Assembly (NCBI RefSeq): GCF_024711105.1
Contig: NZ_JANJTL010000060.1
Location: 1 to 61,451 of the forward strand
DNA: 61,451 nucleotides
From: Brevundimonas sp.
GTDB taxonomy: Bacteria > Pseudomonadota > Alphaproteobacteria > Caulobacterales > Caulobacteraceae
Reading direction: 5' to 3'
Part shown: piece after piece, positions 1 through 61,451 of the stretch
Numbering within the stretch: the stretch's first letter is position 1
Layout: the number at the start of each line of letters is the position of its first letter
The notes under the pieces: model-generated
The model's database searches: none
Told to the model about the DNA's origin: nothing
What the model saw: the letters and a program-made list of their open reading frames with translations, nothing else
Made by a program: the position numbers and the translations under genes

Positions 1-1
1 C

Positions 2-358
2 TTCGCCGAGGAGCCCTGCGCCTGCGGCTCGCCGCTCCGGGCCGTGCGGGCCATCCACGGGCGTCAGGACGACATCTTCGACCTCGGCGCGCTCGTCACG
101 CCGGACATTTTGCGCAACGCCGTCGTCGACGCCGACCGCCGCATTACGGATTTCCGCATCCTCCAGACCGGGCCGGGCGAGGTTGAAGTCGAACTGGACG
201 CCGCCCTGGCCGAGGCGGCGCCTCGCGTGGCCCGGGCGCTGATCGAGGCGATCGTCCGGGCGGGCGGCGAGGCGGTCGTCCAGACGCGCCTCACACCCGC
301 CTTCGGGCTGCCGACTGACCGAAAGCTGCGCCGCGTCGAGCGCCTCTGGCGACCCTAG
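2..358 (+). CDS. C-terminal part of an adenylate-forming enzyme (F390 synthetase / PaaK-like), truncated by the window edge
   Basis: The frame is open to the first base, so only the last 119 residues are seen; the tracked start at 44 is an internal GTG. The visible part begins with a Cys-x-Cys-Gly motif followed by 'GRQDDIFDL', which matches the C-terminal hinge and lid of phenylacetate-CoA ligase and coenzyme F390 synthetase-like proteins. These activate an acid with ATP to an acyl-adenylate. The substrate cannot be read from this fragment. The stop codon overlaps the stop of the convergent DUF3419 gene through the bases CTAG. The family call is fairly secure; true CoA ligase activity is not established. 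Confidence 0.65.
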   Translation, partial: FAEEPCACGSPLRAVRAIHGRQDDIFDLGALVTPDILRNAVVDADRRITDFRILQTGPGEVEVELDAALAEAAPRVARALIEAIVRAGGEAVVQTRLTPAFGLPTDRKLRRVERLWRP

Positions 359-1410
359 CCGATCGTCCCGGCCCGGATGTCGTAAACGATCGCGCGGTCC
401 TCGCGGGACAGCCGCTCCGACAGGGCCGTGTCGACTCGGGCCGCCTCAGGCGGCGGCAGGGGATTGAGCAGCACCCGTTCGCACCAGCGCGCGCCCGGCG
501 CCGCGGCGCCCAGCACCGACCGCCAGATGGCGGCATAGAGCTCCGGCCCGGTGTAGGACCCGAAGTCCGACAGCGAGAAGGCGGTAAAGCCGTGGTCCGC
601 CGGCAGGTCATCCAGGCCGCCCTGGCGCACCTCGATGCGGTCCAGCCGCGTTCGGATAGTGTCGAAGGCCTGTGGTTCCAGATGCAGTGGAAGGGCCTCG
701 GTCGAATGCCGCCCTCGCAGCATCAGCCAGGCGAAGTCGCTCTGCGAGAACAGGAAGGTCTGGGACGCCCTGACAAACCGCTCGCGCAAGATCCGCTCGC
801 ACTCCGCCGCAGACGGCAGGAGTTCGCCGCCCGGTTCGCCGACCCATCGCCACAGGGGCTTGGCGGCCAGCAGCTGCAGCGCCGGCGGCCAGATGCCCCG
901 GTCCCAGCGCTCGGCCCAGAAGCGCGCCTGGTCCTCGACCGTGGCGCAGGCGAACAGCTCACGGATGAGCGCGCCGCGCGCCAGCCCCGCGCCGCGCGCC
1001 AGGGTTCGCAGCGTCTGCTCCCACAGGCCGGCTCGCCAGACCCCGTGGCCGATCACGCCGCTGCGCCGCCACCCGTCCCGGTCCTCGTCCGACAGTCGCG
1101 GTTCGACCCGGGCATGCAGGGCCAGCCGGTCGGGTCCGTCCGTCACGCCCAGCCAGTCGAGCATCTCCCCATGGTCGAGCGCGCGCCAGGCGGCGATCTT
1201 CAGCCGCATCAGGCGGCACTGGGCCGGATTGACGTCCAGCGCCACGACGTGGCCCGGATCCCCCAGCAACAGGTCGAACACCCGCGCGCCACTACCGGTC
1301 AGGCACAGGACGCGGTCTTCGGGCCCCAGACGCAGCGCCGCCAGTTCTGTGCGGCCGTCCTCGTTGGCCGAGGTGAAGGCCAGTCGGGAAAAGAAGCGGC
1401 TTTCGCTCAT
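355..1410 (-). CDS. DUF3419 family protein (BtaA-like aminocarboxypropyl transferase family)
   Basis: This 351-residue protein has an N-terminal Rossmann methyltransferase-like fold: 'LCLTGSGARVFDLLL' is the SAM-binding glycine loop and 'VALDVNPAQ' the acidic residue after strand 2. The whole length resembles DUF3419, the family of BtaA, which moves the 3-amino-3-carboxypropyl group of SAM to diacylglycerol in betaine-lipid synthesis. No BtaB methyltransferase is adjacent, so betaine-lipid synthesis is not implied. It converges on the adenylate-forming gene with a 4-base overlap. The same strand continues downstream of the UspA gene, but a GC hairpin lies between them, so it may be transcribed separately. 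Confidence 0.75.
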   Translation of the reverse strand: MSESRFFSRLAFTSANEDGRTELAALRLGPEDRVLCLTGSGARVFDLLLGDPGHVVALDVNPAQCRLMRLKIAAWRALDHGEMLDWLGVTDGPDRLALHARVEPRLSDEDRDGWRRSGVIGHGVWRAGLWEQTLRTLARGAGLARGALIRELFACATVEDQARFWAERWDRGIWPPALQLLAAKPLWRWVGEPGGELLPSAAECERILRERFVRASQTFLFSQSDFAWLMLRGRHSTEALPLHLEPQAFDTIRTRLDRIEVRQGGLDDLPADHGFTAFSLSDFGSYTGPELYAAIWRSVLGAAAPGARWCERVLLNPLPPPEAARVDTALSERLSREDRAIVYDIRAGTIG

Positions 1411-1412
1411 GG

Positions 1413-1430
1413 CGCCCCGTCAACGGGGCG
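1413..1430 (-). terminator. GC hairpin between uspA and the DUF3419 gene
   Basis: Arms CGCCCCGT and ACGGGGCG enclose a two-base loop directly after the UspA gene on the minus strand and just before the DUF3419 start. There is no clear T-tract, so it may be an attenuator or an mRNA-stabilising hairpin rather than a strong intrinsic terminator. Confidence 0.4.
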
Positions 1431-1472
1431 CGGCGCCCCCGCGCCCTGTGTCCCGCACTGGCGGCCGTCTGG

Positions 1473-2330
1473 CTAGTGCGCCAGAAGCAGGGAAGGACCG
1501 TCCTCCGCCTCAAGCAGGGCGCGCGTCACCCCGCCCAGGACGAACTCGCGGAGTCGGGAGTGCCCGTAGGCCCCGGCCACCAGAAGTCCGGCCTGTTTGG
1601 TCTGGCAGGCGGTCAATATGGCCGTCGCGGGGTCGTCGCCTGCGAGCGCTAGGATGTCCGCCGACCCGACCCCATGCAGCTTCAGGAAGTCCGACAGCTG
1701 GTCCATCGAGGGTCGCGCCGGATCGCCGTTGTCCCCATGCCCGACGATGTCGATGTCGGAGCAGCCGCCCAGCAGCGGCAGGGCTGCCCGCACGGCGCGG
1801 GCCGCCTCGATCCGGCCGTTCCAGGCGATCACCGCCCGGCCGCTTAACTGGTCGGGCGAGCCTCGCGCGATCAGCAGCGGCAGCCGCTGGCGCATCAGCA
1901 CCTCCTCGACGAACTGGACCGTCCGTTCGTGCTCCTTGCCCAGGATTTCGCCGGACACGACCGCCAGGTCGGCGAGGACGCAGGCCCGCTCAAGGCTCGC
2001 CCAGACGCGGCGCTCGTAGGGGTGAGAAATGAGGCGGGGGCTTTCTTCGCCGGCCCCCAGCACGATGTCGGCGCCGGCCGCCGCGGCGAAACAGGCCGCG
2101 TCGATGCGGGACTGGTTCTCCTCGGCGATCTCGGCGGCGGCGTCGAAGGCTCCCGGAGGAGCCGCCCCCCCGAAGGCGGTGGCCGTGGCGGCGAAGTCGG
2201 CCGCGAGGTCGGGATAGACCGGCAGGACGTGGGCGACCGCGTCGTGCTCGGCGGCCAGCCAGGCACCGGCGTGGATGGCCGGCTCGTCATGGCGCCCGAG
2301 CGCCAGGACCAGGATGGACTTGTAGCTCAT
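1473..2330 (-). CDS. Universal stress protein, UspA family (tandem-domain length)
   Basis: The 285-residue length fits two fused Usp domains. The N-terminus 'YKSILVLALG' is the first Usp strand, and the C-terminal 'GAYGHSRLREFVLGG' is the ATP-binding G-x2-G-x9-G motif with the following helix. The start is supported by a strong AAGGAGGG ribosome site four bases upstream. Usp proteins of this layout in alphaproteobacteria are commonly induced by low oxygen. An Fnr/FixK-type box lies 51-64 bases upstream (2381-2394), which suggests the same here. The partner or client is unknown. Confidence 0.9.
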   Translation of the reverse strand: MSYKSILVLALGRHDEPAIHAGAWLAAEHDAVAHVLPVYPDLAADFAATATAFGGAAPPGAFDAAAEIAEENQSRIDAACFAAAAGADIVLGAGEESPRLISHPYERRVWASLERACVLADLAVVSGEILGKEHERTVQFVEEVLMRQRLPLLIARGSPDQLSGRAVIAWNGRIEAARAVRAALPLLGGCSDIDIVGHGDNGDPARPSMDQLSDFLKLHGVGSADILALAGDDPATAILTACQTKQAGLLVAGAYGHSRLREFVLGGVTRALLEAEDGPSLLLAH

Positions 2331-2380
2331 CGGACCCTCCTTGAGGGCCCCAACCTGCGCCGGTCCGCGCGGGTTGCGCC

Positions 2381-2394
2381 TTGATTTGCCTCAA
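2381..2394. promoter_or_regulatory. Fnr/FixK-type box upstream of uspA
   Basis: TTGATTTGCCTCAA matches the TTGAT-N4-ATCAA consensus at nine of ten conserved bases. It sits 51-64 bases before the UspA start, a distance typical of class II activation with a short leader. Four comparable boxes and one perfect box occur elsewhere in the window upstream of respiratory and stress genes. Confidence 0.65.
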
Positions 2395-2483
2395 GCCGCG
2401 GCCACACCGGGGGGGAGAATCCGGTGGCGCCCGCGTCGAGGTCTGAAATCCTGAACGAAACCGCCCCGGAGGGCCCGCTTCCG

Positions 2484-2927
2484 ATGATCTGGCTGACGAG
2501 CCTGGGATTGGCCGCCACGGCTGCCTTCACGGTCGCCCACGATCCGCACGGCTGTCCGGAGGTTCCTCACGACTATCGCGTGCCGTGCCGCTGCGAGCGG
2601 CTGCCGCCCTACTACTATCCGCGGCCCTTCTACTATCACCCCGGCGACTATCCACGCCGGGACTACGAGGTGCGCGGCTATGAGCGTCGCGACTATGTGG
2701 TCCGGGGCCGGCCGGTGCGCCGGCCGAGCCCGCCGGTCTACATCGAAGGCCCGCGCATCTACGTCGACGCCCCGCCGGTTTATGTGGAGCCGGCGCAGAT
2801 CTACGTGGAGCGACCGGAGATCATCGTGCGGCCTTCGGAGGTGATCGTCGCGCCGCCGGAGGTGCATTTCGAGCCCTGTCCGCAAGGCGCACAATGCGTC
2901 CAGGAGCCGGCGACGCCGCCTCACTGA
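2484..2927 (+). CDS. Secreted Pro/Tyr/Val-rich heptad-repeat protein, copy 1
   Basis: I do not recognise this family. The ATG at 2484 is preferred over the tracked 2424 because a GGAGGG site precedes it and because the paralogue at 3552 starts at the matching residue. The first 20 residues ('MIWLTSLGLAATAAFTVAH') look like a signal peptide. The middle is rich in Tyr, Arg and Pro. The last 55 residues are a run of seven-residue units such as 'PPVYVEP', 'AQIYVER', 'PEIIVRP' and 'SEVIVAP', ending in a Cys-containing tail. Such regular alternation suggests extended beta or polyproline structure in the periplasm or envelope. An opposing small gene separates it from its paralogue. Confidence 0.75.
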   Translation: MIWLTSLGLAATAAFTVAHDPHGCPEVPHDYRVPCRCERLPPYYYPRPFYYHPGDYPRRDYEVRGYERRDYVVRGRPVRRPSPPVYIEGPRIYVDAPPVYVEPAQIYVERPEIIVRPSEVIVAPPEVHFEPCPQGAQCVQEPATPPH

Positions 2928-3373
2928 GTCCGGCAGAAGCCCTGGGATTCGCGAGCGAGCGCCAGATAGCCGCCACTCAGCGCATGCGCGGTCGCCGCCT
3001 GGCACTGGCCCTGGCTGATCAGTTCGCCCACACGCTGCCGCGCCGCCTCATAGGCGCGGGCCTCATCCCTCAGCCGGCGCGCCTCGACGCGCTGGGACGG
3101 AAAGCACAATGAGATCCAGCGCGCCTCGGCGCAGCGGGCGACGAGTTCGGATTCCGACTCGGACAGCACGCCGGGGTCAGTGCTGGTCGTCGGCGCCGAG
3201 GGCAGGGGAACCGGCAGGGTGACCGGCGCGTCCGGCGGTTCGCTCAGCAGTTGAATGTCCGGAAGCCGGTAGCGGCACACCCAACGCTCGTCGACGAACT
3301 CACAGCTTTCCAGCGTGGCGGCTTGCGGCTGGGCCACCAGGGCGGCCGCGAGAATCAGGCCTGCGTCCCACAT
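2921..3373 (-). CDS. Hypothetical secreted protein
   Basis: This 150-residue protein is not recognised. The N-terminus 'MWDAGLILAAALVAQPQAA' is signal-peptide-like. It has six cysteines after that, two near the N-terminus ('CEFVDERWVCRYR'), two in the middle and two near the C-terminus, a Pro-rich linker around residues 45-65, and a helical C-terminal half rich in Arg, Glu and Ala. It lies between the two heptad-repeat paralogues on the opposite strand, overlapping the first by seven bases at their stops. That position may mean a shared envelope role, but nothing shows it directly. Confidence 0.6.
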   Translation of the reverse strand: MWDAGLILAAALVAQPQAATLESCEFVDERWVCRYRLPDIQLLSEPPDAPVTLPVPLPSAPTTSTDPGVLSESESELVARCAEARWISLCFPSQRVEARRLRDEARAYEAARQRVGELISQGQCQAATAHALSGGYLALARESQGFCRTQ

Positions 3374-3521
3374 GTCAGCCGTCCGGCGGTGGTTGGGATC
3401 TCACCCTAACAGGCGGAGGCGGAACGAAGAACAGGCATGCGACCTTAACCCTTGCATTCGCGCGGCAGGAGAAACCTGTCGGCTTCCGTCGCCGAGGCGC
3501 TTCATGTAGCGTTGCTATTCG

Positions 3522-3529
3522 TTAACCAT
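3522..3529. promoter_or_regulatory. Possible CtrA half-site
   Basis: TTAACCAT, 23 bases before the ATG of the second heptad-repeat gene, equals the half-motif known for CtrA-controlled promoters in Caulobacter. No second TTAA at seven-base spacing is present, so chance occurrence is quite possible. Confidence 0.2.
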
Positions 3530-3551
3530 AACGAGCTGGGGAGTTTCGTGC

Positions 3552-3941
3552 ATGTTCTGGCTATCTAGCCTTGTCCTGACGACGGCCCTGTCCGCGACCG
3601 CGATGCAGGACGCCCACGGTTGCCAGGAGCGGCCGCACCATCCCGATGATCCGTGCATCTGCACGATCGAAGTGGACTTCTACCGGCCCGGCCCGCCGCC
3701 GCCGCCCGTGCGCATCCAGGCGCCAGGCTATCGCGTCATCGGCCGCCCGATCCACGTTCAGGGCCCGGTCGTGCACATCAGCGGCCCGCCGATCTATGTC
3801 GACGCCCCGCCCGTCTATGTGTCACCGGCCCAGATCTATCTGGAGCGGCCGGAGGTGCACGTCCGTCCGTCGGACGTGATCGTGGCTCCGCCGGAAGTTC
3901 ACGTGCAGCCCTGCCCCAACGGCGGCAGCTGCCCGCGCTAA
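3552..3941 (+). CDS. Secreted Pro/Tyr/Val-rich heptad-repeat protein, copy 2
   Basis: This is a 129-residue paralogue of the protein at 2484. It shares a signal-like N-terminus ('MFWLSSLVLTTALSATA'), an 'HGC' motif just after it, and the C-terminal repeats 'PPIYVDA', 'PPVYVSP', 'AQIYLER', 'PEVHVRP', 'SDVIVAP' with a Cys-x-x-Gly tail. The Tyr/Arg-rich middle of copy 1 is replaced by a short Pro stretch. GGGGAG precedes the ATG. A strong hairpin follows the stop. The two copies probably arose by duplication and are kept nearly identical only in the repeat block, which marks that block as the functional part. Function unknown. Confidence 0.75.
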   Translation: MFWLSSLVLTTALSATAMQDAHGCQERPHHPDDPCICTIEVDFYRPGPPPPPVRIQAPGYRVIGRPIHVQGPVVHISGPPIYVDAPPVYVSPAQIYLERPEVHVRPSDVIVAPPEVHVQPCPNGGSCPR

Positions 3942-3968
3942 GGCCGGTTCTGGTCTGATATTCCCCGG

Positions 3969-4000
3969 GGGGCGGGCCCGCGGCGACGCGGTCCCGCCCC
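3969..4000 (+). terminator. Strong GC hairpin after heptad-repeat gene 2
   Basis: GGGGCGGG pairs with CCCGCCCC, and inside that CCGCG pairs with CGCGG around a GCGA loop. It lies 28 bases after the stop codon. Only two T residues follow, so termination may be helped by Rho, but the stem is very stable. Confidence 0.6.
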
Positions 4001-4033
4001 TTGGCATGTGCGATGCACCGCGCCCGGTGAGCC

Positions 4034-4152
4034 ATCCGGCTCTGTCTCGGATTGGTACGGGCGTTTAGCTCAGACGCGCAGAGCGGCGGCCCCTTAAGCC
4101 GCAGGTCCGTGGTTCAAGTCCACGAACGCCCCCCAGTCCGAGACGGCCGGAT
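4034..4152. repeat. Long imperfect inverted repeat enclosing the tRNA-like gene
   Basis: ATCCGGC (4034-4040) pairs with GCCGGAT (4146-4152), and GTCTCGGA (4044-4051) pairs with TCCGAGAC (4137-4144), interrupted only by a TCT/G bulge. The 77-base tRNA-like sequence at 4059-4135 is the loop. In RNA this would form a 15-pair leader-trailer helix holding the folded tRNA. This is seen directly in the sequence; its role in processing or protection is inference. Confidence 0.7.
4059..4135 (+). tRNA. tRNA-Lys-like gene (anticodon CTT), divergent
   Basis: The cloverleaf closes perfectly. The acceptor stem is GGGCGTT/AACGCCC (7 pairs), the D stem GCTC/GAGC, the anticodon stem GCGGC/GCCGC, the variable loop AGGTC, and the T stem CGTGG/CCACG with loop TTCAAGT; CCA is encoded. 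Read by position the anticodon is CTT (Lys), and the T arm and acceptor resemble bacterial tRNA-Lys. Several bases are abnormal. Position 33 is C instead of the near-universal U, the D loop (AGACGCGCA) lacks the GG pair that docks to the T loop, and the discriminator is C. It may be a degenerate copy, a specialised tRNA or a tRNA-like RNA rather than the housekeeping tRNA-Lys. Confidence 0.6.
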
Positions 4153-4180
4153 CGCCGGCGCGTCGGAGTAGGAGGCGGCT

Positions 4181-4966
4181 GTGTTGGACGGATCTTTGGA
4201 AAACCCACTGGCGGCGGCCGTCTTGGTCGCCGCATTTCTCGTCCTAGCGCCGTTGTCGCTGACCGTGCTGCGCGAAGGCCGTTCGGGAGACCCCTTTACC
4301 TGGCTCGAAGTGCTCGGCCGCTATGGCCTGATCGTGACCTGGGCCTTCGTGGCGCCGCTCGCGGTCGCCAACCACTTGCGTCCCGAGACCCTGCTCTGGC
4401 TGTTCGGTCCGGAGGTCGGGGACGGCGGGCTGGCCGAATATGCGACCGTGGCCGCCTGGGCCTGCGCCGCCATTCTCGCCGCCCGGCTGGCGCTCGTCAC
4501 CCAAGGTTGGGAGCGGGCGCTTTACGCGCTGGCCGCCGCCGGCGCCTTCGTCCTGTTCGGAGAGGAGATCAGCTGGGGCCAGTGGCTGTTCAACTGGGGT
4601 TCGCCCGCGTTCTTCGCCGAAAACAACCTGCAGTCCGAAACCAACGCCCATAATTTCTTCCCTCCCGAGGTCTTCGACGCGGCCTATGCGATTGCAGGCC
4701 TGATCATCGCCGGCCTAGTCGGGATGCTGCGCTTCGGGCGTGGGCTCGGCCCGATCGTCACGGCGCTGCGACAATGGCCTCCGGCGCGCTGGATCGGCCA
4801 CAGTCGGCACGGCGTGCCCCTGGCCTTCAGCGCCGCGGTGCTGATGCAGCACCACATGTTCCAGGAGGTGGCCGAGATGGCCCTGTCGCTGGCGGTGCTC
4901 TACGCCCTGTGGTGGACGGTCTCGCGCGCCGCGCTAGGGCGCCCGGTCGAGTTCGCGCCAGCCTAG
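4181..4966 (+). CDS. Polytopic membrane protein of unknown function, paralogue A
   Basis: This 261-residue protein has about seven hydrophobic segments. The GTG start is chosen because AGGAGG lies five bases upstream and because 'MLDGSLEN' aligns with 'MFDGSIEN' of paralogue B at 6358. Conserved between the two are 'EEISWGQ', then 'NNLQSETNAHNFF', then 'QHHMFQE' near the C-terminus. These polar residues (Glu, His, Asn) inside membrane-spanning regions look like a metal or catalytic site, by analogy with membrane hydrolases; that is inference. The gene converges on and overlaps the O-antigen ligase-like gene by 33 bases, suggesting a role in envelope glycan or lipid metabolism. Confidence 0.7.
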   Translation: MLDGSLENPLAAAVLVAAFLVLAPLSLTVLREGRSGDPFTWLEVLGRYGLIVTWAFVAPLAVANHLRPETLLWLFGPEVGDGGLAEYATVAAWACAAILAARLALVTQGWERALYALAAAGAFVLFGEEISWGQWLFNWGSPAFFAENNLQSETNAHNFFPPEVFDAAYAIAGLIIAGLVGMLRFGRGLGPIVTALRQWPPARWIGHSRHGVPLAFSAAVLMQHHMFQEVAEMALSLAVLYALWWTVSRAALGRPVEFAPA

Positions 4967-6223
4967 CACCAGAGCCGCGCCCATGGTGACGAACAGGGTC
5001 CATTCCCCGTCGTGATAGTCGAAGGTCGGCACCTCGGTGAGGCTGCGCAGGCTGATCATGACCAGCAGCGGCAGCGCCAGATAGGCCCCGGGATGCCGAT
5101 AGGCCGCCCCGATCGCCTGGCCCATGACGACCAGCCAGTAGAGGCTCCATAGCGCCAACCCGACCCAGCCCAGCGCGAGCCACACCTCGATCCAGCTGTT
5201 GTGGGCGTGTCCCGCGATGAAGCCAGACTGGTGCGCGATCCACGCGCCGGGATAGAAGCCGCGCATGTGATCCCAGAGCACGCCATAGCCATAGCCCCAC
5301 ATCGGCTTGAGCTCGCCCTGACGGATCGCCGCCTCCCAGATTTCGGTCCGGCCCGTCAGGGTGGCGTCCTTGCCGAGCAGGTCGAAGAAGAATTCGGGCG
5401 CCAGCACGATCGCGCCCGCCAGACCGAACACGCCGACCGCCGCAATCCAGGTGAAGGCCACCGCGCTGACCGGCCCGCGCCGCACGATCCACACCCAGCC
5501 CATGGCGGCCAGTCCCAGGGCCATGGCCACGAGTGCGGTCTTCGACGTCGAAAGCAGGACCAGCAGCAGGCAGAGCAATACCGAGGCGATCCAAAGCAGC
5601 CGCCGCCGTGGCGCCAGAATAGCCGAGGCCACGGAGACGCAGACGCCCAGCGCCATGATGCCGCCCAGCGCATTCTTCTCGGTGTAGACGCCTCGCCACG
5701 AGCCGGGGAACAGTTCCTCCATACGGCCGTAGGCGGGCAGCAGGGCTCCGATCAGGAAGCTGAGCACGGCGAGCAGGGCGATGTTGCCGGCGATGAGCTC
5801 GGCCACGGTCCGCCAACGCCAGCGCGCCGCGATCACGAATCCGGCGAGGCAGGTGAAAAGAAGGGCCACGGATCGGCGGAAGGTGGCTTCCGAGTCGATC
5901 GACCAGAAGGTCGATGCGAAGGCCAACCCCACGAGGACCAGCAGGGGCGCCGACTTCATCAGCGCGCGCAGGGTCTCGCGCCAGCTCTGGGCCAGCAGGA
6001 CGAGTGTGAAGCCGTAAGCCGGCCAGAAGGCGTTGCGCAGCAGGGCAGAGTTCTCGGCCGTGAGCGACCATCCGGTGAGCGGCGCGCTCCAGCCCTGCAG
6101 AAGGATGAACAGGGTCATGAAGCCCGTTGCGAGCGCCACACCCTCGCTGAGCGTCAGCCGTGCGTCCTCGCGCCGCGAGGTGCGGGCGACGTCAGGGTGC
6201 AGAGCGGGCGAGAGGCTGGACAT
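4934..6223 (-). CDS. O-antigen ligase / polymerase family membrane protein (Wzy_C domain)
   Basis: The protein has 429 residues if started at the ATG at 6223 ('MSSLSPALHPDV'); the tracked start at 6574 would run through the promoter and start of the divergent gene. It has about ten membrane segments. The motif 'WRGVYTEKNALGG' and the large periplasmic loop ending 'GHAHNSWIEVWLALGWVGL' are hallmarks of the WaaL/Wzy_C family, which joins or polymerises undecaprenyl-linked glycans on the outer face of the inner membrane. No glycosyltransferase genes are nearby. Paralogous membrane proteins flank it on both sides. Ligase cannot be told from polymerase by sequence alone. Confidence 0.85.
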   Translation of the reverse strand: MSSLSPALHPDVARTSRREDARLTLSEGVALATGFMTLFILLQGWSAPLTGWSLTAENSALLRNAFWPAYGFTLVLLAQSWRETLRALMKSAPLLVLVGLAFASTFWSIDSEATFRRSVALLFTCLAGFVIAARWRWRTVAELIAGNIALLAVLSFLIGALLPAYGRMEELFPGSWRGVYTEKNALGGIMALGVCVSVASAILAPRRRLLWIASVLLCLLLVLLSTSKTALVAMALGLAAMGWVWIVRRGPVSAVAFTWIAAVGVFGLAGAIVLAPEFFFDLLGKDATLTGRTEIWEAAIRQGELKPMWGYGYGVLWDHMRGFYPGAWIAHQSGFIAGHAHNSWIEVWLALGWVGLALWSLYWLVVMGQAIGAAYRHPGAYLALPLLVMISLRSLTEVPTFDYHDGEWTLFVTMGAALVLGWRELDRAP

Positions 6224-6357
6224 GAGCCGAATGACCGGACGGACCCATCCTTGTGGACCGCAAGAGTGCGAACATGCCCTTAAGACGGCTTGGCCGGGGC
6301 AAGCTGATAGCTCCCGCACGTCAAGCTTCCTTAGGGATTGAGGCATATCCCGGAACC

Positions 6358-7173
6358 ATGTTCGACGGCTCGATTGAGAACCTTCCGGTCCTGGTGGCCT
6401 TCGTGCTCGCCTGCCTACTGGCGGCGCCCGTTTCGGCGGCGGCGCTGTTCCGGCCGGGGCGTTCTGTCCTCGCACCCAGCAAGGGCGCAGACCTGGCCGG
6501 CGCCGGTGTGCTGGTCCTGCTGTGGGTCGGGCTGATTCCGCTGAACGCCTGGGCGCACCTGTCGGGCCAGCCATTCGAATGGGTTTTCGGCTCCGAGACC
6601 TTCGACGGCGGCTTCGTCGAGACCCTGACCTTCGTCGGCCTGATGTTTGTCGCCTGGCTGTCGGTGCGCCTGGCGCTGCGGCGCGAGGCGCCGCTCGCGG
6701 TCCGGGTCCTGGCCGTGCTGTTCGCCGTGGGCCTGGTTTTCGTGGCGCTTGAGGAGGTGAGCTACGGCCAGCACTGGTTCCACTGGCGCGCCACCGGCGC
6801 CTTCGCTGAGGCCAATCTCCAGCACGAGACCAACCTGCATAACTTCGTCGATCCGCGCCTCTACGACTGGCTCTACGAAATCATCGGCGGTGCGGCCCTG
6901 GTGGCCGCGCTTCTGGTTCGGGTTGGCCTGATGCGCGGCCTCCTGGACCGGCTCGGCCCGCTCGGCGAAACCGTGTCGCGGAGCCGTTACGCCCTGGCCC
7001 TGACGATGACCGCGTCGGCCTTGCTGCTGCACGAAGTGTTCGAGGAGCTGTCCGAATTCGCGGCCGTCTCCGCCCTCGTCTATGTCGCCATCGTCAGCTT
7101 CGAGCTCTGGCGGACCCGGCTGGCCCCGGCCGACGATGCATCATCACCGGGCTACGCGCCCCACCGCGCCTGA
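6358..7173 (+). CDS. Polytopic membrane protein of unknown function, paralogue B
   Basis: The protein has 271 residues when started at the ATG at 6358 ('MFDGSIEN'), which matches the start of paralogue A. The longer tracked form would overlap the promoter of the divergent O-antigen ligase-like gene. It shares the conserved polar motifs with A: 'EEVSYGQHWF', 'ANLQHETNLHNF' and 'LLLHEVFEELSE'. Seven or so hydrophobic helices are evident. Keeping Glu, His and Asn in the same places in two diverged copies argues that they form an active or ion-binding site. The two copies bracket the ligase gene, so gene duplication around it is likely. I cannot name the family. Confidence 0.7.
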   Translation: MFDGSIENLPVLVAFVLACLLAAPVSAAALFRPGRSVLAPSKGADLAGAGVLVLLWVGLIPLNAWAHLSGQPFEWVFGSETFDGGFVETLTFVGLMFVAWLSVRLALRREAPLAVRVLAVLFAVGLVFVALEEVSYGQHWFHWRATGAFAEANLQHETNLHNFVDPRLYDWLYEIIGGAALVAALLVRVGLMRGLLDRLGPLGETVSRSRYALALTMTASALLLHEVFEELSEFAAVSALVYVAIVSFELWRTRLAPADDASSPGYAPHRA

Positions 7174-7248
7174 TCCCACAGCACCCGGGCTTGGAGCCCT
7201 TCGGCCTCCGTGCGAGACATTCCGCTAGGGAAGCGGGAGAGGGTTAGC

Positions 7249-8862
7249 ATGCTGGGCTGGACGGGGCACGTCGACACCTTCGCGCGGGACAGCCTCCCGC
7301 CCGCCGACCAGTGGCCCGACATTCGGCTGGGCGGCTTCGACTATCCGGAGCGGCTGAATGCGGCCGTCGAACTGACCGACCGGCAGGTGGAGCGGGGCTT
7401 CGGCGACCGCACCGCCCTGATCGGCAATGGGCGCCGGCGGACCTACAAGGAGCTTGCCGACTGGACCAACCGGCTGGCCCGGGCGCTGGTCGAGACCTAT
7501 GGCGTCAAGCCCGGGAACCGGGTGTTGATCCGCTCGGCGAACAATCCGGCCATGGTGGCCTGTTGGCTGGCGGCGACCAAGGCCGGCGCGGTGGTGGTCA
7601 ACACCATGCCGATGCTGCGCGCGGGCGAACTGTCCCAGATCGTCGACAAGGCCGAGATCGGCCTGGCGCTGTGCGACACCCGGCTGATGGACGAACTGGT
7701 CGCCTGCGCCAAGGACAGCCGCTTCCTCAAGCAGGTCGTCGGCTTCGACGGCACCGCCAATCACGACGCCGAGCTGGATCGCGTCGCCCTGAACCAGCCG
7801 GTGACGCCGCTCGCGGTCCAGACGGGCCGCGACGACGTGGCCCTGCTCAGCTTCACCTCGGGCACGACCGGCTCGCCCAAGGCGACCATGCACTTCCACC
7901 GCGACCTCCTGATCATCGCCGACGGCTACGCCAGGGAGGTGCTGCAGGTCACGCCAGACGACGTCTTCGTCGGCTCGCCGCCGCTGGCCTTCACCTTCGG
8001 CCTGGGCGGACTGGCGGTCTTTCCGCTCCGCTTCGGGGCGGCCGGCATCCTGCTGGAGAGCGCCACTCCGCCGAACATGATGGAGATCATCGAGACCTAT
8101 CGCGCCACGGTGGTCTTCACCGCGCCGACCGCCTACCGCGCCATGCTGGCCGGGCTGGAGGAGGGGGCCGATCTGTCGTCGCTCAGGGCCGCGGTCTCGG
8201 CCGGCGAGACCCTGCCGGCGCCCATCTTCGAGGCCTGGACGCAGAAGACCGGCAAGCCGATCCTGGACGGCATCGGGGCGACCGAGCTGCTGCACATCTT
8301 CATCTCCAACCGGCTGGACGACGCGCGGCCCGGCTGCACCGGCCGGGCGGTGAGCGGCTACGAGGCCCGCATTGTCGGCGAGGACATGGCCGAGCTTCCG
8401 CGCGGGGAGGTGGGGCGGCTGGCGGTGCGCGGGCCGACGGGCTGTCGTTATCTCTCCGACGACCGCCAGAGGTCCTACGTCCGCGACGGCTGGAATCTGA
8501 CGGGCGACACCTTCGTGCAGGACGAGGACGGCTATTTCCACTTCGTCGCCCGGTCGGACGACATGATCATTTCCGGCGGCTACAACATCGCCGGGCCCGA
8601 GGTGGAGGCCGCCCTGCTCGCCCATCCCCACGTCGCCGAATGCGCCGTCGTCGGCGCCCCGGACGAGGCCCGCGGCCAGATCGTCGAGGCCCATGTCGTG
8701 CTGGCCGAGGGCGTCGAGGCCTGCGACGCCGAGCGCCAGATCCTTCAGGACCACGTCAAGGCGACCATCGCCCCCTACAAGTACCCCCGCTCGGTCCGCT
8801 TCACCGACGCCCTGCCCAAGACCCAGACCGGCAAGATCCAGCGCTTCCGCCTGCGGGGTTGA
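7249..8862 (+). CDS. Aryl-CoA ligase, probably 2-aminobenzoate(benzoate)-CoA ligase
   Basis: This AMP-forming acyl-CoA synthetase (537 residues from the ATG at 7249, preceded by GGAGAGGG) activates an aromatic acid with ATP and CoA. The motifs are 'SFTSGTTGSPK' (P-loop-like A3), 'GATELL' (A5), 'TGDTFVQDEDGYF' (A7), 'RSDDMIISGGYNI' (A8) and the C-terminal catalytic lysine in 'KTQTGKIQRF' (A10). The overall pattern resembles benzoate- and 2-aminobenzoate-CoA ligases. The nearby monooxygenase/OYE fusion, RidA, dehydrogenase, crotonase, SDR and thioesterase fit the hybrid aerobic anthranilate pathway. Benzoate or salicylate remain alternatives as substrates. Confidence 0.85.
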   Translation: MLGWTGHVDTFARDSLPPADQWPDIRLGGFDYPERLNAAVELTDRQVERGFGDRTALIGNGRRRTYKELADWTNRLARALVETYGVKPGNRVLIRSANNPAMVACWLAATKAGAVVVNTMPMLRAGELSQIVDKAEIGLALCDTRLMDELVACAKDSRFLKQVVGFDGTANHDAELDRVALNQPVTPLAVQTGRDDVALLSFTSGTTGSPKATMHFHRDLLIIADGYAREVLQVTPDDVFVGSPPLAFTFGLGGLAVFPLRFGAAGILLESATPPNMMEIIETYRATVVFTAPTAYRAMLAGLEEGADLSSLRAAVSAGETLPAPIFEAWTQKTGKPILDGIGATELLHIFISNRLDDARPGCTGRAVSGYEARIVGEDMAELPRGEVGRLAVRGPTGCRYLSDDRQRSYVRDGWNLTGDTFVQDEDGYFHFVARSDDMIISGGYNIAGPEVEAALLAHPHVAECAVVGAPDEARGQIVEAHVVLAEGVEACDAERQILQDHVKATIAPYKYPRSVRFTDALPKTQTGKIQRFRLRG

Positions 8863-8867
8863 GCGAT

Positions 8868-9050
8868 TTCCTCGCCCGCGCAGCGGGAGAGGAGGGCCCC
8901 GCCCCGCTGAGCGGCACGCGAAGCGATTGGGTGGGAGGTGAGGGTTATGTCACCGGCCTGAGCCACAACCCTCATCTTCCGCGCGGACCTTCGGCGCGAG
9001 GCGCCTCCGGTGCGCGGAGCCTTCTTCTCCCCTGACGGGGCGAAGAAATC
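8868..9050. repeat. Intergenic palindromic repeat element, diverged copy
   Basis: The spacer between two genes carries an imperfect large palindrome. 'GGTGAGGGTT' on the left answers 'AACCCTCA' on the right, and the outer parts read like 'CGGGAGAGGAGGG' and 'TTCTTCTCCCC'. The same word order (GGGAGAGG, GGTGAGGGT, ACCCTCATC, CCTTCTCCC) occurs in the clearer element at 13.63-13.79 kb. It looks like a dispersed non-coding element of the REP/MITE kind. No ORF in it is credible. Confidence 0.55.
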
Positions 9051-9309
9051 ACTCCGCCTTCGACGGCACGAAGGGCGAGAACGTGATGATGGTGAAGGTG
9101 TCGCGGATGTGCGGCCGCGTCTGGACGTGCTTGGTCACGAAGCTGCCGATGTCGGCCCCGCGCGCCAGGTTGAACTTGGCCAGGAGGTCGTACTGGCCCG
9201 AGGTCGAATAGACCTCCGAGACGTTCTCGACATTGTCGACGATATCCGCCGCCACGTCGTTGGCGTGGCCCAGCTCGCATTTGATGAGGACGAAGATGGG
9301 GGTCATCAT
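9049..9309 (-). CDS. Stand-alone Lrp/AsnC ligand-binding (RAM) domain protein
   Basis: At 86 residues this is only the effector-binding half of an Lrp/AsnC regulator. 'IFVLIKCELGHANDVA' is the first strand and helix, 'VSEVYSTSGQYDLLAKF' the ligand-pocket strand pair and 'RDTFTIITFSPF' the last strand. No helix-turn-helix is present. Such proteins form small-molecule-binding oligomers and can modulate full-length Lrp proteins or enzymes. It sits between the aryl-CoA ligase and the formamidase-like hydrolase, so an amino acid or anthranilate-type ligand is plausible but unproven. It is complete, not a truncated gene: it has its own start and a normal family length. Confidence 0.85.
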   Translation of the reverse strand: MMTPIFVLIKCELGHANDVAADIVDNVENVSEVYSTSGQYDLLAKFNLARGADIGSFVTKHVQTRPHIRDTFTIITFSPFVPSKAE

Positions 9310-9357
9310 GGCGGCGGTTCCCGGGGCTCTAGGCGCCTCTGACTAACGGAGGACGGC

Positions 9358-10215
9358 GTGGCGCAAAAGGGCGAAGCGGGCTTGGACCTCGAAGCCGAGT
9401 ACAACAACCGCGCCCGCTGTCCCGATCATCCCGCCGTCATGGCGCGCTGGAAGGCCTCGGCCGAGGCCGCGCGGGCGGCGCATCCGCCGGTCGAGATCGC
9501 CTATGGCGACGGCCCGCGCGAGCGAATGGACCTGTTCCTGGCGGGCGAAGGACGGCCGATCGCCGTCTTCCTGCACGGGGGCTACTGGCAGGCGCTCGAC
9601 AAGAACTGGTTCTCCGGGATCGCGCCGGCGCTCCTGGCCAACGGCGTGGGGCTCGCCGTGCCGAGCTACGACCTGGCGCCGCAGGTCAGGCTCGGGCGCA
9701 TCCTCGACCAGGTGCGGACTGCGCTTGACCGGCTGCGGGAAGAGACCGGCGCCCTGCCGGTGGTGTTCGGCCACTCCGCCGGCGGCCACATGGCCGCGGC
9801 CATGCTTTCGGAAGGTCGGGCGAGCGCTGGCGTGGCGATCTCGGGCGTGTTTGACCTGCGGCCGCTGATTCCGACGAGCCTCAACGCTGCCCTGGGGCTC
9901 GAAGAGGTCGAGGCCGCGGCGCTCTCCCCCATCGACTGGCCGGTCCCGGCCGGGGCAGTGCTGGACTGCGTCGTGGGCGGAGCCGAAAGCCCGGAGTTCA
10001 TCCGCCAGAGCCGCGACATGGCCGATCGCTGGGGCAAGGCGGGAGCCGAGACCCGGTTCGAAGCGCTGCAGGCCCTGGACCACTTCACGGTGCTCGATCC
10101 GCTGTTCGACGCCGACAGCGCCCTGATCCGCAGGATCGCCAGCTTGGCCGACGGGTTGAACGCACGCATTCTCGCGAACGAAAACGTGCTAGATCAGGGT
10201 CTTGGCCAAATCTGA
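9358..10215 (+). CDS. Alpha/beta hydrolase, probable kynurenine formamidase (HGGxW type)
   Basis: This 285-residue hydrolase starts at a GTG that follows GGAGG by five bases. 'VFLHGGYWQ' is the oxyanion-hole motif typical of arylformamidases, 'GHSAGGH' holds the nucleophile serine, and 'ALDHFTVLD' near the end carries the histidine. Arylformamidase removes formate from N-formylkynurenine in tryptophan degradation; kynureninase then gives anthranilate. Its place inside an anthranilate-CoA cluster supports that role. No tryptophan dioxygenase or kynureninase gene is in the window. A general esterase is the alternative. Confidence 0.7.
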   Translation: MAQKGEAGLDLEAEYNNRARCPDHPAVMARWKASAEAARAAHPPVEIAYGDGPRERMDLFLAGEGRPIAVFLHGGYWQALDKNWFSGIAPALLANGVGLAVPSYDLAPQVRLGRILDQVRTALDRLREETGALPVVFGHSAGGHMAAAMLSEGRASAGVAISGVFDLRPLIPTSLNAALGLEEVEAAALSPIDWPVPAGAVLDCVVGGAESPEFIRQSRDMADRWGKAGAETRFEALQALDHFTVLDPLFDADSALIRRIASLADGLNARILANENVLDQGLGQI

Positions 10216-10305
10216 CCGCAGGTTCCGCAGCGCTGGCCTCAGCGGCCGTAAGCTGCGCCCTCGGTCTTTGACATCGATATAGGCAGGCCTTGAACGTCGC
10301 GGGGG

Positions 10306-10398
10306 TGTCGCTGTGTCGCGGTGTCGCTCTTCCATCAGCGACACACCTGAGTCCGCGAGATGTCGCTCTGTCGCTGTGTCGCTCCTTCCGGAGCGACA
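10306..10398. repeat. Cluster of TGTCGCT words with two hairpins
   Basis: Five TGTCGCT copies and one TGTCGCG lie in direct orientation and two (AGCGACA) inverted within 93 bases. They build two hairpins: GTGTCGCT/AGCGACAC at 10321-10344, and a perfect nine-pair TGTCGCTCC/GGAGCGACA with a four-base loop at 10377-10398. The latter ends six bases before the ridA stop codon region on the minus strand. The stretch separates two converging genes, so it may act as a two-way terminator. The repeat units are too short and irregular for CRISPR. Confidence 0.6.
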
Positions 10399-10404
10399 GC
10401 CCGA

Positions 10405-10808
10405 TCAGTCTGGCACCACCGCCGTCGCCTGGATCTCCACCAGCGCCTCGTCCTCGATCAGACCCGAGACCTCGACCACGGCCATGGCCGGGAAGTTTCG
10501 GCCCATGGCGGCCTTCCAGGCGGCTCCGATCTCCTTCAGCGAGGCTGAGTAGGCTTTTCGATCAGTGACGTACCAGGTCATGGTCGTGATGTGCTCGGGC
10601 CCGGCGCCAGCCTCGGCCAGCACGGCCAGCACGTTTTCCAGCGTCTGGCGCACCTGTCCGGGCAGGTCGTGGATCTCGAAGCGGCACTGGCTGTTCCAGC
10701 CGATCTGCCCGCCCACGAAGACGGTCCGCCCGCGCGCCTCGATCCCGTTGGCGTAGCCGACCGGCCGGGCCCAGCCTTCGGGCTGCAGGATGCGGTGGGG
10801 ACTGTCGC

Positions 10809-10812
<4 letters not shown>
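10405..10812 (-). CDS. RidA/YjgF-family protein, non-archetypal (conserved Arg missing)
   Basis: This 135-residue Rid protein starts at 10812, overlapping the acyl-CoA dehydrogenase stop by ATGA, so it is translated with it. '[10 protein letters not shown]' and '[11 protein letters not shown]' are family signatures. In RidA enzymes that hydrolyse 2-aminoacrylate imines, a conserved Arg follows 'FPA'; here the sequence is '[10 protein letters not shown]', with Met in that place. It therefore belongs with the other Rid subfamilies that often sit in catabolic operons. In an anthranilate-CoA pathway it could act on an enamine or imine ring intermediate; this is inference from context. Confidence 0.85.
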
Positions 10813-11996
<1,184 letters not shown>

Positions 11997-12000
11997 CGGC

Positions 12001-12843
12001 TCAGTTCCCCTCGAACCGGGGCTTCTCCTTGGCCGCGAAGGCCTCGAAGGCGCGGCGGAAGTCGCCGGTGGCCATGCAGATGGCCTGGGCCTGGGCCTCG
12101 GACTCGATCATCTCCTCGATGCCCATGGACCATTCCTGGTCGAGCATCTTCTTTGTCATGGCGTGGGCGAACCACGGGCCGTCGGCGAGGTTGCGGGCGT
12201 AGGCCCGGGCGGCCTCCAGCAGGCTCTCGCGCGGATGCAGCGCATTGTAGAAGCCCCAGGCGTGGCCCTCCGCCGCCGTCATGGCCCGGCCGGTGAACAG
12301 CAGGTCCGCGGCCCGGCCCTGGCCGATGATGCGCGGCAGGATCCCGCAGGCGCCCATGTCCGCGCCGGCCAGGCCCACCCGAGTGAACAGGAAGGCGGTC
12401 TTCGCCTCCGGCGTCGCCATCCGGTGGTCCGACGCCATGGCGAGGATGGCGCCCGCGCCCGCGCAGACCCCGTCCACCGCCGCGATCACCGGCTGCGGGC
12501 AGGCGCGGATCTGGCGCACCAGGTCGCCCGTCATCCGGGTGAAGGCGATCAGGTCCGGCATGGCCATGCGGGTCAGGGGCTCGATGATCTCGAACACGTC
12601 CCCGCCCGAACAGAAGTTGTCTCCGGCCCCGGTCAGGACCACGGCCCGCACGTCGCTGGCCTGACCGAGCGCCCGGAACAGGTCGGTCAGCTCCTGATAG
12701 CTGTCGAAGGTCAGGGGGTTCTTCTTGTCGGGCCGGTCGAGCGTGATGGTCGCGACCCGCCCGTCCTCACTCGTCTCGAAGCGGAAGTGCTCGGCTCGGT
12801 GGTCCTTGAAGGCGCGGCGCTTGGCCTGCATCGGATTGGTCAT
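12001..12843 (-). CDS. Crotonase-fold enzyme lacking the canonical hydratase glutamates
   Basis: This 280-residue enoyl-CoA hydratase/isomerase superfamily protein has the CoA-binding and oxyanion-hole segments '[10 protein letters not shown]' and '[15 protein letters not shown]'. In classical enoyl-CoA hydratase one catalytic Glu sits in the second segment (GGGCELA) and the other in 'PEILLG'; here these places are Ile ('GAILA') and Arg ('FTRVGL'). An aspartate in 'GADMGAC' follows. This suggests another crotonase chemistry such as ring-opening hydrolysis, as in alicyclic or aryl-CoA pathways. It lies between the SDR and the acyl-CoA dehydrogenase in one operon. Confidence 0.88.
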
Positions 12844-12852
12844 CTTCGTTCC

Positions 12853-13629
12853 TCAGCCCGCCATGACTTCGCCGCCGGCGACCACGATCGCCTGGCCGGT
12901 GATCGCCGAGGCGCCCGGCCCCGCCAGCCACAGCACTGTGTCGGCCACTTCCTCGGGCGTGACCAGCCGGCCCTGCGGATTGCTCCGCGCCAGCCCGGCC
13001 CGCGCCTCGTCCGCCGAACGGCCCGTCCTGGACGTGATCGTCTCGACCGCCCCGTCCAGCAGCGGCGTGTCCGTGAAGCCCGGGCAGACCGCGTTCACGG
13101 TCACATCCGTCTTCGCCAGCTCCAGCGCCAGCGCGCGGGTCAGGCCCACTAGCCCGTGCTTGGCCGCGCAATAGGCGGTGACATAGGCGTAGCCGGTCAG
13201 GCCCGCCGTCGAGGCGATGTTGATGATCCGTGCCTCGCCCGCCCGCCGGAGCGAGGGCAGGGCGGCCTGGGTCGTCAGAAAGGCGCCGGTCAGGTTCACG
13301 CCCAGCGCCCGGTCCCACGTCGCCCGGTCCGTCCGTTCGAACGGCGCCGAGGGCGCCTCGCCCGCGCAGTTCACCAGCACCGCGATGTCCCCGAACCGCT
13401 CGATCGCGGCTGCGATGCCGGCCTCCACGGACCCCGCATCCGTCACGTCGAAGCCGGGGGCGACGAGGCAGTGCTCAGCGCCGATCTCGCCTGCGACCGC
13501 CTCCAGCGGTTCAGCCCTGCGACCGGCGAGCGTCACGGCGTGGCCCGCGCCGGCCAGCGCCAGCGCGATGGCCCGGCCGATGCCGGTGCCGGCGCCCGTG
13601 ACGAGGGCGTGGCGTCGTGTTGCGGTCAT
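12853..13629 (-). CDS. Short-chain dehydrogenase/reductase (3-hydroxyacyl-CoA dehydrogenase-like)
   Basis: This is a 258-residue classical SDR. 'VTGAGTGIGRAIAL' binds the NAD(P) cofactor, 'VNCAGEAP' is the NAG-type motif, and 'IASTAGL...YCAAK' carries the Ser, Tyr and Lys of the active site. Members of this group oxidise 3-hydroxyacyl-CoA or cyclic alcohol-CoA intermediates. It starts the block SDR-crotonase-acyl-CoA dehydrogenase-RidA, with gaps of nine, four and minus four bases. A palindromic element separates it from the monooxygenase gene upstream. Confidence 0.9.
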   Translation of the reverse strand: MTATRRHALVTGAGTGIGRAIALALAGAGHAVTLAGRRAEPLEAVAGEIGAEHCLVAPGFDVTDAGSVEAGIAAAIERFGDIAVLVNCAGEAPSAPFERTDRATWDRALGVNLTGAFLTTQAALPSLRRAGEARIINIASTAGLTGYAYVTAYCAAKHGLVGLTRALALELAKTDVTVNAVCPGFTDTPLLDGAVETITSRTGRSADEARAGLARSNPQGRLVTPEEVADTVLWLAGPGASAITGQAIVVAGGEVMAG

Positions 13630-13630
13630 G

Positions 13631-13790
13631 AGCGCGCTCCCTCTCCCAATGGGAGAGGGCTTGAGCCCCCGAGAGCGCGCAGCGCGATCGGTCGGGCGAA
13701 AGGGTGAGGGTCGAACGGCGCCAGGTTCGGATAGGGTCGACCCTCATCCGGCCCTTCGGGCCACCTTCTCCCAATGGGAGAAGGGAACTT
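13631..13790. repeat. Intergenic palindromic repeat element
   Basis: The spacer between the SDR and the monooxygenase carries two perfect small palindromes: CCCTCTCCC/GGGAGAGGG around AAT at 13639-13659, and CCTTCTCCC/GGGAAGG-type arms around the same AAT at 13764-13784. Between them 'GGGTGAGGGTCGA' is answered by 'TCGACCCTCATCC', so the whole 150-base stretch folds back on itself. The diverged copy at 8.87-9.05 kb shares its layout. It looks like a dispersed non-coding repeat rather than a gene. Confidence 0.75.
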
Positions 13791-13804
13791 GGTTGCGTCT
13801 CGGC

Positions 13805-16120
<2,316 letters not shown>

Positions 16121-16211
16121 GGGCTCCCTCTCGCTGACCGGCCGGGACAGTGGACGCGCCTGCGCCAAGGTTCAAGCTGGCATGGCCGCGACGGTCATGG
16201 GATGACCGGAC

Positions 16212-16640
16212 ATGGCCGCCTTCACCACCACGCGCACCCTGACCTTCGGCGACTGCGACCCGTCCGGCATCGCCTACTTCCCCTCCTACCTGCACCTGAT
16301 GGTGGGGGTGATGGAGGCCTTCTTCGCCGACATCGGTCACCCCTGGCCGGCCCTGGTCTCCGAGCGCCGCATCGGCACGCCGACCGTCACCCTCAACCTG
16401 CATTTCGAGCGCCCGGGCTTCCACGGCGACGTGCTCGATTTTCACCTGGAGGTCGTGAAGGTCGGCCGCTCCTCGCTGGACCTGCGGCATCGCGTCGAGC
16501 GCGCGGGCGAAGTCCTGTGGCGCGCCGAGCAGCGCATCGTCGCGACCTCGCTGGAGACTCACAAGGCCATCGCTTGGCCCGAGGACATCCGCGCCGCGCT
16601 CCTGCGGGCCCTCGAGGCTTCAGGAGGCTCGCAAGCCTAG
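16212..16640 (+). CDS. Acyl-CoA thioesterase, hotdog fold (4HBT/YbgC-like)
   Basis: This is a 142-residue single hotdog domain. 'FGDCDPSGIAYFPSY' holds the active-site aspartate found in YbgC and 4-hydroxybenzoyl-CoA thioesterases. It is transcribed away from the aryl-CoA monooxygenase from a shared 91-base spacer, so it probably serves the same pathway. The likely role is to release CoA from dead-end aryl-CoA or downstream thioesters. Its stop overlaps the stop of the convergent small membrane gene by four bases. Confidence 0.85.
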   Translation: MAAFTTTRTLTFGDCDPSGIAYFPSYLHLMVGVMEAFFADIGHPWPALVSERRIGTPTVTLNLHFERPGFHGDVLDFHLEVVKVGRSSLDLRHRVERAGEVLWRAEQRIVATSLETHKAIAWPEDIRAALLRALEASGGSQA

Positions 16641-16873
16641 CCGTCGCGCAGGCGGGCCCAGACGCCGAGCACGAGCAACAGGATCGCATCGACCGCCGCG
16701 GCCGCCACAAAGAGGATCAGCACCAGCGCGATCAGACCCTCCTCGCGGGCGGCCTGCCCGCCGTGCCAGGCGCCTCGCGCCACAATGGCCACGAAGGCGG
16801 CGGCGATCAGCAGCGGCGGGACCGAAGCGATCAGCAGCGCCAGACCGGGCAGCAGGGGCCCCCGGCGCGCCAT
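16637..16873 (-). CDS. Small two-helix membrane protein, unknown
   Basis: This 78-residue protein has two hydrophobic segments (about residues 9-32 and 47-70) joined by a short charged loop, with basic residues at both ends. I recognise no family. It follows the gene at 16875 by one base and so is probably co-transcribed with it. Its size and simple two-helix form allow many roles. Confidence 0.6.
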   Translation of the reverse strand: MARRGPLLPGLALLIASVPPLLIAAAFVAIVARGAWHGGQAAREEGLIALVLILFVAAAAVDAILLLVLGVWARLRDG

Positions 16874-16874
16874 G

Positions 16875-17252
16875 TCAGGCGGGCTCCACCGGGCGCACGC
16901 TCGTCACCTTGAAGGTGTGGACGCGACCGTCGGTCATCCGAACCGAGACATATTCGCCGGACGAGAACCGCTCGTCCTCAAGGCGGACGCCGCGCTCGTC
17001 GTCGCAGTCGTCCTCGCCGAAGTCGAACACCCAGCGCCCGCCCGACACGTGGGACAGGCCGCCGACGGCCTCGGTGTGACCGTCGCGAAAGCGGCGGACG
17101 CGCGAGCGCGCCGGGTCCGCCTTCCACCGGGCGCCGTCCAGTCGCCCCTCGGCGTCCAGCGGCGCCACGAGGTCGTAGCCCAACCCGCGGTCGCCCGAGG
17201 GCGCGCCCGGCTCGCGCGCCAGCTCAAGGTGGATGTGATGGAAGCCGGCCAC
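16875..17252 (-). CDS. Conserved hypothetical protein
   Basis: This is a 125-residue soluble acidic protein. The start 'FHHIHLELAREPGAPSGDR', the middle 'GYDLVAPLDAEGRLD' and the end 'GEYVSVRMTDGRVHTFKV' are of a kind I associate with small uncharacterised proteins in many proteobacteria, without a known function. It has no signal peptide and no cysteines beyond one. It lies three bases after the DUF883 gene and one base before a small membrane gene, so the three probably form a transcript. The Fnr-type box at 17601 stands upstream of all three. Confidence 0.7.
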   Translation of the reverse strand: MAGFHHIHLELAREPGAPSGDRGLGYDLVAPLDAEGRLDGARWKADPARSRVRRFRDGHTEAVGGLSHVSGGRWVFDFGEDDCDDERGVRLEDERFSSGEYVSVRMTDGRVHTFKVTSVRPVEPA

Positions 17253-17255
17253 GGC

Positions 17256-17549
17256 TCAGCTGTCCTCGCCGCCGCGCCGGGAGAGGGCGAAACCGATCAG
17301 GGCCGCGGCCGATGCGATCACCGCGGCGGTGGCGATCGGATGCGCCTTCACCCCTTCGACGGCGTCCTGGCCGGTTTCCTTGAGCTCCTCGCCCAGGCGC
17401 TTGGCGGCCTTGCGCAGCGCCTTGGACGAGCGGCGCATGGCCTCGGCCGCCTCGTCTCCCGTCTTGTCGGCGGCGTGGCGCAGGTCCTCGGTGATCTCCG
17501 AGACCAGCATGTGGATGTCGCGGTTCAGTTTTTCGGCGTTCTTGGACAT
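17256..17549 (-). CDS. DUF883/ElaB-YqjD-type membrane-anchored protein
   Basis: The protein has 97 residues from the ATG at 17549 (GGGAGAACGCC precedes it). A long amphipathic helix rich in Ala, Glu and Lys covers residues 1-70, and a single C-terminal membrane segment ('ATAAVIASAAALIGFALSRR') ends the protein. This is the layout of ElaB/YqjD proteins, stress-induced inner-membrane proteins reported to bind ribosomes in enteric bacteria. An Fnr-type box lies 52-65 bases upstream, so low-oxygen induction is likely. The functional link to ribosomes is family knowledge and is not shown here. Confidence 0.8.
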   Translation of the reverse strand: MSKNAEKLNRDIHMLVSEITEDLRHAADKTGDEAAEAMRRSSKALRKAAKRLGEELKETGQDAVEGVKAHPIATAAVIASAAALIGFALSRRGGEDS

Positions 17550-17600
17550 GGCGTTCTCCCTTATTGGCGACATGCTTGGCTGGGTACGCCGGCCGCGGCC

Positions 17601-17614
17601 ATGATCTGGATCAA
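17601..17614. promoter_or_regulatory. Fnr/FixK-type box upstream of the DUF883 gene
   Basis: ATGATCTGGATCAA reads on the minus strand as TTGATCCAGATCAT, nine of ten bases of TTGAT-N4-ATCAA. It overlaps the stop codon of the host-attachment gene and lies 52-65 bases before the DUF883 start, a good distance for activation. Confidence 0.65.
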
Positions 17615-18069
17615 GCTCTCTCCGCCCGACCGAGCCGGATGTGCCGCAGGGCGGCGCGGATCTCGTCCGCGGTTTCGGAGCAACGGTCCGCGGCTTCGGA
17701 GCCCTGGACGCGCTTCGCCAGGGCGCCGGACAGGGCCGCGCGCAGGCCGCCGAGCGCCCGCGGCGCTGCGATCAAGACAGCCTCTTCAAAACGCCCGTGG
17801 GCGACCACGGCGTCGAGCCGGCCCGCCAGGCGGCTGACAAACGCAGCCTCGTCGCGCACCTTCGGAGAGTCTCCGCCGGTTGTGTGCGATCCGGATCCGA
17901 AACGGTCGAACACCCGCCCCGAGTGACCGCTACCGCGCGGCCCGGACGCCGACAGATCGCCCAGCCGATCCGAGATTTCCGTGAGGGGCCCGCCTCTCAC
18001 ACGTTCTTCGAACAGGCGCGCCCGGGCGCCGTCGGCGACGACGACCAGAGTCGATCCATGCAGTTCCAT
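17611..18069 (-). CDS. Host attachment protein-like (baeRF-type release-factor relative)
   Basis: The protein has 152 residues from the ATG at 18069 ('MELHGSTLVVVADGARARLF'). That N-terminal strand and the later 'AVLIAAPRALGGLRAAL' followed by 'DEIRAAL' match the family named for a plant-attachment protein of Agrobacterium, which is related to the peptide-release-factor-like baeRF domains. Alphaproteobacterial members often sit in low-oxygen regulons. Two Fnr-type boxes lie in the spacer before this gene, shared with the divergent cytochrome c. True function is uncertain; the name should not be read as evidence of host contact. Confidence 0.75.
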   Translation of the reverse strand: MELHGSTLVVVADGARARLFEERVRGGPLTEISDRLGDLSASGPRGSGHSGRVFDRFGSGSHTTGGDSPKVRDEAAFVSRLAGRLDAVVAHGRFEEAVLIAAPRALGGLRAALSGALAKRVQGSEAADRCSETADEIRAALRHIRLGRAERA

Positions 18070-18153
18070 CAGGACACCTCGCTGCTGAGGCGCGCGGTCA
18101 GTCCGGCGCCGATCCATGTGATCCGCAGAGTGCAACGCCGCCGTGCGCGCGCC

Positions 18154-18167
18154 GTGATCTCGATCAA
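18154..18167. promoter_or_regulatory. Fnr/FixK-type box, distal site in the divergent spacer
   Basis: GTGATCTCGATCAA matches nine of ten conserved bases of TTGAT-N4-ATCAA. It lies 85-98 bases before the host-attachment start and about 81 bases before the cytochrome c start. With the site at 18189 it could serve both directions. Confidence 0.55.
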
Positions 18168-18188
18168 ATCCGCGCGGACGCCGGGGAC

Positions 18189-18202
18189 TTGATTCAGATC
18201 AT
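18189..18202. promoter_or_regulatory. Fnr/FixK-type box, proximal to the cytochrome c gene
   Basis: TTGATTCAGATCAT matches nine of ten conserved bases. It ends 45 bases before the preferred cytochrome c start, close enough for class II activation only if the leader is very short. Seen directly; regulator inferred. Confidence 0.6.
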
Positions 18203-18247
18203 GGGCGAAGTCGGTCGAGCGGTGTTCGATGGGGCATGGAGGTGCTG

Positions 18248-18589
18248 ATGGCGCTGATTCTCATCGTGCTCGCGATGCTCGCGGGACTGGACGACCCGCC
18301 GCCGTCGGCCGACCTGTTGGCGGAGGTGCGAGGCCACGAGATCGCTCAGGCCCGGTGCGCGACCTGTCACGCCGTCGGGCGTGACGGCGGTAGTCCGGAC
18401 GGCGAGGCGCCGGCGTTTCGGGACCTGCCCGCCACCTCACGGCTGCTTTTCGAGGACGCAGATCTTCGCTCGCGCATGACCACCGGCCATCCCGTCATGC
18501 CGGACGTCGAACTGAGCGAGGCCGAACTCGCCGATCTCACCGCCTATCTCCGAAGCCTCGAACGGGAGACTGACGGAGTGGTCTACTAG
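18248..18589 (+). CDS. Small c-type cytochrome
   Basis: The ATG at 18248 is preferred because GGAGGT lies four to five bases upstream; an in-frame ATG at 18236 would remove that site. The protein has 113 residues with a signal peptide ('MALILIVLAMLAGLDD'), a single heme-binding 'CATCH' and a distal methionine in 'HPVMPDV', followed by the final helix 'ELADLTAYLRSL'. It is a class I periplasmic monoheme cytochrome. Two Fnr-type boxes precede it, suggesting use under low oxygen. The partner oxidase or reductase is not known. Confidence 0.88.
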   Translation: MALILIVLAMLAGLDDPPPSADLLAEVRGHEIAQARCATCHAVGRDGGSPDGEAPAFRDLPATSRLLFEDADLRSRMTTGHPVMPDVELSEAELADLTAYLRSLERETDGVVY

Positions 18590-18590
18590 G

Positions 18591-19733
18591 TCACTCCAGG
18601 GCGCTGGCGTCCTGCTCGGCTGGCTCGTGCGGCTGGTGGGTGAATCCGCCCAGGCCTCCGATGCGCTCGGCGTCGCGCGGGATTTCGATGGGGCTCGCCA
18701 CATAGGCGGTCACCAACTCGGCCACCGACCTCAAGGCGTGCAGGTGGATACGCTCGTAGCCGTGCGAGGCGTCGATGCCGAAGGTGATCAAGGCCGTGCG
18801 GATGTCCGCCCCGGCCTCGATCGCGGAGGCCGCGTCGGAGCGGTAGTAGCGGAACACGTCCTTCTGGAAGGCGATGTCGTTGTCCTGGCAGAGGCGCACG
18901 AGCTTGCGTGTCAGGTGCCAGTCGAACGGCCCCGTCTGGTCGGCCATGCTGACGGTGACTCCGAACTCGCGCGAGTTCTGGCCCGGCGCGGTGGTTCCGT
19001 TGTCGATGCTGACCAGCGAAGCGATGTCTGGCGTCATCACCGATGATGCACCCACGCCGACCTCTTCATTCACGGTGAAAAGGAAGTAGGTGTCGACTTC
19101 GGGTTTGAGTCCGGCGCGCGACATGGCCTCCATCGCCGCCAGCAAGCAGGCCACGCCCGCCTTGTTGTCGAGATGCCGCGACACCACGAAGCCGTTCTCG
19201 AGAAACTCCGGCTGCGGGTCGATCCCGATGATGTCGCCGATGGCTATGCCCAGGGCACCGAGGTCGTCGGCCGTCTCGGCCAGGGCGTCGATCCTGAGTT
19301 CGACGTAGGGCCAGCCAGTCGGCTGGGTATCGACCTCCTCGTTGAAGGTGTGGCCCGAAGCCTTGAGCGGAAGGATCGTGCCGCGATAGCTGCCGGCGTC
19401 GGAATATACAGTGCAGCGCGCGCCCTCCGCGAAGCGCGACGACCAGTGCCCGATGGGGACGACCTCCAGACGGCCGTTGGGCTTGAGCGACTTCACCTGG
19501 GCGCCCAAGGTGTCGAGGTGGGCGACGATCGACCGGGCCGGTCGCCGCTTTTCGCCGCGCAGGACCGCCCGTATCGCCCCGCGGCGGGTCAGCTCGAAGC
19601 CGTAGCCCAGCCGGTCGATCTCCCGGCAAGCCAGCCAGACCACCTCGTCGGTATAGCCCGAGGGGCTGTCGACACTGAGCAGCCGCTTGAGCTCGCCGGA
19701 TAGATAGTCGACGTCGATGTCCAGCTTGGTCAT
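18591..19733 (-). CDS. M42-family metallopeptidase of the NAGGN osmoprotectant system
   Basis: The 380-residue protein carries metal ligands in 'VAHLDTLG', 'RHLDNKAG' and 'VNEEVGVGAS', and a late histidine in 'GIDASHGYERIHLHAL'. This is an M42 aminopeptidase pattern. Its start overlaps the stop of the dipeptide synthetase (ATGA), and the three genes together match the known N-acetylglutaminylglutamine amide cluster. It probably trims or recycles the dipeptide or related peptides; the exact substrate is not established in the family. Cytoplasmic, no signal peptide. Confidence 0.88.
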   Translation of the reverse strand: MTKLDIDVDYLSGELKRLLSVDSPSGYTDEVVWLACREIDRLGYGFELTRRGAIRAVLRGEKRRPARSIVAHLDTLGAQVKSLKPNGRLEVVPIGHWSSRFAEGARCTVYSDAGSYRGTILPLKASGHTFNEEVDTQPTGWPYVELRIDALAETADDLGALGIAIGDIIGIDPQPEFLENGFVVSRHLDNKAGVACLLAAMEAMSRAGLKPEVDTYFLFTVNEEVGVGASSVMTPDIASLVSIDNGTTAPGQNSREFGVTVSMADQTGPFDWHLTRKLVRLCQDNDIAFQKDVFRYYRSDAASAIEAGADIRTALITFGIDASHGYERIHLHALRSVAELVTAYVASPIEIPRDAERIGGLGGFTHQPHEPAEQDASALE

Positions 19734-21469
19734 GCGCCGACCTCCAGCCGGCCCGGCGACCTCAGGGCCGGAGGCACCGTCATCGGAAACAGCAGATCGA
19801 CGAAACGCTCGGCGGTGGGCTGGGGTTCATGGTTGGCCAGCCCCGGGCGCTCGTTCGCCTCGATGAAGGCGTAGTCCGGCTCGGACGGCGAGGTCACCAT
19901 GAAGTCGATGCCGGTCACCGGTATCTCGATGGCGCGCGCGGCGGTCACGGCGGCTTCGACCAGCACGGGATGAACGTCGGCGGTGACGTCGTGGATCGTC
20001 CCGCCCGTGTGCAGGTTGGCGGCCTTGCGGACCGCGATCTCGACCCCCTCCGGCGCCACGTCGTCGAGGCTGTAGCCGGCGCGGGCCACGCAGCGCTCGG
20101 TTTCGGCGTCGAGCGGAATCGAGGATTCGCCGCCGGTCGCCGCCTGACGCCGCCGGCTCTGGTGTTCGATCAGGCCTCGGATGGCGGTCACGCCGTCCCC
20201 GATGACACGCGCCGGGCGGCGCACCGCGGCGGCGACCAGCTGATAGTCGATCACGATCAGCCTCAGGTCCTCGCCCGTGACCTGCTCCTCCACCAGCACA
20301 CGATCCGAGAACCGCCGGGCGTAGGCGACGGCCTCCTCGACCTCCTCGAGGGTGTCCAGGCCCACGGCGACGCCACGGCCCTGCTCGCCGCGAGCCGGCT
20401 TGACCACCACCGACCCGTGCCGCGCGACGAAGGCGGCCAGTTGCTCCGGGTCGCCGGCCGTGATCTGCTCGGGCACACGCACGCCGGCGCGCTGGACCAT
20501 GCGCCGGGTGACCGCCTTGTCATCGCAGATTGAGACCGCAACGCCCGACGTCAGTTCCGAGAGACTTTCGCGACAATGCACCGACCGGCCGCCGTGGGTC
20601 AGGCGGAAGAAGCCGCCTTCCGCATCGGTGACCTCAGCGAAGATGCCGCGCCGACGCGCCTCGTTGACGATGATCCGAGCATAGGGGTTGAGGCCCTCAT
20701 CGTCGGCGGGCCCCGTGAAGAGGCGCTCGTTGATCGGATTCTTCCGCTTGATGGCGAAGACAGGCTCGCGATCGAAGCCGAGCTTCTCGTAGAGGGCGAT
20801 GGCCTGGACGTTGTCGTGGATCACCGACAGATCCATCCACGAACGGCCCCGATCGCGATAGTGCTCGGCCAGACCCCGGACCAGCGCCTCGCCGATCCCG
20901 GGCTGGCTGGCCTGTGGATCGACCGCCAGGCACCACAGCGACGAACCGTTTTCCGGATCGCCGAAGGCCTGGCAGTGGTCCACGCCCATGACGACCCCCA
21001 GCACCCGCCCTTCGCCGTCAATGGCCAGCAGATAGGTCAGCGAGGCGTCGTCGCGGTGCTCCCAGACGAAGTCGGCCGGCGCCGGGACCATCTGGCGCGC
21101 CGCCCAGACCCTGACCATGGCCTCGGCCTCGTCCGGCGAGGCGAGCGCGCGGACCTCGAAGCCGGACAAGGGGCGGTCGTCGGGGCGGTAGCTGTCGAGG
21201 TCCAACCGGAAGGTGTGGGACGGGTCCAGGAACAGCTCCTGCGGAGCCAGCGCCACCAGCACGTGCGGGTCGGCCACATAGAGGGCGATGTCCCGGCAAT
21301 CGGGCGCCTCGGCCCGCAGAGCCTCGATCAGGTCGCCGGGGCGGGAGAAGGTCTGGCCAAACAGCAGCCTGCCCCAGCCGCACTCGAACACGACGTTCGT
21401 CCGGGGCGTCGCGCCGCAAGCCCTGCCCAACGGCTCTTGCGCCCGCGCGGGCGTGTCGGTGCTCATCAT
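19730..21469 (-). CDS. ngg: N-acetylglutaminylglutamine synthetase (GNAT-ATP-grasp fusion)
   Basis: The protein has 579 residues from the ATG at 21469, which follows GGGAGG by five bases. An N-terminal GNAT acetyltransferase covers about residues 95-260 ('GIGEALVRGLAEHY', 'NVQAIALYEKLGF'). A C-terminal ATP-grasp ligase covers about 290-570 ('VVVKPARGEQGRG', 'DFMVTSPSEPDYAFIEANERPG'). The fusion acetylates glutamine or glutamate and joins a second residue to form the osmolyte. The gene lies 11 bases after the amidotransferase and overlaps the peptidase. Rhizobia and Pseudomonas use this pair under salt stress. Confidence 0.92.
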   Translation of the reverse strand: MMSTDTPARAQEPLGRACGATPRTNVVFECGWGRLLFGQTFSRPGDLIEALRAEAPDCRDIALYVADPHVLVALAPQELFLDPSHTFRLDLDSYRPDDRPLSGFEVRALASPDEAEAMVRVWAARQMVPAPADFVWEHRDDASLTYLLAIDGEGRVLGVVMGVDHCQAFGDPENGSSLWCLAVDPQASQPGIGEALVRGLAEHYRDRGRSWMDLSVIHDNVQAIALYEKLGFDREPVFAIKRKNPINERLFTGPADDEGLNPYARIIVNEARRRGIFAEVTDAEGGFFRLTHGGRSVHCRESLSELTSGVAVSICDDKAVTRRMVQRAGVRVPEQITAGDPEQLAAFVARHGSVVVKPARGEQGRGVAVGLDTLEEVEEAVAYARRFSDRVLVEEQVTGEDLRLIVIDYQLVAAAVRRPARVIGDGVTAIRGLIEHQSRRRQAATGGESSIPLDAETERCVARAGYSLDDVAPEGVEIAVRKAANLHTGGTIHDVTADVHPVLVEAAVTAARAIEIPVTGIDFMVTSPSEPDYAFIEANERPGLANHEPQPTAERFVDLLFPMTVPPALRSPGRLEVGA

Positions 21470-21480
21470 GTCGGCCTCCC

Positions 21481-23256
21481 TCAGACGCCGTGGGTCTGCA
21501 GCCACAGCTCGAGCGCCGCGACCTGCCAAAGCTCTGAACCCCTCAGGGGCGTGATGTGTCCGGTGGGATCGGCGAAGAGCCGGTCCAGATAGTCCTGGCG
21601 GAACAGTCCGCGTTCCCTCGCCGCCTGCGACGACAGGGCGTCGCGCACCATGTCGAAGTACGGCCCCTGGATGTATTTCAGCGCCGGCACGGGGAAGTAG
21701 CCCTTCTTCCGGTCGATCACCTCGTGCGGGATCACCAGCCGCGCGGCGTCCTTGAGCACGCCCTTGCCCCCATCGCGCAGCTTGTGCTCGGGCGGGGTGC
21801 GGGCGGCGAGTTCGACCAGGTCGTGGTCCAGAAAGGGCACGCGCGCCTCCAGGCCCCAGGCCATGGTCATGTTGTCGACGCGCTTGACCGGGTCCTCGAC
21901 CAGCATGACCTGGGAGTCGAGCCTCAGCGCCTTGTCGACGGGATCGCTCGCCCCCGGCTGGGCGAAATGCTCTTCGACGAATGCCCGGCTGACGTCGGCG
22001 TCGATCACCCAGTCGTCCGCCAGCTGATCGCGCAGGGTCAGGTGATCGCGGTCAAAGAAAGCCCGGGAATAGGCCGCCAGGGGATCGTCCGACCCGACCA
22101 GCGGCGGGTACCAGTGATAGCCGCCGAACACCTCGTCCGCGCCCTGGCCGGACTGGACCACCTTGATGTGCTGCGAGACCTCCTGCGACAGCAGGTAGAA
22201 GCCGACGTTGTCGTAGGAGACCATCGGCTCGCTCATGGCCGCGAAGGTGCCGGGCAGCGCCTCCATCAGCCGGTCCGACCGCACGAAGATCTTGTGGTGG
22301 TCCGTGCCGAAGTGACGCGCGATGAGGTCAGAATAAACGAACTCGTCGCCCTCCTCGCCGTTGGCGGACTCGAAACCAACCGAGAAGGTCATCAGGTCCT
22401 TCTGGCCCATCTCGGCCAACAGGCCGACGATGACGCTGGAATCGACACCGCCGGACAGCAGGACGCCGACCGGCACGTCCGACACCATGCGCCGACGCAC
22501 CGCTTCGCGCAGGCTTTCGAGCACGCGGTCACGCCACTCTTGCGCCGACAGGCCGGCCTCGGAGGGGGCGCGGTCGTACGGCGGGTTCCAGTAGCGTCGG
22601 TCCGTGGACGTCCCGTCCGGCTCGATCACCCGGATGGTGGCGGCGGGGAACTTGCTCACGCCCTTCAGGATGGTGCGGGGGGCCGGCACGACCGCATGGA
22701 AGGTCATGTAGCTGTGCAGGGCGACCGGATCGATTGTGGTGTCGACATCGCCGCCGCGCAGCAGCGCCGGCAGCGATGAGGCGAACCTCAGCCGCCCCGG
22801 CGCCTCGGACAGATAGAGCGGCTTGATGCCGAAGCGATCCCTGGCCATCACGACCCGGTCGGTGTCCCGCTCATGCAGGACAAAGGCGAACATGCCCTTC
22901 AGGCGGTCGACGCAGTCGACGCCCCAGGCGTGCCACGCCTTGAGGATGACCTCGGTGTCGCCGTGCGAGAAGAAGCGGTAGCCCTTGGCTTCCAGCTCGG
23001 CGCGCAGCTCGGGATAGTTGTAGATGCAGCCGTTGAAGACGAGCGTCAGGCCGAGGTCTGCGTCGACCATCGGTTGTTCGGACCTGGGCGACAGATCGAT
23101 GATCCGGAGCCGTCTGTGGCCGAACCCGATGCGCCCCCTGACCACCTGTCCGGACGAGTCCGGCCCACGTCTGGAGAGCGCATCCGTGATACGCGCAACC
23201 ACCCCTGGATCGACGGCCTGGCCGTCGAACCGCACCTCACCTGCTATTCCACACAC
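21481..23256 (-). CDS. asnO: N-acetylglutaminylglutamine amidotransferase (asparagine synthetase family)
   Basis: The start is set at the GTG at 23256 because the next codon is Cys ('VCGIAGEVRF'), the N-terminal nucleophile that must follow the initiator in class II glutaminases; this removes 20 tracked residues. The 591-residue protein has the glutaminase domain (residues 1-200, 'RRGPDSSG', 'VFNGCIYNY') and an ATP pyrophosphatase synthetase domain ('VLLSGGVDSSV', 'SGQGADEVFGGY'). It makes the terminal amide of the NAGGN osmolyte. First gene of the three-gene operon, divergent from the GTPase operon across a 257-base spacer. Confidence 0.93.
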   Translation of the reverse strand: MCGIAGEVRFDGQAVDPGVVARITDALSRRGPDSSGQVVRGRIGFGHRRLRIIDLSPRSEQPMVDADLGLTLVFNGCIYNYPELRAELEAKGYRFFSHGDTEVILKAWHAWGVDCVDRLKGMFAFVLHERDTDRVVMARDRFGIKPLYLSEAPGRLRFASSLPALLRGGDVDTTIDPVALHSYMTFHAVVPAPRTILKGVSKFPAATIRVIEPDGTSTDRRYWNPPYDRAPSEAGLSAQEWRDRVLESLREAVRRRMVSDVPVGVLLSGGVDSSVIVGLLAEMGQKDLMTFSVGFESANGEEGDEFVYSDLIARHFGTDHHKIFVRSDRLMEALPGTFAAMSEPMVSYDNVGFYLLSQEVSQHIKVVQSGQGADEVFGGYHWYPPLVGSDDPLAAYSRAFFDRDHLTLRDQLADDWVIDADVSRAFVEEHFAQPGASDPVDKALRLDSQVMLVEDPVKRVDNMTMAWGLEARVPFLDHDLVELAARTPPEHKLRDGGKGVLKDAARLVIPHEVIDRKKGYFPVPALKYIQGPYFDMVRDALSSQAARERGLFRQDYLDRLFADPTGHITPLRGSELWQVAALELWLQTHGV

Positions 23257-23317
23257 GATCCCGTAAACGTGGCGCCTCGAGGTCGGTTCCGCAAACTTGC
23301 TTAGAAAAATGATCAAA

Positions 23318-23343
23318 TTCAGAAACTTGACAAATGTTCTGAA
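23318..23343. promoter_or_regulatory. Inverted repeat in the spacer between the NAGGN and GTPase operons
   Basis: TTCAGAA and TTCTGAA are separated by 12 bases, and the plus-strand -35-like TTGACA (23327-23332) lies between the arms. The local stretch is unusually AT-rich for this genome, as promoters often are. It could be an operator for either divergent operon. No matching -10 element is convincing, so the promoter itself is not called. Confidence 0.4.
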
Positions 23344-23513
23344 AGTCTAGGGGATTCGCGGCGCAGAAAAGTTGTTTTGGGCGCCCGCGGCGCGGATTGA
23401 GTTCGCGGCAGGGCGTTCCGCGCAGTTGACTCGCCTCTTGAGCTTTGCAGAAGTCGGCGGGGGGGAGCGGCGCGTCGACCGGCGTGTCAGGCGGCCCGAC
23501 CGGGGGGCTGCCG

Positions 23514-24290
23514 ATGCCAGGAGCCGACGCCTTCGACGAGGAGATGGAAGAGCTCAGGCGTGAGCTCGGCCATTTCGTGCTCGAGCTGCTGAAGACCGGC
23601 GAATCCGATCGCATCGTGGGCCAACTCGGCAAGGAGCTGGCGTCGGAGGTTTCGCGCAGGAGCCTGACCGTCACCCTCGCGGCCCAGGACCGGCAGCTTC
23701 TCGAGGCCCTGCTCCGGGAAGCCCGCCAGGCCCGCTCGGGCGCGATGCGGCGCGACGATGCGGGCGCAGCCGACGGGGAGCCCCGCGGTCGGAACCTTGT
23801 CCCGGAGCAAGCGTCCGACGGACCCGGCTTCGCCGTGGCGCCGGACCCGCGAGGCCCGGGGCCGGCGATGCCCTGGCTGGGCAGGCCCGACATGCTGCCG
23901 TGGGCACTCTGTGTGGTGTTCCTGGTCCTGCTGATCGCGGTCAGCGCCTACACGCTCTTCCGGCCGGCGCCGGCGGCCGAAGGACAGCCGCCGCCCGTGC
24001 AGACGCAGTCGCTCGATCCTGAGACCGCCTGGAGCGACGTGGTGCAGACGGTCGAAACCTGGCCGGCCGAGGAGAGGCTGGCCGCGCGTCGCACACTCTG
24101 CGGCGAGATCGGCGCGGAAGAGGACTGCCCCAGCTGGGCCGAACGGTCCGAAGATCTCCTGGACGATCCTGCGGGCAGGGCGGCGGTCGCCGACGTCATC
24201 GCCCGCGCCCGGTGCGCCGAGGCGACGACTGAGGCGGAGGGCGCCGAGCCGGGACTCGACCCCTCCTGCATTCTGATGGCCGCGCCCTGA
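23514..24290 (+). CDS. Single-pass membrane protein, first gene of the GTPase/SEDS/PBP operon
   Basis: The ATG at 23514 after a GGGGGG run is preferred to the tracked TTG at 23445. The 258-residue protein has a cytoplasmic helical region (residues 1-75, rich in Glu, Leu and Arg), a Pro/Gly-rich linker, one membrane helix (about 128-150, 'WALCVVFLVLLIAVSAY') and a periplasmic tail of 100 residues with four cysteines. I know no family. The layout suits a protein that links a cytoplasmic partner, perhaps the GTPase encoded two genes on, to the periplasm. The next gene begins five bases later. Confidence 0.75.
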   Translation: MPGADAFDEEMEELRRELGHFVLELLKTGESDRIVGQLGKELASEVSRRSLTVTLAAQDRQLLEALLREARQARSGAMRRDDAGAADGEPRGRNLVPEQASDGPGFAVAPDPRGPGPAMPWLGRPDMLPWALCVVFLVLLIAVSAYTLFRPAPAAEGQPPPVQTQSLDPETAWSDVVQTVETWPAEERLAARRTLCGEIGAEEDCPSWAERSEDLLDDPAGRAAVADVIARARCAEATTEAEGAEPGLDPSCILMAAP

Positions 24291-24295
24291 CCGAT

Positions 24296-25939
24296 ATGGC
24301 CGCGCCTTCCTCCGTCACGGTTCGTCACGCCGCCTACGGCACCCTCGCCAACGGGGCGGACGTTCGCCTGCTGGCCGAGCCGGATGACGGCGGACTGTCC
24401 GAGGAGGCGCGCGCGGCGATCGAAAAGGTCTTCTACATGGCCTGGCGCGCCGAGAGACGCCGCTCGGCGCCCTATTTCGTGTTCGTCCCTCTGGACTACC
24501 GGCCGGACGGAGGGGCCGCCCACTGGGGTTTGATCCGCATCAGCCATCTGGGGCGCGGCTCGATGGGCGCGGTCATTGTGGCCTGGGCGGCGATCCTCTC
24601 GGTGGAGGACCTGGACGCCATTGACTGGGCCACGCACCGCCTCCTGCAGACGGCCTTCCCGTCGGCGCATCTCCCGGAGACCGGCGACCGGCTTCCGGCG
24701 CGCCTTTGCCGGCTGGCTCCCGCGGAATCGAGCGCCGAGGCCCTCACCGACTACGTCGAGGCGTTCGACCGCGCCGCGTACCGGATGTGGCCGGATCAGG
24801 AGAGGTTCAATCGATCGCAGATCGCGGTCGAGGCGCCCGGCGAGGCGTACCTCTCGCCGCTTTCGCCGGAGGGGGCGCTATTCGGCCTGTGGGAGCGGGT
24901 CGGCCGATGGCGGGCGGACGTCAGCTATTGCACCTGGAGCGGCCTCGCCAGCGAGGGTTCGGGGCCTCCCCGCCGGGACTTTGACCTTCTACTTGGCAAG
25001 GCCGGACGCGACCCGCTGGGGCCAGAGGCCATTCCCATCGGAGCGACCGCCAACGGCGAGGGGCTCTCCGAACCGACGGTCGCCTGGCACAGCCTGCGCG
25101 AATACCGGACGGGCGTCGTGCCCGCGGGCAAGGTCAAGGCCGCAACCGAGGCGGACGTGGCCGAAGTGGTCCGGGGAATGCTGCAGTCCCTGCGGCCTTC
25201 GCTTGAGCTGGGCCAGACTTCGGCGCTCTCGAGGTTCTTCGACTATGCGCTCAAGCCAAACGCCCCGTCGGTGCTGCGGCTGGCCCTGCCTCGTTTGCTC
25301 GAAGGCGCGGTGGCGTCTGTCCCGGCGAGGACCGGCGCTGAGCTGATCCGCCTCTATGTCGAGAACGTCCTTCCGCGTCTGCGCGCGAGCCGGCTGGAGG
25401 CTGATCCAGCCTACACGCCGGCACGCCTCGCCGTGGAACACGGCGCGCTTCACGCCCTGTCCAAAGACGCCATCGCGGCCCTGACCCCGGTTTATCTGGT
25501 CGCGCCCTCGGCCCAGCCGGACCTCCTTGCACCCTTCCTGACCGCGCTCGCCGGCGCCCCGCCTCGCGAGGTCGACTGGACCGCGTTCATCGACGTGACG
25601 CTTCGCTCGACCGACGTCGAGCCCGGCCGGCTGAGACAGGCGCTGGCGCGCCTCGCCGGACTCGCCTGGCGGGCGCCGGATCATCGCGACGCCGCCTTGG
25701 AGGTGGTGGCCCAGGCCGCGGCCGTAGATGTCCGCGACGCGCTACCGATCGTGAGCGCCGCTCGCGCCCAGGACCGCCGCGAGGTGTTCGCCGCCGTGTG
25801 CAGGAGACGCGCCCGAGGAGCCGCCGAGCGGGCCTGGCGTCGCCGGGACGCTTCCGCGCTCGCCCGCGAGGCCACCGTGCTGCTGCAACTCCATCGGCGC
25901 GGTCGCGAACTGCTCCAGTCCGCCGAGGCCCGGTCATGA
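24296..25939 (+). CDS. Large soluble protein resembling GTPase-associated protein 1 (GAP1-N-like)
   Basis: The 547-residue protein has no membrane segment or signal peptide. Its N-terminal 200 residues run 'VRHAAYGTLANGADVRLLAE', then 'GLIRISHLGRGSMGAVIVAW' and 'LSVEDLDAIDW'. I associate that order with the N-terminal domains of proteins encoded beside Ras-like GTPases in bacterial conflict and signalling loci (YGS-type start, RPGxxxTH-type strand, EDL helix). The rest is alpha-helical. Its stop overlaps the GTPase start by ATGA, so the two are made together and likely bind. The domain assignment is by eye and should be treated as a lead. Confidence 0.6.
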   Translation: MAAPSSVTVRHAAYGTLANGADVRLLAEPDDGGLSEEARAAIEKVFYMAWRAERRRSAPYFVFVPLDYRPDGGAAHWGLIRISHLGRGSMGAVIVAWAAILSVEDLDAIDWATHRLLQTAFPSAHLPETGDRLPARLCRLAPAESSAEALTDYVEAFDRAAYRMWPDQERFNRSQIAVEAPGEAYLSPLSPEGALFGLWERVGRWRADVSYCTWSGLASEGSGPPRRDFDLLLGKAGRDPLGPEAIPIGATANGEGLSEPTVAWHSLREYRTGVVPAGKVKAATEADVAEVVRGMLQSLRPSLELGQTSALSRFFDYALKPNAPSVLRLALPRLLEGAVASVPARTGAELIRLYVENVLPRLRASRLEADPAYTPARLAVEHGALHALSKDAIAALTPVYLVAPSAQPDLLAPFLTALAGAPPREVDWTAFIDVTLRSTDVEPGRLRQALARLAGLAWRAPDHRDAALEVVAQAAAVDVRDALPIVSAARAQDRREVFAAVCRRRARGAAERAWRRRDASALAREATVLLQLHRRGRELLQSAEARS

Positions 25940-27678
25940 GCCGGGGTCCGCGTCGCACAGGATCGACCCGGGGCTCAGCCAAATCGGCGGTCGTCGCGCC
26001 TCCGCCGACGCGCGACGACGCCCGGGTCGCGGCCGTGTACGATCGCCTGCGTCCCGAACTGGTGGAGACCATGCGGTTCGAGGCGCTGGGCCTGGAAGCG
26101 CATAGGCAGCTCGGCCCGGATGTCTCAAGCGCGCAAGCCGCCGCGGCGGCAGACGTCCTGTTCGCGGTCGTGGCCACCGCCGCCGAGGACCTGCGCGAAC
26201 GCAGCCCGGAGGCCGCCGCCGAACTCCTGACCGCCTATGTTCGCGACGTCCTTCCCCTGGTCCGTTCCGCCGGCCTGCCGGCCCGCGACGTTCGCCAGCT
26301 GGCCAGTTCGCTCAACGTCATGCGGCACCTGTCCCCCGCGGTGCTGCCCGAACTCGACCCTGCCGGCGCCCCGCCTGCGCCGCCGGCCCCGAAGCGCTCC
26401 CGGTCCCGCCCGTCCGCTCCAGCGGAACCCGCCCCGCTCGAAGAGGCGGAGACCGAGTTCGTGCCTCTGATCGAGACCGACGAACCCGAGGCTGAGCCGG
26501 GCCCCTCGACCCACCGCTTCGAAACGACCGAACCCCTCAAGCGCGAGATCTCTGACGATCCCGAGATCGAGGACGAGGAAGAGGCCGACGACACGCCTGC
26601 CACCGTCGTCGATCCCAGCGACATCGTCCGGCGCTGCCTGTCGGCGCGCCGCAACGGCCGCAAGGTGATCCTGATCGTGGGCCTGGCGACAACGGGCAAG
26701 AGTTTCCTCGCCCGTCGGCTGAAGACGATCCTGCAGCGCGACTACACCTGCACGGCCTTCGAGGGGTTCGTCAGCGAAGACGCCCGTGTCGTAGGCCGGA
26801 CCAAGGACGTCCTGCTCTACCAATTCCACTACGGGACCAAAGGTTCGCCTCGGGATTTCGACCTCTACGACATCCCTGGGGACTGGTTTCGGCCGCTGAT
26901 GCAGAAGGGGTTCGTCGGCGGATCGGACGACTTCTTCCGGCGCGTCTACACGATCTTCGCCTTCGCCGACGCGATCCTGTTCGTCGCGCCGGCCTTCCAC
27001 GTGCTCCAGCCCAAGCTCTACGTCGAGCACGGCGACGACGACCCTCGCTCGGAACGGGAGCTCCGCCGCGAGCGCAAGGAGGACATGGACCGGTTCATCG
27101 ACAGCCTCGAGCCGATGACCATCGCCATCAGCCTGTTGCGCAAGGAGGTGGCCCGCCGGCTTCGCAGCCCAGGTCGCCGCGGCGCGGCCACGGACGAGGC
27201 CCGCGCCCAGGCGGCGGCCGAGGCGGTCGAGACCGTAGGGGCGCTCAGCTTTTCCCAGATCATGGAGCGTCGCTCCGAGGCCGGCCGCCTGCCGATTCCC
27301 GGCGCGCTCCTGCTGTCACGCGCCGACGAACTGCTGCGGCGCGTGCCGCCGTCCCAGCTCAACACCTTCGACCGTGATCCGGCCCTGACCATGCTGGAAT
27401 ACGGGCTGGGCGGTCGCTACTTCGCGCACCTGTCGCGCCGCTTCGCCGCCTTCACCGCCGACTTCCTGACCGCCCAGCGCAACGACACCTTCACTCGGGT
27501 CTTCCACGAGGAGCGCGAAAGCGCGGGCGTCGGCAGTCTCCTTCGCGACTGGCTCCTGCCCGCCATCGATCACTGCCGCAGGCCCTGGCTGCTGCGCGCG
27601 CTGGAGACGCCAACCATCGCCATGGCGGTCAGGCGGTTGTTTGATCCCGCCTATGCGCGGGCCTGGCGTCGGAACTGA
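25936..27678 (+). CDS. Ras-like P-loop GTPase with acidic linker
   Basis: The protein has 580 residues from the ATG at 25936; the tracked 25798 start would overlap the previous gene. A helical N-terminal part (1-150) is followed by an acidic, Pro-rich linker (150-225). The G domain follows: Walker A 'GLATTGKSF' near 248, a G3-type 'YDIPGDWF' near 311, and a G4-like 'LLLSRADEL' near 460 in place of NKxD. A long insertion with charged helices separates G3 and G4. No membrane segment is seen. Nucleotide specificity for GTP is inferred. It is the central switch candidate of the operon. Confidence 0.8.
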   Translation: MSRGPRRTGSTRGSAKSAVVAPPPTRDDARVAAVYDRLRPELVETMRFEALGLEAHRQLGPDVSSAQAAAAADVLFAVVATAAEDLRERSPEAAAELLTAYVRDVLPLVRSAGLPARDVRQLASSLNVMRHLSPAVLPELDPAGAPPAPPAPKRSRSRPSAPAEPAPLEEAETEFVPLIETDEPEAEPGPSTHRFETTEPLKREISDDPEIEDEEEADDTPATVVDPSDIVRRCLSARRNGRKVILIVGLATTGKSFLARRLKTILQRDYTCTAFEGFVSEDARVVGRTKDVLLYQFHYGTKGSPRDFDLYDIPGDWFRPLMQKGFVGGSDDFFRRVYTIFAFADAILFVAPAFHVLQPKLYVEHGDDDPRSERELRRERKEDMDRFIDSLEPMTIAISLLRKEVARRLRSPGRRGAATDEARAQAAAEAVETVGALSFSQIMERRSEAGRLPIPGALLLSRADELLRRVPPSQLNTFDRDPALTMLEYGLGGRYFAHLSRRFAAFTADFLTAQRNDTFTRVFHEERESAGVGSLLRDWLLPAIDHCRRPWLLRALETPTIAMAVRRLFDPAYARAWRRN

Positions 27679-27686
27679 GGCGCGCG

Positions 27687-29393
27687 ATGGACCGGATGCG
27701 CGCCCTGCTCCTCAGGTTGCTGACCAACCGCCGCAGCGCGATCGTGCTCTGGACGGCGGTCGGACTTCTGGTCGCCGGCGTCCACTTCTGGCCGGTGGCC
27801 TTTCCTACGGCGAACGCCGCGCGCCACTCGGTCACACTGGGCGCGGCGGAACGCGCCGAACTGAGGGCGCCCACGCGGTCGGAACTCGAGATGCTGCGCA
27901 GCCTGCCGCTCCTGCGCGATCCTCTCGCGCCGGCCTTTCCGCCGGCCCAGGCCGCGCCGCCGATCGCCAGCGGCCAGGTTTTCGGCATGCGCGACGAGCT
28001 GCGCGCCCCCTTCATCAGGGCGACCCAGGCGCTTCGGACCGCGGCGCCCGCGTGTGCGGCCTGGATTCAGGGCGACGCCGACAGCGTCCCGGCCGAGATC
28101 GCCGACGCGCAGGCGGCGATGGGCGAGCTAGCGAATGGCTCCAGCCAGGACCGCGGCCTGTTCCTCTACCATCAGGGGCTGGTCGACCTGTGCGGTCCAA
28201 ATCCCGGATCAGCGGCCCAGGCCTTCGAGCGGGCGCTCGCCGAATACGCCGCCTATGCGGAATCGGCGCCAGAACGCGAGCCTTTGGTTGAGCGGCGGCT
28301 CGCTCAATACCAGGCGGTGACACACTATGGCCTGGGCTTGGCGCTGGTGGCCTCGGACGACGACCTCCGCCGCGCCGACGCCGAGTTCGCAAGCGCGCTG
28401 GAGGCGGCGACGCGCGCGAAGTCGCACCGGCAGCTGGGCCCCTTCGTCAATCTCGCCGCCTGCCAGGATGGTCCGAACTGCGACCTCTTCGATTTCAGCA
28501 CGGCCCACATCCATAACGCCCGTCTGTTTGCGCGGATGCGGGAGGGGCAGGGGTCCGACGCCTATGAGGACGCCGATCCGGCGCTGGCGTCGTCGCCAGG
28601 CTATGTGCTGGCCTATCCGGAGCTGGCGGCCAATCTGGCCGCAGCGGCTGCCGCGCAAGGCGACTTCGAGACGGTCGCCCGGCTGTACCAGACCCTGAAG
28701 GCCCGGCAGGGCGACGAGGAAGCGGATCCGGAAGACCCACCGTCGGAAACCTGGGCGCGTATCGCGGGCCTGGCCGTCGTGTCGCCGAGACCGATCTACG
28801 CGGAGGGGGACCCGTGGCCGCTCGGCGCGTCCTCCCCGACGCGCGAGATGTTCGAGTCGCGCATCCGGGCGCGTGACGAGGCGTCCTGGTTCCCGGCGGT
28901 TTCGCTGGGCGCGGAGGACCGGGAGATCCTTGATCTCTGGCTCTGGGTCAGGCGCGAACGGCAACTCCTGGAAACCGGTCAGTTTCGCGCCTTCCGCAGC
29001 GACGGTTCGACCATCGCCAACCTGGGTCCCGAGACACGGGATTTCCTTGAGACCTGGCGCAGTGAGGTGTCCGGACGGCTTGCCGACGCCCTGCTGGAGC
29101 GCGCCGAGACAACCCGCCGCCGTAACGGCCTGGCCGAGGCGCGTCCGCTGCTGGCCCTCGTCGACAGCGACGGCTTCCCCTGGTTCTGGGAACGGCCGCT
29201 TGCGCGGATAGGCTATTACAACGACCGCCCGCCGCTGTGGGTGGCCGGATGGGGCCTGTTCTGGCTGGCCGTAACCGGGCTCGCCTTCTGGCTTCATCTG
29301 CAGGTGGCGGCCGGCTATCGCCGCACCTTCGGTGCGCGGCACCACTCGGATCGCATGGCGCACGGCACGGAAAGCGCGTCCGGCAGGCCATGA
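27687..29393 (+). CDS. Membrane-tethered periplasmic helical-repeat (TPR-like) protein
   Basis: The 568-residue protein has a membrane helix near each end: residues 18-38 ('AIVLWTAVGLLVAGVHFW') and about 525-548 ('GWGLFWLAVTGLAFWLHL'). The 480 residues between are alpha-helical, with TPR-like pairs such as 'GLFLYHQGLVDLCGPNPGSAAQAFERALAEY' (shortened here to its sense: a helix-turn-helix with Ala/Gly/Tyr spacing). They probably lie in the periplasm and serve as a protein-binding scaffold. Start follows the GTPase by eight bases, and the stop overlaps the next start by ATGA. No enzyme motif seen. Family not recognised. Confidence 0.7.
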   Translation: MDRMRALLLRLLTNRRSAIVLWTAVGLLVAGVHFWPVAFPTANAARHSVTLGAAERAELRAPTRSELEMLRSLPLLRDPLAPAFPPAQAAPPIASGQVFGMRDELRAPFIRATQALRTAAPACAAWIQGDADSVPAEIADAQAAMGELANGSSQDRGLFLYHQGLVDLCGPNPGSAAQAFERALAEYAAYAESAPEREPLVERRLAQYQAVTHYGLGLALVASDDDLRRADAEFASALEAATRAKSHRQLGPFVNLAACQDGPNCDLFDFSTAHIHNARLFARMREGQGSDAYEDADPALASSPGYVLAYPELAANLAAAAAAQGDFETVARLYQTLKARQGDEEADPEDPPSETWARIAGLAVVSPRPIYAEGDPWPLGASSPTREMFESRIRARDEASWFPAVSLGAEDREILDLWLWVRRERQLLETGQFRAFRSDGSTIANLGPETRDFLETWRSEVSGRLADALLERAETTRRRNGLAEARPLLALVDSDGFPWFWERPLARIGYYNDRPPLWVAGWGLFWLAVTGLAFWLHLQVAAGYRRTFGARHHSDRMAHGTESASGRP

Positions 29394-32110
29394 TGCTGCT
29401 GCTGATCCTCTGCGTCGGCCTGTCGCTCGTCCTGGCGGCGTCCGGCCTTCAGTCTCGAGGATGGCGTCGCTGGGCCCCGGTCTGGACCTCGCTGCTCACG
29501 ATCGCCCTTCTCATTGCGGGACGCATCGCGGCGCCCAACGCCGTGGATGGGCCGCATGGTCAGCTGCGCGTGGCGCTCGGCTCGATGTCCCTCGAGCTGG
29601 ATCCGGGCCGTATCTACACCCTGGGCGGAGACCCGGCCGTCGATGACATCGTCATTGCGCCGCCCGGCGCGGCACGGCTGGGGCGCGGCGTCCTGCCGCC
29701 GACGGCCCTGGCCCTCGAAGCGACCGACGATGGTGTGGCCCTGCGCCTGCTGCGCCAGACGGGTCCGGGAAGCCGCGCGCTCTTTCGCGTGTCGCAAGGC
29801 GGGGAGGCGACCTGGCTCGGCGCGAGCCCGGCGGCGGGCGATCAGGCCTGCCTCGCCGCCTGCGGGCAGGCGGCGCAAGTGCTGGAGGAGACGCGGCCGT
29901 CCCGCGCCTATTTCGACGCCGCCACTCCGATCACTGGGCCGGGCGCCGCACAGTCCGCAGACGCCGATGGCTTCGCCTTCACAGACGCGGAGGGGCGTCT
30001 TTATCGCGCCGGGGCCGCAGCGACCGTCCGCCTAGCCGCGGGCGAGCGCCTGCGGCTCGACGTCTTCGAGGCCGACGCGGGCCAGGCTCCGCTCGGCGCG
30101 GCCCAAGGCCGGGCGGGCCGGCTGTCGCTCAGGCGTTCGTTCGATCTCGCCATCGCGGACGGTCGGCTGGCGATCGCGCCCGAGACGCCCCAGACCGTCA
30201 CACTAGATCTCGCGGGCGACACCGGCGAACGGCCGACTTTGCGTTTCGCGTCCGGCGGGGAGGCGGTCCGTCCGGCCCGCGCCAATGAGCGCGTGGTGGG
30301 GTTCAGTCTGCTGGGTCAGAATTTCGAGGCCGATCTCGCGGGGGTCTCGATCGATGCGGCGCGCACAAGCCGCGAGGCGTCCGTGCTTCACCGGGGCGGC
30401 GGCGGGGACGAGTCCTTCGCCGGCGGGATCGTGATCGGCGGCGACCGGCAGGTCGGGCTGGGCCTGCAGCCGCTCGATTTCCGTTCGGGCCTCTATCCGG
30501 CCCTGTGGTGGCTGGCCGGCCTGAGCCTGGTCGCATTCCTTTGCGTCAGCTGGCGGCTGAGGGTCGAGGACCCCTTGGCGGGGATTGCATTCGCCGCGGT
30601 CGAGTTCCTGCTCGCGATGCGCCTTCTGGTCGCCGTCGAAGGCGCCTTCGTCGATGCCGCGTCGAAGGCGCAACAGGCGGTTCCGGCCGCGCTGGTCGCC
30701 CTTCCGCTCGGCGCCTTCGTGCTGCTCGCCGCCCATCCGAGCCGGAGAGCTCTTTGGCCGGGCGCCGCCGCCATGGCTGTCATCACCCTGGCCTGTCTGT
30801 GGGCCGGTCGCGCCATGGGCGCGCCGCTGCAAGAGACCATCGTCGTCGCGGTCCTGTTGCTGGTCGGCGGCGGAATCTGGATCGCCTGGGACTTCCTTCG
30901 TCCTCTGGTGACAAAGTTCGACGTGTTCACCGCCGACCGACCCTTGGCGGTGGCCATGGTCGGTGCGGTCATCCTGCTCGGACTGCGCGCCGCCCTGACT
31001 TTCGCCGGCTGGCAGGAAAGCTTGCCGATCGGCCCGTTCCGCCTCGCGCTCAGCCTGTTCTTCGTGCCCGCCACGCTGCTGATCTTCGCGCCCCTGATCG
31101 CGCGCGGCTGGCGTGCCTGGGACGGACACTGGCGGAATCCGCCCGAATGGCCGCCGTTCCGGAGGGACTGGTCGCCGGTCCTGGCGGGTCTGACGCTCGC
31201 GGCGGCGCTTGCGCTCGGCGTCGGGGCGGCCAGCTACATCGCCCGCGACGTCGGTTTTTCGGTGCACGCCCTGCCGGTGATCGCTGCGGCCGTCATCGTC
31301 ACAGCCGCCGGCGCGCAATCGCTCAGGTCGTTCGGCCTCGACGGCGCCTGGGCGCTTGGCGCGGGCGTCGCCGTGGTCGGAGCGCTCGTGTTCGCGCTCG
31401 GCCGGCCGTTCGGCCTGGCGTATGTCATCGTCGTGGCGCTGGCTGTGGGCATGGCCCTCATCGCCTGGCGTCCCCGCGCCCTGTGGATCGCGCCGGCGGG
31501 CGCCGTCGCGGCCCTGATCCTGGCGGCCAATCTGCAGCCCGTCCTCGACACCCGCGCCCAGGCGGAGATCGACCTGGAGGCGGCGGTGGCCCAGTCCGAC
31601 CAGAACCTGCGGCTTCTGGCCGCCTTTGATCCAGATCGCCTGGCGCAGGTCGGGACGCGAAGCTCCGAGGGGCTTCAGGACACCCTCACCCATCTGCGGT
31701 CCTACGGCGACACCTTCCTAGGCCGGGGGTATTTCAACCTTCCCGAAGTCACCGTGCTGCGCGCCTTCCACCTGACCGATAACGCGGCCGCGGTGCACCT
31801 GGTGTCTCCGTTCGGAAGGCTCGGGGCCGCGGCCTTCCTGCTCGTGCCCGGAGCCTTGGCCTTGGCCGGCTGCTGGGCGGCCAGTCAGGCCGCCGCGCGG
31901 CCATCCGCGTGGTTGGGGGCGCTGGCCGGCCTGACGCTGGCGACCGTCTCGACCTACATCGTGCTGGCCAACCTCCTCGCAGCGCCGTTCACGGGTCGGA
32001 ACGTCTATTTCCTCGCGCCCTGGTCCATGGCGGACCTTATCGAGGGCCTGATGCTCGCCGCCCTGCTGCTGGCGACACTTTGCTCAGTCCGGGAGCCCGC
32101 CCATGACTGA
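29390..32110 (+). CDS. Polytopic protein with periplasmic beta domain and SEDS-like (FtsW/RodA-type) core
   Basis: The protein has 906 residues from the ATG at 29390. Two N-terminal membrane helices are followed by a beta-rich domain (about 50-365; 'GRIYTLGGDPAVDDIVI' recalls an FHA-type strand pair). About a dozen membrane helices follow. Near the end, 'FNLPE' at 782-786, an Asp at 797 and 'VSPFGRLGAAAFLLV' repeat the order of the SEDS signature (LPE, catalytic Asp, EELGxxGA), and the last loop 'AAPFTGRNVYFLAPWS' stands where SEDS proteins have LPxTGxxLPFxSYGG. SEDS proteins polymerise peptidoglycan with a partner PBP, and the next gene is PBP-like. Strongly diverged, so homology needs a profile test. 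Confidence 0.65.
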   Translation: MMLLLILCVGLSLVLAASGLQSRGWRRWAPVWTSLLTIALLIAGRIAAPNAVDGPHGQLRVALGSMSLELDPGRIYTLGGDPAVDDIVIAPPGAARLGRGVLPPTALALEATDDGVALRLLRQTGPGSRALFRVSQGGEATWLGASPAAGDQACLAACGQAAQVLEETRPSRAYFDAATPITGPGAAQSADADGFAFTDAEGRLYRAGAAATVRLAAGERLRLDVFEADAGQAPLGAAQGRAGRLSLRRSFDLAIADGRLAIAPETPQTVTLDLAGDTGERPTLRFASGGEAVRPARANERVVGFSLLGQNFEADLAGVSIDAARTSREASVLHRGGGGDESFAGGIVIGGDRQVGLGLQPLDFRSGLYPALWWLAGLSLVAFLCVSWRLRVEDPLAGIAFAAVEFLLAMRLLVAVEGAFVDAASKAQQAVPAALVALPLGAFVLLAAHPSRRALWPGAAAMAVITLACLWAGRAMGAPLQETIVVAVLLLVGGGIWIAWDFLRPLVTKFDVFTADRPLAVAMVGAVILLGLRAALTFAGWQESLPIGPFRLALSLFFVPATLLIFAPLIARGWRAWDGHWRNPPEWPPFRRDWSPVLAGLTLAAALALGVGAASYIARDVGFSVHALPVIAAAVIVTAAGAQSLRSFGLDGAWALGAGVAVVGALVFALGRPFGLAYVIVVALAVGMALIAWRPRALWIAPAGAVAALILAANLQPVLDTRAQAEIDLEAAVAQSDQNLRLLAAFDPDRLAQVGTRSSEGLQDTLTHLRSYGDTFLGRGYFNLPEVTVLRAFHLTDNAAAVHLVSPFGRLGAAAFLLVPGALALAGCWAASQAAARPSAWLGALAGLTLATVSTYIVLANLLAAPFTGRNVYFLAPWSMADLIEGLMLAALLLATLCSVREPAHD

Positions 32111-34802
32111 GCTGCGGAACGGCGCTGCAAGGGCCCTGATGGCGGCGGCGGGGTTGCTCCTGCTTCTTCTGCTGCCGGTGCTCACCGGCGGGTCTGCAGG
32201 CCGGGGGCTGGCGGCGTCGCAGGAGGAGGACGCCTATTCGCGGTTCGTCCGGGTTCATTTCATCGCGCCGCGCCGGCTCGTCTTCAACGAACGCGCGGGG
32301 GACGGCGCGCCGATCGTGGACCTCGCCCCGGCGGTCTATGCCGACCCCGACACCCGGTACCTGGAATACGCCCTGGCGTCGTTCCTGCTACAGGACATTC
32401 GGCGCAACGATCCCGGCCTGTGGGAGATCGACAACGGGGTGGTGACCGGCGTCACGCCCTTCCTGCATTTCACCCCGCCGCCCTTTCCGGTCGAGCGTCG
32501 CGCCTGGCGAGGCGCGTTGCGCTATCGCGAGGCCGCGGAGGCGCCCGTCCAGGACGTGATCGTGCTTGAGGGAGGCTCGGGCACGCCCCGGCTGCGTCTC
32601 ACCCCCTCTTCGGCGCCGATCGGCACGGGCGATCCAGACATCCGCACGCTCGACCTTTCGCGGTCCGCTGGAGCGCACGAGATCGCAGGCCGCGCCGTGG
32701 ATGTGTTCTGCGACGGCCCCTCCGAGCGGCCGAGCCTGCGCATCCGGCGCATCGGCGATCAGGTCGGCGTGTTCGCCGATGACCTCGGGGCCTGTGTCGT
32801 CGACGTGGGGCCGACGCAGCTGGGCCAAGGCGCCCGCTTCGAGGTTCTGGCCGAGGGCGAGCGGCTGAGCGTCCGGTCGGAGAGCGGCCGGCGCCTCGTG
32901 CTTGTGCGCGGCGGGGGCAGGGTGGACGACGGCGTCGTCTCGGCGCCGGGAGCGGCGGGCGGGCGTTATCACGCGTCCGAGATCGCCCAGTGGAGCCAGG
33001 CCGTCGAACGCGACGTCATCAGCGCCTTCTCCGCAGGCCCGCCGTCGGCGGACATCGTCACCACGCTCGACCGCGACCTCCAGCAGCTCGCCCAGTCGGT
33101 GCTCGACGAACACCTCTCAGGCCAGGCCGGTGGGACAGACGAGGGAACCGGCGCCATCACCATCATGGACGCCCTCACCGGCGAGGTATTGGCCATGGCC
33201 AGCGCGCCGCGAGGCGGCGCCCAGGGTCGTCCCTGGATCGATCAGGATGACGTCCTCGGCCGGGCCCGGGCGGTGAATCAGAACCTGCAGCTCCTGCCGG
33301 TCGGATCGGCGGCCAAGCCCTTGATGGCCGCCGCCATCCTGCACCGGAGCCCGTCCTTGCTAGGCCTCGAGATTCAGGGCCAGCAGGAGGCCGATAATCT
33401 GCTCGGACTGCCCCTGTCGTCGCCGATCTCCAACCACCTAAGTCCCGACTGGATCGGCTTCGACGCCTTCCTGCGGGACTCCGACAACCTTTACGCCGCC
33501 TCGCTCCTGCTGCTCGGATCTCCCGACACGGGGGGGCAGCGCTGTCCGCTCGCGCCGGGGCAGGTCTACAGGCTGGGGGGCGAGACTCTCACCTCGCGCC
33601 CCAAGTCGGTGTTCGAACGTCTGGGACGTGACGGGCGCTGCCAGGCGGCGCCGACCGGCCACGACCGCCAGATGCGTTGGGCCGATACGCTCGAGGACCT
33701 GTTCGATATCGACGCCGGCCTCCGGTCCGCGAGTGGAGGCGTCAGCCGGTGCGCCTCGGAAGACGGCGGCGGCCAGCCGTCTCCCTGGGCGCGGCTGGTG
33801 AGCCAGTACGACGGCGTCGACGCCTGCCGCTTTGTCGCCTCCACGCCCCAACCCGAGGCGCTGGGCCTGATCGGAGCCCGGGACTTCCGCAGCCAGGTCG
33901 TGCCGTCGGCGCTGGGCAACGGCGACGGAGTCTGGTCGGCGGTGAAGCTGGCCGAGGCCTACGCCCGCTTGGTGACCGGCGTGCGCGTCAGCGCCTCCTT
34001 CCACGGGACATCGTCGACCTCCGGGCCGCTGGGACTGAACGCCGAGGTCAGGCGCCGCATCACTCACGCCCTCACGCTTGTGCCCGCCGGGACCGCCGCG
34101 TCCACCGAGCTGCCGGGGAGCCTCGCGGCTCTTCAGGAAGCCTTGGCCGCCCAGGGACAGGTGTTGGGCGCCTTCGCCAAGACCGGGACGCCGGTGGTGG
34201 TCAGCCGCCGCTATCGGCCCGTGGACCGCGCCATCAACATGCTGATCCGCCGAGACCGCCTCAGGGTGTCGGCACGCGGCGCGCTCCAGCTGGGCGCACA
34301 GTCCGGTAGCCGCATCGAGATACGGCCCGGGATGAGCCGCGCGGATCGCGAGCGGGCGCTCGGGCTTCTCAGCCGTGACGCGGTGGCGCGCGAGAGCCTG
34401 CGGGACGTGGCGGGGGTCACCCCCGCCGGAGTCATCCGGACCCTGGAGCGCTATGCAGGGCAGATGGCCGAGGGCGGGACGCCCTTCCTGATCCGGCAGG
34501 GCGAGCAGGCGCCGCTGCTGGTGCGCGTGGCGTCCCGTGCGGAGATCATCGGCGACACGGGCGATCCGGACACCCCCACCGGCAAGGTCATCGCCCTGGT
34601 CGTGGCGGCCTACGGTCGCGAGGGGCTGGCGCTGGGCGACGACGGCCGCGCCTATGATGGCCGGGCACGGCCGCTGCGGGCCTATGTGGTGGTGGTCAAT
34701 CTGCAGCATGAGAGCCGGGGGTCGAATGATGCGGCGAACCTGGCCGCGCGGATCGTCAGCCGTGGCCTGCGAGACCGGCTCGCCGACGGGCGGAGGCGCT
34801 GA
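32103..34802 (+). CDS. Penicillin-binding-protein-like transpeptidase, divergent
   Basis: The 899-residue protein has an N-terminal signal anchor (residues 8-35), then a beta-rich periplasmic region (40-300). The transpeptidase domain starts near 'TTLDRDLQQLAQSVLDEH', the usual entry helix of class B PBPs. All three active-site motifs are present: Ser402-Ala-Ala-Lys405 in 'PVGSAAKPL', Ser460-Asp-Asn462, and Lys693-Thr-Gly-Thr696 in 'FAKTGTPVV'. The gap from SxN to KTG (233 residues) is long, showing an insertion with several cysteines. The start overlaps the SEDS-like gene by eight bases. It should cross-link peptidoglycan or a related peptide; no glycosyltransferase domain is present. Confidence 0.85.
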   Translation: MTELRNGAARALMAAAGLLLLLLLPVLTGGSAGRGLAASQEEDAYSRFVRVHFIAPRRLVFNERAGDGAPIVDLAPAVYADPDTRYLEYALASFLLQDIRRNDPGLWEIDNGVVTGVTPFLHFTPPPFPVERRAWRGALRYREAAEAPVQDVIVLEGGSGTPRLRLTPSSAPIGTGDPDIRTLDLSRSAGAHEIAGRAVDVFCDGPSERPSLRIRRIGDQVGVFADDLGACVVDVGPTQLGQGARFEVLAEGERLSVRSESGRRLVLVRGGGRVDDGVVSAPGAAGGRYHASEIAQWSQAVERDVISAFSAGPPSADIVTTLDRDLQQLAQSVLDEHLSGQAGGTDEGTGAITIMDALTGEVLAMASAPRGGAQGRPWIDQDDVLGRARAVNQNLQLLPVGSAAKPLMAAAILHRSPSLLGLEIQGQQEADNLLGLPLSSPISNHLSPDWIGFDAFLRDSDNLYAASLLLLGSPDTGGQRCPLAPGQVYRLGGETLTSRPKSVFERLGRDGRCQAAPTGHDRQMRWADTLEDLFDIDAGLRSASGGVSRCASEDGGGQPSPWARLVSQYDGVDACRFVASTPQPEALGLIGARDFRSQVVPSALGNGDGVWSAVKLAEAYARLVTGVRVSASFHGTSSTSGPLGLNAEVRRRITHALTLVPAGTAASTELPGSLAALQEALAAQGQVLGAFAKTGTPVVVSRRYRPVDRAINMLIRRDRLRVSARGALQLGAQSGSRIEIRPGMSRADRERALGLLSRDAVARESLRDVAGVTPAGVIRTLERYAGQMAEGGTPFLIRQGEQAPLLVRVASRAEIIGDTGDPDTPTGKVIALVVAAYGREGLALGDDGRAYDGRARPLRAYVVVVNLQHESRGSNDAANLAARIVSRGLRDRLADGRRR

Positions 34803-35248
34803 TGTCGGACGACTGGAACCTCAGCGGCCGCCCGGATCCGAACGCCCCGGTCTTTCCAGGATCGCGCGACGCGCCCGCCTGGAAGGAGCCCGCGCCTGCG
34901 CCGGATGTGCGGCCGCCCCGACGGGCTCCGGCGCTGCTGAGGTTCTGGCCAAGGATTGTGCTGGCGCTCGCAGTGCTGGGCGCGGTCGGGCTCGGACTGG
35001 TGACCGGTGTCCCGCGAGAGCCCGAGCCGGTCGAGACCGCCTCGGGCGGCTCCGTCATCGTCGCGCGAACTCCTGTCGCGGGGGAGGGTTCCACCATCCA
35101 GGACATCTGCGCCAGTCACGGACTGCCTCGCGACCTGTGCGATCTCAGCGAACGCTGCGTGTCATCCGGCGACCATGCGCGCTGGGCGCCATTGATCCTG
35201 CGCGCGCCTGACGGCACCTGCCCGAGCGGCAGCGAATCGGGTGGCTAG
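34802..35248 (+). CDS. Single-pass membrane protein with Cys-containing periplasmic tail, last gene of the operon
   Basis: The 148-residue protein has a Pro-rich cytoplasmic region (1-45), a membrane helix (about 48-68, 'WPRIVLALAVLGAVGLGLV') and a periplasmic tail with four cysteines ('DICASHGLPRDLCDL', 'RCVSSGD', 'GTCPSG'). It shares its layout, but no clear sequence identity, with the first protein of the operon. The start shares one base with the PBP stop (TGATG), so the two are coupled. The stop overlaps the convergent cydC stop through CTAG. Family not recognised. Confidence 0.7.
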   Translation: MSDDWNLSGRPDPNAPVFPGSRDAPAWKEPAPAPDVRPPRRAPALLRFWPRIVLALAVLGAVGLGLVTGVPREPEPVETASGGSVIVARTPVAGEGSTIQDICASHGLPRDLCDLSERCVSSGDHARWAPLILRAPDGTCPSGSESGG

Positions 35249-36864
35249 CAGACAACCTGCTCCGCCGGCTCGACGACGGCCGGCCCCATCCGGACGACAT
35301 CGGCGACCAGCCGGAGCGCATCCTTGCGGTGGGTGATGAGGATCAGTCCTTGGCCCGTCGCGGCGAGGCGGCGCTCCAGATTGTCGATCACTTTGTTCGC
35401 GATGACTTCGTCCAGGCCCTCGGTCGGTTCGTCCAGGACGAGCCAGGGCGCGGGCTTGAGATAGGCGCGGGCCAGGGCGAGCCGCCGGCGCTCGCCACCG
35501 GAGAGCTCCCGGGCGTTGTCCGCAAGTCGGGTCTCGAGCCCCTGCGCCGCCCGGAACCGCTCCGCCAGTCCAGCGTCCTGAAGCGCGCGCCACAGATCGG
35601 AATCGGCGGCGGGCGGCGCGGCCAGGCAGAGGTTCTCCCGCACCGTGCCCCCAATGAAGCGTGGCTCCTGGGCGGCATAGGCGAAGAACGGCCGAAGCGA
35701 TTGTGGCGACAGGTCCACGATGTCGGACCCGCCGGCACGCCATTCGCCGGCCCGGGCCGCCCGCAGCGCCATCAGGCGCTCGATGAGGCTCGTCTTGCCG
35801 CAGGCCGATGGGCCGACGATGGCCAGTCGATGGCCGGAGGCTAGGACGGCGCGGCCGTTCAGTTCGAGCCCGTGCCCGGAGGGGAGGTTCCGGCCAATTT
35901 CGTCAGGCGCGCCGCCAAGGCTGTCAAGGCGTTCGACGGCCGCAGTCACGGTTCCGGCCTGGCGCGCCGCCTCGGCATAGGCGCCCGCGCCCTCGACAGC
36001 GGCGATGGCGGCGAGGACCGCCAGGGTCGTGGCTGCCGGATCTGATCCAGGCGACACGCTCAGGATGACCGCGACGGCGATGCCGGCCACCCCGAGCTGG
36101 GCGAAGGCGATCCAGCCGGCCGCGCGAGCGAGCCGAAGCCGGGCCGCGTCGAGCTCGGCCGCACGTGACGCCACTCGTCCCTGGGCCCAGCCGGCCGCCC
36201 CGTAGGCGCGAAGTTCCGGCGCGGCTTGTTCCAGCGCCGAGACCTGGGACTTGAGCCGGCCCAGGGCCTCCTGGGATTCCCGTCCGGCCGCATCGGCCAG
36301 TCTCCGACCGAGGAAGCGCGCCAGCAGCAGGCTGGCGAGGACGGCGCTCAGGGTGATCAGGGCGGACGGCCACCCGGCCACCGACGCCAGGGCGACGCCT
36401 GCGGCCATGCCTCCGACCGCCGCCCAGGGCGCGGATCGACGCACGAAAGCAGACTGGACTGTGTCCACGTCCTGGACCAGCCGGGAAGAGACCTCGCCGC
36501 TCGCCGCGGCGAGCAGCTGTTCGGGCGCCTTCGCCGCAGTCCGGCGGAAGAGTTCGGGGCGCAGTTCAGCCAAGGCGTCGAGCGCGGCCTGGTGGCCGCT
36601 GACCCGTTCCACATAGCGCAGTCCCGTGCGCAGTATGGCCAGCAGCCGGATGACCGCGCTGGGCACAAGATAGTTGAACGCCTGCGCAGCAGCGGGGCCG
36701 GCAAGCCCCGCCAGGGCTGCGCCAGTGAGAAACCAGCCCGAGACGCCGAGGAGGGCCGCCGCCGCCATCGAAACCGCGGCGGCGGTGAGGGACGACAGCA
36801 GCAGCGTCGCCCGTTGCGCCCGAACCTGGGCCTGGATCAGGTCGGCGACGCCCTGCCCCTTCAT
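35245..36864 (-). CDS. cydC: Thiol reductant ABC exporter subunit CydC
   Basis: The 539-residue half-transporter has six membrane segments (1-300) and an ABC domain with Walker A 'IVGPSACGKTSLIE', signature 'LSGGERRRLALARA' and Walker B 'WLVLDEPTEGLD'. CydDC exports cysteine and glutathione and is needed to assemble cytochrome bd. The start overlaps the cydD stop by ATGA. The distance from the bd oxidase genes is only the length of cydD, and they are divergent. Confidence 0.93.
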   Translation of the reverse strand: MKGQGVADLIQAQVRAQRATLLLSSLTAAAVSMAAAALLGVSGWFLTGAALAGLAGPAAAQAFNYLVPSAVIRLLAILRTGLRYVERVSGHQAALDALAELRPELFRRTAAKAPEQLLAAASGEVSSRLVQDVDTVQSAFVRRSAPWAAVGGMAAGVALASVAGWPSALITLSAVLASLLLARFLGRRLADAAGRESQEALGRLKSQVSALEQAAPELRAYGAAGWAQGRVASRAAELDAARLRLARAAGWIAFAQLGVAGIAVAVILSVSPGSDPAATTLAVLAAIAAVEGAGAYAEAARQAGTVTAAVERLDSLGGAPDEIGRNLPSGHGLELNGRAVLASGHRLAIVGPSACGKTSLIERLMALRAARAGEWRAGGSDIVDLSPQSLRPFFAYAAQEPRFIGGTVRENLCLAAPPAADSDLWRALQDAGLAERFRAAQGLETRLADNARELSGGERRRLALARAYLKPAPWLVLDEPTEGLDEVIANKVIDNLERRLAATGQGLILITHRKDALRLVADVVRMGPAVVEPAEQVVC

Positions 36865-38471
36865 AGCCGCACCTGCCTGTCGGCGATGGCGGCCAAGGCC
36901 GCCGAGTGGGTGGCGATCAGGCAGGTTCTGCCTTGGCAGGCGCGTCTCAGAGCGGGCAGCAAGGCGGCCTCGGACTCCGCGTCGAGGTTGGCGGTCGGCT
37001 CGTCCAACAGGAAGATCGGCGCGTCCTTGAGGAGCGCGCGCGCCAGGCCGAGGCGCCGCCGCTCGCCGCCCGACAGGCCTCCACCGCGCTCGTCCAACCG
37101 CCGGTCCAGGTCAAGGGCCAGGCCTGCCGTAGCCGCGGCGGCCGCGATCGCGTCCCGGCTCGCGCCGGTCCGCCCGAGGTCGATGTTCTCCGCGAGCGTG
37201 CCGGCCATGACGACCGGGTCCTGCCCCGCCCAGCCTATGGAGGCCGAAAGGTCGCCGAACCGGACGAGGTCGCAACCGTCGATGTCGATGCGGCCGCCCG
37301 TCAGCGGCGCCAGGCCGAGCAACAGCTTCAGGATCGTGGTCTTGCCCGAGCCGCTGGCGCCGACCAGGGCCACCGTCTCGCCGGGCCGCAAAGTCAGATC
37401 GAAGCCGTCGAGCACGGGGCGACCGCCGTAGACGACCCGGGCTTGGGCGAAGGCGATCGACGGAGGATAGCGCAGGGCCGCGGCGCGTGGCCGGTCGACG
37501 GCCTCTTCGCGTCCGGCTCCCAGCGACGGCGCGGCGGCCTCGGCGGCCTGCCGGTCATGGTAGGCGGCGGCCAGCCGTCGGATCGGCGCATACACCTCCG
37601 GCGCCAGCGCCAGCGCGAAGAAGGCGCGAGCCAGATCGAGCTGCTCCGGCGCCGGGAAGGGAAGCAGGCGCAGCAGGTTGAAGCCGCAATAGACGGCGAC
37701 CAGAGCCACGGACAGCGCCGAGAAGAACTCCAGGACGCCCGATGACAGGAAGGCGATCCGCAGGACCTTCTGCGTGCGCACCGCTAGCTCGTGCGAGGCC
37801 GTGGCCACTTCGTGGACGGTGCGCTCTTCGGCCTGAAACGAGAGAATCGCGGGCAGGGCGCGGATGCGGTCGAGGAACAGGCCCGACAGGCGTTCCATGG
37901 CCTCGAACTGGCGACGGCTCTCTGCGGCGGCGGCCGTTCCGGCGAGCGCCATCCCGGCCACAAAGGGGATCAAGGTCGCGGCGAGGATTCCAGCGGCGAC
38001 CGGGCTCGCCAAGGCGACCGTGGCGATGACGATCAAGGGGCTCGCGCTCGCCGCCGCGCGCGCGGCCGCATAGCGGGACCAGTAGCCGTCGAGCGCCTCG
38101 ACGCCCTCGATCGCCTGGGTGACATTCGCCGCGCCGGCCTGCCCCGATGACACCAGGGCGGAGATCAGCCCGGTCCGCAGGTGGTTCTTTGCCCCGGCCG
38201 CAGCCTGAGCGCCAAGGCCGAGCGCGACCGGTTGAAGCAGGCCCCGCCCCAGGAAACCGGCGAGGGCCAGCGCCGCACCGAGCGCCACGCCTGCCGCATC
38301 CCCTCCGGCTAGCGCCGACACGCCGAGGGCGAGGCCCGCTGCCAGGGCGATGGCCGGCAAGACGTCCGCCACGGCCACGGCGGCGACCAGGGCCAGACGC
38401 CGCCGGTGCGGGCGAGACGCCTCGCGCAGCCATGCGCGGGCGGCGTCGGGATCAGGAGGAGCAAGCGACAT
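36861..38471 (-). CDS. cydD: Thiol reductant ABC exporter subunit CydD
   Basis: The protein has 536 residues from the ATG at 38471 ('MSLAPPDPDAARAW'); the tracked 39224 start would run through the cydA gene. Membrane domain at about 20-300; ABC domain with 'LVGASGSGKTTILK', 'LSGGERRRLGLARAL' and 'IFLLDEPTANLD'. It pairs with CydC, four bases overlapping. The Fnr box at 38505-38518 lies 34 bases before this start, shared with cydA. Confidence 0.93.
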   Translation of the reverse strand: MSLAPPDPDAARAWLREASRPHRRRLALVAAVAVADVLPAIALAAGLALGVSALAGGDAAGVALGAALALAGFLGRGLLQPVALGLGAQAAAGAKNHLRTGLISALVSSGQAGAANVTQAIEGVEALDGYWSRYAAARAAASASPLIVIATVALASPVAAGILAATLIPFVAGMALAGTAAAAESRRQFEAMERLSGLFLDRIRALPAILSFQAEERTVHEVATASHELAVRTQKVLRIAFLSSGVLEFFSALSVALVAVYCGFNLLRLLPFPAPEQLDLARAFFALALAPEVYAPIRRLAAAYHDRQAAEAAAPSLGAGREEAVDRPRAAALRYPPSIAFAQARVVYGGRPVLDGFDLTLRPGETVALVGASGSGKTTILKLLLGLAPLTGGRIDIDGCDLVRFGDLSASIGWAGQDPVVMAGTLAENIDLGRTGASRDAIAAAAATAGLALDLDRRLDERGGGLSGGERRRLGLARALLKDAPIFLLDEPTANLDAESEAALLPALRRACQGRTCLIATHSAALAAIADRQVRL

Positions 38472-38504
38472 GCTGCGCTCTTGCCAGACGCCACGGCCGC
38501 AACC

Positions 38505-38518
38505 TTGATCGAAATCAA
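38505..38518. promoter_or_regulatory. Perfect Fnr/FixK box between cydDC and cydABX
   Basis: TTGATCGAAATCAA matches TTGAT-N4-ATCAA at every conserved base. Its centre is 71.5 bases before the cydA ATG and 40.5 before the cydD ATG. A single dimer site could activate cydA (with a leader of about 30 bases) and control cydD at the same time. This is the clearest such box in the window. Confidence 0.85.
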
Positions 38519-38582
38519 AGCGGCCAGGCGTCGGCCGCCCTAGCGGAGGCGCAGTCGGTATCCGACCGAACGGAGCCTCCCC

Positions 38583-40160
38583 ATGATCGACCTGGCGGTC
38601 GTAGACCTCTCGCGCCTGCAGTTCGCGCTGACAGCGCTCTATCACTTCCTCTTCGTGCCCCTGACGTTGGGGCTCAGTTTCATGCTGGTCATCATGGAGT
38701 CGATCTATGTGATGACCCGCCGGCCGATCTGGCGAACCATCACCCGTTTCTGGGGGACGCTGTTCGGCATCAACTTCGTGCTCGGCGTCGCGACCGGCAT
38801 CACCATGGAATTCCAGTTCGGGATGAACTGGAGCTATTACAGCCACTACGTCGGAGACATTTTCGGAGCGCCCCTGGCGATCGAGGGCCTGATGGCCTTC
38901 TTCCTGGAGGCGACCTTCGTCGGACTGATGTTCTTCGGCTGGGACAAGCTGTCCAAGGTGGGCCACCTGGCGGTGACTTTCCTGGTGGCGTTGGGCACCA
39001 ACCTGTCGGCGCTGTGGATCCTGATCGCCAACGGCTGGATGCAGAACCCGGTCGGCTCGGCCTTCAATCCGGACACGATGCGGATGGAGGTGACCGACTT
39101 CGCCGCGGTGCTGTTCAATCCGGTCGCTCAGGCCAAGTTCGTTCACACCGTCTCGGCCGGCTACGTGATCGCCGCGGCCTTCGTGCTCGGCGTCTCGGCC
39201 TTCTATCTGCTGAAGGGCCGCCACAAGGCCTTCGCCAAACGCTCGATGACAGTCGCGGCCGCCTTCGGCCTGGCGTCCTCCCTGTCGGTCGTCGTGCTAG
39301 GCGACGAGAGCGGATACGCGCTGACCGACAACCAGCAGATGAAGCTCGCAGCCATCGAGGCCATGTGGGAGACCGAAGAAGCGCCCGCCGGCCTGACGGC
39401 TATCGGCTTCCCGAGCCTCGAAGAGCGCCGCACCGACTACGAGATCCGCATTCCCTATGTGCTGGGCCTGATCGCAACGCGCAGCCTCGATGGCGAGGTG
39501 CAGGGCATTCTCGAGCTGGTCGCAGTGGCCCAGGACCGGATCGAGTCCGGGGTGCTCGCCTATGACGCCCTCGAGCGGGTCAAGGCCGATCCGGCGGACA
39601 CCGCGGCCCGCGCGGCCTTCGAGGAGCGGCGCAACGACCTCGGTTATGGCCTGCTTCTGCAGCAGTACGTCGCCGATCCGCGCCAGGCGACTCCCGAACA
39701 GATCGAGCTGGCCGCCTGGAGCACCGTGCCGAACGTACCAGTGATGTTCTGGACCTTCCGCATCATGGCCGGGATCGGCTTCCTGATGATCGGGCTGTTC
39801 GCCACGGCCTTCGTCCTGGCCACGCTGCGCAAGCACGAGACGAAGTGGTTCCTGCGGCTGGCCGTCCTGGCCATCCCGCTGCCCTGGATCGCGGCGGAAC
39901 TCGGCTGGGTCGTCGCCGAGGTCGGCCGTCAGCCCTGGGCCGTGGACGGGGTGCTCCCGACCTTCCTGGGCGCCTCCAGCCTGACCGTACCCCAGCTGTG
40001 GGCCACGATCATCGGCTTCACCGTCTTCTACGGCGCCCTGGCCGTCGTCGAGGTCGGCCTCATCCTCAAGACCATCAAGAAGGGCCCCGGCGCCATTCCC
40101 GACGTGCTTGAGCCTCCCGTGGCCGAGACGCCGCAAGCTCCGCAACCGGCCGTCGCCTGA
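38583..40160 (+). CDS. cydA: Cytochrome bd ubiquinol oxidase subunit I
   Basis: The 525-residue protein is long-Q-loop type by length. 'YHFLFVPLTLGL' carries the heme b595 histidine (residue 21), 'KFVHTVSAGYV' the axial histidine of heme b558, 'PVMFWTFRIMAG' its methionine, and 'IEGLMAFFLEATF' the proton-path glutamates. 'GRQPWAV' is the family signature near the C-terminus. CydA oxidises ubiquinol and reduces oxygen with very high affinity at the inner membrane. First of cydA-cydB-cydX. Confidence 0.96.
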   Translation: MIDLAVVDLSRLQFALTALYHFLFVPLTLGLSFMLVIMESIYVMTRRPIWRTITRFWGTLFGINFVLGVATGITMEFQFGMNWSYYSHYVGDIFGAPLAIEGLMAFFLEATFVGLMFFGWDKLSKVGHLAVTFLVALGTNLSALWILIANGWMQNPVGSAFNPDTMRMEVTDFAAVLFNPVAQAKFVHTVSAGYVIAAAFVLGVSAFYLLKGRHKAFAKRSMTVAAAFGLASSLSVVVLGDESGYALTDNQQMKLAAIEAMWETEEAPAGLTAIGFPSLEERRTDYEIRIPYVLGLIATRSLDGEVQGILELVAVAQDRIESGVLAYDALERVKADPADTAARAAFEERRNDLGYGLLLQQYVADPRQATPEQIELAAWSTVPNVPVMFWTFRIMAGIGFLMIGLFATAFVLATLRKHETKWFLRLAVLAIPLPWIAAELGWVVAEVGRQPWAVDGVLPTFLGASSLTVPQLWATIIGFTVFYGALAVVEVGLILKTIKKGPGAIPDVLEPPVAETPQAPQPAVA

Positions 40161-40179
40161 GCAACAAGGACATCCAACG

Positions 40180-41328
40180 ATGGAACTCCCTCTCGACTAC
40201 GGAACCCTCAGGCTGATCTGGTGGGCCCTGCTCGGCATCCTCCTGATCGGTTTCGCCCTGACGGACGGCTTCGACCTTGGCGTCGGCGCTCTCCTTCCCT
40301 TCGTCGGCAAGACCGATGAAGAGCGGCGGGCGGTCATCAACACCGTCGGCCCGACGTGGGAAGGCAACCAGGTGTGGTTCATCCTGGGCGGCGGCGCGAT
40401 CTTCGCGGCCTGGCCCTTCGTCTACGCCGTCAGCTTCTCCGGCTTCTATCTGGCCATGTTTCTGGTGCTGTCGGCGCTGATCCTCAGGCCGGTCGCCTTC
40501 AAGTACCGGTCCAAGCGGGATGATCCGCGCTGGCGGTCCTTCTGGGACTGGGCGCTGTTCGTCGGTGGCTTCGTGCCGGCCCTGGTGTTCGGCGTCGCCG
40601 TCGGCAACGTCCTGATCGGCGCTCCCTTCCGGCTCGATGACACCCTGCGCTCGACCTACGAGGGATCGCTGCTGGGCCTGTTCACGCCCTTCAGCCTGGT
40701 TTGCGGCCTGCTGTCGGTGACCATGCTGGTGCTTCACGGCGCCGCCTGGCTCGGAGTGAAGGTCGAGCGCGGTCCGATCCAGGACCGCGCACGTCGGATC
40801 GGCATCGTCGCGGCGCTCCTCAGCGTGGTGCTGTTCGCGGTGGGGGGACTGTTCGTGGCCTTTGGCGACCTCGGCTTCCGCATCGAGGGCGCCGCGGACA
40901 TGGGCGGGGCTTCCAACCCCTTGCGCACCACCGTCGCGGCCGCGCCCGGAGCGTGGATGGACAACTATGGCGCCTATCCCTGGATGATCGCCGCCCCGGT
41001 CCTGGGCTTCGTGGGCGCGCTCGCCGCGCTCCTGGGTCTGCGGCTCAAATCCGAGCCCCTTGCCCTCACCGGATCGTCGGTGTCGGCGCTCGGGATCATC
41101 TCGACAGTGGGCCTGTCGATGTTCCCCTTCATCCTGCCCAGCTCGGTCGATCCGCAGTCCAGCCTGACGGTCTGGAACGCGTCGTCCAGCCACCTGACCC
41201 TGTTCATCATGCTGGTCTGCACGATCATCTTCCTGCCCATCGTGTTGGCCTACACGGCCTGGGTCTATCGCGTGCTCTGGGGCCGTTCGACGGTCGCCGC
41301 GGTGCGCACCAACCCCGACCTCTACTGA
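40180..41328 (+). CDS. cydB: Cytochrome bd ubiquinol oxidase subunit II
   Basis: The protein has 382 residues from the ATG at 40180 ('MELPLDYGTLRLIWWALLG'), 19 bases after cydA; the tracked start at 40108 lies inside cydA. 'LTDGFDLGVGALLPF' and 'WEGNQVWFILGGGA' are the signature loops of the family. It has about nine membrane helices and scaffolds the quinol-oxidising subunit. Confidence 0.96.
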   Translation: MELPLDYGTLRLIWWALLGILLIGFALTDGFDLGVGALLPFVGKTDEERRAVINTVGPTWEGNQVWFILGGGAIFAAWPFVYAVSFSGFYLAMFLVLSALILRPVAFKYRSKRDDPRWRSFWDWALFVGGFVPALVFGVAVGNVLIGAPFRLDDTLRSTYEGSLLGLFTPFSLVCGLLSVTMLVLHGAAWLGVKVERGPIQDRARRIGIVAALLSVVLFAVGGLFVAFGDLGFRIEGAADMGGASNPLRTTVAAAPGAWMDNYGAYPWMIAAPVLGFVGALAALLGLRLKSEPLALTGSSVSALGIISTVGLSMFPFILPSSVDPQSSLTVWNASSSHLTLFIMLVCTIIFLPIVLAYTAWVYRVLWGRSTVAAVRTNPDLY

Positions 41329-41345
41329 CCGAGGAGTTCAAGACG

Positions 41346-41459
41346 ATGTGGTACTTCACCTGGATTCTCGGCCTCGGCGTGGCCGTCGGCTTCGGTATCC
41401 TCAACGGCCTGTGGCACGAGTTCCACATGACCGACGAGGGCGTGGACGGCGCGGACTGA
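41346..41459 (+). CDS. cydX: Cytochrome bd small subunit CydX
   Basis: This 37-residue ORF, too short for the supplied track, starts at ATG 41346 after GAGGAG. It reads 'MWYFTWILGLGVAVGFG...' with 'WHEFHMTDEG' near the end, the single-helix CydX pattern (Trp-Tyr-Phe start, Gly-rich helix, acidic tail). CydX stabilises the heme-containing core of cytochrome bd. It lies 17 bases after cydB and four bases before hemN, so all four genes may be one transcript. Confidence 0.93.
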   Translation: MWYFTWILGLGVAVGFGILNGLWHEFHMTDEGVDGAD

Positions 41460-41463
41460 CGAC

Positions 41464-42840
41464 GTGACCGCCCAGCCCGTCTCGGCTCCGGCCTCCGATG
41501 CAAACCTGGCGAGGCTGGACCGGAACGCGCCGCGCTACACCAGCTTTCCCACCGCCGCCCAGTTCACGCCGGCGGTGGGGGAGGCCGAGGCCCGCCGCTG
41601 GCTCGCCGCCCTCCCAGACGGCGAGCCGGTTTCCCTCTATGTGCACCTGCCCTTCTGCAAGCGCCTCTGCTGGTACTGCGGCTGCAACACCCGGGCGGTG
41701 AACCGTCGGGAAGTCATCTCCAGCTATGTCGAGCTGATCGGCGCCGAAGCGCGCATGACTGCAGAGGCGGCGGGCCGTCGACTCAGGGTCGCCTGCCTGC
41801 ACCTGGGCGGCGGCACGCCCAACATGCTGTCGCCTGAGGATCTCAATCGGCTCTTCGATCTCTTGGGCTCGGCGTTCGACCTCGACGCGGCGGACGAGAT
41901 CGCCGCTGAACTCGATCCGGCCACCCTGACCGAGGCGTGGGTCCAGGCCGCCACGGATCGCGGGCTCACCCGCGCCAGCCTCGGCGTTCAGGATCTGTCT
42001 CCGGTCGTCCAGCAGGCCGTCAATCGGATCGAGCCGTTCGGGGTCGTCGAGCGCGCCGCTGGCTGGCTGCGCGCGGCTGGTGTTCGTTCGCTAAACCTCG
42101 ACCTGATGTACGGACTGCCGGAGCAGGGCGTGCGCGATGTCTTGCGGACCCTGGATCAGGTCCTCACCCTCCGGCCGGACCGGATCGCCCTGTTCGGCTA
42201 CGCCCACGTGCCGTGGATGAAGCCGCACCAGCGTCTTATCGACGAGACACGGTTGCCCGACACGGCCCAGCGTCTGGCGCAGAGCCAGGCGGCGGCGGAC
42301 AAGCTCTGGGACGCGGGCTACGCCGCGATCGGCATCGACCATTTCGCCCTTCCCTCTGACAGCCTCGCCCGCGCGGCCCGCGCCGGGCGTCTTCATCGGA
42401 ATTTCCAGGGCTATACGGACGACGGATCGGAGGCCCTGATCGGGCTGGGAGCCTCGTCTATCAGCCGCACCGCCGAAGGCTATTGGCAGAATCACACCGC
42501 AGAACTGGCGTGGCGTACGACCGTGGCCGAGAAATGCCTGCCCGTGGCGCGCGGCGTCCAGCTTACGCAAGGCGATCGCCTGCGCGCCGAGATCATCGAG
42601 CGACTCATGTGCGACTTCGCGGTCGACCTCCTGGCCGTCTGCGCGTCGCATGGGGCTGGCCTCGAGATGCTGCGCCCGGATCTCCTGAGGCTTGCGGTCT
42701 GCGAGGCCGAAGGCCTGGCCGCCTCGGATCATGGCCGGGTTCAGGCCACGCCGGCGGGACGCCGTTTCGTCCGGCTGATCGCGGCCGCCTTCGATCCGTA
42801 TTTCGACGCCGCCGCGAACCGGCACGCCCGCGTATCCTGA
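41464..42840 (+). CDS. hemN: Oxygen-independent coproporphyrinogen III oxidase
   Basis: The 458-residue radical SAM enzyme starts at GTG 41464. 'YVHLPFCKRLCWYCGCNT' holds the CxxxCxxC cluster ligands plus the fourth HemN cysteine; 'YTSFPTA' near the start and 'LHLGGGTP' later are HemN signatures. It converts coproporphyrinogen III to protoporphyrinogen IX without oxygen, supplying heme under low oxygen. Its place directly after cydABX, behind the perfect Fnr box, fits that role. Length is normal for HemN rather than the HemW-type relatives. Confidence 0.93.
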   Translation: MTAQPVSAPASDANLARLDRNAPRYTSFPTAAQFTPAVGEAEARRWLAALPDGEPVSLYVHLPFCKRLCWYCGCNTRAVNRREVISSYVELIGAEARMTAEAAGRRLRVACLHLGGGTPNMLSPEDLNRLFDLLGSAFDLDAADEIAAELDPATLTEAWVQAATDRGLTRASLGVQDLSPVVQQAVNRIEPFGVVERAAGWLRAAGVRSLNLDLMYGLPEQGVRDVLRTLDQVLTLRPDRIALFGYAHVPWMKPHQRLIDETRLPDTAQRLAQSQAAADKLWDAGYAAIGIDHFALPSDSLARAARAGRLHRNFQGYTDDGSEALIGLGASSISRTAEGYWQNHTAELAWRTTVAEKCLPVARGVQLTQGDRLRAEIIERLMCDFAVDLLAVCASHGAGLEMLRPDLLRLAVCEAEGLAASDHGRVQATPAGRRFVRLIAAAFDPYFDAAANRHARVS

Positions 42841-42865
42841 TCAGCCCTAAATTCCTTGTGGTCTT

Positions 42866-42879
42866 TTGAGATGGATCAA
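42866..42879. promoter_or_regulatory. Fnr/FixK-type box upstream of ompW
   Basis: TTGAGATGGATCAA matches nine of ten conserved bases of TTGAT-N4-ATCAA. It lies 82-95 bases before the ompW ATG, leaving room for a -10 element and a leader of about 40 bases. OmpW is Fnr-activated in other proteobacteria. Confidence 0.65.
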
Positions 42880-42960
42880 GGGCGGCGGCTAAGGCCAAGC
42901 TTATCACCGCTCCAGGCGTCGGAGCCGGCCGATCGAGCCGGCGGCGCCGGGGACCTGATC

Positions 42961-43614
42961 ATGAAGAACTCGCTGCTTGCCCTCGCTCTCGCCGGGAGCG
43001 CCATGGCCTATGCCGGAACCGCCGCCGCCCAGACCGCGCCGGAGCCGATCGGGCAGGGAACTTTGATCGTGACCGGGCGGGTGACGTCCGTCTCCTCGTC
43101 CGCCGACGACCCCATTCTGACTTCCGGCGGCGCAGCGACCGGCCTGCACGTCGACGTGGGCGAGTCGGTGATGCCCACCCTGGGCTTCACCTATTTCGTG
43201 TCCGACCACTGGGCGGTGGAGGCGATCCTCGGCGCCACCCAACACGAAATCCGCGCCCAGGGGCCGGGAACGGACGTCGCGGTGCATGAGACGTGGGTCC
43301 TGCCGCCGGTTGTGACCCTTCAGTACCGACCGACCCCTAACGCCCAGGTCAGCCCCTACGTCGGGGCCGGGGTCAACGCCATGATCTTCTTCAGCGGCGA
43401 CGACATGAATGGCTTCACCGTCGATCTCGACAACGGTGTCGGCCTCGCGCTTCAGGCGGGCGCCGATGTCCAGCTGACCGGGCCGTGGAGCCTGAACTTC
43501 GACGTCAAGAAGGTCTGGTTCGACACCGACGCCACGATCAACGGCGGCGCGCTGCAGAGCGATGTCAGCCTCGACCCCTGGGTCGTCTCCATCGGCCTGG
43601 CCCGCCGCTTCTAG
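42961..43614 (+). CDS. ompW: Outer membrane protein, OmpW family
   Basis: The protein has 217 residues from ATG 42961, where a signal peptide begins ('MKNSLLALALAGSAMAYAG', cleaved before QTA); the tracked 42856 start lies before that. 'PTLGFTYFVSDHWAVEAI', 'LPPVVTLQYRPTP', 'PYVGAGVNAMIFF' and the final 'DPWVVSIGLARRF' are OmpW signatures, ending in an outer-membrane Phe. It forms an eight-strand barrel that conducts small hydrophobic molecules. An Fnr-type box stands upstream. Confidence 0.93.
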   Translation: MKNSLLALALAGSAMAYAGTAAAQTAPEPIGQGTLIVTGRVTSVSSSADDPILTSGGAATGLHVDVGESVMPTLGFTYFVSDHWAVEAILGATQHEIRAQGPGTDVAVHETWVLPPVVTLQYRPTPNAQVSPYVGAGVNAMIFFSGDDMNGFTVDLDNGVGLALQAGADVQLTGPWSLNFDVKKVWFDTDATINGGALQSDVSLDPWVVSIGLARRF

Positions 43615-43625
43615 GCCCAGCCGCA

Positions 43626-43680
43626 GGTCGCGCTCCGCGGGTCGGGGATCCCTCTCCCACCTCGGTCCGCGGAGCCGACC
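43626..43680. terminator. Bidirectional hairpin between ompW and hisIE
   Basis: GGTCGCGCTCCGCGG and CCGCGGAGC-CGACC form arms of 14 pairs with one bulge, filling the 68-base space between two converging genes. No long T-tract follows in either direction, but the position makes a two-way terminator the likely role. Confidence 0.6.
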
Positions 43681-43682
43681 GA

Positions 43683-44336
43683 TCAGAGTGCGCCGTCGCT
43701 CGCCGCCTGCCTGGAGCGCAACTCCGAGACGATGTGCTGCAGCCCGAGCTCGCGCGCCCTGAGCAGCACGATCAGGTGGTAGATGAGGTCGGCGGCTTCC
43801 TCCCGGAGCTGATCCGGTGACCCGGCCGCGCCCGCGAGCGCGACCTCCACGCCCTCTTCCCCGACCTTCTGGCCGAGGCGCATGGGGCCTGCGGCGAGTA
43901 GCCGTGCGGTGTAGCTCGTCTCGGGATCGGCCGCCGCGCGAGTGGCGATGGTCTGTTCCAGCCGGGCCAGCCAGCCGACGCCCGGCGCGTCGCCGAGGCC
44001 GAAACAGCTGACGCTGCCCTCGTGGCAGACGGGCCCGGTCGGTTCCACCCGCAGCAGCAGGCTGTCGGCGTCGCAGTCGGTCAGGACCTGGACGACGCGC
44101 AGGCGGTTGCCGGAGGTCTCGCCCTTGCGCCAACGCGCCTCGCGGCTGCGCGACCAGAACGTGGCCTCGCCGCTTTCCAGCGTCTCCGCGAGCGCGTCGC
44201 GGTTCATCCACGCCTGCATCAGCACCTGGAGCGTCGCGGCGTCCTGCACGACGGCGGGCAGCAGACCGTCGGAACCCTTGGACCAGTCCAGCCGGTCGAG
44301 ATCGGCCAGGGTCAGAGGCGTACGGGGATGTCCCAT
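43683..44336 (-). CDS. hisI: Phosphoribosyl-AMP cyclohydrolase / phosphoribosyl-ATP pyrophosphatase fusion HisIE
   Basis: The 217-residue fusion has an N-terminal HisI domain (1-115, '[11 protein letters not shown]' and 'CHEGSVSCF' bind the metals) and a C-terminal HisE domain (125-217, '[13 protein letters not shown]', '[14 protein letters not shown]'). It carries out the second and third steps of histidine synthesis. Alphaproteobacteria usually keep HisI and HisE as separate genes. Last gene of the operon; its start overlaps the hisF end by 25 bases. Confidence 0.95.
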
Positions 44337-45079
44337 CGGGCCAGCCTTTGCTTGAGGTCGGGAATGGTTAGCTTGCTGGAATGGAAGACGCTGGCGGCCA
44401 GGGCGCCGGAGACGTCGGCCTGATCGAAGACGTCGCGAAAATGATCGGCCGAGCCCGCGCCGCCGGATGCGATCAGCGGGATGCTCAGCCGGCTTCGGGC
44501 GGCCTGGAGCTGTTCGATGTCATAGCCCTGCCGCACGCCGTCGCGGTCCATGCAGTTGAGGACGATCTCTCCGGCGCCGCGGGCTTGCGCCTCAGCGATC
44601 CAGTCGAGCGTCAGCCGCCCCGCATCTTTCTGGCGCGACGGGTCCCCCGTGTACTGGCGCACGCGCCACTGGCTGTCCACGCGCTCGCTGTCGACGCCGA
44701 CGACGACGCATTGGGAGCCCGCAACCTGGGAGATCTCCTCGATGAGTTCGGGACGCTCCAGGGCCGGGGAGTTGATGGAGACCTTGTCGGCGCCCGCTGA
44801 CAGGCAGGCCAGCGCCTGGTCAAGCGTGCGGATGCCGCCGGCAACGCAGAAGGGAATGTCGATAACGCGGGCCACCGCCTCGATCCAGCCGAGCTCGGGG
44901 CCGCGGCCCTCAGGGCTGGCGGTGATGTCGTAGAAGACCAGTTCGTCCGCCCCGTCGGCGGAATAGGCGCGCGCCATCTCCACGGGGTCGCCCACGTCGA
45001 CGTGGTCCCGGAACCGCACGCCCTTCACGACGCGTCCGTCGCGCACGTCCAGGCAGGGGATGATCCGCCTAGCCAGCAC
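44312..45079 (-). CDS. hisF: Imidazole glycerol phosphate synthase subunit HisF
   Basis: The 255-residue (beta/alpha)8 barrel has the catalytic aspartates in '[15 protein letters not shown]' and 'VLNCMDRDG', and phosphate loops in '[11 protein letters not shown]' and 'ASGGAGS'. It cyclises the product of HisA using ammonia from HisH. Start overlaps the hisA end by 11 bases. Confidence 0.96.
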
Positions 45080-45797
45080 CGAGCGCCTCTTCCAGTGTGA
45101 AGCGGCCTTCGTAGAGCGCGCGCCCGACGATCGCGCTGGTGGCCCCGGCGGCCTTAAGGGCGGCGAGGTCGGCGAGCGAGGCCACGCCGCCGGAGGCCTG
45201 GTAGGCGAGGCGCGGTTGGCGGCGCACGATTTCGGCGGCGAGGTCGAGGTTGGGGCCCTCCAGCGCGCCGTCGCGCGAAATCTCGGTGACCAGAACGTGC
45301 CGGGGCCGGCCCGCCGACAGACGGTGCAGCGCCTGCCACAGCGACAGGCCCGAGCCCTTGGTCCAGCCGTCGGTGGCGACCATCGGCCCGCCGTCGATCA
45401 TCCGCACGTCCAGCGCCAGCGTCACACGATCGGCGCCGAAGCGGTCCAGCCATTCGATGACCGTGTCGGGCCGCCGCACCGCCAGACTCCCGACCACCAC
45501 GCGCTCGGCGCCGGCGTCGAGCAGGCGGGCGACGTCCTCTTCCTTGCGGACGCCACCGCCGGTCTGGATGCGCACCCCGGTCGCCGCGGCCATGCGGCCG
45601 ATCAGCTCGTGTTGGCGGGGCTCCCCGGCCTCGGCCCCGTCGAGGTCCACGATGTGGACCCACTCGGCGCCCGCGGCCTCGAAGGCGGCCAGGCGGGCGA
45701 GGGGATCGGCGTCATAGCGGGTCACGGCGTCGAAGCGGCCGTGCAGAAGCCGCACGCACTCGCCCGCGCGCAGGTCGATGGCCGGGTAGATCAGCAT
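45069..45797 (-). CDS. hisA: ProFAR isomerase HisA
   Basis: The protein has 242 residues from the ATG at 45797 ('MLIYPAIDLRAGECVRL'); the track extends it falsely across hisH. It shares the barrel fold of HisF: Asp in 'PAIDLRAG', 'IQTGGGVRKEED' phosphate loop, and 'VTEISRDGALEGPN' with the second aspartate. Start overlaps the hisH stop by seven bases. Confidence 0.95.
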   Translation of the reverse strand: MLIYPAIDLRAGECVRLLHGRFDAVTRYDADPLARLAAFEAAGAEWVHIVDLDGAEAGEPRQHELIGRMAAATGVRIQTGGGVRKEEDVARLLDAGAERVVVGSLAVRRPDTVIEWLDRFGADRVTLALDVRMIDGGPMVATDGWTKGSGLSLWQALHRLSAGRPRHVLVTEISRDGALEGPNLDLAAEIVRRQPRLAYQASGGVASLADLAALKAAGATSAIVGRALYEGRFTLEEALGAG

Positions 45798-46387
45798 GGC
45801 AGGTCCAGGAAGTTGCGCAGGACGCGCGCCCCGACGGGGCCGGACCGCTCCGGGTGGAACTGGCAGCCCCAGGCCCGCCCCTGACGCACGACCGCGGAGA
45901 AGTCCCCGCCATAGGCGCAGGCGGCGAGCGTCTCGGGCGTGACCGGCGCGGCGTAGCCGTGCACGAAATAGGCATAGGCCCCATCCTCGATCCCCTCCAG
46001 CAGCGGATCGTCCGTCAGCTTTGACAGCCGGTTCCAGCCCATGTGGGGCGAGGGCCGTTCGGGCGAGGGCTCGAGGCGCCTCACCATGCCCGCCAGGCGT
46101 CCAAGCCCCGGCGCGTCCCCTTCCTCGCTGCCTTGGAAGAGCATCTGCATGCCGAGGCAGACACCCAGCAGCGGCCGGTCGAACGCACGCAGCGCCTCCG
46201 TCAGGCCCAGGGCCAAGATCCGCCCGGCGGCGAAGCCGGCCGCGCCGACGCCGGGAAAGACCAAGCGTTCCGCCTCGGCGATGCAGGCGGCGTCGCTCGA
46301 CAGCCGCGGCTGGCCGCCGAGCCGCTCCAGCGCCCAGATCATGGAGGCCGTGTTGCCGACGCCGATGTCCACGACGACTAGGCTCAC
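45791..46387 (-). CDS. hisH: Imidazole glycerol phosphate synthase glutaminase subunit HisH
   Basis: This is a 198-residue class I glutamine amidotransferase. 'LLGVCLGMQMLF' holds the nucleophile Cys and 'WGCQFHPERSG' the His-Glu pair. It feeds ammonia to HisF. Its ATG overlaps the stop of the hisC-hisB fusion (ATGA). Confidence 0.95.
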   Translation of the reverse strand: MSLVVVDIGVGNTASMIWALERLGGQPRLSSDAACIAEAERLVFPGVGAAGFAAGRILALGLTEALRAFDRPLLGVCLGMQMLFQGSEEGDAPGLGRLAGMVRRLEPSPERPSPHMGWNRLSKLTDDPLLEGIEDGAYAYFVHGYAAPVTPETLAACAYGGDFSAVVRQGRAWGCQFHPERSGPVGARVLRNFLDLPC

Positions 46388-48030
46388 AGCACGCCCTTGG
46401 TTGACGGCACCTCGCCGCCCTCGATGCGAACGGCCTGACGCAGGGCGCGGCCGAAGGCCTTGAAGCAGGCCTCGGTCTTGTGGTGGTCGTCGTCGCCGGT
46501 GACGCGGACGTGGATGGCCGCGCCCAGGCTGTCGGCCAGCGAGCGGAACACGTGCGGCGTGAGCGCGGTGGGATAGTCGCCGAGGCGGTCGGTCGCGAAC
46601 TCCCCCTCGAATCGGCAGAAGGGCCGCGCCGACAGGTCGAGGCTGATCGCGGCCTCGGCGTCATCCATGGGCGTGACGAATCCGTAGCGGCCGATGCCCT
46701 TCCGGTCCCCCAGCGCGGCTTTCAGGGCCGCGCCGAGCGCCAGCGCGCTGTCCTCGACCGTGTGGTGCGGGTCGGTCTCGAGGTCGCCCTCGCAGGCGAG
46801 GATGAGGGAGATGCCCGCGTGCGCGGCGATCTGATCGAGCATGTGGTCGTAGAAGCCCACGCCGGTGCGCACGCGACGCGGCGCCGGGGCGTCGAGGTCA
46901 ACGGCCACAGCGATGCGGGTCTCGCGGGTGTCGCGGCTGAGCTCGGCGCGACGGGCGGGACGGTCGGGCGTCTCGACCCCGAAGGCGGCCAGGGCGAGGT
47001 CGTTCTCCTCCGGGGACCCGATGCTCAAGCGCACCGCGCCCGGAGACACCTGCGGTCGAAAGCGGGCCCGCACGCCGCGCTCGCGCAGTCGGACCGCGAG
47101 CGCCTCGGGCGCGTTGGTTTCGAGCAGCAGGAAGTTGCCGCCGCCCTCCTGCACGGACGTAAGCCACGGCGAGGCCGAGAGCCGCTCCGCCACCCGTCGC
47201 CGCTCGGTCTTCAGCAGCTCGATGCGAGCCTCGACGACGGGCCGGCGAGACGCCGAAAGCGCCAGCTCCGCCGCTGCGATCGAGGGGCCGGGCAGGGGAT
47301 AGGGCGGCAGGGTCCGGCCGGCCATCTCCAGCACCTCGGGATCGCCGATCAGGCACCCGACGCGCGCGCTCGCCAGGCCGTAGGCCTTGGACAGGGTGCG
47401 CAGCACGAGCAGGTTTGGGATTTCGCCGGCCAGCGGGGCGACGCTCTCGCCGTCCGCGAACTCGACATAGGCCTCGTCCACGAGGACCAGGGTGTCGGAC
47501 ATGGCCTCGGCCAGGGCGCGGATGTCGGCGGCCGGCGTCAGGGTCCCCGTCGGGTTGTTGGGCGAGCAGACGAAGACCAGCTTGACCGCGCTGTCCTCGC
47601 GCGCCACGGCGACCGTCGACTCGACATCGAAGCGAAAGTCCTGGCCGAGCGGCCGCTCGATCACCCGCGCGCCGCTCATCCGGGCGAAGTGGGCGTAGGC
47701 GCCGAAGGTCGGGGGGCGGACCAGGACCGCATCCTCTCCAGGCCGGCAGAAGGCGCGAACCAGGATGTCGATCGCGTCGTCCCCGCCGCGCGTCAGGAGC
47801 AGACGGTCCGTCGGCACGCCGTAGAGCGCGGCCATGCGCGCGCGCAGGCTTTCGGGGCGCGGGTCCGGATAGCGGTTCAGGTCGCGCGCCAGCGGGCCGT
47901 CGACCAGGGGCGGAAACGGGTTCTCGTTGGCGTCCAGCTGGACGTCGTCCGCCGCGCCCCGCTCTGCGAGCTGGAACGGCGGCAGGTCGCGGATCTCCGG
48001 CCGGGCGAGGCGTTGGGCGAGTGTGGTCAT
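46384..48030 (-). CDS. hisC/hisB: HisC-HisB fusion: histidinol-phosphate aminotransferase joined to imidazoleglycerol-phosphate dehydratase
   Basis: The protein has 548 residues from the ATG at 48030. Residues 1-345 are a PLP aminotransferase ('LDANENPFPP', 'SPNNPTGT', 'RTLSKAYGLASARVG' with the PLP lysine). Residues 352-548 are the dehydratase ('RRAELSRDTRET', 'GFYDHMLDQIAAHAG', 'DPHHTVEDSALALG', 'DDDHHKTEACFKAFGRAL'). The frame is continuous and no ATG, GTG or TTG codon lies at the junction, so the dehydratase has no start of its own there. In enteric bacteria the dehydratase is fused instead to the phosphatase; that domain is absent. The fusion runs two non-adjacent steps (6 and 7 in order, dehydratase then aminotransferase). 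Confidence 0.93.
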   Translation of the reverse strand: MTTLAQRLARPEIRDLPPFQLAERGAADDVQLDANENPFPPLVDGPLARDLNRYPDPRPESLRARMAALYGVPTDRLLLTRGGDDAIDILVRAFCRPGEDAVLVRPPTFGAYAHFARMSGARVIERPLGQDFRFDVESTVAVAREDSAVKLVFVCSPNNPTGTLTPAADIRALAEAMSDTLVLVDEAYVEFADGESVAPLAGEIPNLLVLRTLSKAYGLASARVGCLIGDPEVLEMAGRTLPPYPLPGPSIAAAELALSASRRPVVEARIELLKTERRRVAERLSASPWLTSVQEGGGNFLLLETNAPEALAVRLRERGVRARFRPQVSPGAVRLSIGSPEENDLALAAFGVETPDRPARRAELSRDTRETRIAVAVDLDAPAPRRVRTGVGFYDHMLDQIAAHAGISLILACEGDLETDPHHTVEDSALALGAALKAALGDRKGIGRYGFVTPMDDAEAAISLDLSARPFCRFEGEFATDRLGDYPTALTPHVFRSLADSLGAAIHVRVTGDDDHHKTEACFKAFGRALRQAVRIEGGEVPSTKGVL

Positions 48031-49328
48031 GGCCTCAGGCGCTCCATCCGCAGATCGGCGGCCTGGGCGTGGGCCTCCAGACCCTCCAGCCGCGCCAGCC
48101 GTCCCGCCGCCTCGGCGAGGTGGGGCAGGCCGTCGCGCGAGACGCGCTGCACGGCGAAGCTCTTCATGAAGGCGGCGGTGGTCACGCCGGAGAAGGCCCG
48201 CGCCGCCCCGTCGGTCGGCAGCACGTGGCTGGGGCCGGCCAGATAGTCCCCGAAGGTTTCGGCCGCCGCGTCGCCGGCGAAGACGGTCCCGGCATGACGG
48301 ACGTTGGCGATCAGGGCGTCCGGATCGCGCACCTGCAGCGACAGGTGCTCGGGCCCATAGGCGTTGGCGATGGCGACCGCCTCTGCCGGGTCGCGGCACA
48401 GGATGATTGCGGCGGCGTCCAGCGAGCGGCGGGCGATGTCGGCGCGCGGCAGGCCCTGCAGGCGCCGTTCGACGGCCTCGGCCGCCAGCCGCGCCAGGGC
48501 GGGGCTGGGCGTGACCAGCAGGACCTGGGCGTCGACGTCGTGCTCAGCCTGGCCGAGCAGGTCGGCGGCGACGAGGTCCGGATCGGCGCCTTCGTCGGCG
48601 ATGACCAGGAGTTCGCTCGGCCCGGCCGGCAGGTCGATCGCGGGCCCGCCGGGCTCGGAGCTCACCTGCCGCTTGGCCTCGGCCACCCAGGCGTTGCCAG
48701 GGCCGAAGATCTTGTCGACCCGCGGCAGGCCCGCGCCATAGGCCAGGGCCCCGACGGCCTGGGCGCCGCCGACCAGCCAGATGGCTTCCAGCCCCGCCTC
48801 GCGCGCGGCGAGGATGATCATCGGATCGACCGAGCCGTCCCTGCGCGGCGGCGTCACAACGACCCGCTCGGCCACGCCTGCGACCTCCGCCGGGACGGCC
48901 AGCATCAGCAGGGTGGAGAACAGGAGCGCGGTGCCGCCCGGCACATAGAGCCCAACGCGGTCCAGCGGACGCCAGACGCGACGGCTGAACACCCCGGGCA
49001 GGGTCTCGATCTCGGGACCGTCCGCTGGCCGGTCCGCCTCGTGAAAGTGTCGGATCGCGCCCGCCGCCAGCTTCAGCGCGGCCCGGTCCTCCGGCGCGAC
49101 GCGGGCGGCCGCCTCGGCCGCCCTCGCGTCGGTGATCGCGAGACGGCGGGCAGGGGCCCCGTCCAGACGGTTGGACCAGTCGTCCACGGCCTCGCCGCCG
49201 CGCTCGCGCACATCGGCGAGGATCTCGCTGACCCGGGCGCTGACCTCCGCGCTGCGGGTCTGCGTCGGGCGCAGCAGGGCTCTCTCACGGTCCGCCGCTG
49301 CGGCCGCGTTCCAGTCGATCAATCGCAT
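48027..49328 (-). CDS. hisD: Histidinol dehydrogenase HisD
   Basis: This is a 433-residue zinc enzyme for the last two oxidations of histidine synthesis. 'VYVPGGTALLFSTLLM', 'KIFGPGNAWVAEAK', 'GPSELLVIADEGADP' and 'LGQAEHDVDAQVLLVT' are the family blocks, the last with the zinc-site Gln and His. It lies six bases after hisG and overlaps hisC by ATGA. Confidence 0.96.
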   Translation of the reverse strand: MRLIDWNAAAAADRERALLRPTQTRSAEVSARVSEILADVRERGGEAVDDWSNRLDGAPARRLAITDARAAEAAARVAPEDRAALKLAAGAIRHFHEADRPADGPEIETLPGVFSRRVWRPLDRVGLYVPGGTALLFSTLLMLAVPAEVAGVAERVVVTPPRRDGSVDPMIILAAREAGLEAIWLVGGAQAVGALAYGAGLPRVDKIFGPGNAWVAEAKRQVSSEPGGPAIDLPAGPSELLVIADEGADPDLVAADLLGQAEHDVDAQVLLVTPSPALARLAAEAVERRLQGLPRADIARRSLDAAAIILCRDPAEAVAIANAYGPEHLSLQVRDPDALIANVRHAGTVFAGDAAAETFGDYLAGPSHVLPTDGAARAFSGVTTAAFMKSFAVQRVSRDGLPHLAEAAGRLARLEGLEAHAQAADLRMERLRP

Positions 49329-49334
49329 GGGCCG

Positions 49335-50225
49335 TTACATCATCATCTTTTCGATGGGCAGGACGAGGATGGCCGAGGCGCCGGCCCCCTTCAGTCCCTC
49401 GAGCGTCTCCCAGAAGACGTTCTCCTGGCAGACGGCGTGCACCGCGACGGCGTCCTCCTTGCCGGCCAGCGGCGTGATGGTCGGCGACCCTGCGCCCGGC
49501 AGCAGCCGAGTGATCTCCTCCAGCGACGAGCGGGGGGCGTTCAGCATGATGTACTTGGTGCCCTGGGAGGCCACGACGCCTCTCAGCCGGTCCGTCAGGA
49601 TGTCGGCGAGATGCGCATGGCGCTGAGGCACGCCGCCGGGCGCGCGGACGAGCACCGCCTCGCTCTCCAGCACCGTCTCGACCGGCTTCAGGCCGTTGGC
49701 CTCCAGAGTCGCCCCGGTGGAGACGAGGTCGCAGATGGCGTGCGCCACCTTCAGGCGAGGCGCCACCTCGACGGCGCCATGCAGCTCGACCACTTCGGCC
49801 TCGACCGCCTGGTCGCGCAGCCAGGCCTGCAGCACGCCGGGATAGGAGGTGGCGATCCGGCGCCCCGCCAGGGCCCCGGGGCCGGGCCAGCCGGCCTCGT
49901 TCGGCACGGCGATCTTCAGCGCGCACCGCCCGAATCCGAGCGGCATGACCACCTCCGGCCGCGGGCCGTTGCGGCGCGCCGCGTGCTCCTCGAGCACGTT
50001 CAGGCCGATGATCCCGAGGTCGCAGACGCCGTCGGCCACGAAGGTGGTGATGTCGTCGTCGCGCACGCGCAGCACATCGATCGGGTGGTTCTCGATCCTG
50101 TAGAGCAGGTCGTTGGCGCCCTTCATGACGCGCAGGCCCGCCTCGCGCATGAGTTCGAGGCTGCGCTCGGACAGGCGTCCGCTCTTCTGCAGGGCGATGC
50201 GCAGGCGGTCTTCGGTCCCGCTCAC
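49335..50225 (-). CDS. hisG: ATP phosphoribosyltransferase HisG (long form)
   Basis: The 296-residue protein begins 'LRIALQKSGRLSERSLELM' with PRPP-site 'DLVSTGATLEANGLKP' and a C-terminal regulatory domain ('LLPGAGSPTITPLAG...VHAVCQENVFWETLE', in part). This is the long form that senses histidine by itself, so no HisZ partner is needed. It begins the pathway. Start overlaps the stop of the TrpR-like gene by ATGA. Confidence 0.95.
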   Translation of the reverse strand: MSGTEDRLRIALQKSGRLSERSLELMREAGLRVMKGANDLLYRIENHPIDVLRVRDDDITTFVADGVCDLGIIGLNVLEEHAARRNGPRPEVVMPLGFGRCALKIAVPNEAGWPGPGALAGRRIATSYPGVLQAWLRDQAVEAEVVELHGAVEVAPRLKVAHAICDLVSTGATLEANGLKPVETVLESEAVLVRAPGGVPQRHAHLADILTDRLRGVVASQGTKYIMLNAPRSSLEEITRLLPGAGSPTITPLAGKEDAVAVHAVCQENVFWETLEGLKGAGASAILVLPIEKMMM

Positions 50226-50521
50226 TGGCCGGTCTCCTTCATCCGGTCGAGCGCGCGGCGATAGCCCTTGAAGGGCATCTCCTTGAGGAAACGCGCCACG
50301 CGCACGACGGTGGTCGTGCTGGCGCCTGCTCGTTCGGCGATCTGCCGATAGGACAGGTCGCCCGCGTCCAGTAGGCGCGCCACTTCAAGCCGCTCGATGA
50401 AGGCGCGCACCTCCGCGGGCGTGCACAGGTCGGCCAGGAAGTCGCGCACTTCCTCGGGCGTCTTCAGCGCCAGGATGGCGGCGTAGAGCCGCGCTTCGGC
50501 GGGTGTCGGTCGCTCCGTCAT
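50222..50521 (-). CDS. TrpR-like YerC/YecD family DNA-binding protein
   Basis: The 99-residue protein is all helical: 'LCTPAEVRAFIERLEVARLL' and the helix-turn-helix 'LSYRQIAERAGASTTTVVRV' match the TrpR/YerC/YecD fold, often encoded beside his genes. It is the first gene of the operon and coupled to hisG, so it probably regulates the operon, perhaps by sensing histidine or an intermediate. The palindrome at 50530 over its own promoter would then be its operator. Confidence 0.85.
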   Translation of the reverse strand: MTERPTPAEARLYAAILALKTPEEVRDFLADLCTPAEVRAFIERLEVARLLDAGDLSYRQIAERAGASTTTVVRVARFLKEMPFKGYRRALDRMKETGQ

Positions 50522-50556
50522 GTGTGCCGCTGTATTACTACGCTGATACGCACGTC
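50519..50556 (-). promoter_or_regulatory. Probable his operon promoter with operator-like inverted repeat, near-leaderless start
   Basis: On the minus strand TTGACG (50556-50551) and TAATAC (50535-50530) are -35 and -10 candidates with a 15-base spacer. The ATG of the first gene is only eight bases after the -10, so the mRNA would have a leader of about two or three bases. GTAT...ATAC at 50530-50547 spans the spacer and the -10 as an imperfect inverted repeat, a fitting place for a repressor. Confidence 0.45.
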
Positions 50557-50614
50557 AAGCGGCGAGGAGCATTTTTGCGTGGAGCCTGGACGGTCGCGTC
50601 GCTACAGCCCGGTC

Positions 50615-51397
50615 ATGTCGCCCGCAGATTTCGAGCCCTTCGCCCTGGACCTCGCCACCGCCGCGGCCGAGGTGACGCTGCCAGGGTTCCGCCAGGAGCT
50701 GGCCGTGGTCGACAAGGGCGCGGCTGGCGCCTTCGACCCCGTCACGGCTGCCGACCGCGACGCGGAGGCCGTGCTGCGCCGGGCCATCGCTGCCCGCTTT
50801 CCTGACCACGGGGTGATCGGCGAGGAGTACGGCGAGGACCGGCCCGACGCCGACTGGGTCTGGGTGCTGGACCCCATCGACGGCACACGCGCCTATGTCT
50901 CCGGCCTGCCGCTGTGGACCACCCTGATCGCCCTCCTGCACGCGGGCGAGCCGGTGCTCGGCGTCGTCGCCCAGCCCTATCTGCAGGAGGTCTTCATCGG
51001 CACGACGGTCGGATCGAGACTGGTTCGCCCCGATCATCCAGACCGCGCCTTGCAGACGCGCTCCTGCCCGTCGCTGGCCCACGCCACCGTATCCACCACC
51101 GACCCGGCTCTGTTCGCGGGCGAGGAGGCCGAGGCCTGGCGCCGTGTTCGAGCCGGCGCCCGCATGAGCCGCCTCGGCTGCGACGCCTACGCCTACGCCA
51201 TGGTCGCCGCCGGCCAGATCGACGTCGTGCTGGAATCCGGCCTCAAGCTCTGGGACTGGGCCCCCCATAAGCCCCTGATCGAAGGGGCCGGGGGGCTCGT
51301 CTGCGGCTGGGATAGCCTTTCGAGCGCCGACGGCCGCGTGCTGGCGATGGGTGATCGCGGCTTGAGAACCGGTCTCTTGCCCTTGCTCCGCTCCTGA
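50615..51397 (+). CDS. hisN: Inositol-monophosphatase-family phosphatase, probable histidinol-phosphatase HisN
   Basis: The protein has 260 residues from the ATG at 50615 ('MSPADFEPFALDLATAAAEV'); the tracked 50522 start would overlap the his promoter. Metal ligands are in 'GEEYGED', 'DPIDGTRAYVSGLP' and 'WDWAPHKPLIEGAGG'. The family includes histidinol-phosphate phosphatases of alphaproteobacteria and actinobacteria. It lies divergent to the his operon, which lacks a phosphatase domain, so HisN is the best call. Inositol or sulphur-metabolite phosphatase is less likely. Confidence 0.87.
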   Translation: MSPADFEPFALDLATAAAEVTLPGFRQELAVVDKGAAGAFDPVTAADRDAEAVLRRAIAARFPDHGVIGEEYGEDRPDADWVWVLDPIDGTRAYVSGLPLWTTLIALLHAGEPVLGVVAQPYLQEVFIGTTVGSRLVRPDHPDRALQTRSCPSLAHATVSTTDPALFAGEEAEAWRRVRAGARMSRLGCDAYAYAMVAAGQIDVVLESGLKLWDWAPHKPLIEGAGGLVCGWDSLSSADGRVLAMGDRGLRTGLLPLLRS

Positions 51398-51519
51398 CGT
51401 CGGCTACGCGGACGGTCGCGCCGACGGCGCCGGGGGCCAATCAGGGCGGCGCCGGCAGGTGTCGCCAACAGCTGGCGGTGAACCGGGGGGCGTTATGGCC
51501 CGGCCAGCCCTTTTCTCTT

Positions 51520-52383
51520 TCAGGCGGCGCTCGCGACCTCTCGTTCGGCCTGGGTGAAGCCGTAGGCGGGCACGATCGAGCCGGCGGGGTCCGAGGCGTC
51601 GTCCCAGCGGGCGATGAGTTGCTCGCCGGCGTCGGGGCCGCCACCGATGAAGACGCCCTCGGTGAGGGTGACGTAGGCGCGAGCGAAGTGTCCGGCGCCG
51701 GCGCAGACGATTGCCCGGGTAGGCGCGTCGTCCGAGACGAGGGGCAGCAGCGCGGGGCTGACCAGGGCCGGGTCCAGGCGAGACAGCTGCTCGGGCGTCA
51801 GCACGCCCTCGGTCATGCCCGTGGCCGCCGTCGGCGCAAGGCAGTTGACCCGGACGTTGTACTTTTCGCCTTCCAGAGCCAGCGTCTGCATCAGCCCGAC
51901 CAGCGCCATCTTGGCCGCGCCGTAGTTCGACTGGCCGAAGTTGCCGTAAAGGCCGGACGAGGACGTCGTCATGACGATGCGGCCGAACTTCTGCTCGCGC
52001 ATGGGCTCCCAAACCGCCTTGGAACAGATGGCCGCGCCCATCAGGTGGATGTCGACGACGAGGCGGAAGTCCTCGAGGCTCATCTTGGCGAAGGTCTTGT
52101 CGCGCAGGATCCCTGCATTGTTGATCAGGACGTCGACCCGGCCGCAGTCCGAAAGCGCGCGGCCGACCATGGCCTGGACCGCGTCGACGTCTGTGACCGA
52201 GCCGGCGCAGCCGCTCGCCGCGCCTCCGGCCGAGACGATCTCGGCCGCGACCCGGTCGGCGGTCGCCTGATCCAGATCGTTGACGATCACACGGGCGCCC
52301 TTGCGGGCGAGATACAGCGCGTGCTGGCGGCCGAGCCCGCCGCCTGCGCCCGTCACGATCGCGACGCGACCTTCCAGGGTCAT
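51520..52383 (-). CDS. SDR of the 17-beta-HSD4 / 3-hydroxyacyl-CoA dehydrogenase type
   Basis: The protein has 287 residues from the ATG at 52383 ('MTLEGRVAIVTGAGGGLGRQHAL'). Cofactor motif TGxxxGLG, 'INNAGILRD', and 'TSSSGLYGNFGQSNYGAAK' for Ser, Tyr and Lys match the dehydrogenase part of peroxisomal multifunctional enzyme type 2 and related bacterial proteins that oxidise (3R)-hydroxyacyl-CoA. Last gene of the operon that starts with the TonB receptor, 28 bases after the TetR gene. Confidence 0.88.
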   Translation of the reverse strand: MTLEGRVAIVTGAGGGLGRQHALYLARKGARVIVNDLDQATADRVAAEIVSAGGAASGCAGSVTDVDAVQAMVGRALSDCGRVDVLINNAGILRDKTFAKMSLEDFRLVVDIHLMGAAICSKAVWEPMREQKFGRIVMTTSSSGLYGNFGQSNYGAAKMALVGLMQTLALEGEKYNVRVNCLAPTAATGMTEGVLTPEQLSRLDPALVSPALLPLVSDDAPTRAIVCAGAGHFARAYVTLTEGVFIGGGPDAGEQLIARWDDASDPAGSIVPAYGFTQAEREVASAA

Positions 52384-52411
52384 GCCTGTCTCCGTTTGAG
52401 ATTGAGTAGGG

Positions 52412-53155
52412 CTAGGCCTTGCCGGCCTTCGGCTTGCAGATGGACAGGAAGCCACCCGCCATGAAGGAGGCCATGCGGTCCTTGACCGCGACGAAGTCGT
52501 CGGAGTCGCACAACCCGCCCGACAGCTTGTCGATCCGGCCGGTGCGGGCCAGCGTCAGCATCAAGGCGCCGGTGACGAAGTGATAGCCCCAGAAGATGTC
52601 CTCCTCGGCGCAGTCCGGCAGGGCGCGCTTGAGCAGGCCGATGAGCTTGAGCACCACCGGATCGAAGTGCTGGTCCATCAGTTCGGCGCCCCACTCGGGC
52701 GTGTTGGCGACCTGGGCGCCTAGCGCGCCGTAATTCTTCCAGGGCTCTCCGCCCTGGATGTAGAGGTCCAGGTCGGTGTCGAGGAAGGCGCGCAGCGCGC
52801 CCTCGACGGTCGGGCGGCCGCCGCAGGCCGCGTCGTAGGCTTCCAGCGCCTCCATCCGCAGGGTGCTGGTCACCACCGCGCGACGGGCGAAGACCTCGTC
52901 GAAGAGCTTTTTCTTGTCCGTGAAATAGTAGTTCAGCAGCGTGTGGTGGACGCCCACCTGGGCGGCCACGTCCTTGAGCGTCACCCCGTTCAGCCCGTGC
53001 TTGGAGAACAGCCGCTCGGCCGCGTCGAGGATCTGCTCCATCATGTCGGCGCGCTGTTCGACCTTGGTCCGCCGCCGGGGCGGCCGACGCGGTTCCTCGC
53101 CACGCTCCTGCTCGAGCGTGTCGGAAGTCGCCGAGGACGATTTAACAGCCGCCAT
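52412..53155 (-). CDS. TetR-family transcriptional regulator
   Basis: The start is set at ATG 53155 ('MAAVKSSSATSD'), the tracked start being a TTG two codons earlier. The 247-residue protein has a basic N-terminal arm and the helix-turn-helix 'VTLKDVAAQVGVHHTLLNYYFTDKKKLF' (family core: DVA..GV....LY.YF). Its C-terminal ligand domain is unlike any with a known ligand I can name; an acyl-CoA is likely from context. It overlaps the ligase gene by 14 bases, so it controls its own operon. Confidence 0.9.
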   Translation of the reverse strand: MAAVKSSSATSDTLEQERGEEPRRPPRRRTKVEQRADMMEQILDAAERLFSKHGLNGVTLKDVAAQVGVHHTLLNYYFTDKKKLFDEVFARRAVVTSTLRMEALEAYDAACGGRPTVEGALRAFLDTDLDLYIQGGEPWKNYGALGAQVANTPEWGAELMDQHFDPVVLKLIGLLKRALPDCAEEDIFWGYHFVTGALMLTLARTGRIDKLSGGLCDSDDFVAVKDRMASFMAGGFLSICKPKAGKA

Positions 53156-54710
53156 AGTCAACTCTCAGGCGCATCTTGTCGATCTTGCCGGTCGAAGCCA
53201 GGGGCATGCGCTCCAGCCGGATGACCTCATCGGGAATCCACCACGGCGCGACCCGGTCGCGCAATGGGGCAAGCAGGGCGTCGTCCGTCACCGAGCCGGT
53301 CTCGCGGGTCTGAACGACCAGGATGGGCCGCTCGCCCCATTTGGGATCGGGCCGGCCGATCACGGCGGCCAAGGAAACCTCGGGGTGCTCGCTGACGACG
53401 GCCTCGATCTCGGCGGGGTTGATCCACTCACCCCCGGATTTGATCAGATCCTTGGCCCGGCCGGTGATGATCAGGGCGCCGCGCGCGTCGATGCGGGCGA
53501 GGTCGCCGGTCGGGAACCAGCCGTCGGCGTCGGTCGCCGGGGCGGTCTCACCGAAATAGCGCTTCACCACCGCATCGCCCCGGACCCGCAGGTGACCCTC
53601 CGCGCCCCGCTGGTCGGGGAGAGGGCGGCCCTCGGCGTCGGTGAGCAGCAGGTCGATCCCGACCGCCGGGCGACCCGAGATGTGAGGCGCACGGTCCGGA
53701 TCGTCCGGCGGCGCGAAGGAGCCGACGGGAGACAGCTCGGTCATGCCCCAGCTGGTCTGGACGGTGACGCCCAGCCCCTTTTCGATGCGCTCCATCAGCG
53801 CGGGCGCCAACGGTGCGCCGCCGACGGTCACGCGCCGCAGGGTGGGCGTCGTTTCGCCAGTGGCCTCGAGATGTTCGACCAAGCCGAGCCAGACGGTGGC
53901 CACCCCGACGGCCAGAGTCACACGCTCGCCGTTGATCAGGGACGCCAGATGCGCTCCATCCAGGCGCCGCCCGGGCAGCACCAGCCGCGCCCCGGCCGCG
54001 GGCGCTGCGAACGGCAGGCCCCAGGCGTTGGCGTGGAACATCGGGACCGCCGCAAGCACCGTGTCCGTAGACCTCAGCCCGAGCACATCCGCCTGGAGCA
54101 GCCGCAAGGTGTGCAGATAGCTGGACCGGTGGGTGTAGGTGACGCCCTTGGGAGCCCCGGTCGTGCCCGAGGTGAAGCAGAGGCCGGCGGGTGTCGTCTC
54201 GTCGAAACCGCCCCAGGCCACCGGATTGGAGGCGGCGTCCAGCATCGTCTCGAGGTCGTCGGGCTCTCCGGCCACCTCGTTGTCGATGACCAGCACCCGG
54301 TCGAGCGTCGGCGTGCGGGCGGCGATCCGGCGCGCGAGCGGCGCCAGGTCGCTGCTGGCGATCAGAAGCCGCGCCTGGGACTGGCCGACCATGGACGCCA
54401 GCTGCGCCTCGGTCAGCCGGGGGTTCAGCGTGTGGCAGACCGCGCCGATTCCGACGATCCCGTACCAGGCCTCAAGGTGGGCCTGGGAGTTCCACGCCAG
54501 CGTGGCGACACGGTCGCCCTTGCCGACGCCGAGCCCGGTGAGGACGGCCGAGACCTTGCGGCTCCGCTCGCGTAGCGCGGCGTAGCCGATGCGGAGGGGC
54601 TCCGCGTCCGCCCTGCCCGTAACGACCTCGGCCTCCCCGCTCCACTTGGCGGCATGATCGAGGAACTTGTCGAGGGTCAGGGGATAGGCCTGCATCTCCC
54701 CGTCGGTCAT
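53142..54710 (-). CDS. Acyl-CoA ligase (AMP-forming, fatty-acid type)
   Basis: The protein has 522 residues from the ATG at 54710 ('MTDGEMQAYPLTLDKF'). Motifs are 'CFTSGTTGAPKGVTYTHRS', 'WGMTELSPVG', 'GDLARIDARGALIITGR', 'DLIKSGGEWINPAEIE' and catalytic Lys in 'STGKIDKMRL'. It resembles medium- to long-chain or DMSP-type fatty-acyl-CoA ligases more than aryl ligases. Its start overlaps the carboxylesterase stop by ATGA, suggesting it activates the acid that the esterase releases. Confidence 0.9.
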   Translation of the reverse strand: MTDGEMQAYPLTLDKFLDHAAKWSGEAEVVTGRADAEPLRIGYAALRERSRKVSAVLTGLGVGKGDRVATLAWNSQAHLEAWYGIVGIGAVCHTLNPRLTEAQLASMVGQSQARLLIASSDLAPLARRIAARTPTLDRVLVIDNEVAGEPDDLETMLDAASNPVAWGGFDETTPAGLCFTSGTTGAPKGVTYTHRSSYLHTLRLLQADVLGLRSTDTVLAAVPMFHANAWGLPFAAPAAGARLVLPGRRLDGAHLASLINGERVTLAVGVATVWLGLVEHLEATGETTPTLRRVTVGGAPLAPALMERIEKGLGVTVQTSWGMTELSPVGSFAPPDDPDRAPHISGRPAVGIDLLLTDAEGRPLPDQRGAEGHLRVRGDAVVKRYFGETAPATDADGWFPTGDLARIDARGALIITGRAKDLIKSGGEWINPAEIEAVVSEHPEVSLAAVIGRPDPKWGERPILVVQTRETGSVTDDALLAPLRDRVAPWWIPDEVIRLERMPLASTGKIDKMRLRVDYGGC

Positions 54711-56344
54711 GGGCACGCCGGGGACGCGGGCGGCAACGGCGGCGAGATGACGCCGAAGTTCCAGTTCCAGGGCGTGCCGCCGGCGTGGCGGCGACGGCAC
54801 ACCAGGGACTCCTGCAGATCGAACATGCCCGGCATCAGCCGCTCTCGTGGCGTGGGCGTCTGCTCGAACGCCATGTAGGCGCGGGTCTCCCCATAGGCTG
54901 GCCAGGCGGGCTGGCCCTCGGCGGACGGCGTCTCGCCCCGGGCGAAGCTGGCCCAGTAGTCCTGCATGGCCTCGGTGAAGGCCCGTTCCTCGGGCGTATC
55001 CGGCGCGGTCGGCCAACGCGGGGCGGTGCGTCCGTGCGTGCCGAAGACGTAGGGGATTTCGGCGGCGTGGAAGGCGTGAAGGCCCGCCTCGTCCGTGGCC
55101 GGATAGCCATGATCGAAGAGGTACAGGTATGCCGGCTGGCCGAGCGCGGTCTGGCGGCGCGCGAGACGCTCCGCGGTCCAGCCGTAGAGGCCGTCGCGCT
55201 GGGTGGCCAGCAGGCTCTCGGGGATGTCAGCCGACGGATAGAGCGCCAGGAAGGCGTCGGCCAGATCGCCGTAACGATCCCGGATGGCCTGCTCATAGGC
55301 CGCCGCCTCGGCGGGCGGCGAGGGCGGCAGCAGCATCCGCAGCGAGCGGATCTCGCCCTGATTGAAACCGGCCAGAAGCGGCACGGGCGCCTGCTCGCCG
55401 CGATCGAAGATCGTGACCAGCTGCTCGGGCAGGTAATGCCCGTCGATTGTGCCCCAGGGGGCGTAGCCCGCCTGGACGGCTGCCACGGTCAGTTCCTGGG
55501 CGTCCATGCCGCGCATTTCGGCCAGGTTCTGGCGGCCGAGTTGGACCTGCAGCCACAGCCCAACCTCCTCGGCTGCGAAGTCGCCGTAGCGGCGAGAGCG
55601 CAGCTCCGGCGTCGAGATCATGTAGGCGCTCTGTGCGATCGCCCTGTCGAACAGGCCCCGCGCCTCCGGCGAGGCCATCAGGTACATGACGCTGAGCGCG
55701 CCCGCCGACTCCCCGGCGATGGTCACCTGACCCGGGTCGCCGCCGAAAGCCGCGATGTTACGCTCGACCCACCGCAGCGCGGCGATCTGGTCCTGCAGGC
55801 CGTAGTTGCCCGAGATGTTGCGGCTGGACTCGCTGCTCAGCTCCGGGTGAGCGAGATAGCCCAGCACGCCGAGGCGATAGTTGATCGAGACGACGACAAG
55901 GCCTTCGCGGGCCAGGGCCGCCCCGTCGTACATGGCTTCCGAGCTCGCGCCGGTCGTAAGCGCGCCGCCGTGGATCCAGACAAAGACCGGCAGTCCCTCG
56001 GCGTCGTCGGGCGCCCAGATGTTGAGCGACAGACAGTCCTCGCTCATCTCGGGGGCCTCGCCCGCATAGATGCTGGTCCCGCGCGCCGTCGGCTGGTGGC
56101 ACGCCGGGCCGAAGTCGGCGGCGTCGCGAACTCCTGACCAGCGCGGCAGCTCAGCCGGGGGCCGCCAGCGTCGCCAGCCGACCGGTGGCTGGGCGTAGGG
56201 GATGCCCCGGAACGCATTCACATCACCCTGGGAGACGCCCCTCAAGGTTCCGGCGGGCGCCTCGACCACCGGCTGTGAAACCGCCGGGGCGCCATGGGCG
56301 CAGGCCGCCAGGGCCAGCGCCGCCGCTGCAACCAGGCCCCGCAT
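54707..56344 (-). CDS. Lipoprotein carboxylesterase, type B
   Basis: The protein has 545 residues. The N-terminus 'MRGLVAAAALALAACAHG' ends in the lipobox LAAC, so it is anchored as a lipoprotein. 'AFRGIPYAQPPVG', 'VWIHGGAL', 'IAGESAGALS' (nucleophile Ser), a Glu in 'GFNQGEIRS' and a His in 'HAFHAAEIPYVFG' are the carboxylesterase B marks. It would cleave an ester in the periplasm or at the outer membrane. The start shares a base with the MFS stop (TGATG). Confidence 0.92.
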   Translation of the reverse strand: MRGLVAAAALALAACAHGAPAVSQPVVEAPAGTLRGVSQGDVNAFRGIPYAQPPVGWRRWRPPAELPRWSGVRDAADFGPACHQPTARGTSIYAGEAPEMSEDCLSLNIWAPDDAEGLPVFVWIHGGALTTGASSEAMYDGAALAREGLVVVSINYRLGVLGYLAHPELSSESSRNISGNYGLQDQIAALRWVERNIAAFGGDPGQVTIAGESAGALSVMYLMASPEARGLFDRAIAQSAYMISTPELRSRRYGDFAAEEVGLWLQVQLGRQNLAEMRGMDAQELTVAAVQAGYAPWGTIDGHYLPEQLVTIFDRGEQAPVPLLAGFNQGEIRSLRMLLPPSPPAEAAAYEQAIRDRYGDLADAFLALYPSADIPESLLATQRDGLYGWTAERLARRQTALGQPAYLYLFDHGYPATDEAGLHAFHAAEIPYVFGTHGRTAPRWPTAPDTPEERAFTEAMQDYWASFARGETPSAEGQPAWPAYGETRAYMAFEQTPTPRERLMPGMFDLQESLVCRRRHAGGTPWNWNFGVISPPLPPASPACP

Positions 56345-57669
56345 CACGAAGCCCCCTTCGCCGGATGCAGGTGCCGAATTTTCCGCGCCAGTCCGATGAA
56401 CATGACGATGGCCAGACCGTAGAAGGGGATCAGGGTGTAGAAGGCCATCTGCAGTGAGTTGTCCGGGAACTGGGCCCGGAAGAAGTCGCTGGCCGCGCCG
56501 AGGTAGGTCGGCCCCAGACCGAGGCCGATCAGGTTCATGACCAGCAGCAGCAGGGCGCCGGACATCACGCGCTGATCCGGTCGGACCTCCTCCTGCACCA
56601 GGGTCACCGCCGGCGACAGGTAGAAGTAGTTCAGCGCCATCGGCAGGGTCAGGAAGGCCAGAGCCATCTGCCAGGTCGGAGCCCAGACGAACGCCGCGAA
56701 CAGGGGCGCCGCCAGCGCCAGGCCGACGGCGGGCAGCCAGGCGTAGAAGGTCTTTGACTTCTTCGCGAGGTGGTCGATCAGCCGGCCGGAGATGAACATG
56801 CCCGCGCCGATGCCGAAGCCGACGACCAGGGCGTACCACAGGGCGACCTCCTGGAGCGTCATGCCCTTTTCGCGCATCAGGAACAGGGTCGCGAAGTTGA
56901 GCAGGGCGTAGGTCACGAACTGGGTGGCGCCGCAGGCCAGCGCCATGCCGCGCAGCACCGGATTGGCGAAGTACATCCGGCAGGTGTCCCAGAACCCGGC
57001 TCTGGGCGCCGGCGCGGCGTCAGCGGGGGGCTGGGCCTGGAGCGGCTGGTCGAGACCGCCCTTCTTGGGCTCCTTGACGAACAGCCAGACCACGATCGCG
57101 GTCACCACCCCGATCACGCCGATCCAGATGAAGGCGTCGCGCCAGGAGAAGGCCGCGGCCACGGTCGCCCCGAACGCGACGCCGAGCGCCTGGCCTATCG
57201 GCGGTCCGAGATTGAACAGGCTGAGCGCCGTGCCCCGCGTGCCGGACGGGAAGTAGTCCGAGATAATCGCGTAGGACGGCGGCACGCCGCCAGCCTCACC
57301 GACGCCCACCGCCATGCGCGAAACCGCGAGCTGCGGATAGTTGGTCGAGAGCCCGCAGGCCGCGGTCGCCGCACTCCAAAGGGCGCAGGAGAAGGCCAGC
57401 ACCTTGGTGCGGTTGGTCCGGTCGGCCAGCCAGCCCACCGGGATCGCCAGGATGCAGTAGAAGAGCGCGAAGTAGAGACCGCTGATCATGCCCAACTGAC
57501 CGTCGGTCACGCCCAGGTCGTCCTGGATCGGCTTGGCCAGGATCGACAGCAGCTGCCGGTCCAAGAAGTTGAGTACATAGACGAAGCACAGCACGGCCAG
57601 GACGAACCAGGCCCGCGCCCCCGGACGCGCCGGCGGCGCGCCCGGGATTGGGGAGGAGGCTACGCTCAT
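56344..57669 (-). CDS. MFS transporter, spinster-like
   Basis: The 441-residue protein has twelve membrane helices. 'LNFLDRQLLSILAKPIQDDLG' (in part) and 'GWLADRTNRTKVLA' are the signature first-loop motif of the spinster-type group common in sphingomonads and Caulobacterales next to TonB receptors. It probably carries the released acid or alcohol across the inner membrane. Three bases separate it from the receptor gene. Confidence 0.92.
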   Translation of the reverse strand: MSVASSPIPGAPPARPGARAWFVLAVLCFVYVLNFLDRQLLSILAKPIQDDLGVTDGQLGMISGLYFALFYCILAIPVGWLADRTNRTKVLAFSCALWSAATAACGLSTNYPQLAVSRMAVGVGEAGGVPPSYAIISDYFPSGTRGTALSLFNLGPPIGQALGVAFGATVAAAFSWRDAFIWIGVIGVVTAIVVWLFVKEPKKGGLDQPLQAQPPADAAPAPRAGFWDTCRMYFANPVLRGMALACGATQFVTYALLNFATLFLMREKGMTLQEVALWYALVVGFGIGAGMFISGRLIDHLAKKSKTFYAWLPAVGLALAAPLFAAFVWAPTWQMALAFLTLPMALNYFYLSPAVTLVQEEVRPDQRVMSGALLLLVMNLIGLGLGPTYLGAASDFFRAQFPDNSLQMAFYTLIPFYGLAIVMFIGLARKIRHLHPAKGAS

Positions 57670-57672
57670 GCC

Positions 57673-59946
57673 CTAGAACTCGTATCCGATGCGGACGCCC
57701 ACCGTGCGCGGACGCACGCGGGCGTAGCGGGCGTCGAGGAAGGCTTCGGGGTGCACATAGGTCACCGAGCGGTCATTGAAGACGTTCTCGATATAGGCGC
57801 CCACTGTCACTTGGTCGAAGGCGACCGCGAGGTTCGCGTTCACGAAGGTGTACTCGTCCGTATTGTCGTAGGTCGCGAGCGGCACCGTGGGCCGGCCTGG
57901 CGTGTTCGGGAAGGCGTTCGGGAAGTCGTCGACGTGGGCGATCGCCACGGAGGCGTTTGCGTCAACGCCCGGCTGCAGCTCCCAGTCATATGTGATCCTC
58001 AGCGACCCCTGGAACTCCGGTCCGGCGAGGCGAGCCCCCAGCACCGCGCCCGAGAACCCGGCCTCCTGGGGCGTGAGCGCCGTCACTTCCGCCTGGTTGA
58101 ACGATCCGTTCAGCGCCACCGTCCAGCCCGTGAATGGGTAGGCGATCATCTCGAACTCGATGCCCTTGCTGGTCGCTTCGCCGATGTTGGTCGCGAACTG
58201 GACCGAGTCCGACACGCGGTTGGCCTGAACCTGGATGTCGTTCCAGTCGATGTAATAGAGGGCGATGTTGGCGAAGAGCCTGCGGTCGAACCAGTTGCCC
58301 TTGATGCCGACCTCGTAGTTCAGGAGGTTGTCCGAGGACGCACCGTAAGGGATCACGATGTCGGTCGGATCGAGCGTGCTGACGGCGCCGGCCCGCGCGT
58401 TCACGATCGGAGGCCTGAAGCCCGTCGCCACCGCCGCATAGGTCGTGATCGACGGGACCGGCCGCCACGACAGGCTGAGCCGGTACGAGGGCCCGGTCTC
58501 TTCCGCCACCACGCCGGTCGCCGGCGTGATCCCCGTCACTGTCACCGGCCCGGGGATGCCGAACAGAGCCCGGATCAGATAGTCGCTGCTGTAGCCCCAG
58601 GCTTCGGTGAAGCCTTGGGCGTCGGTCGTGCCGTAGCGCAGCCCGCCGGTGATCCACAGATCCGGCGTGAAGCGGTAGGTGATCTCGCCGAAGCCGGCCA
58701 GTTCGTTCGAGATGATGTGGACGCCGAACCGCTGGTAGTACTCGTCCGGCAGGCCGGTGATCCCGCGCGCGGCCAGGAAGGCCGGGTTCGAGCGGTAGCC
58801 GTAGTCTACGTCGCGGCGCCGGCGGAAGTAGAAGACGCCCGCTGACCAGTCGATGCGCCCGCCCGCGTCGGAGACGATCCGGCTCTCGTGGACGAAGTTG
58901 TCGTCGTAGGCGTCGGCGTCGAGCGCGAAGGCGATGGCGCCGCCGAAGGTGCCGGCCAGGTCGACATAGAAGCGCTGGTTGTAGGTGCCGTAGGTCGTCG
59001 AGCTGGTCAGTCGCGCGCCGTCGAACTGATATTCGAAGGTGGCGTTGAAGTTCTCCATGTCGCTCGTGAAGCGATCAGGGCGGTCCGAGCTGCGCACGTC
59101 GATGCCGCGCAGCGGATTGGTGAGCGACGAATCCCGCGGATTGCTGATCTCGTGCGAGTACATCAGGCGCGTGGTGAAACGCTCGGTCGGCTCCCACTGC
59201 AGGATGGCGCGCCCGCCGTACTGGACCAGGCGGTTCGAGTTCTCGACGCCCGTGCCGACGTTATCGACCCATCCGTCCTCGTTGCGCACGAAACCGACGA
59301 GGCGCAGCGCCAGCTCGTTCTCGATCAGCGGCACATTGACCATGCCGTTGTAGCGCTGCCGAAGCGAACCTTCCTCGGTCAGTCCGAAGTCGACGAGCAC
59401 CGAGGCGCCGAACCCCGTCGGATCCGGATCGTGGGTGAGTATGCGCAGGGCGCCGGCCAGAGAGCCGGAGCCGAACAGGGTGCCCTGCGGCCCGCGCAGG
59501 AACTCGATGCGCTCCACGTCGTAAAGGCTGGGATCGAGGATGGTGGAGTTGCCGTTGGCCGAAATCGGCAGTTCGTCGATGTAGACCGCGACGGTGCTCT
59601 GGAGGTTCGCGCCGTAGCCGTTCGTGGCGATGCCGCGGGCGGTGAAGTTGTTGAAGTTGGCCGTCGGACGGTTGAGCACCACCCCCGGCGTCTCGATGGC
59701 CAGGCCTTCGTAGCCGACGATGCCCCGCTCGTTCAGCTCTTCCTGGGAATAGGTGGTGACCGCCAGAGGGACGTCCTGGAGGCGCTCCTCGCGCCGGGTC
59801 GCGGTCACGATGACCTCTCCGACGGTGGTTGAGTCCTCCTGATTATCCGGTTGCTCCGGCTGCGCCTGGATCGCGGCCATGGCCTGGGCCGGCAGAAACA
59901 CCGCGACGGCAGCCGCGCACGCTGAAGCGAAGAGTGTCGCCCTCAT
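57673..59946 (-). CDS. TonB-dependent outer-membrane receptor
   Basis: The 757-residue protein has a signal peptide (to 'AQAMA'), a TonB-box-like 'GEVIVTATRREERLQDVPLA', a plug ('RIEFLRGPQGTLFGSGSLAG') and a 22-strand barrel ending in 'VGVRIGYEF' with the terminal Phe. It takes up a large or scarce substrate using TonB energy. First of the operon receptor-MFS-esterase-ligase-TetR-SDR; substrate unknown, not a siderophore type by neighbours. Confidence 0.95.
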   Translation of the reverse strand: MRATLFASACAAAVAVFLPAQAMAAIQAQPEQPDNQEDSTTVGEVIVTATRREERLQDVPLAVTTYSQEELNERGIVGYEGLAIETPGVVLNRPTANFNNFTARGIATNGYGANLQSTVAVYIDELPISANGNSTILDPSLYDVERIEFLRGPQGTLFGSGSLAGALRILTHDPDPTGFGASVLVDFGLTEEGSLRQRYNGMVNVPLIENELALRLVGFVRNEDGWVDNVGTGVENSNRLVQYGGRAILQWEPTERFTTRLMYSHEISNPRDSSLTNPLRGIDVRSSDRPDRFTSDMENFNATFEYQFDGARLTSSTTYGTYNQRFYVDLAGTFGGAIAFALDADAYDDNFVHESRIVSDAGGRIDWSAGVFYFRRRRDVDYGYRSNPAFLAARGITGLPDEYYQRFGVHIISNELAGFGEITYRFTPDLWITGGLRYGTTDAQGFTEAWGYSSDYLIRALFGIPGPVTVTGITPATGVVAEETGPSYRLSLSWRPVPSITTYAAVATGFRPPIVNARAGAVSTLDPTDIVIPYGASSDNLLNYEVGIKGNWFDRRLFANIALYYIDWNDIQVQANRVSDSVQFATNIGEATSKGIEFEMIAYPFTGWTVALNGSFNQAEVTALTPQEAGFSGAVLGARLAGPEFQGSLRITYDWELQPGVDANASVAIAHVDDFPNAFPNTPGRPTVPLATYDNTDEYTFVNANLAVAFDQVTVGAYIENVFNDRSVTYVHPEAFLDARYARVRPRTVGVRIGYEF

Positions 59947-60035
59947 CTCGAATTTCCTCCCCGACGCCCCTCGTCATTGGAGGCGCTCGACGAGAGTAGG
60001 GGGACACGCCTTTGCGCATCTGTCAATATTCCCTC

Positions 60036-60047
60036 TCACGCGCGTGA
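60036..60047. promoter_or_regulatory. Palindrome upstream of the TonB receptor operon
   Basis: TCACGCGCGTGA is a perfect 12-base palindrome 90 bases before the receptor start, in a locally AT-rich stretch with ATATTC and GAATAT beside it. It is a natural candidate for the operator of the TetR protein encoded in the same operon. Confidence 0.4.
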
Positions 60048-60102
60048 ATATCTGCGTTCGACGTCCGGGGGGGACCGTGCCGCAGTGAGGAGAGTCGAAC
60101 CG

Positions 60103-60420
60103 CTAGACGGCAAGCACCGCCGGCAGGCCCTGCCAGATGACGAACAAGGCCGACGTCAGGGCGCCGAGGCCGCCGACCCCGCGCCACAGGCGGGCGAGTT
60201 CGGGGTCGTCGTGCTCAAGGAAGCGGGGACACCGGGCCGCCCACAGCAGGATCGCGCCGTTCAGAGCCAAGGCGACAAGGGTGATCGCCCCGACCGACAC
60301 AAGGGCTGCCGGGTGGTCGGGCGTTCCCTGCACGTCGGCGATGCTGGCGATGGCGTAGGCGCCCGAGAAGTGGGCCGCCCAGATGACCAGCCCTCCCAGC
60401 AGGAACGTCCAGCGGGTCAT
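60103..60420 (-). CDS. Small three-helix membrane protein next to the oxidase
   Basis: The protein has 105 residues from the ATG at 60420 ('MTRWTFLLGGLVIWAAHFSGAYA'), overlapping the oxidase stop by ATGA; the tracked 61374 start lies inside the oxidase in another frame. Three membrane helices are seen. It is probably an accessory subunit of the heme-copper oxidase, in the place where subunit IV-type genes occur, but I see no signature that proves it. Confidence 0.7.
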   Translation of the reverse strand: MTRWTFLLGGLVIWAAHFSGAYAIASIADVQGTPDHPAALVSVGAITLVALALNGAILLWAARCPRFLEHDDPELARLWRGVGGLGALTSALFVIWQGLPAVLAV

Positions 60421-61451
60421 GCCGCCGGGCCCGGAAACGCATGGACGAGCGCCGTGGCGGCGAGGCCCTGCAAGGCCGCGTATCCGAGGAAAAGCCCGAT
60501 GGTGTCCAGCGTCGCCGGCCGGCGATCCGAGAGGTGGCCCTGCGCGGCGCGGACCACCGCATATCCGCCCATGATGACGCCGATAGCCGCCAGAAAAACC
60601 TGCAACGATAGCAGGGCATGGACCATGGCGCCCTGGGACGTCGCCTGCGGTAAGAGACCGGCTTCCCGCCAGGCCCAGAAGGAGAGGGCCGCCGCCGTCG
60701 CCAGCGCCAGGCTTGCCACAGCGGTCATCGACGCCGCCGCCCAGGCGCGCCAGCGCCCCTGGCGACGGATGATCCGGCATGCCGCCACGGCGCCCGCCCC
60801 GGCCACGGCGTTCAGGCCAAGGACGCCGGCCAGCCGCATTGCGGACGGCGGATCGATCCAGAGCTCCGGTCCCCGGCTCCACAGGAAGACGTAGCTGAAC
60901 ACTGCCATCAGGAAGATCATGCCGATGACGATCAGCAGGACCGACATCGCCCACCAGCCGTGGCTCATCGGGCCGGTGACATAGGTCGGCACGCGGACGC
61001 CCGCGCCGAGGTCGGCGGTCTCCACCTCCGGCCGCCAGTCCGTGTCCCAGAGCCAGCGGAGGACGCACGCGACCGCGATCACGCCGGAGGTGACGGCGGG
61101 CCAGTAGAGCTGGACGGTGAGCAGCAGGAAGAAGCCGGCCGTGAAGATCGCTCCGGCCAGCGGCCAGGGCGACGGGCCGGGCATGGTCTGGACGTACTGG
61201 GGCTCGGCGCGGACGGGACTGGTCACGATGGTCTCCCGCCGGCCCGTCGCCGTGTCGGGCAGCATGTGGCGGCCCGCCTCGACCTCGCGCGCCAGTTCCG
61301 GCTGATCCCACAGCGGATAGCGGCTGCGGACAACCGGGATACTGCGGGTCGAATAGAGGCCTGTGGGCAGCCACTCCAGTGTGCCGCCGCCATAGACGTT
61401 GCCGGCATCGTCATCGACGGTGAAGCGGAAGTTCCGGATCAGGTCGACGAT
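60417..61451 (-). CDS. Cytochrome c oxidase subunit I+III fusion, C-terminal part, truncated by the window edge
   Basis: The frame runs open through the right edge; the tracked ATG at 61265 is internal. Reading from the edge, 'TLEWLPTGLYSTRSIPVV' and 'YPLWDQPELAREVEAG' are the junction region of fused CtaD-CtaE oxidases, followed by 'MPGPSPWPLAGA'. Helices of the subunit III part follow, with 'SHGWWAMSVLLIVIGMIFL' among them. The complete protein would be about 800 residues or more and catalyse oxygen reduction with proton pumping. Subunit I with its heme and copper ligands is outside the window. Confidence 0.85.
   Translation of the reverse strand: MVDLIRNFRFTVDDDAGNVYGGGTLEWLPTGLYSTRSIPVVRSRYPLWDQPELAREVEAGRHMLPDTATGRRETIVTSPVRAEPQYVQTMPGPSPWPLAGAIFTAGFFLLLTVQLYWPAVTSGVIAVACVLRWLWDTDWRPEVETADLGAGVRVPTYVTGPMSHGWWAMSVLLIVIGMIFLMAVFSYVFLWSRGPELWIDPPSAMRLAGVLGLNAVAGAGAVAACRIIRRQGRWRAWAAASMTAVASLALATAAALSFWAWREAGLLPQATSQGAMVHALLSLQVFLAAIGVIMGGYAVVRAAQGHLSDRRPATLDTIGLFLGYAALQGLAATALVHAFPGPAA

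Follow-up and report, generated by a model that had tools for sequence, protein, structure and literature searches.

A rare, conserved tRNA-Lys(CTT)-like gene family of Brevundimonas with a sigma-54-type promoter motif and a leader-trailer helix over the CCA end

Introduction

Pairing of a tRNA leader with the RCCA end of the precursor inhibits or slows RNase P (PMC9433436), and in the E. coli pre-tRNAs concerned about two such pairs form, at positions -1/-2. In bacterial Y RNAs of the YrlA type, a tRNA-like domain sits on a stem made from the 5' and 3' ends, which tethers Ro60/Rsr, and the RNA belongs to an RNA-repair operon under RtcR and sigma-54 control (PMC8394870). The rsr promoter of Salmonella is a sigma-54 promoter (PMC3844500). 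tRNA-like mRNA leaders such as the thrS operator place a tRNA-shaped element upstream of an ORF (PMC8394870 and general knowledge). Finally, for class II LysRS, A73 is a lysine identity element of the tRNA (PMC9976931).

The window analyzed here is a stretch of 61,451 nt from Brevundimonas sp. (genome G000, contig NZ_JANJTL010000060.1). An earlier note made from its sequence had described a tRNA-Lys-like gene held in an inverted repeat. Beyond this, the present analysis provides a promoter motif, a downstream gene and a weaker helix that is common in the canonical tRNA-Lys(CTT) genes of the genus. The locus differs from each of the systems above. Instead of two pairs at -1/-2, an unpaired TAC/GAC linker is followed by 4 to 12 pairs starting from CCA. 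Unlike the YrlA system, it combines a complete tRNA, with anticodon and CCA, with the absence of Rsr and RtcR. Unlike leaders of the thrS operator type, it consists of a full tRNA gene with CCA, for which no link to a synthetase gene was found. To our knowledge, control of a tRNA gene by an alternative sigma factor has hardly been described.

Results

The tRNA-Lys(CTT)-like gene

The gene was called by ARAGORN as a tRNA-Lys with anticodon CTT (Table 1), and it scored 58.2 bits, above the cut-off, with the general tRNA covariance model RF00005 in a profile search of the genome. Rfam scans of the window returned no matches, the tRNA included, despite this score; the tRNA identity of the feature rests on ARAGORN and the RF00005 genome search. 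The anticodon loop reads CCCTTAA and therefore has C33, not U33. The D loop, AGACGCGCA, retains G18 and has C in place of G19, the discriminator is C73, and CCA is encoded. A tRNA-Lys-like gene with C33, a D loop without GG and a C discriminator, as first described, was thus confirmed by ARAGORN, the covariance model and the sequence. Compared with an elongator tRNA-Lys, the gene has the cloverleaf with a UUU/CUU anticodon, and it lacks the A73 expected for class II LysRS as well as U33 and the G18-G19 pair (here G18-C19).

Genome G000 also contains a canonical tRNA-Lys(CTT) (C36:30980-31055; U33, GG, A73) and a tRNA-Lys(TTT) at C123. Therefore the odd gene is an extra one, and the concern that it might be the only Lys(CTT) tRNA of the genome no longer applies. 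The canonical tRNA-Lys(CTT) was matched in 110 of 131 Brevundimonas species, nearly always once per genome. It shares the anticodon, the cloverleaf, CCA and, in many species, a short helix (GACGA/TCGTC), much shorter than that of the window. It differs by G18G19, U33 and A73, and is about 75% identical to the odd tRNA over the first 72 nt. Elsewhere in the window, ARAGORN called a 95-nt tRNA-Pro(agg) on the reverse strand (27863-27957), which is absent from the RF00005 matches of the genome and is probably a false call.

Table 1. Features of the tRNA locus, in window coordinates.
Feature	Position	Strand	Basis or remark
Sigma-54-type -24/-12 promoter motif TGGCATG-TGCG-ATGCA	4002-4017	+	10/12 consensus positions
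Predicted transcript start (~4027) and 5' leader hairpin GAGCC-ATCC-GGCTC (4029-4042)	4027-4042	+	predicted from promoter; sequence
Outer 5' arm ATCCGGC	4034-4040	+	pairs with 4146-4152; not seen in relatives
Inner helix 5' arm GTCTCGGATTGG	4044-4055	+	12 bp with 4133-4144; covarying counterparts in relatives
tRNA-Lys(CTT)-like gene, 77 nt	4059-4135	+	ARAGORN; tRNA covariance model
Inner helix 3' arm CCAGTCCGAGAC, takes in CCA	4133-4144	+	sequence, fold
Outer 3' arm GCCGGAT	4146-4152	+	sequence, fold
Shine-Dalgarno-like AGGAGG of next gene	4170-4175	+	sequence; 17 nt past outer arm
Membrane protein gene, 261 aa, GTG start	4181-4966	+	ORF

Distribution and conservation of the family

The odd tRNA family comprises six intact copies in 5 of the 131 Brevundimonas species, namely G000 (two copies, the second on contig C156), G004, G006, G084 and G107. 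A broken, rearranged copy was found in a sixth species, G013. The copies occupy about five genomic sites. When 84,980 species were searched with a strict pattern, the only records matched corresponded to Brevundimonas loci and to one Mycobacterium tRNA array; two viral contigs were also matched. Phage and plasmid searches returned only ordinary tRNAs, which matched part of the query at no more than 90% identity. The tRNA-Lys(CTT) genes of the M. talmoniae array (L077) and of the IMG/VR contigs (L078 and L079) share with the family the GG-less D arm AGCTCAGnnGCGCAGAGC and CTTAA in the anticodon loop. They differ from it by A73, by their location in an array or on a viral contig and by their overall identity of only ~69-74%. 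The common D arm hints at a phage-type origin.

The tRNA bodies of the six copies are 92-99% identical, whereas leaders and trailers diverge; G006 and G107 tRNAs differ at few positions. Compensatory changes were observed at 6-67 and 27-43. Anticodon CTT, A37-A38 and CCA are invariant, and every one of the six copies has C or U as N73. At position 33, the window has C, G006 has A and the remaining four copies have U; C33 and A33 suggest a relaxed demand on decoding. Neither integrase nor transposase genes were found adjacent to the copies. In G107, the odd tRNA is preceded at ~220 nt by another odd tRNA-like gene (L044:1219-1295), with an ambiguous anticodon, a T discriminator and CCA.

Leader-trailer helix

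The inverted repeat had been described as 15 pairs enclosing the tRNA exactly. The arms are indeed present, but the inner helix consists of 12 consecutive pairs (one of them G-U) rather than 8, and includes CCA. It is separated from the acceptor stem by TAC on the 5' side and by C73 on the 3' side. The outer arms add 7 pairs, in competition with the local leader hairpin. The whole fold reached an MFE of -85.1, compared to -62.1 ± 3.7 in shuffled sequences (z -6.1), indicating that arm pairing exceeds chance. With -25.1 kcal/mol, the leader-trailer duplex of the window was stronger than any other in a comparison of G000 tRNAs and family copies, and none of 300 shuffles equalled it. Leu(caa) and Tyr, two ordinary tRNAs of G000, likewise showed strong leader-trailer pairing; thus, such a helix is not unique by itself. 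The 4044/4133 pair was not listed by the repeat search; evidence for this pairing comes from the fold and the sequence letters.

Among the family copies, the long 12+7 form was found in the window only. Duplex energies for the other copies were -17.5 (G006), -14.7 (G004), -14.2 (G084), -9.6 (G107) and -7.0 kcal/mol (G000 copy 2), the last two being no better than shuffles. In every copy, the leader can pair with its own trailer beside CCA. At positions 77-79, with registers set by hand in six related copies, 17 of 18 pairs were formed, against a mean of 12.2 with permuted trailers, and 8 of 720 permutations were as good. Moreover, four of the six helix pairs showed changes on both sides (alignment A1). 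These comparisons suggest that a short covarying leader-trailer helix is kept in most copies with differing flanks, and is weak in two. Conservation of the helix in relatives therefore holds for the inner helix in this short form and fails for the long one. In the canonical tRNA-Lys(CTT) genes of the genus, a run of at least 5 leader-trailer pairs was present in 19 of 33, versus 2.9% of shuffles. The window can thus be seen as the extreme of a habit of the genus.

Sigma-54-type promoter motif

The sigma-54-type motif upstream of the tRNA is the sole 16-mer scoring at least 10 on either strand of the 61 kb. Such a motif lies at -56 to -59 from the tRNA in five of the six family copies (scores of 9 to 11 of 12), G000 copy 2 being without a recognizable site. 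For 39 ordinary G000 tRNAs, the best motif score was 9 and positions were scattered. rpoN was found in all eight genomes tested, including that of the window. Both hallmarks of a sigma-54-dependent gene, a -24 GG/-12 GC motif at a fixed place and rpoN, are therefore present. This link between the odd tRNA family and a promoter motif is new in the present analysis, and the motif predicts sigma-54 transcription of the tRNA. The transcript would start at ~4027, since this position is ~12 nt after the -12 element, leaving a leader of ~32 nt. Comparable leader hairpins of 4-5 bp were recognized by eye in most other copies.

Of the 33 canonical tRNA-Lys(CTT) loci examined, three of which had been chosen by the motif itself, about 10 (L116, L119, L123 and others) displayed a sigma-54-like motif between about -38 and -42, and in two the motif was perfect (12/12). 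The motif overlaps a hairpin in several of these genes.

Altogether, a conserved, rare, promoter-bearing tRNA-like unit is well supported by the sequence comparisons.

Downstream genes and presence or absence of the tRNA block

By eye, the 45 nt that separate the tRNA from the membrane protein ORF show no terminator-like break. The product of this ORF is 36% identical to that of the gene directly behind the G004 tRNA, which is located in a different neighbourhood. The genes behind the G006 and G107 tRNAs belong to a different family, acetyltransferase-looking by eye, and their proteins are 62-63% identical. Pfam and NCBIfam gave no matches for the membrane protein or for the GNAT-looking protein. 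For many tRNA-less homologues of the G006/G107 downstream gene, a sigma-54-like site precedes the match by 65-88 nt. Overall, four of the six tRNAs are followed by a co-oriented gene. G000 copy 2 and G084 have a convergent gene next to the tRNA, and a role as an mRNA 5' module therefore does not extend to every copy.

In G016 and G066, syntenic orthologues of the G004 membrane gene (81-82% identity) are tRNA-less and keep the sigma-54 site. A block of ~103 nt comprising the tRNA and the stem arms, with exact ends that depend on the alignment, is present in G004 and missing from these two genomes. No target-site duplication was evident at the G004 site, and the stem arms vary among copies, so that neither hallmark of a MITE-type element, target-site duplication or terminal inverted repeats common to the copies, was recognized. 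Gain appears more likely than loss, because the tRNA is rare and its sites are scattered. The earlier suggestion of a mobile copy is partly upheld, by the dispersed loci and by the presence or absence of this block.

Neighbours of the G004 locus include an M20 peptidase (possibly DapE-like), an MFS-like transporter and a dCTP deaminase. A link to lysine biosynthesis was considered for this locus and rejected, nothing similar being found at the other loci. Within the window, a paralogue of the membrane protein is encoded at 6358-7173 (+), with a weak sigma-54-like site (score 9) ~61 nt before the likely ATG. The end of G000 copy 2 (L065, on G000:C156) and that of a convergent PilZ-like gene lie 7 nt apart, and the surrounding genes encode an EAL/GGDEF protein, PilZ-like proteins and a response regulator (L065 1550-4231, 3222-3521).

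Discussion

The reading that we prefer, and hold with middling confidence, is that of a conditionally transcribed, selectively kept tRNA-like 5' module, which would head sigma-54 transcripts and have a putative regulatory role. It builds on the family itself, the promoter motif, the placement, the partly covarying helix and the presence or absence of the block at one locus; from these we infer sigma-54 transcription, processing and regulation. Transcription would begin near 4027 from the sigma-54 promoter, and the short hairpin would form first. The leader-trailer helix would then hold the cloverleaf, with the CCA end paired, and the transcript would run on into the membrane protein ORF, with the tRNA as its first element. 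Leader-CCA pairing would slow RNase P and 3' processing. This effect is probable: an influence of the helix on RNase P had been anticipated in the earlier note, and finds support in the slowing of RNase P by leader-RCCA pairing (PMC9433436). Maturation of the tRNA may therefore be tied to the fate of the downstream mRNA. A specialized RNA, as also proposed there, is supported in part, and fits the promoter motif, the all-pyrimidine N73 and the helix over CCA.

A pyrimidine at 73 and the lack of U33 suggest that the odd tRNA mainly serves something other than ordinary AAG decoding. Nevertheless, the invariant anticodon and CCA leave room for a real but conditional translational tRNA-Lys(CUU). 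Sigma-54 would then boost the supply of AAG-decoding tRNA, the helix would delay maturation or protect the precursor, and the position relative to genes would be incidental. The cloverleaf and A37-A38, also invariant in six copies, the 58 bits with the tRNA model and U33 in four of six copies agree with this view, as does the frequent leader-trailer helix of the canonical genes. Moreover, the D-loop type recurs in apparently normal A73 tRNA-Lys(CTT) of viral contigs and of a tRNA array. We nonetheless regard a translational tRNA as somewhat unlikely, given that N73 is a pyrimidine in six of six copies while class II LysRS needs A73 (PMC9976931), that position 33 is C in the window and A in G006, that G19 is lost, and that the genome already has a canonical Lys(CTT) gene. 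N73, position 33 and G19 are the reasons for preferring the 5' module.

A decaying, horizontally acquired copy of a phage-type tRNA, scattered by past mobility and flanked by chance or leftover repeats, would account for the patchy occurrence (6 of 131 species, about five sites), the rearranged G013 copy, the presence or absence of the block, the loss of U33 in two copies and the D-arm type common to two viral contigs and the Mycobacterium array. However, the tRNA bodies have remained nearly identical despite diverged flanks and, in G006 and G107, adjacent proteins that are 62% identical. The compensatory changes, the promoter motif at a fixed distance in five copies and the lack of an adjacent integrase or transposase also argue against it, making this explanation quite unlikely. 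Decay, which had been envisaged earlier, is thus not supported for the family, yet one copy, in G013, is rearranged.

The overall plan and the predicted sigma-54 control are like those of Y RNAs (PMC8394870), and a stem from the 5' and 3' ends does surround the tRNA-like domain. Here, though, the tRNA is retained in full, anticodon arm and CCA included. TROVE (Ro60/Rsr) was found in none of the tRNA-bearing genomes and in 1 of 131 Brevundimonas genomes (G073:C1:311405-312289), itself without the odd tRNA, and RtcR in none of the 131. Since Rsr and RtcR are absent, membership of the Y RNA/RtcR RNA-repair system is largely refuted and was dropped as highly improbable.

Returning to the 5' module, a broader proposal, which we judge unlikely at present, is that the family represents a new class of tRNA-like 5' modules under sigma-54 control and partly mobile, each a complete tRNA in a CCA-sequestering helix. 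Such modules would have spread from one sigma-54 promoter to another among unrelated genes, and RNase P processing or the charging state would control the downstream mRNA. Situated between a sigma-54 promoter and genes unrelated to one another, a tRNA of this kind would tie tRNA processing to conditional gene expression.
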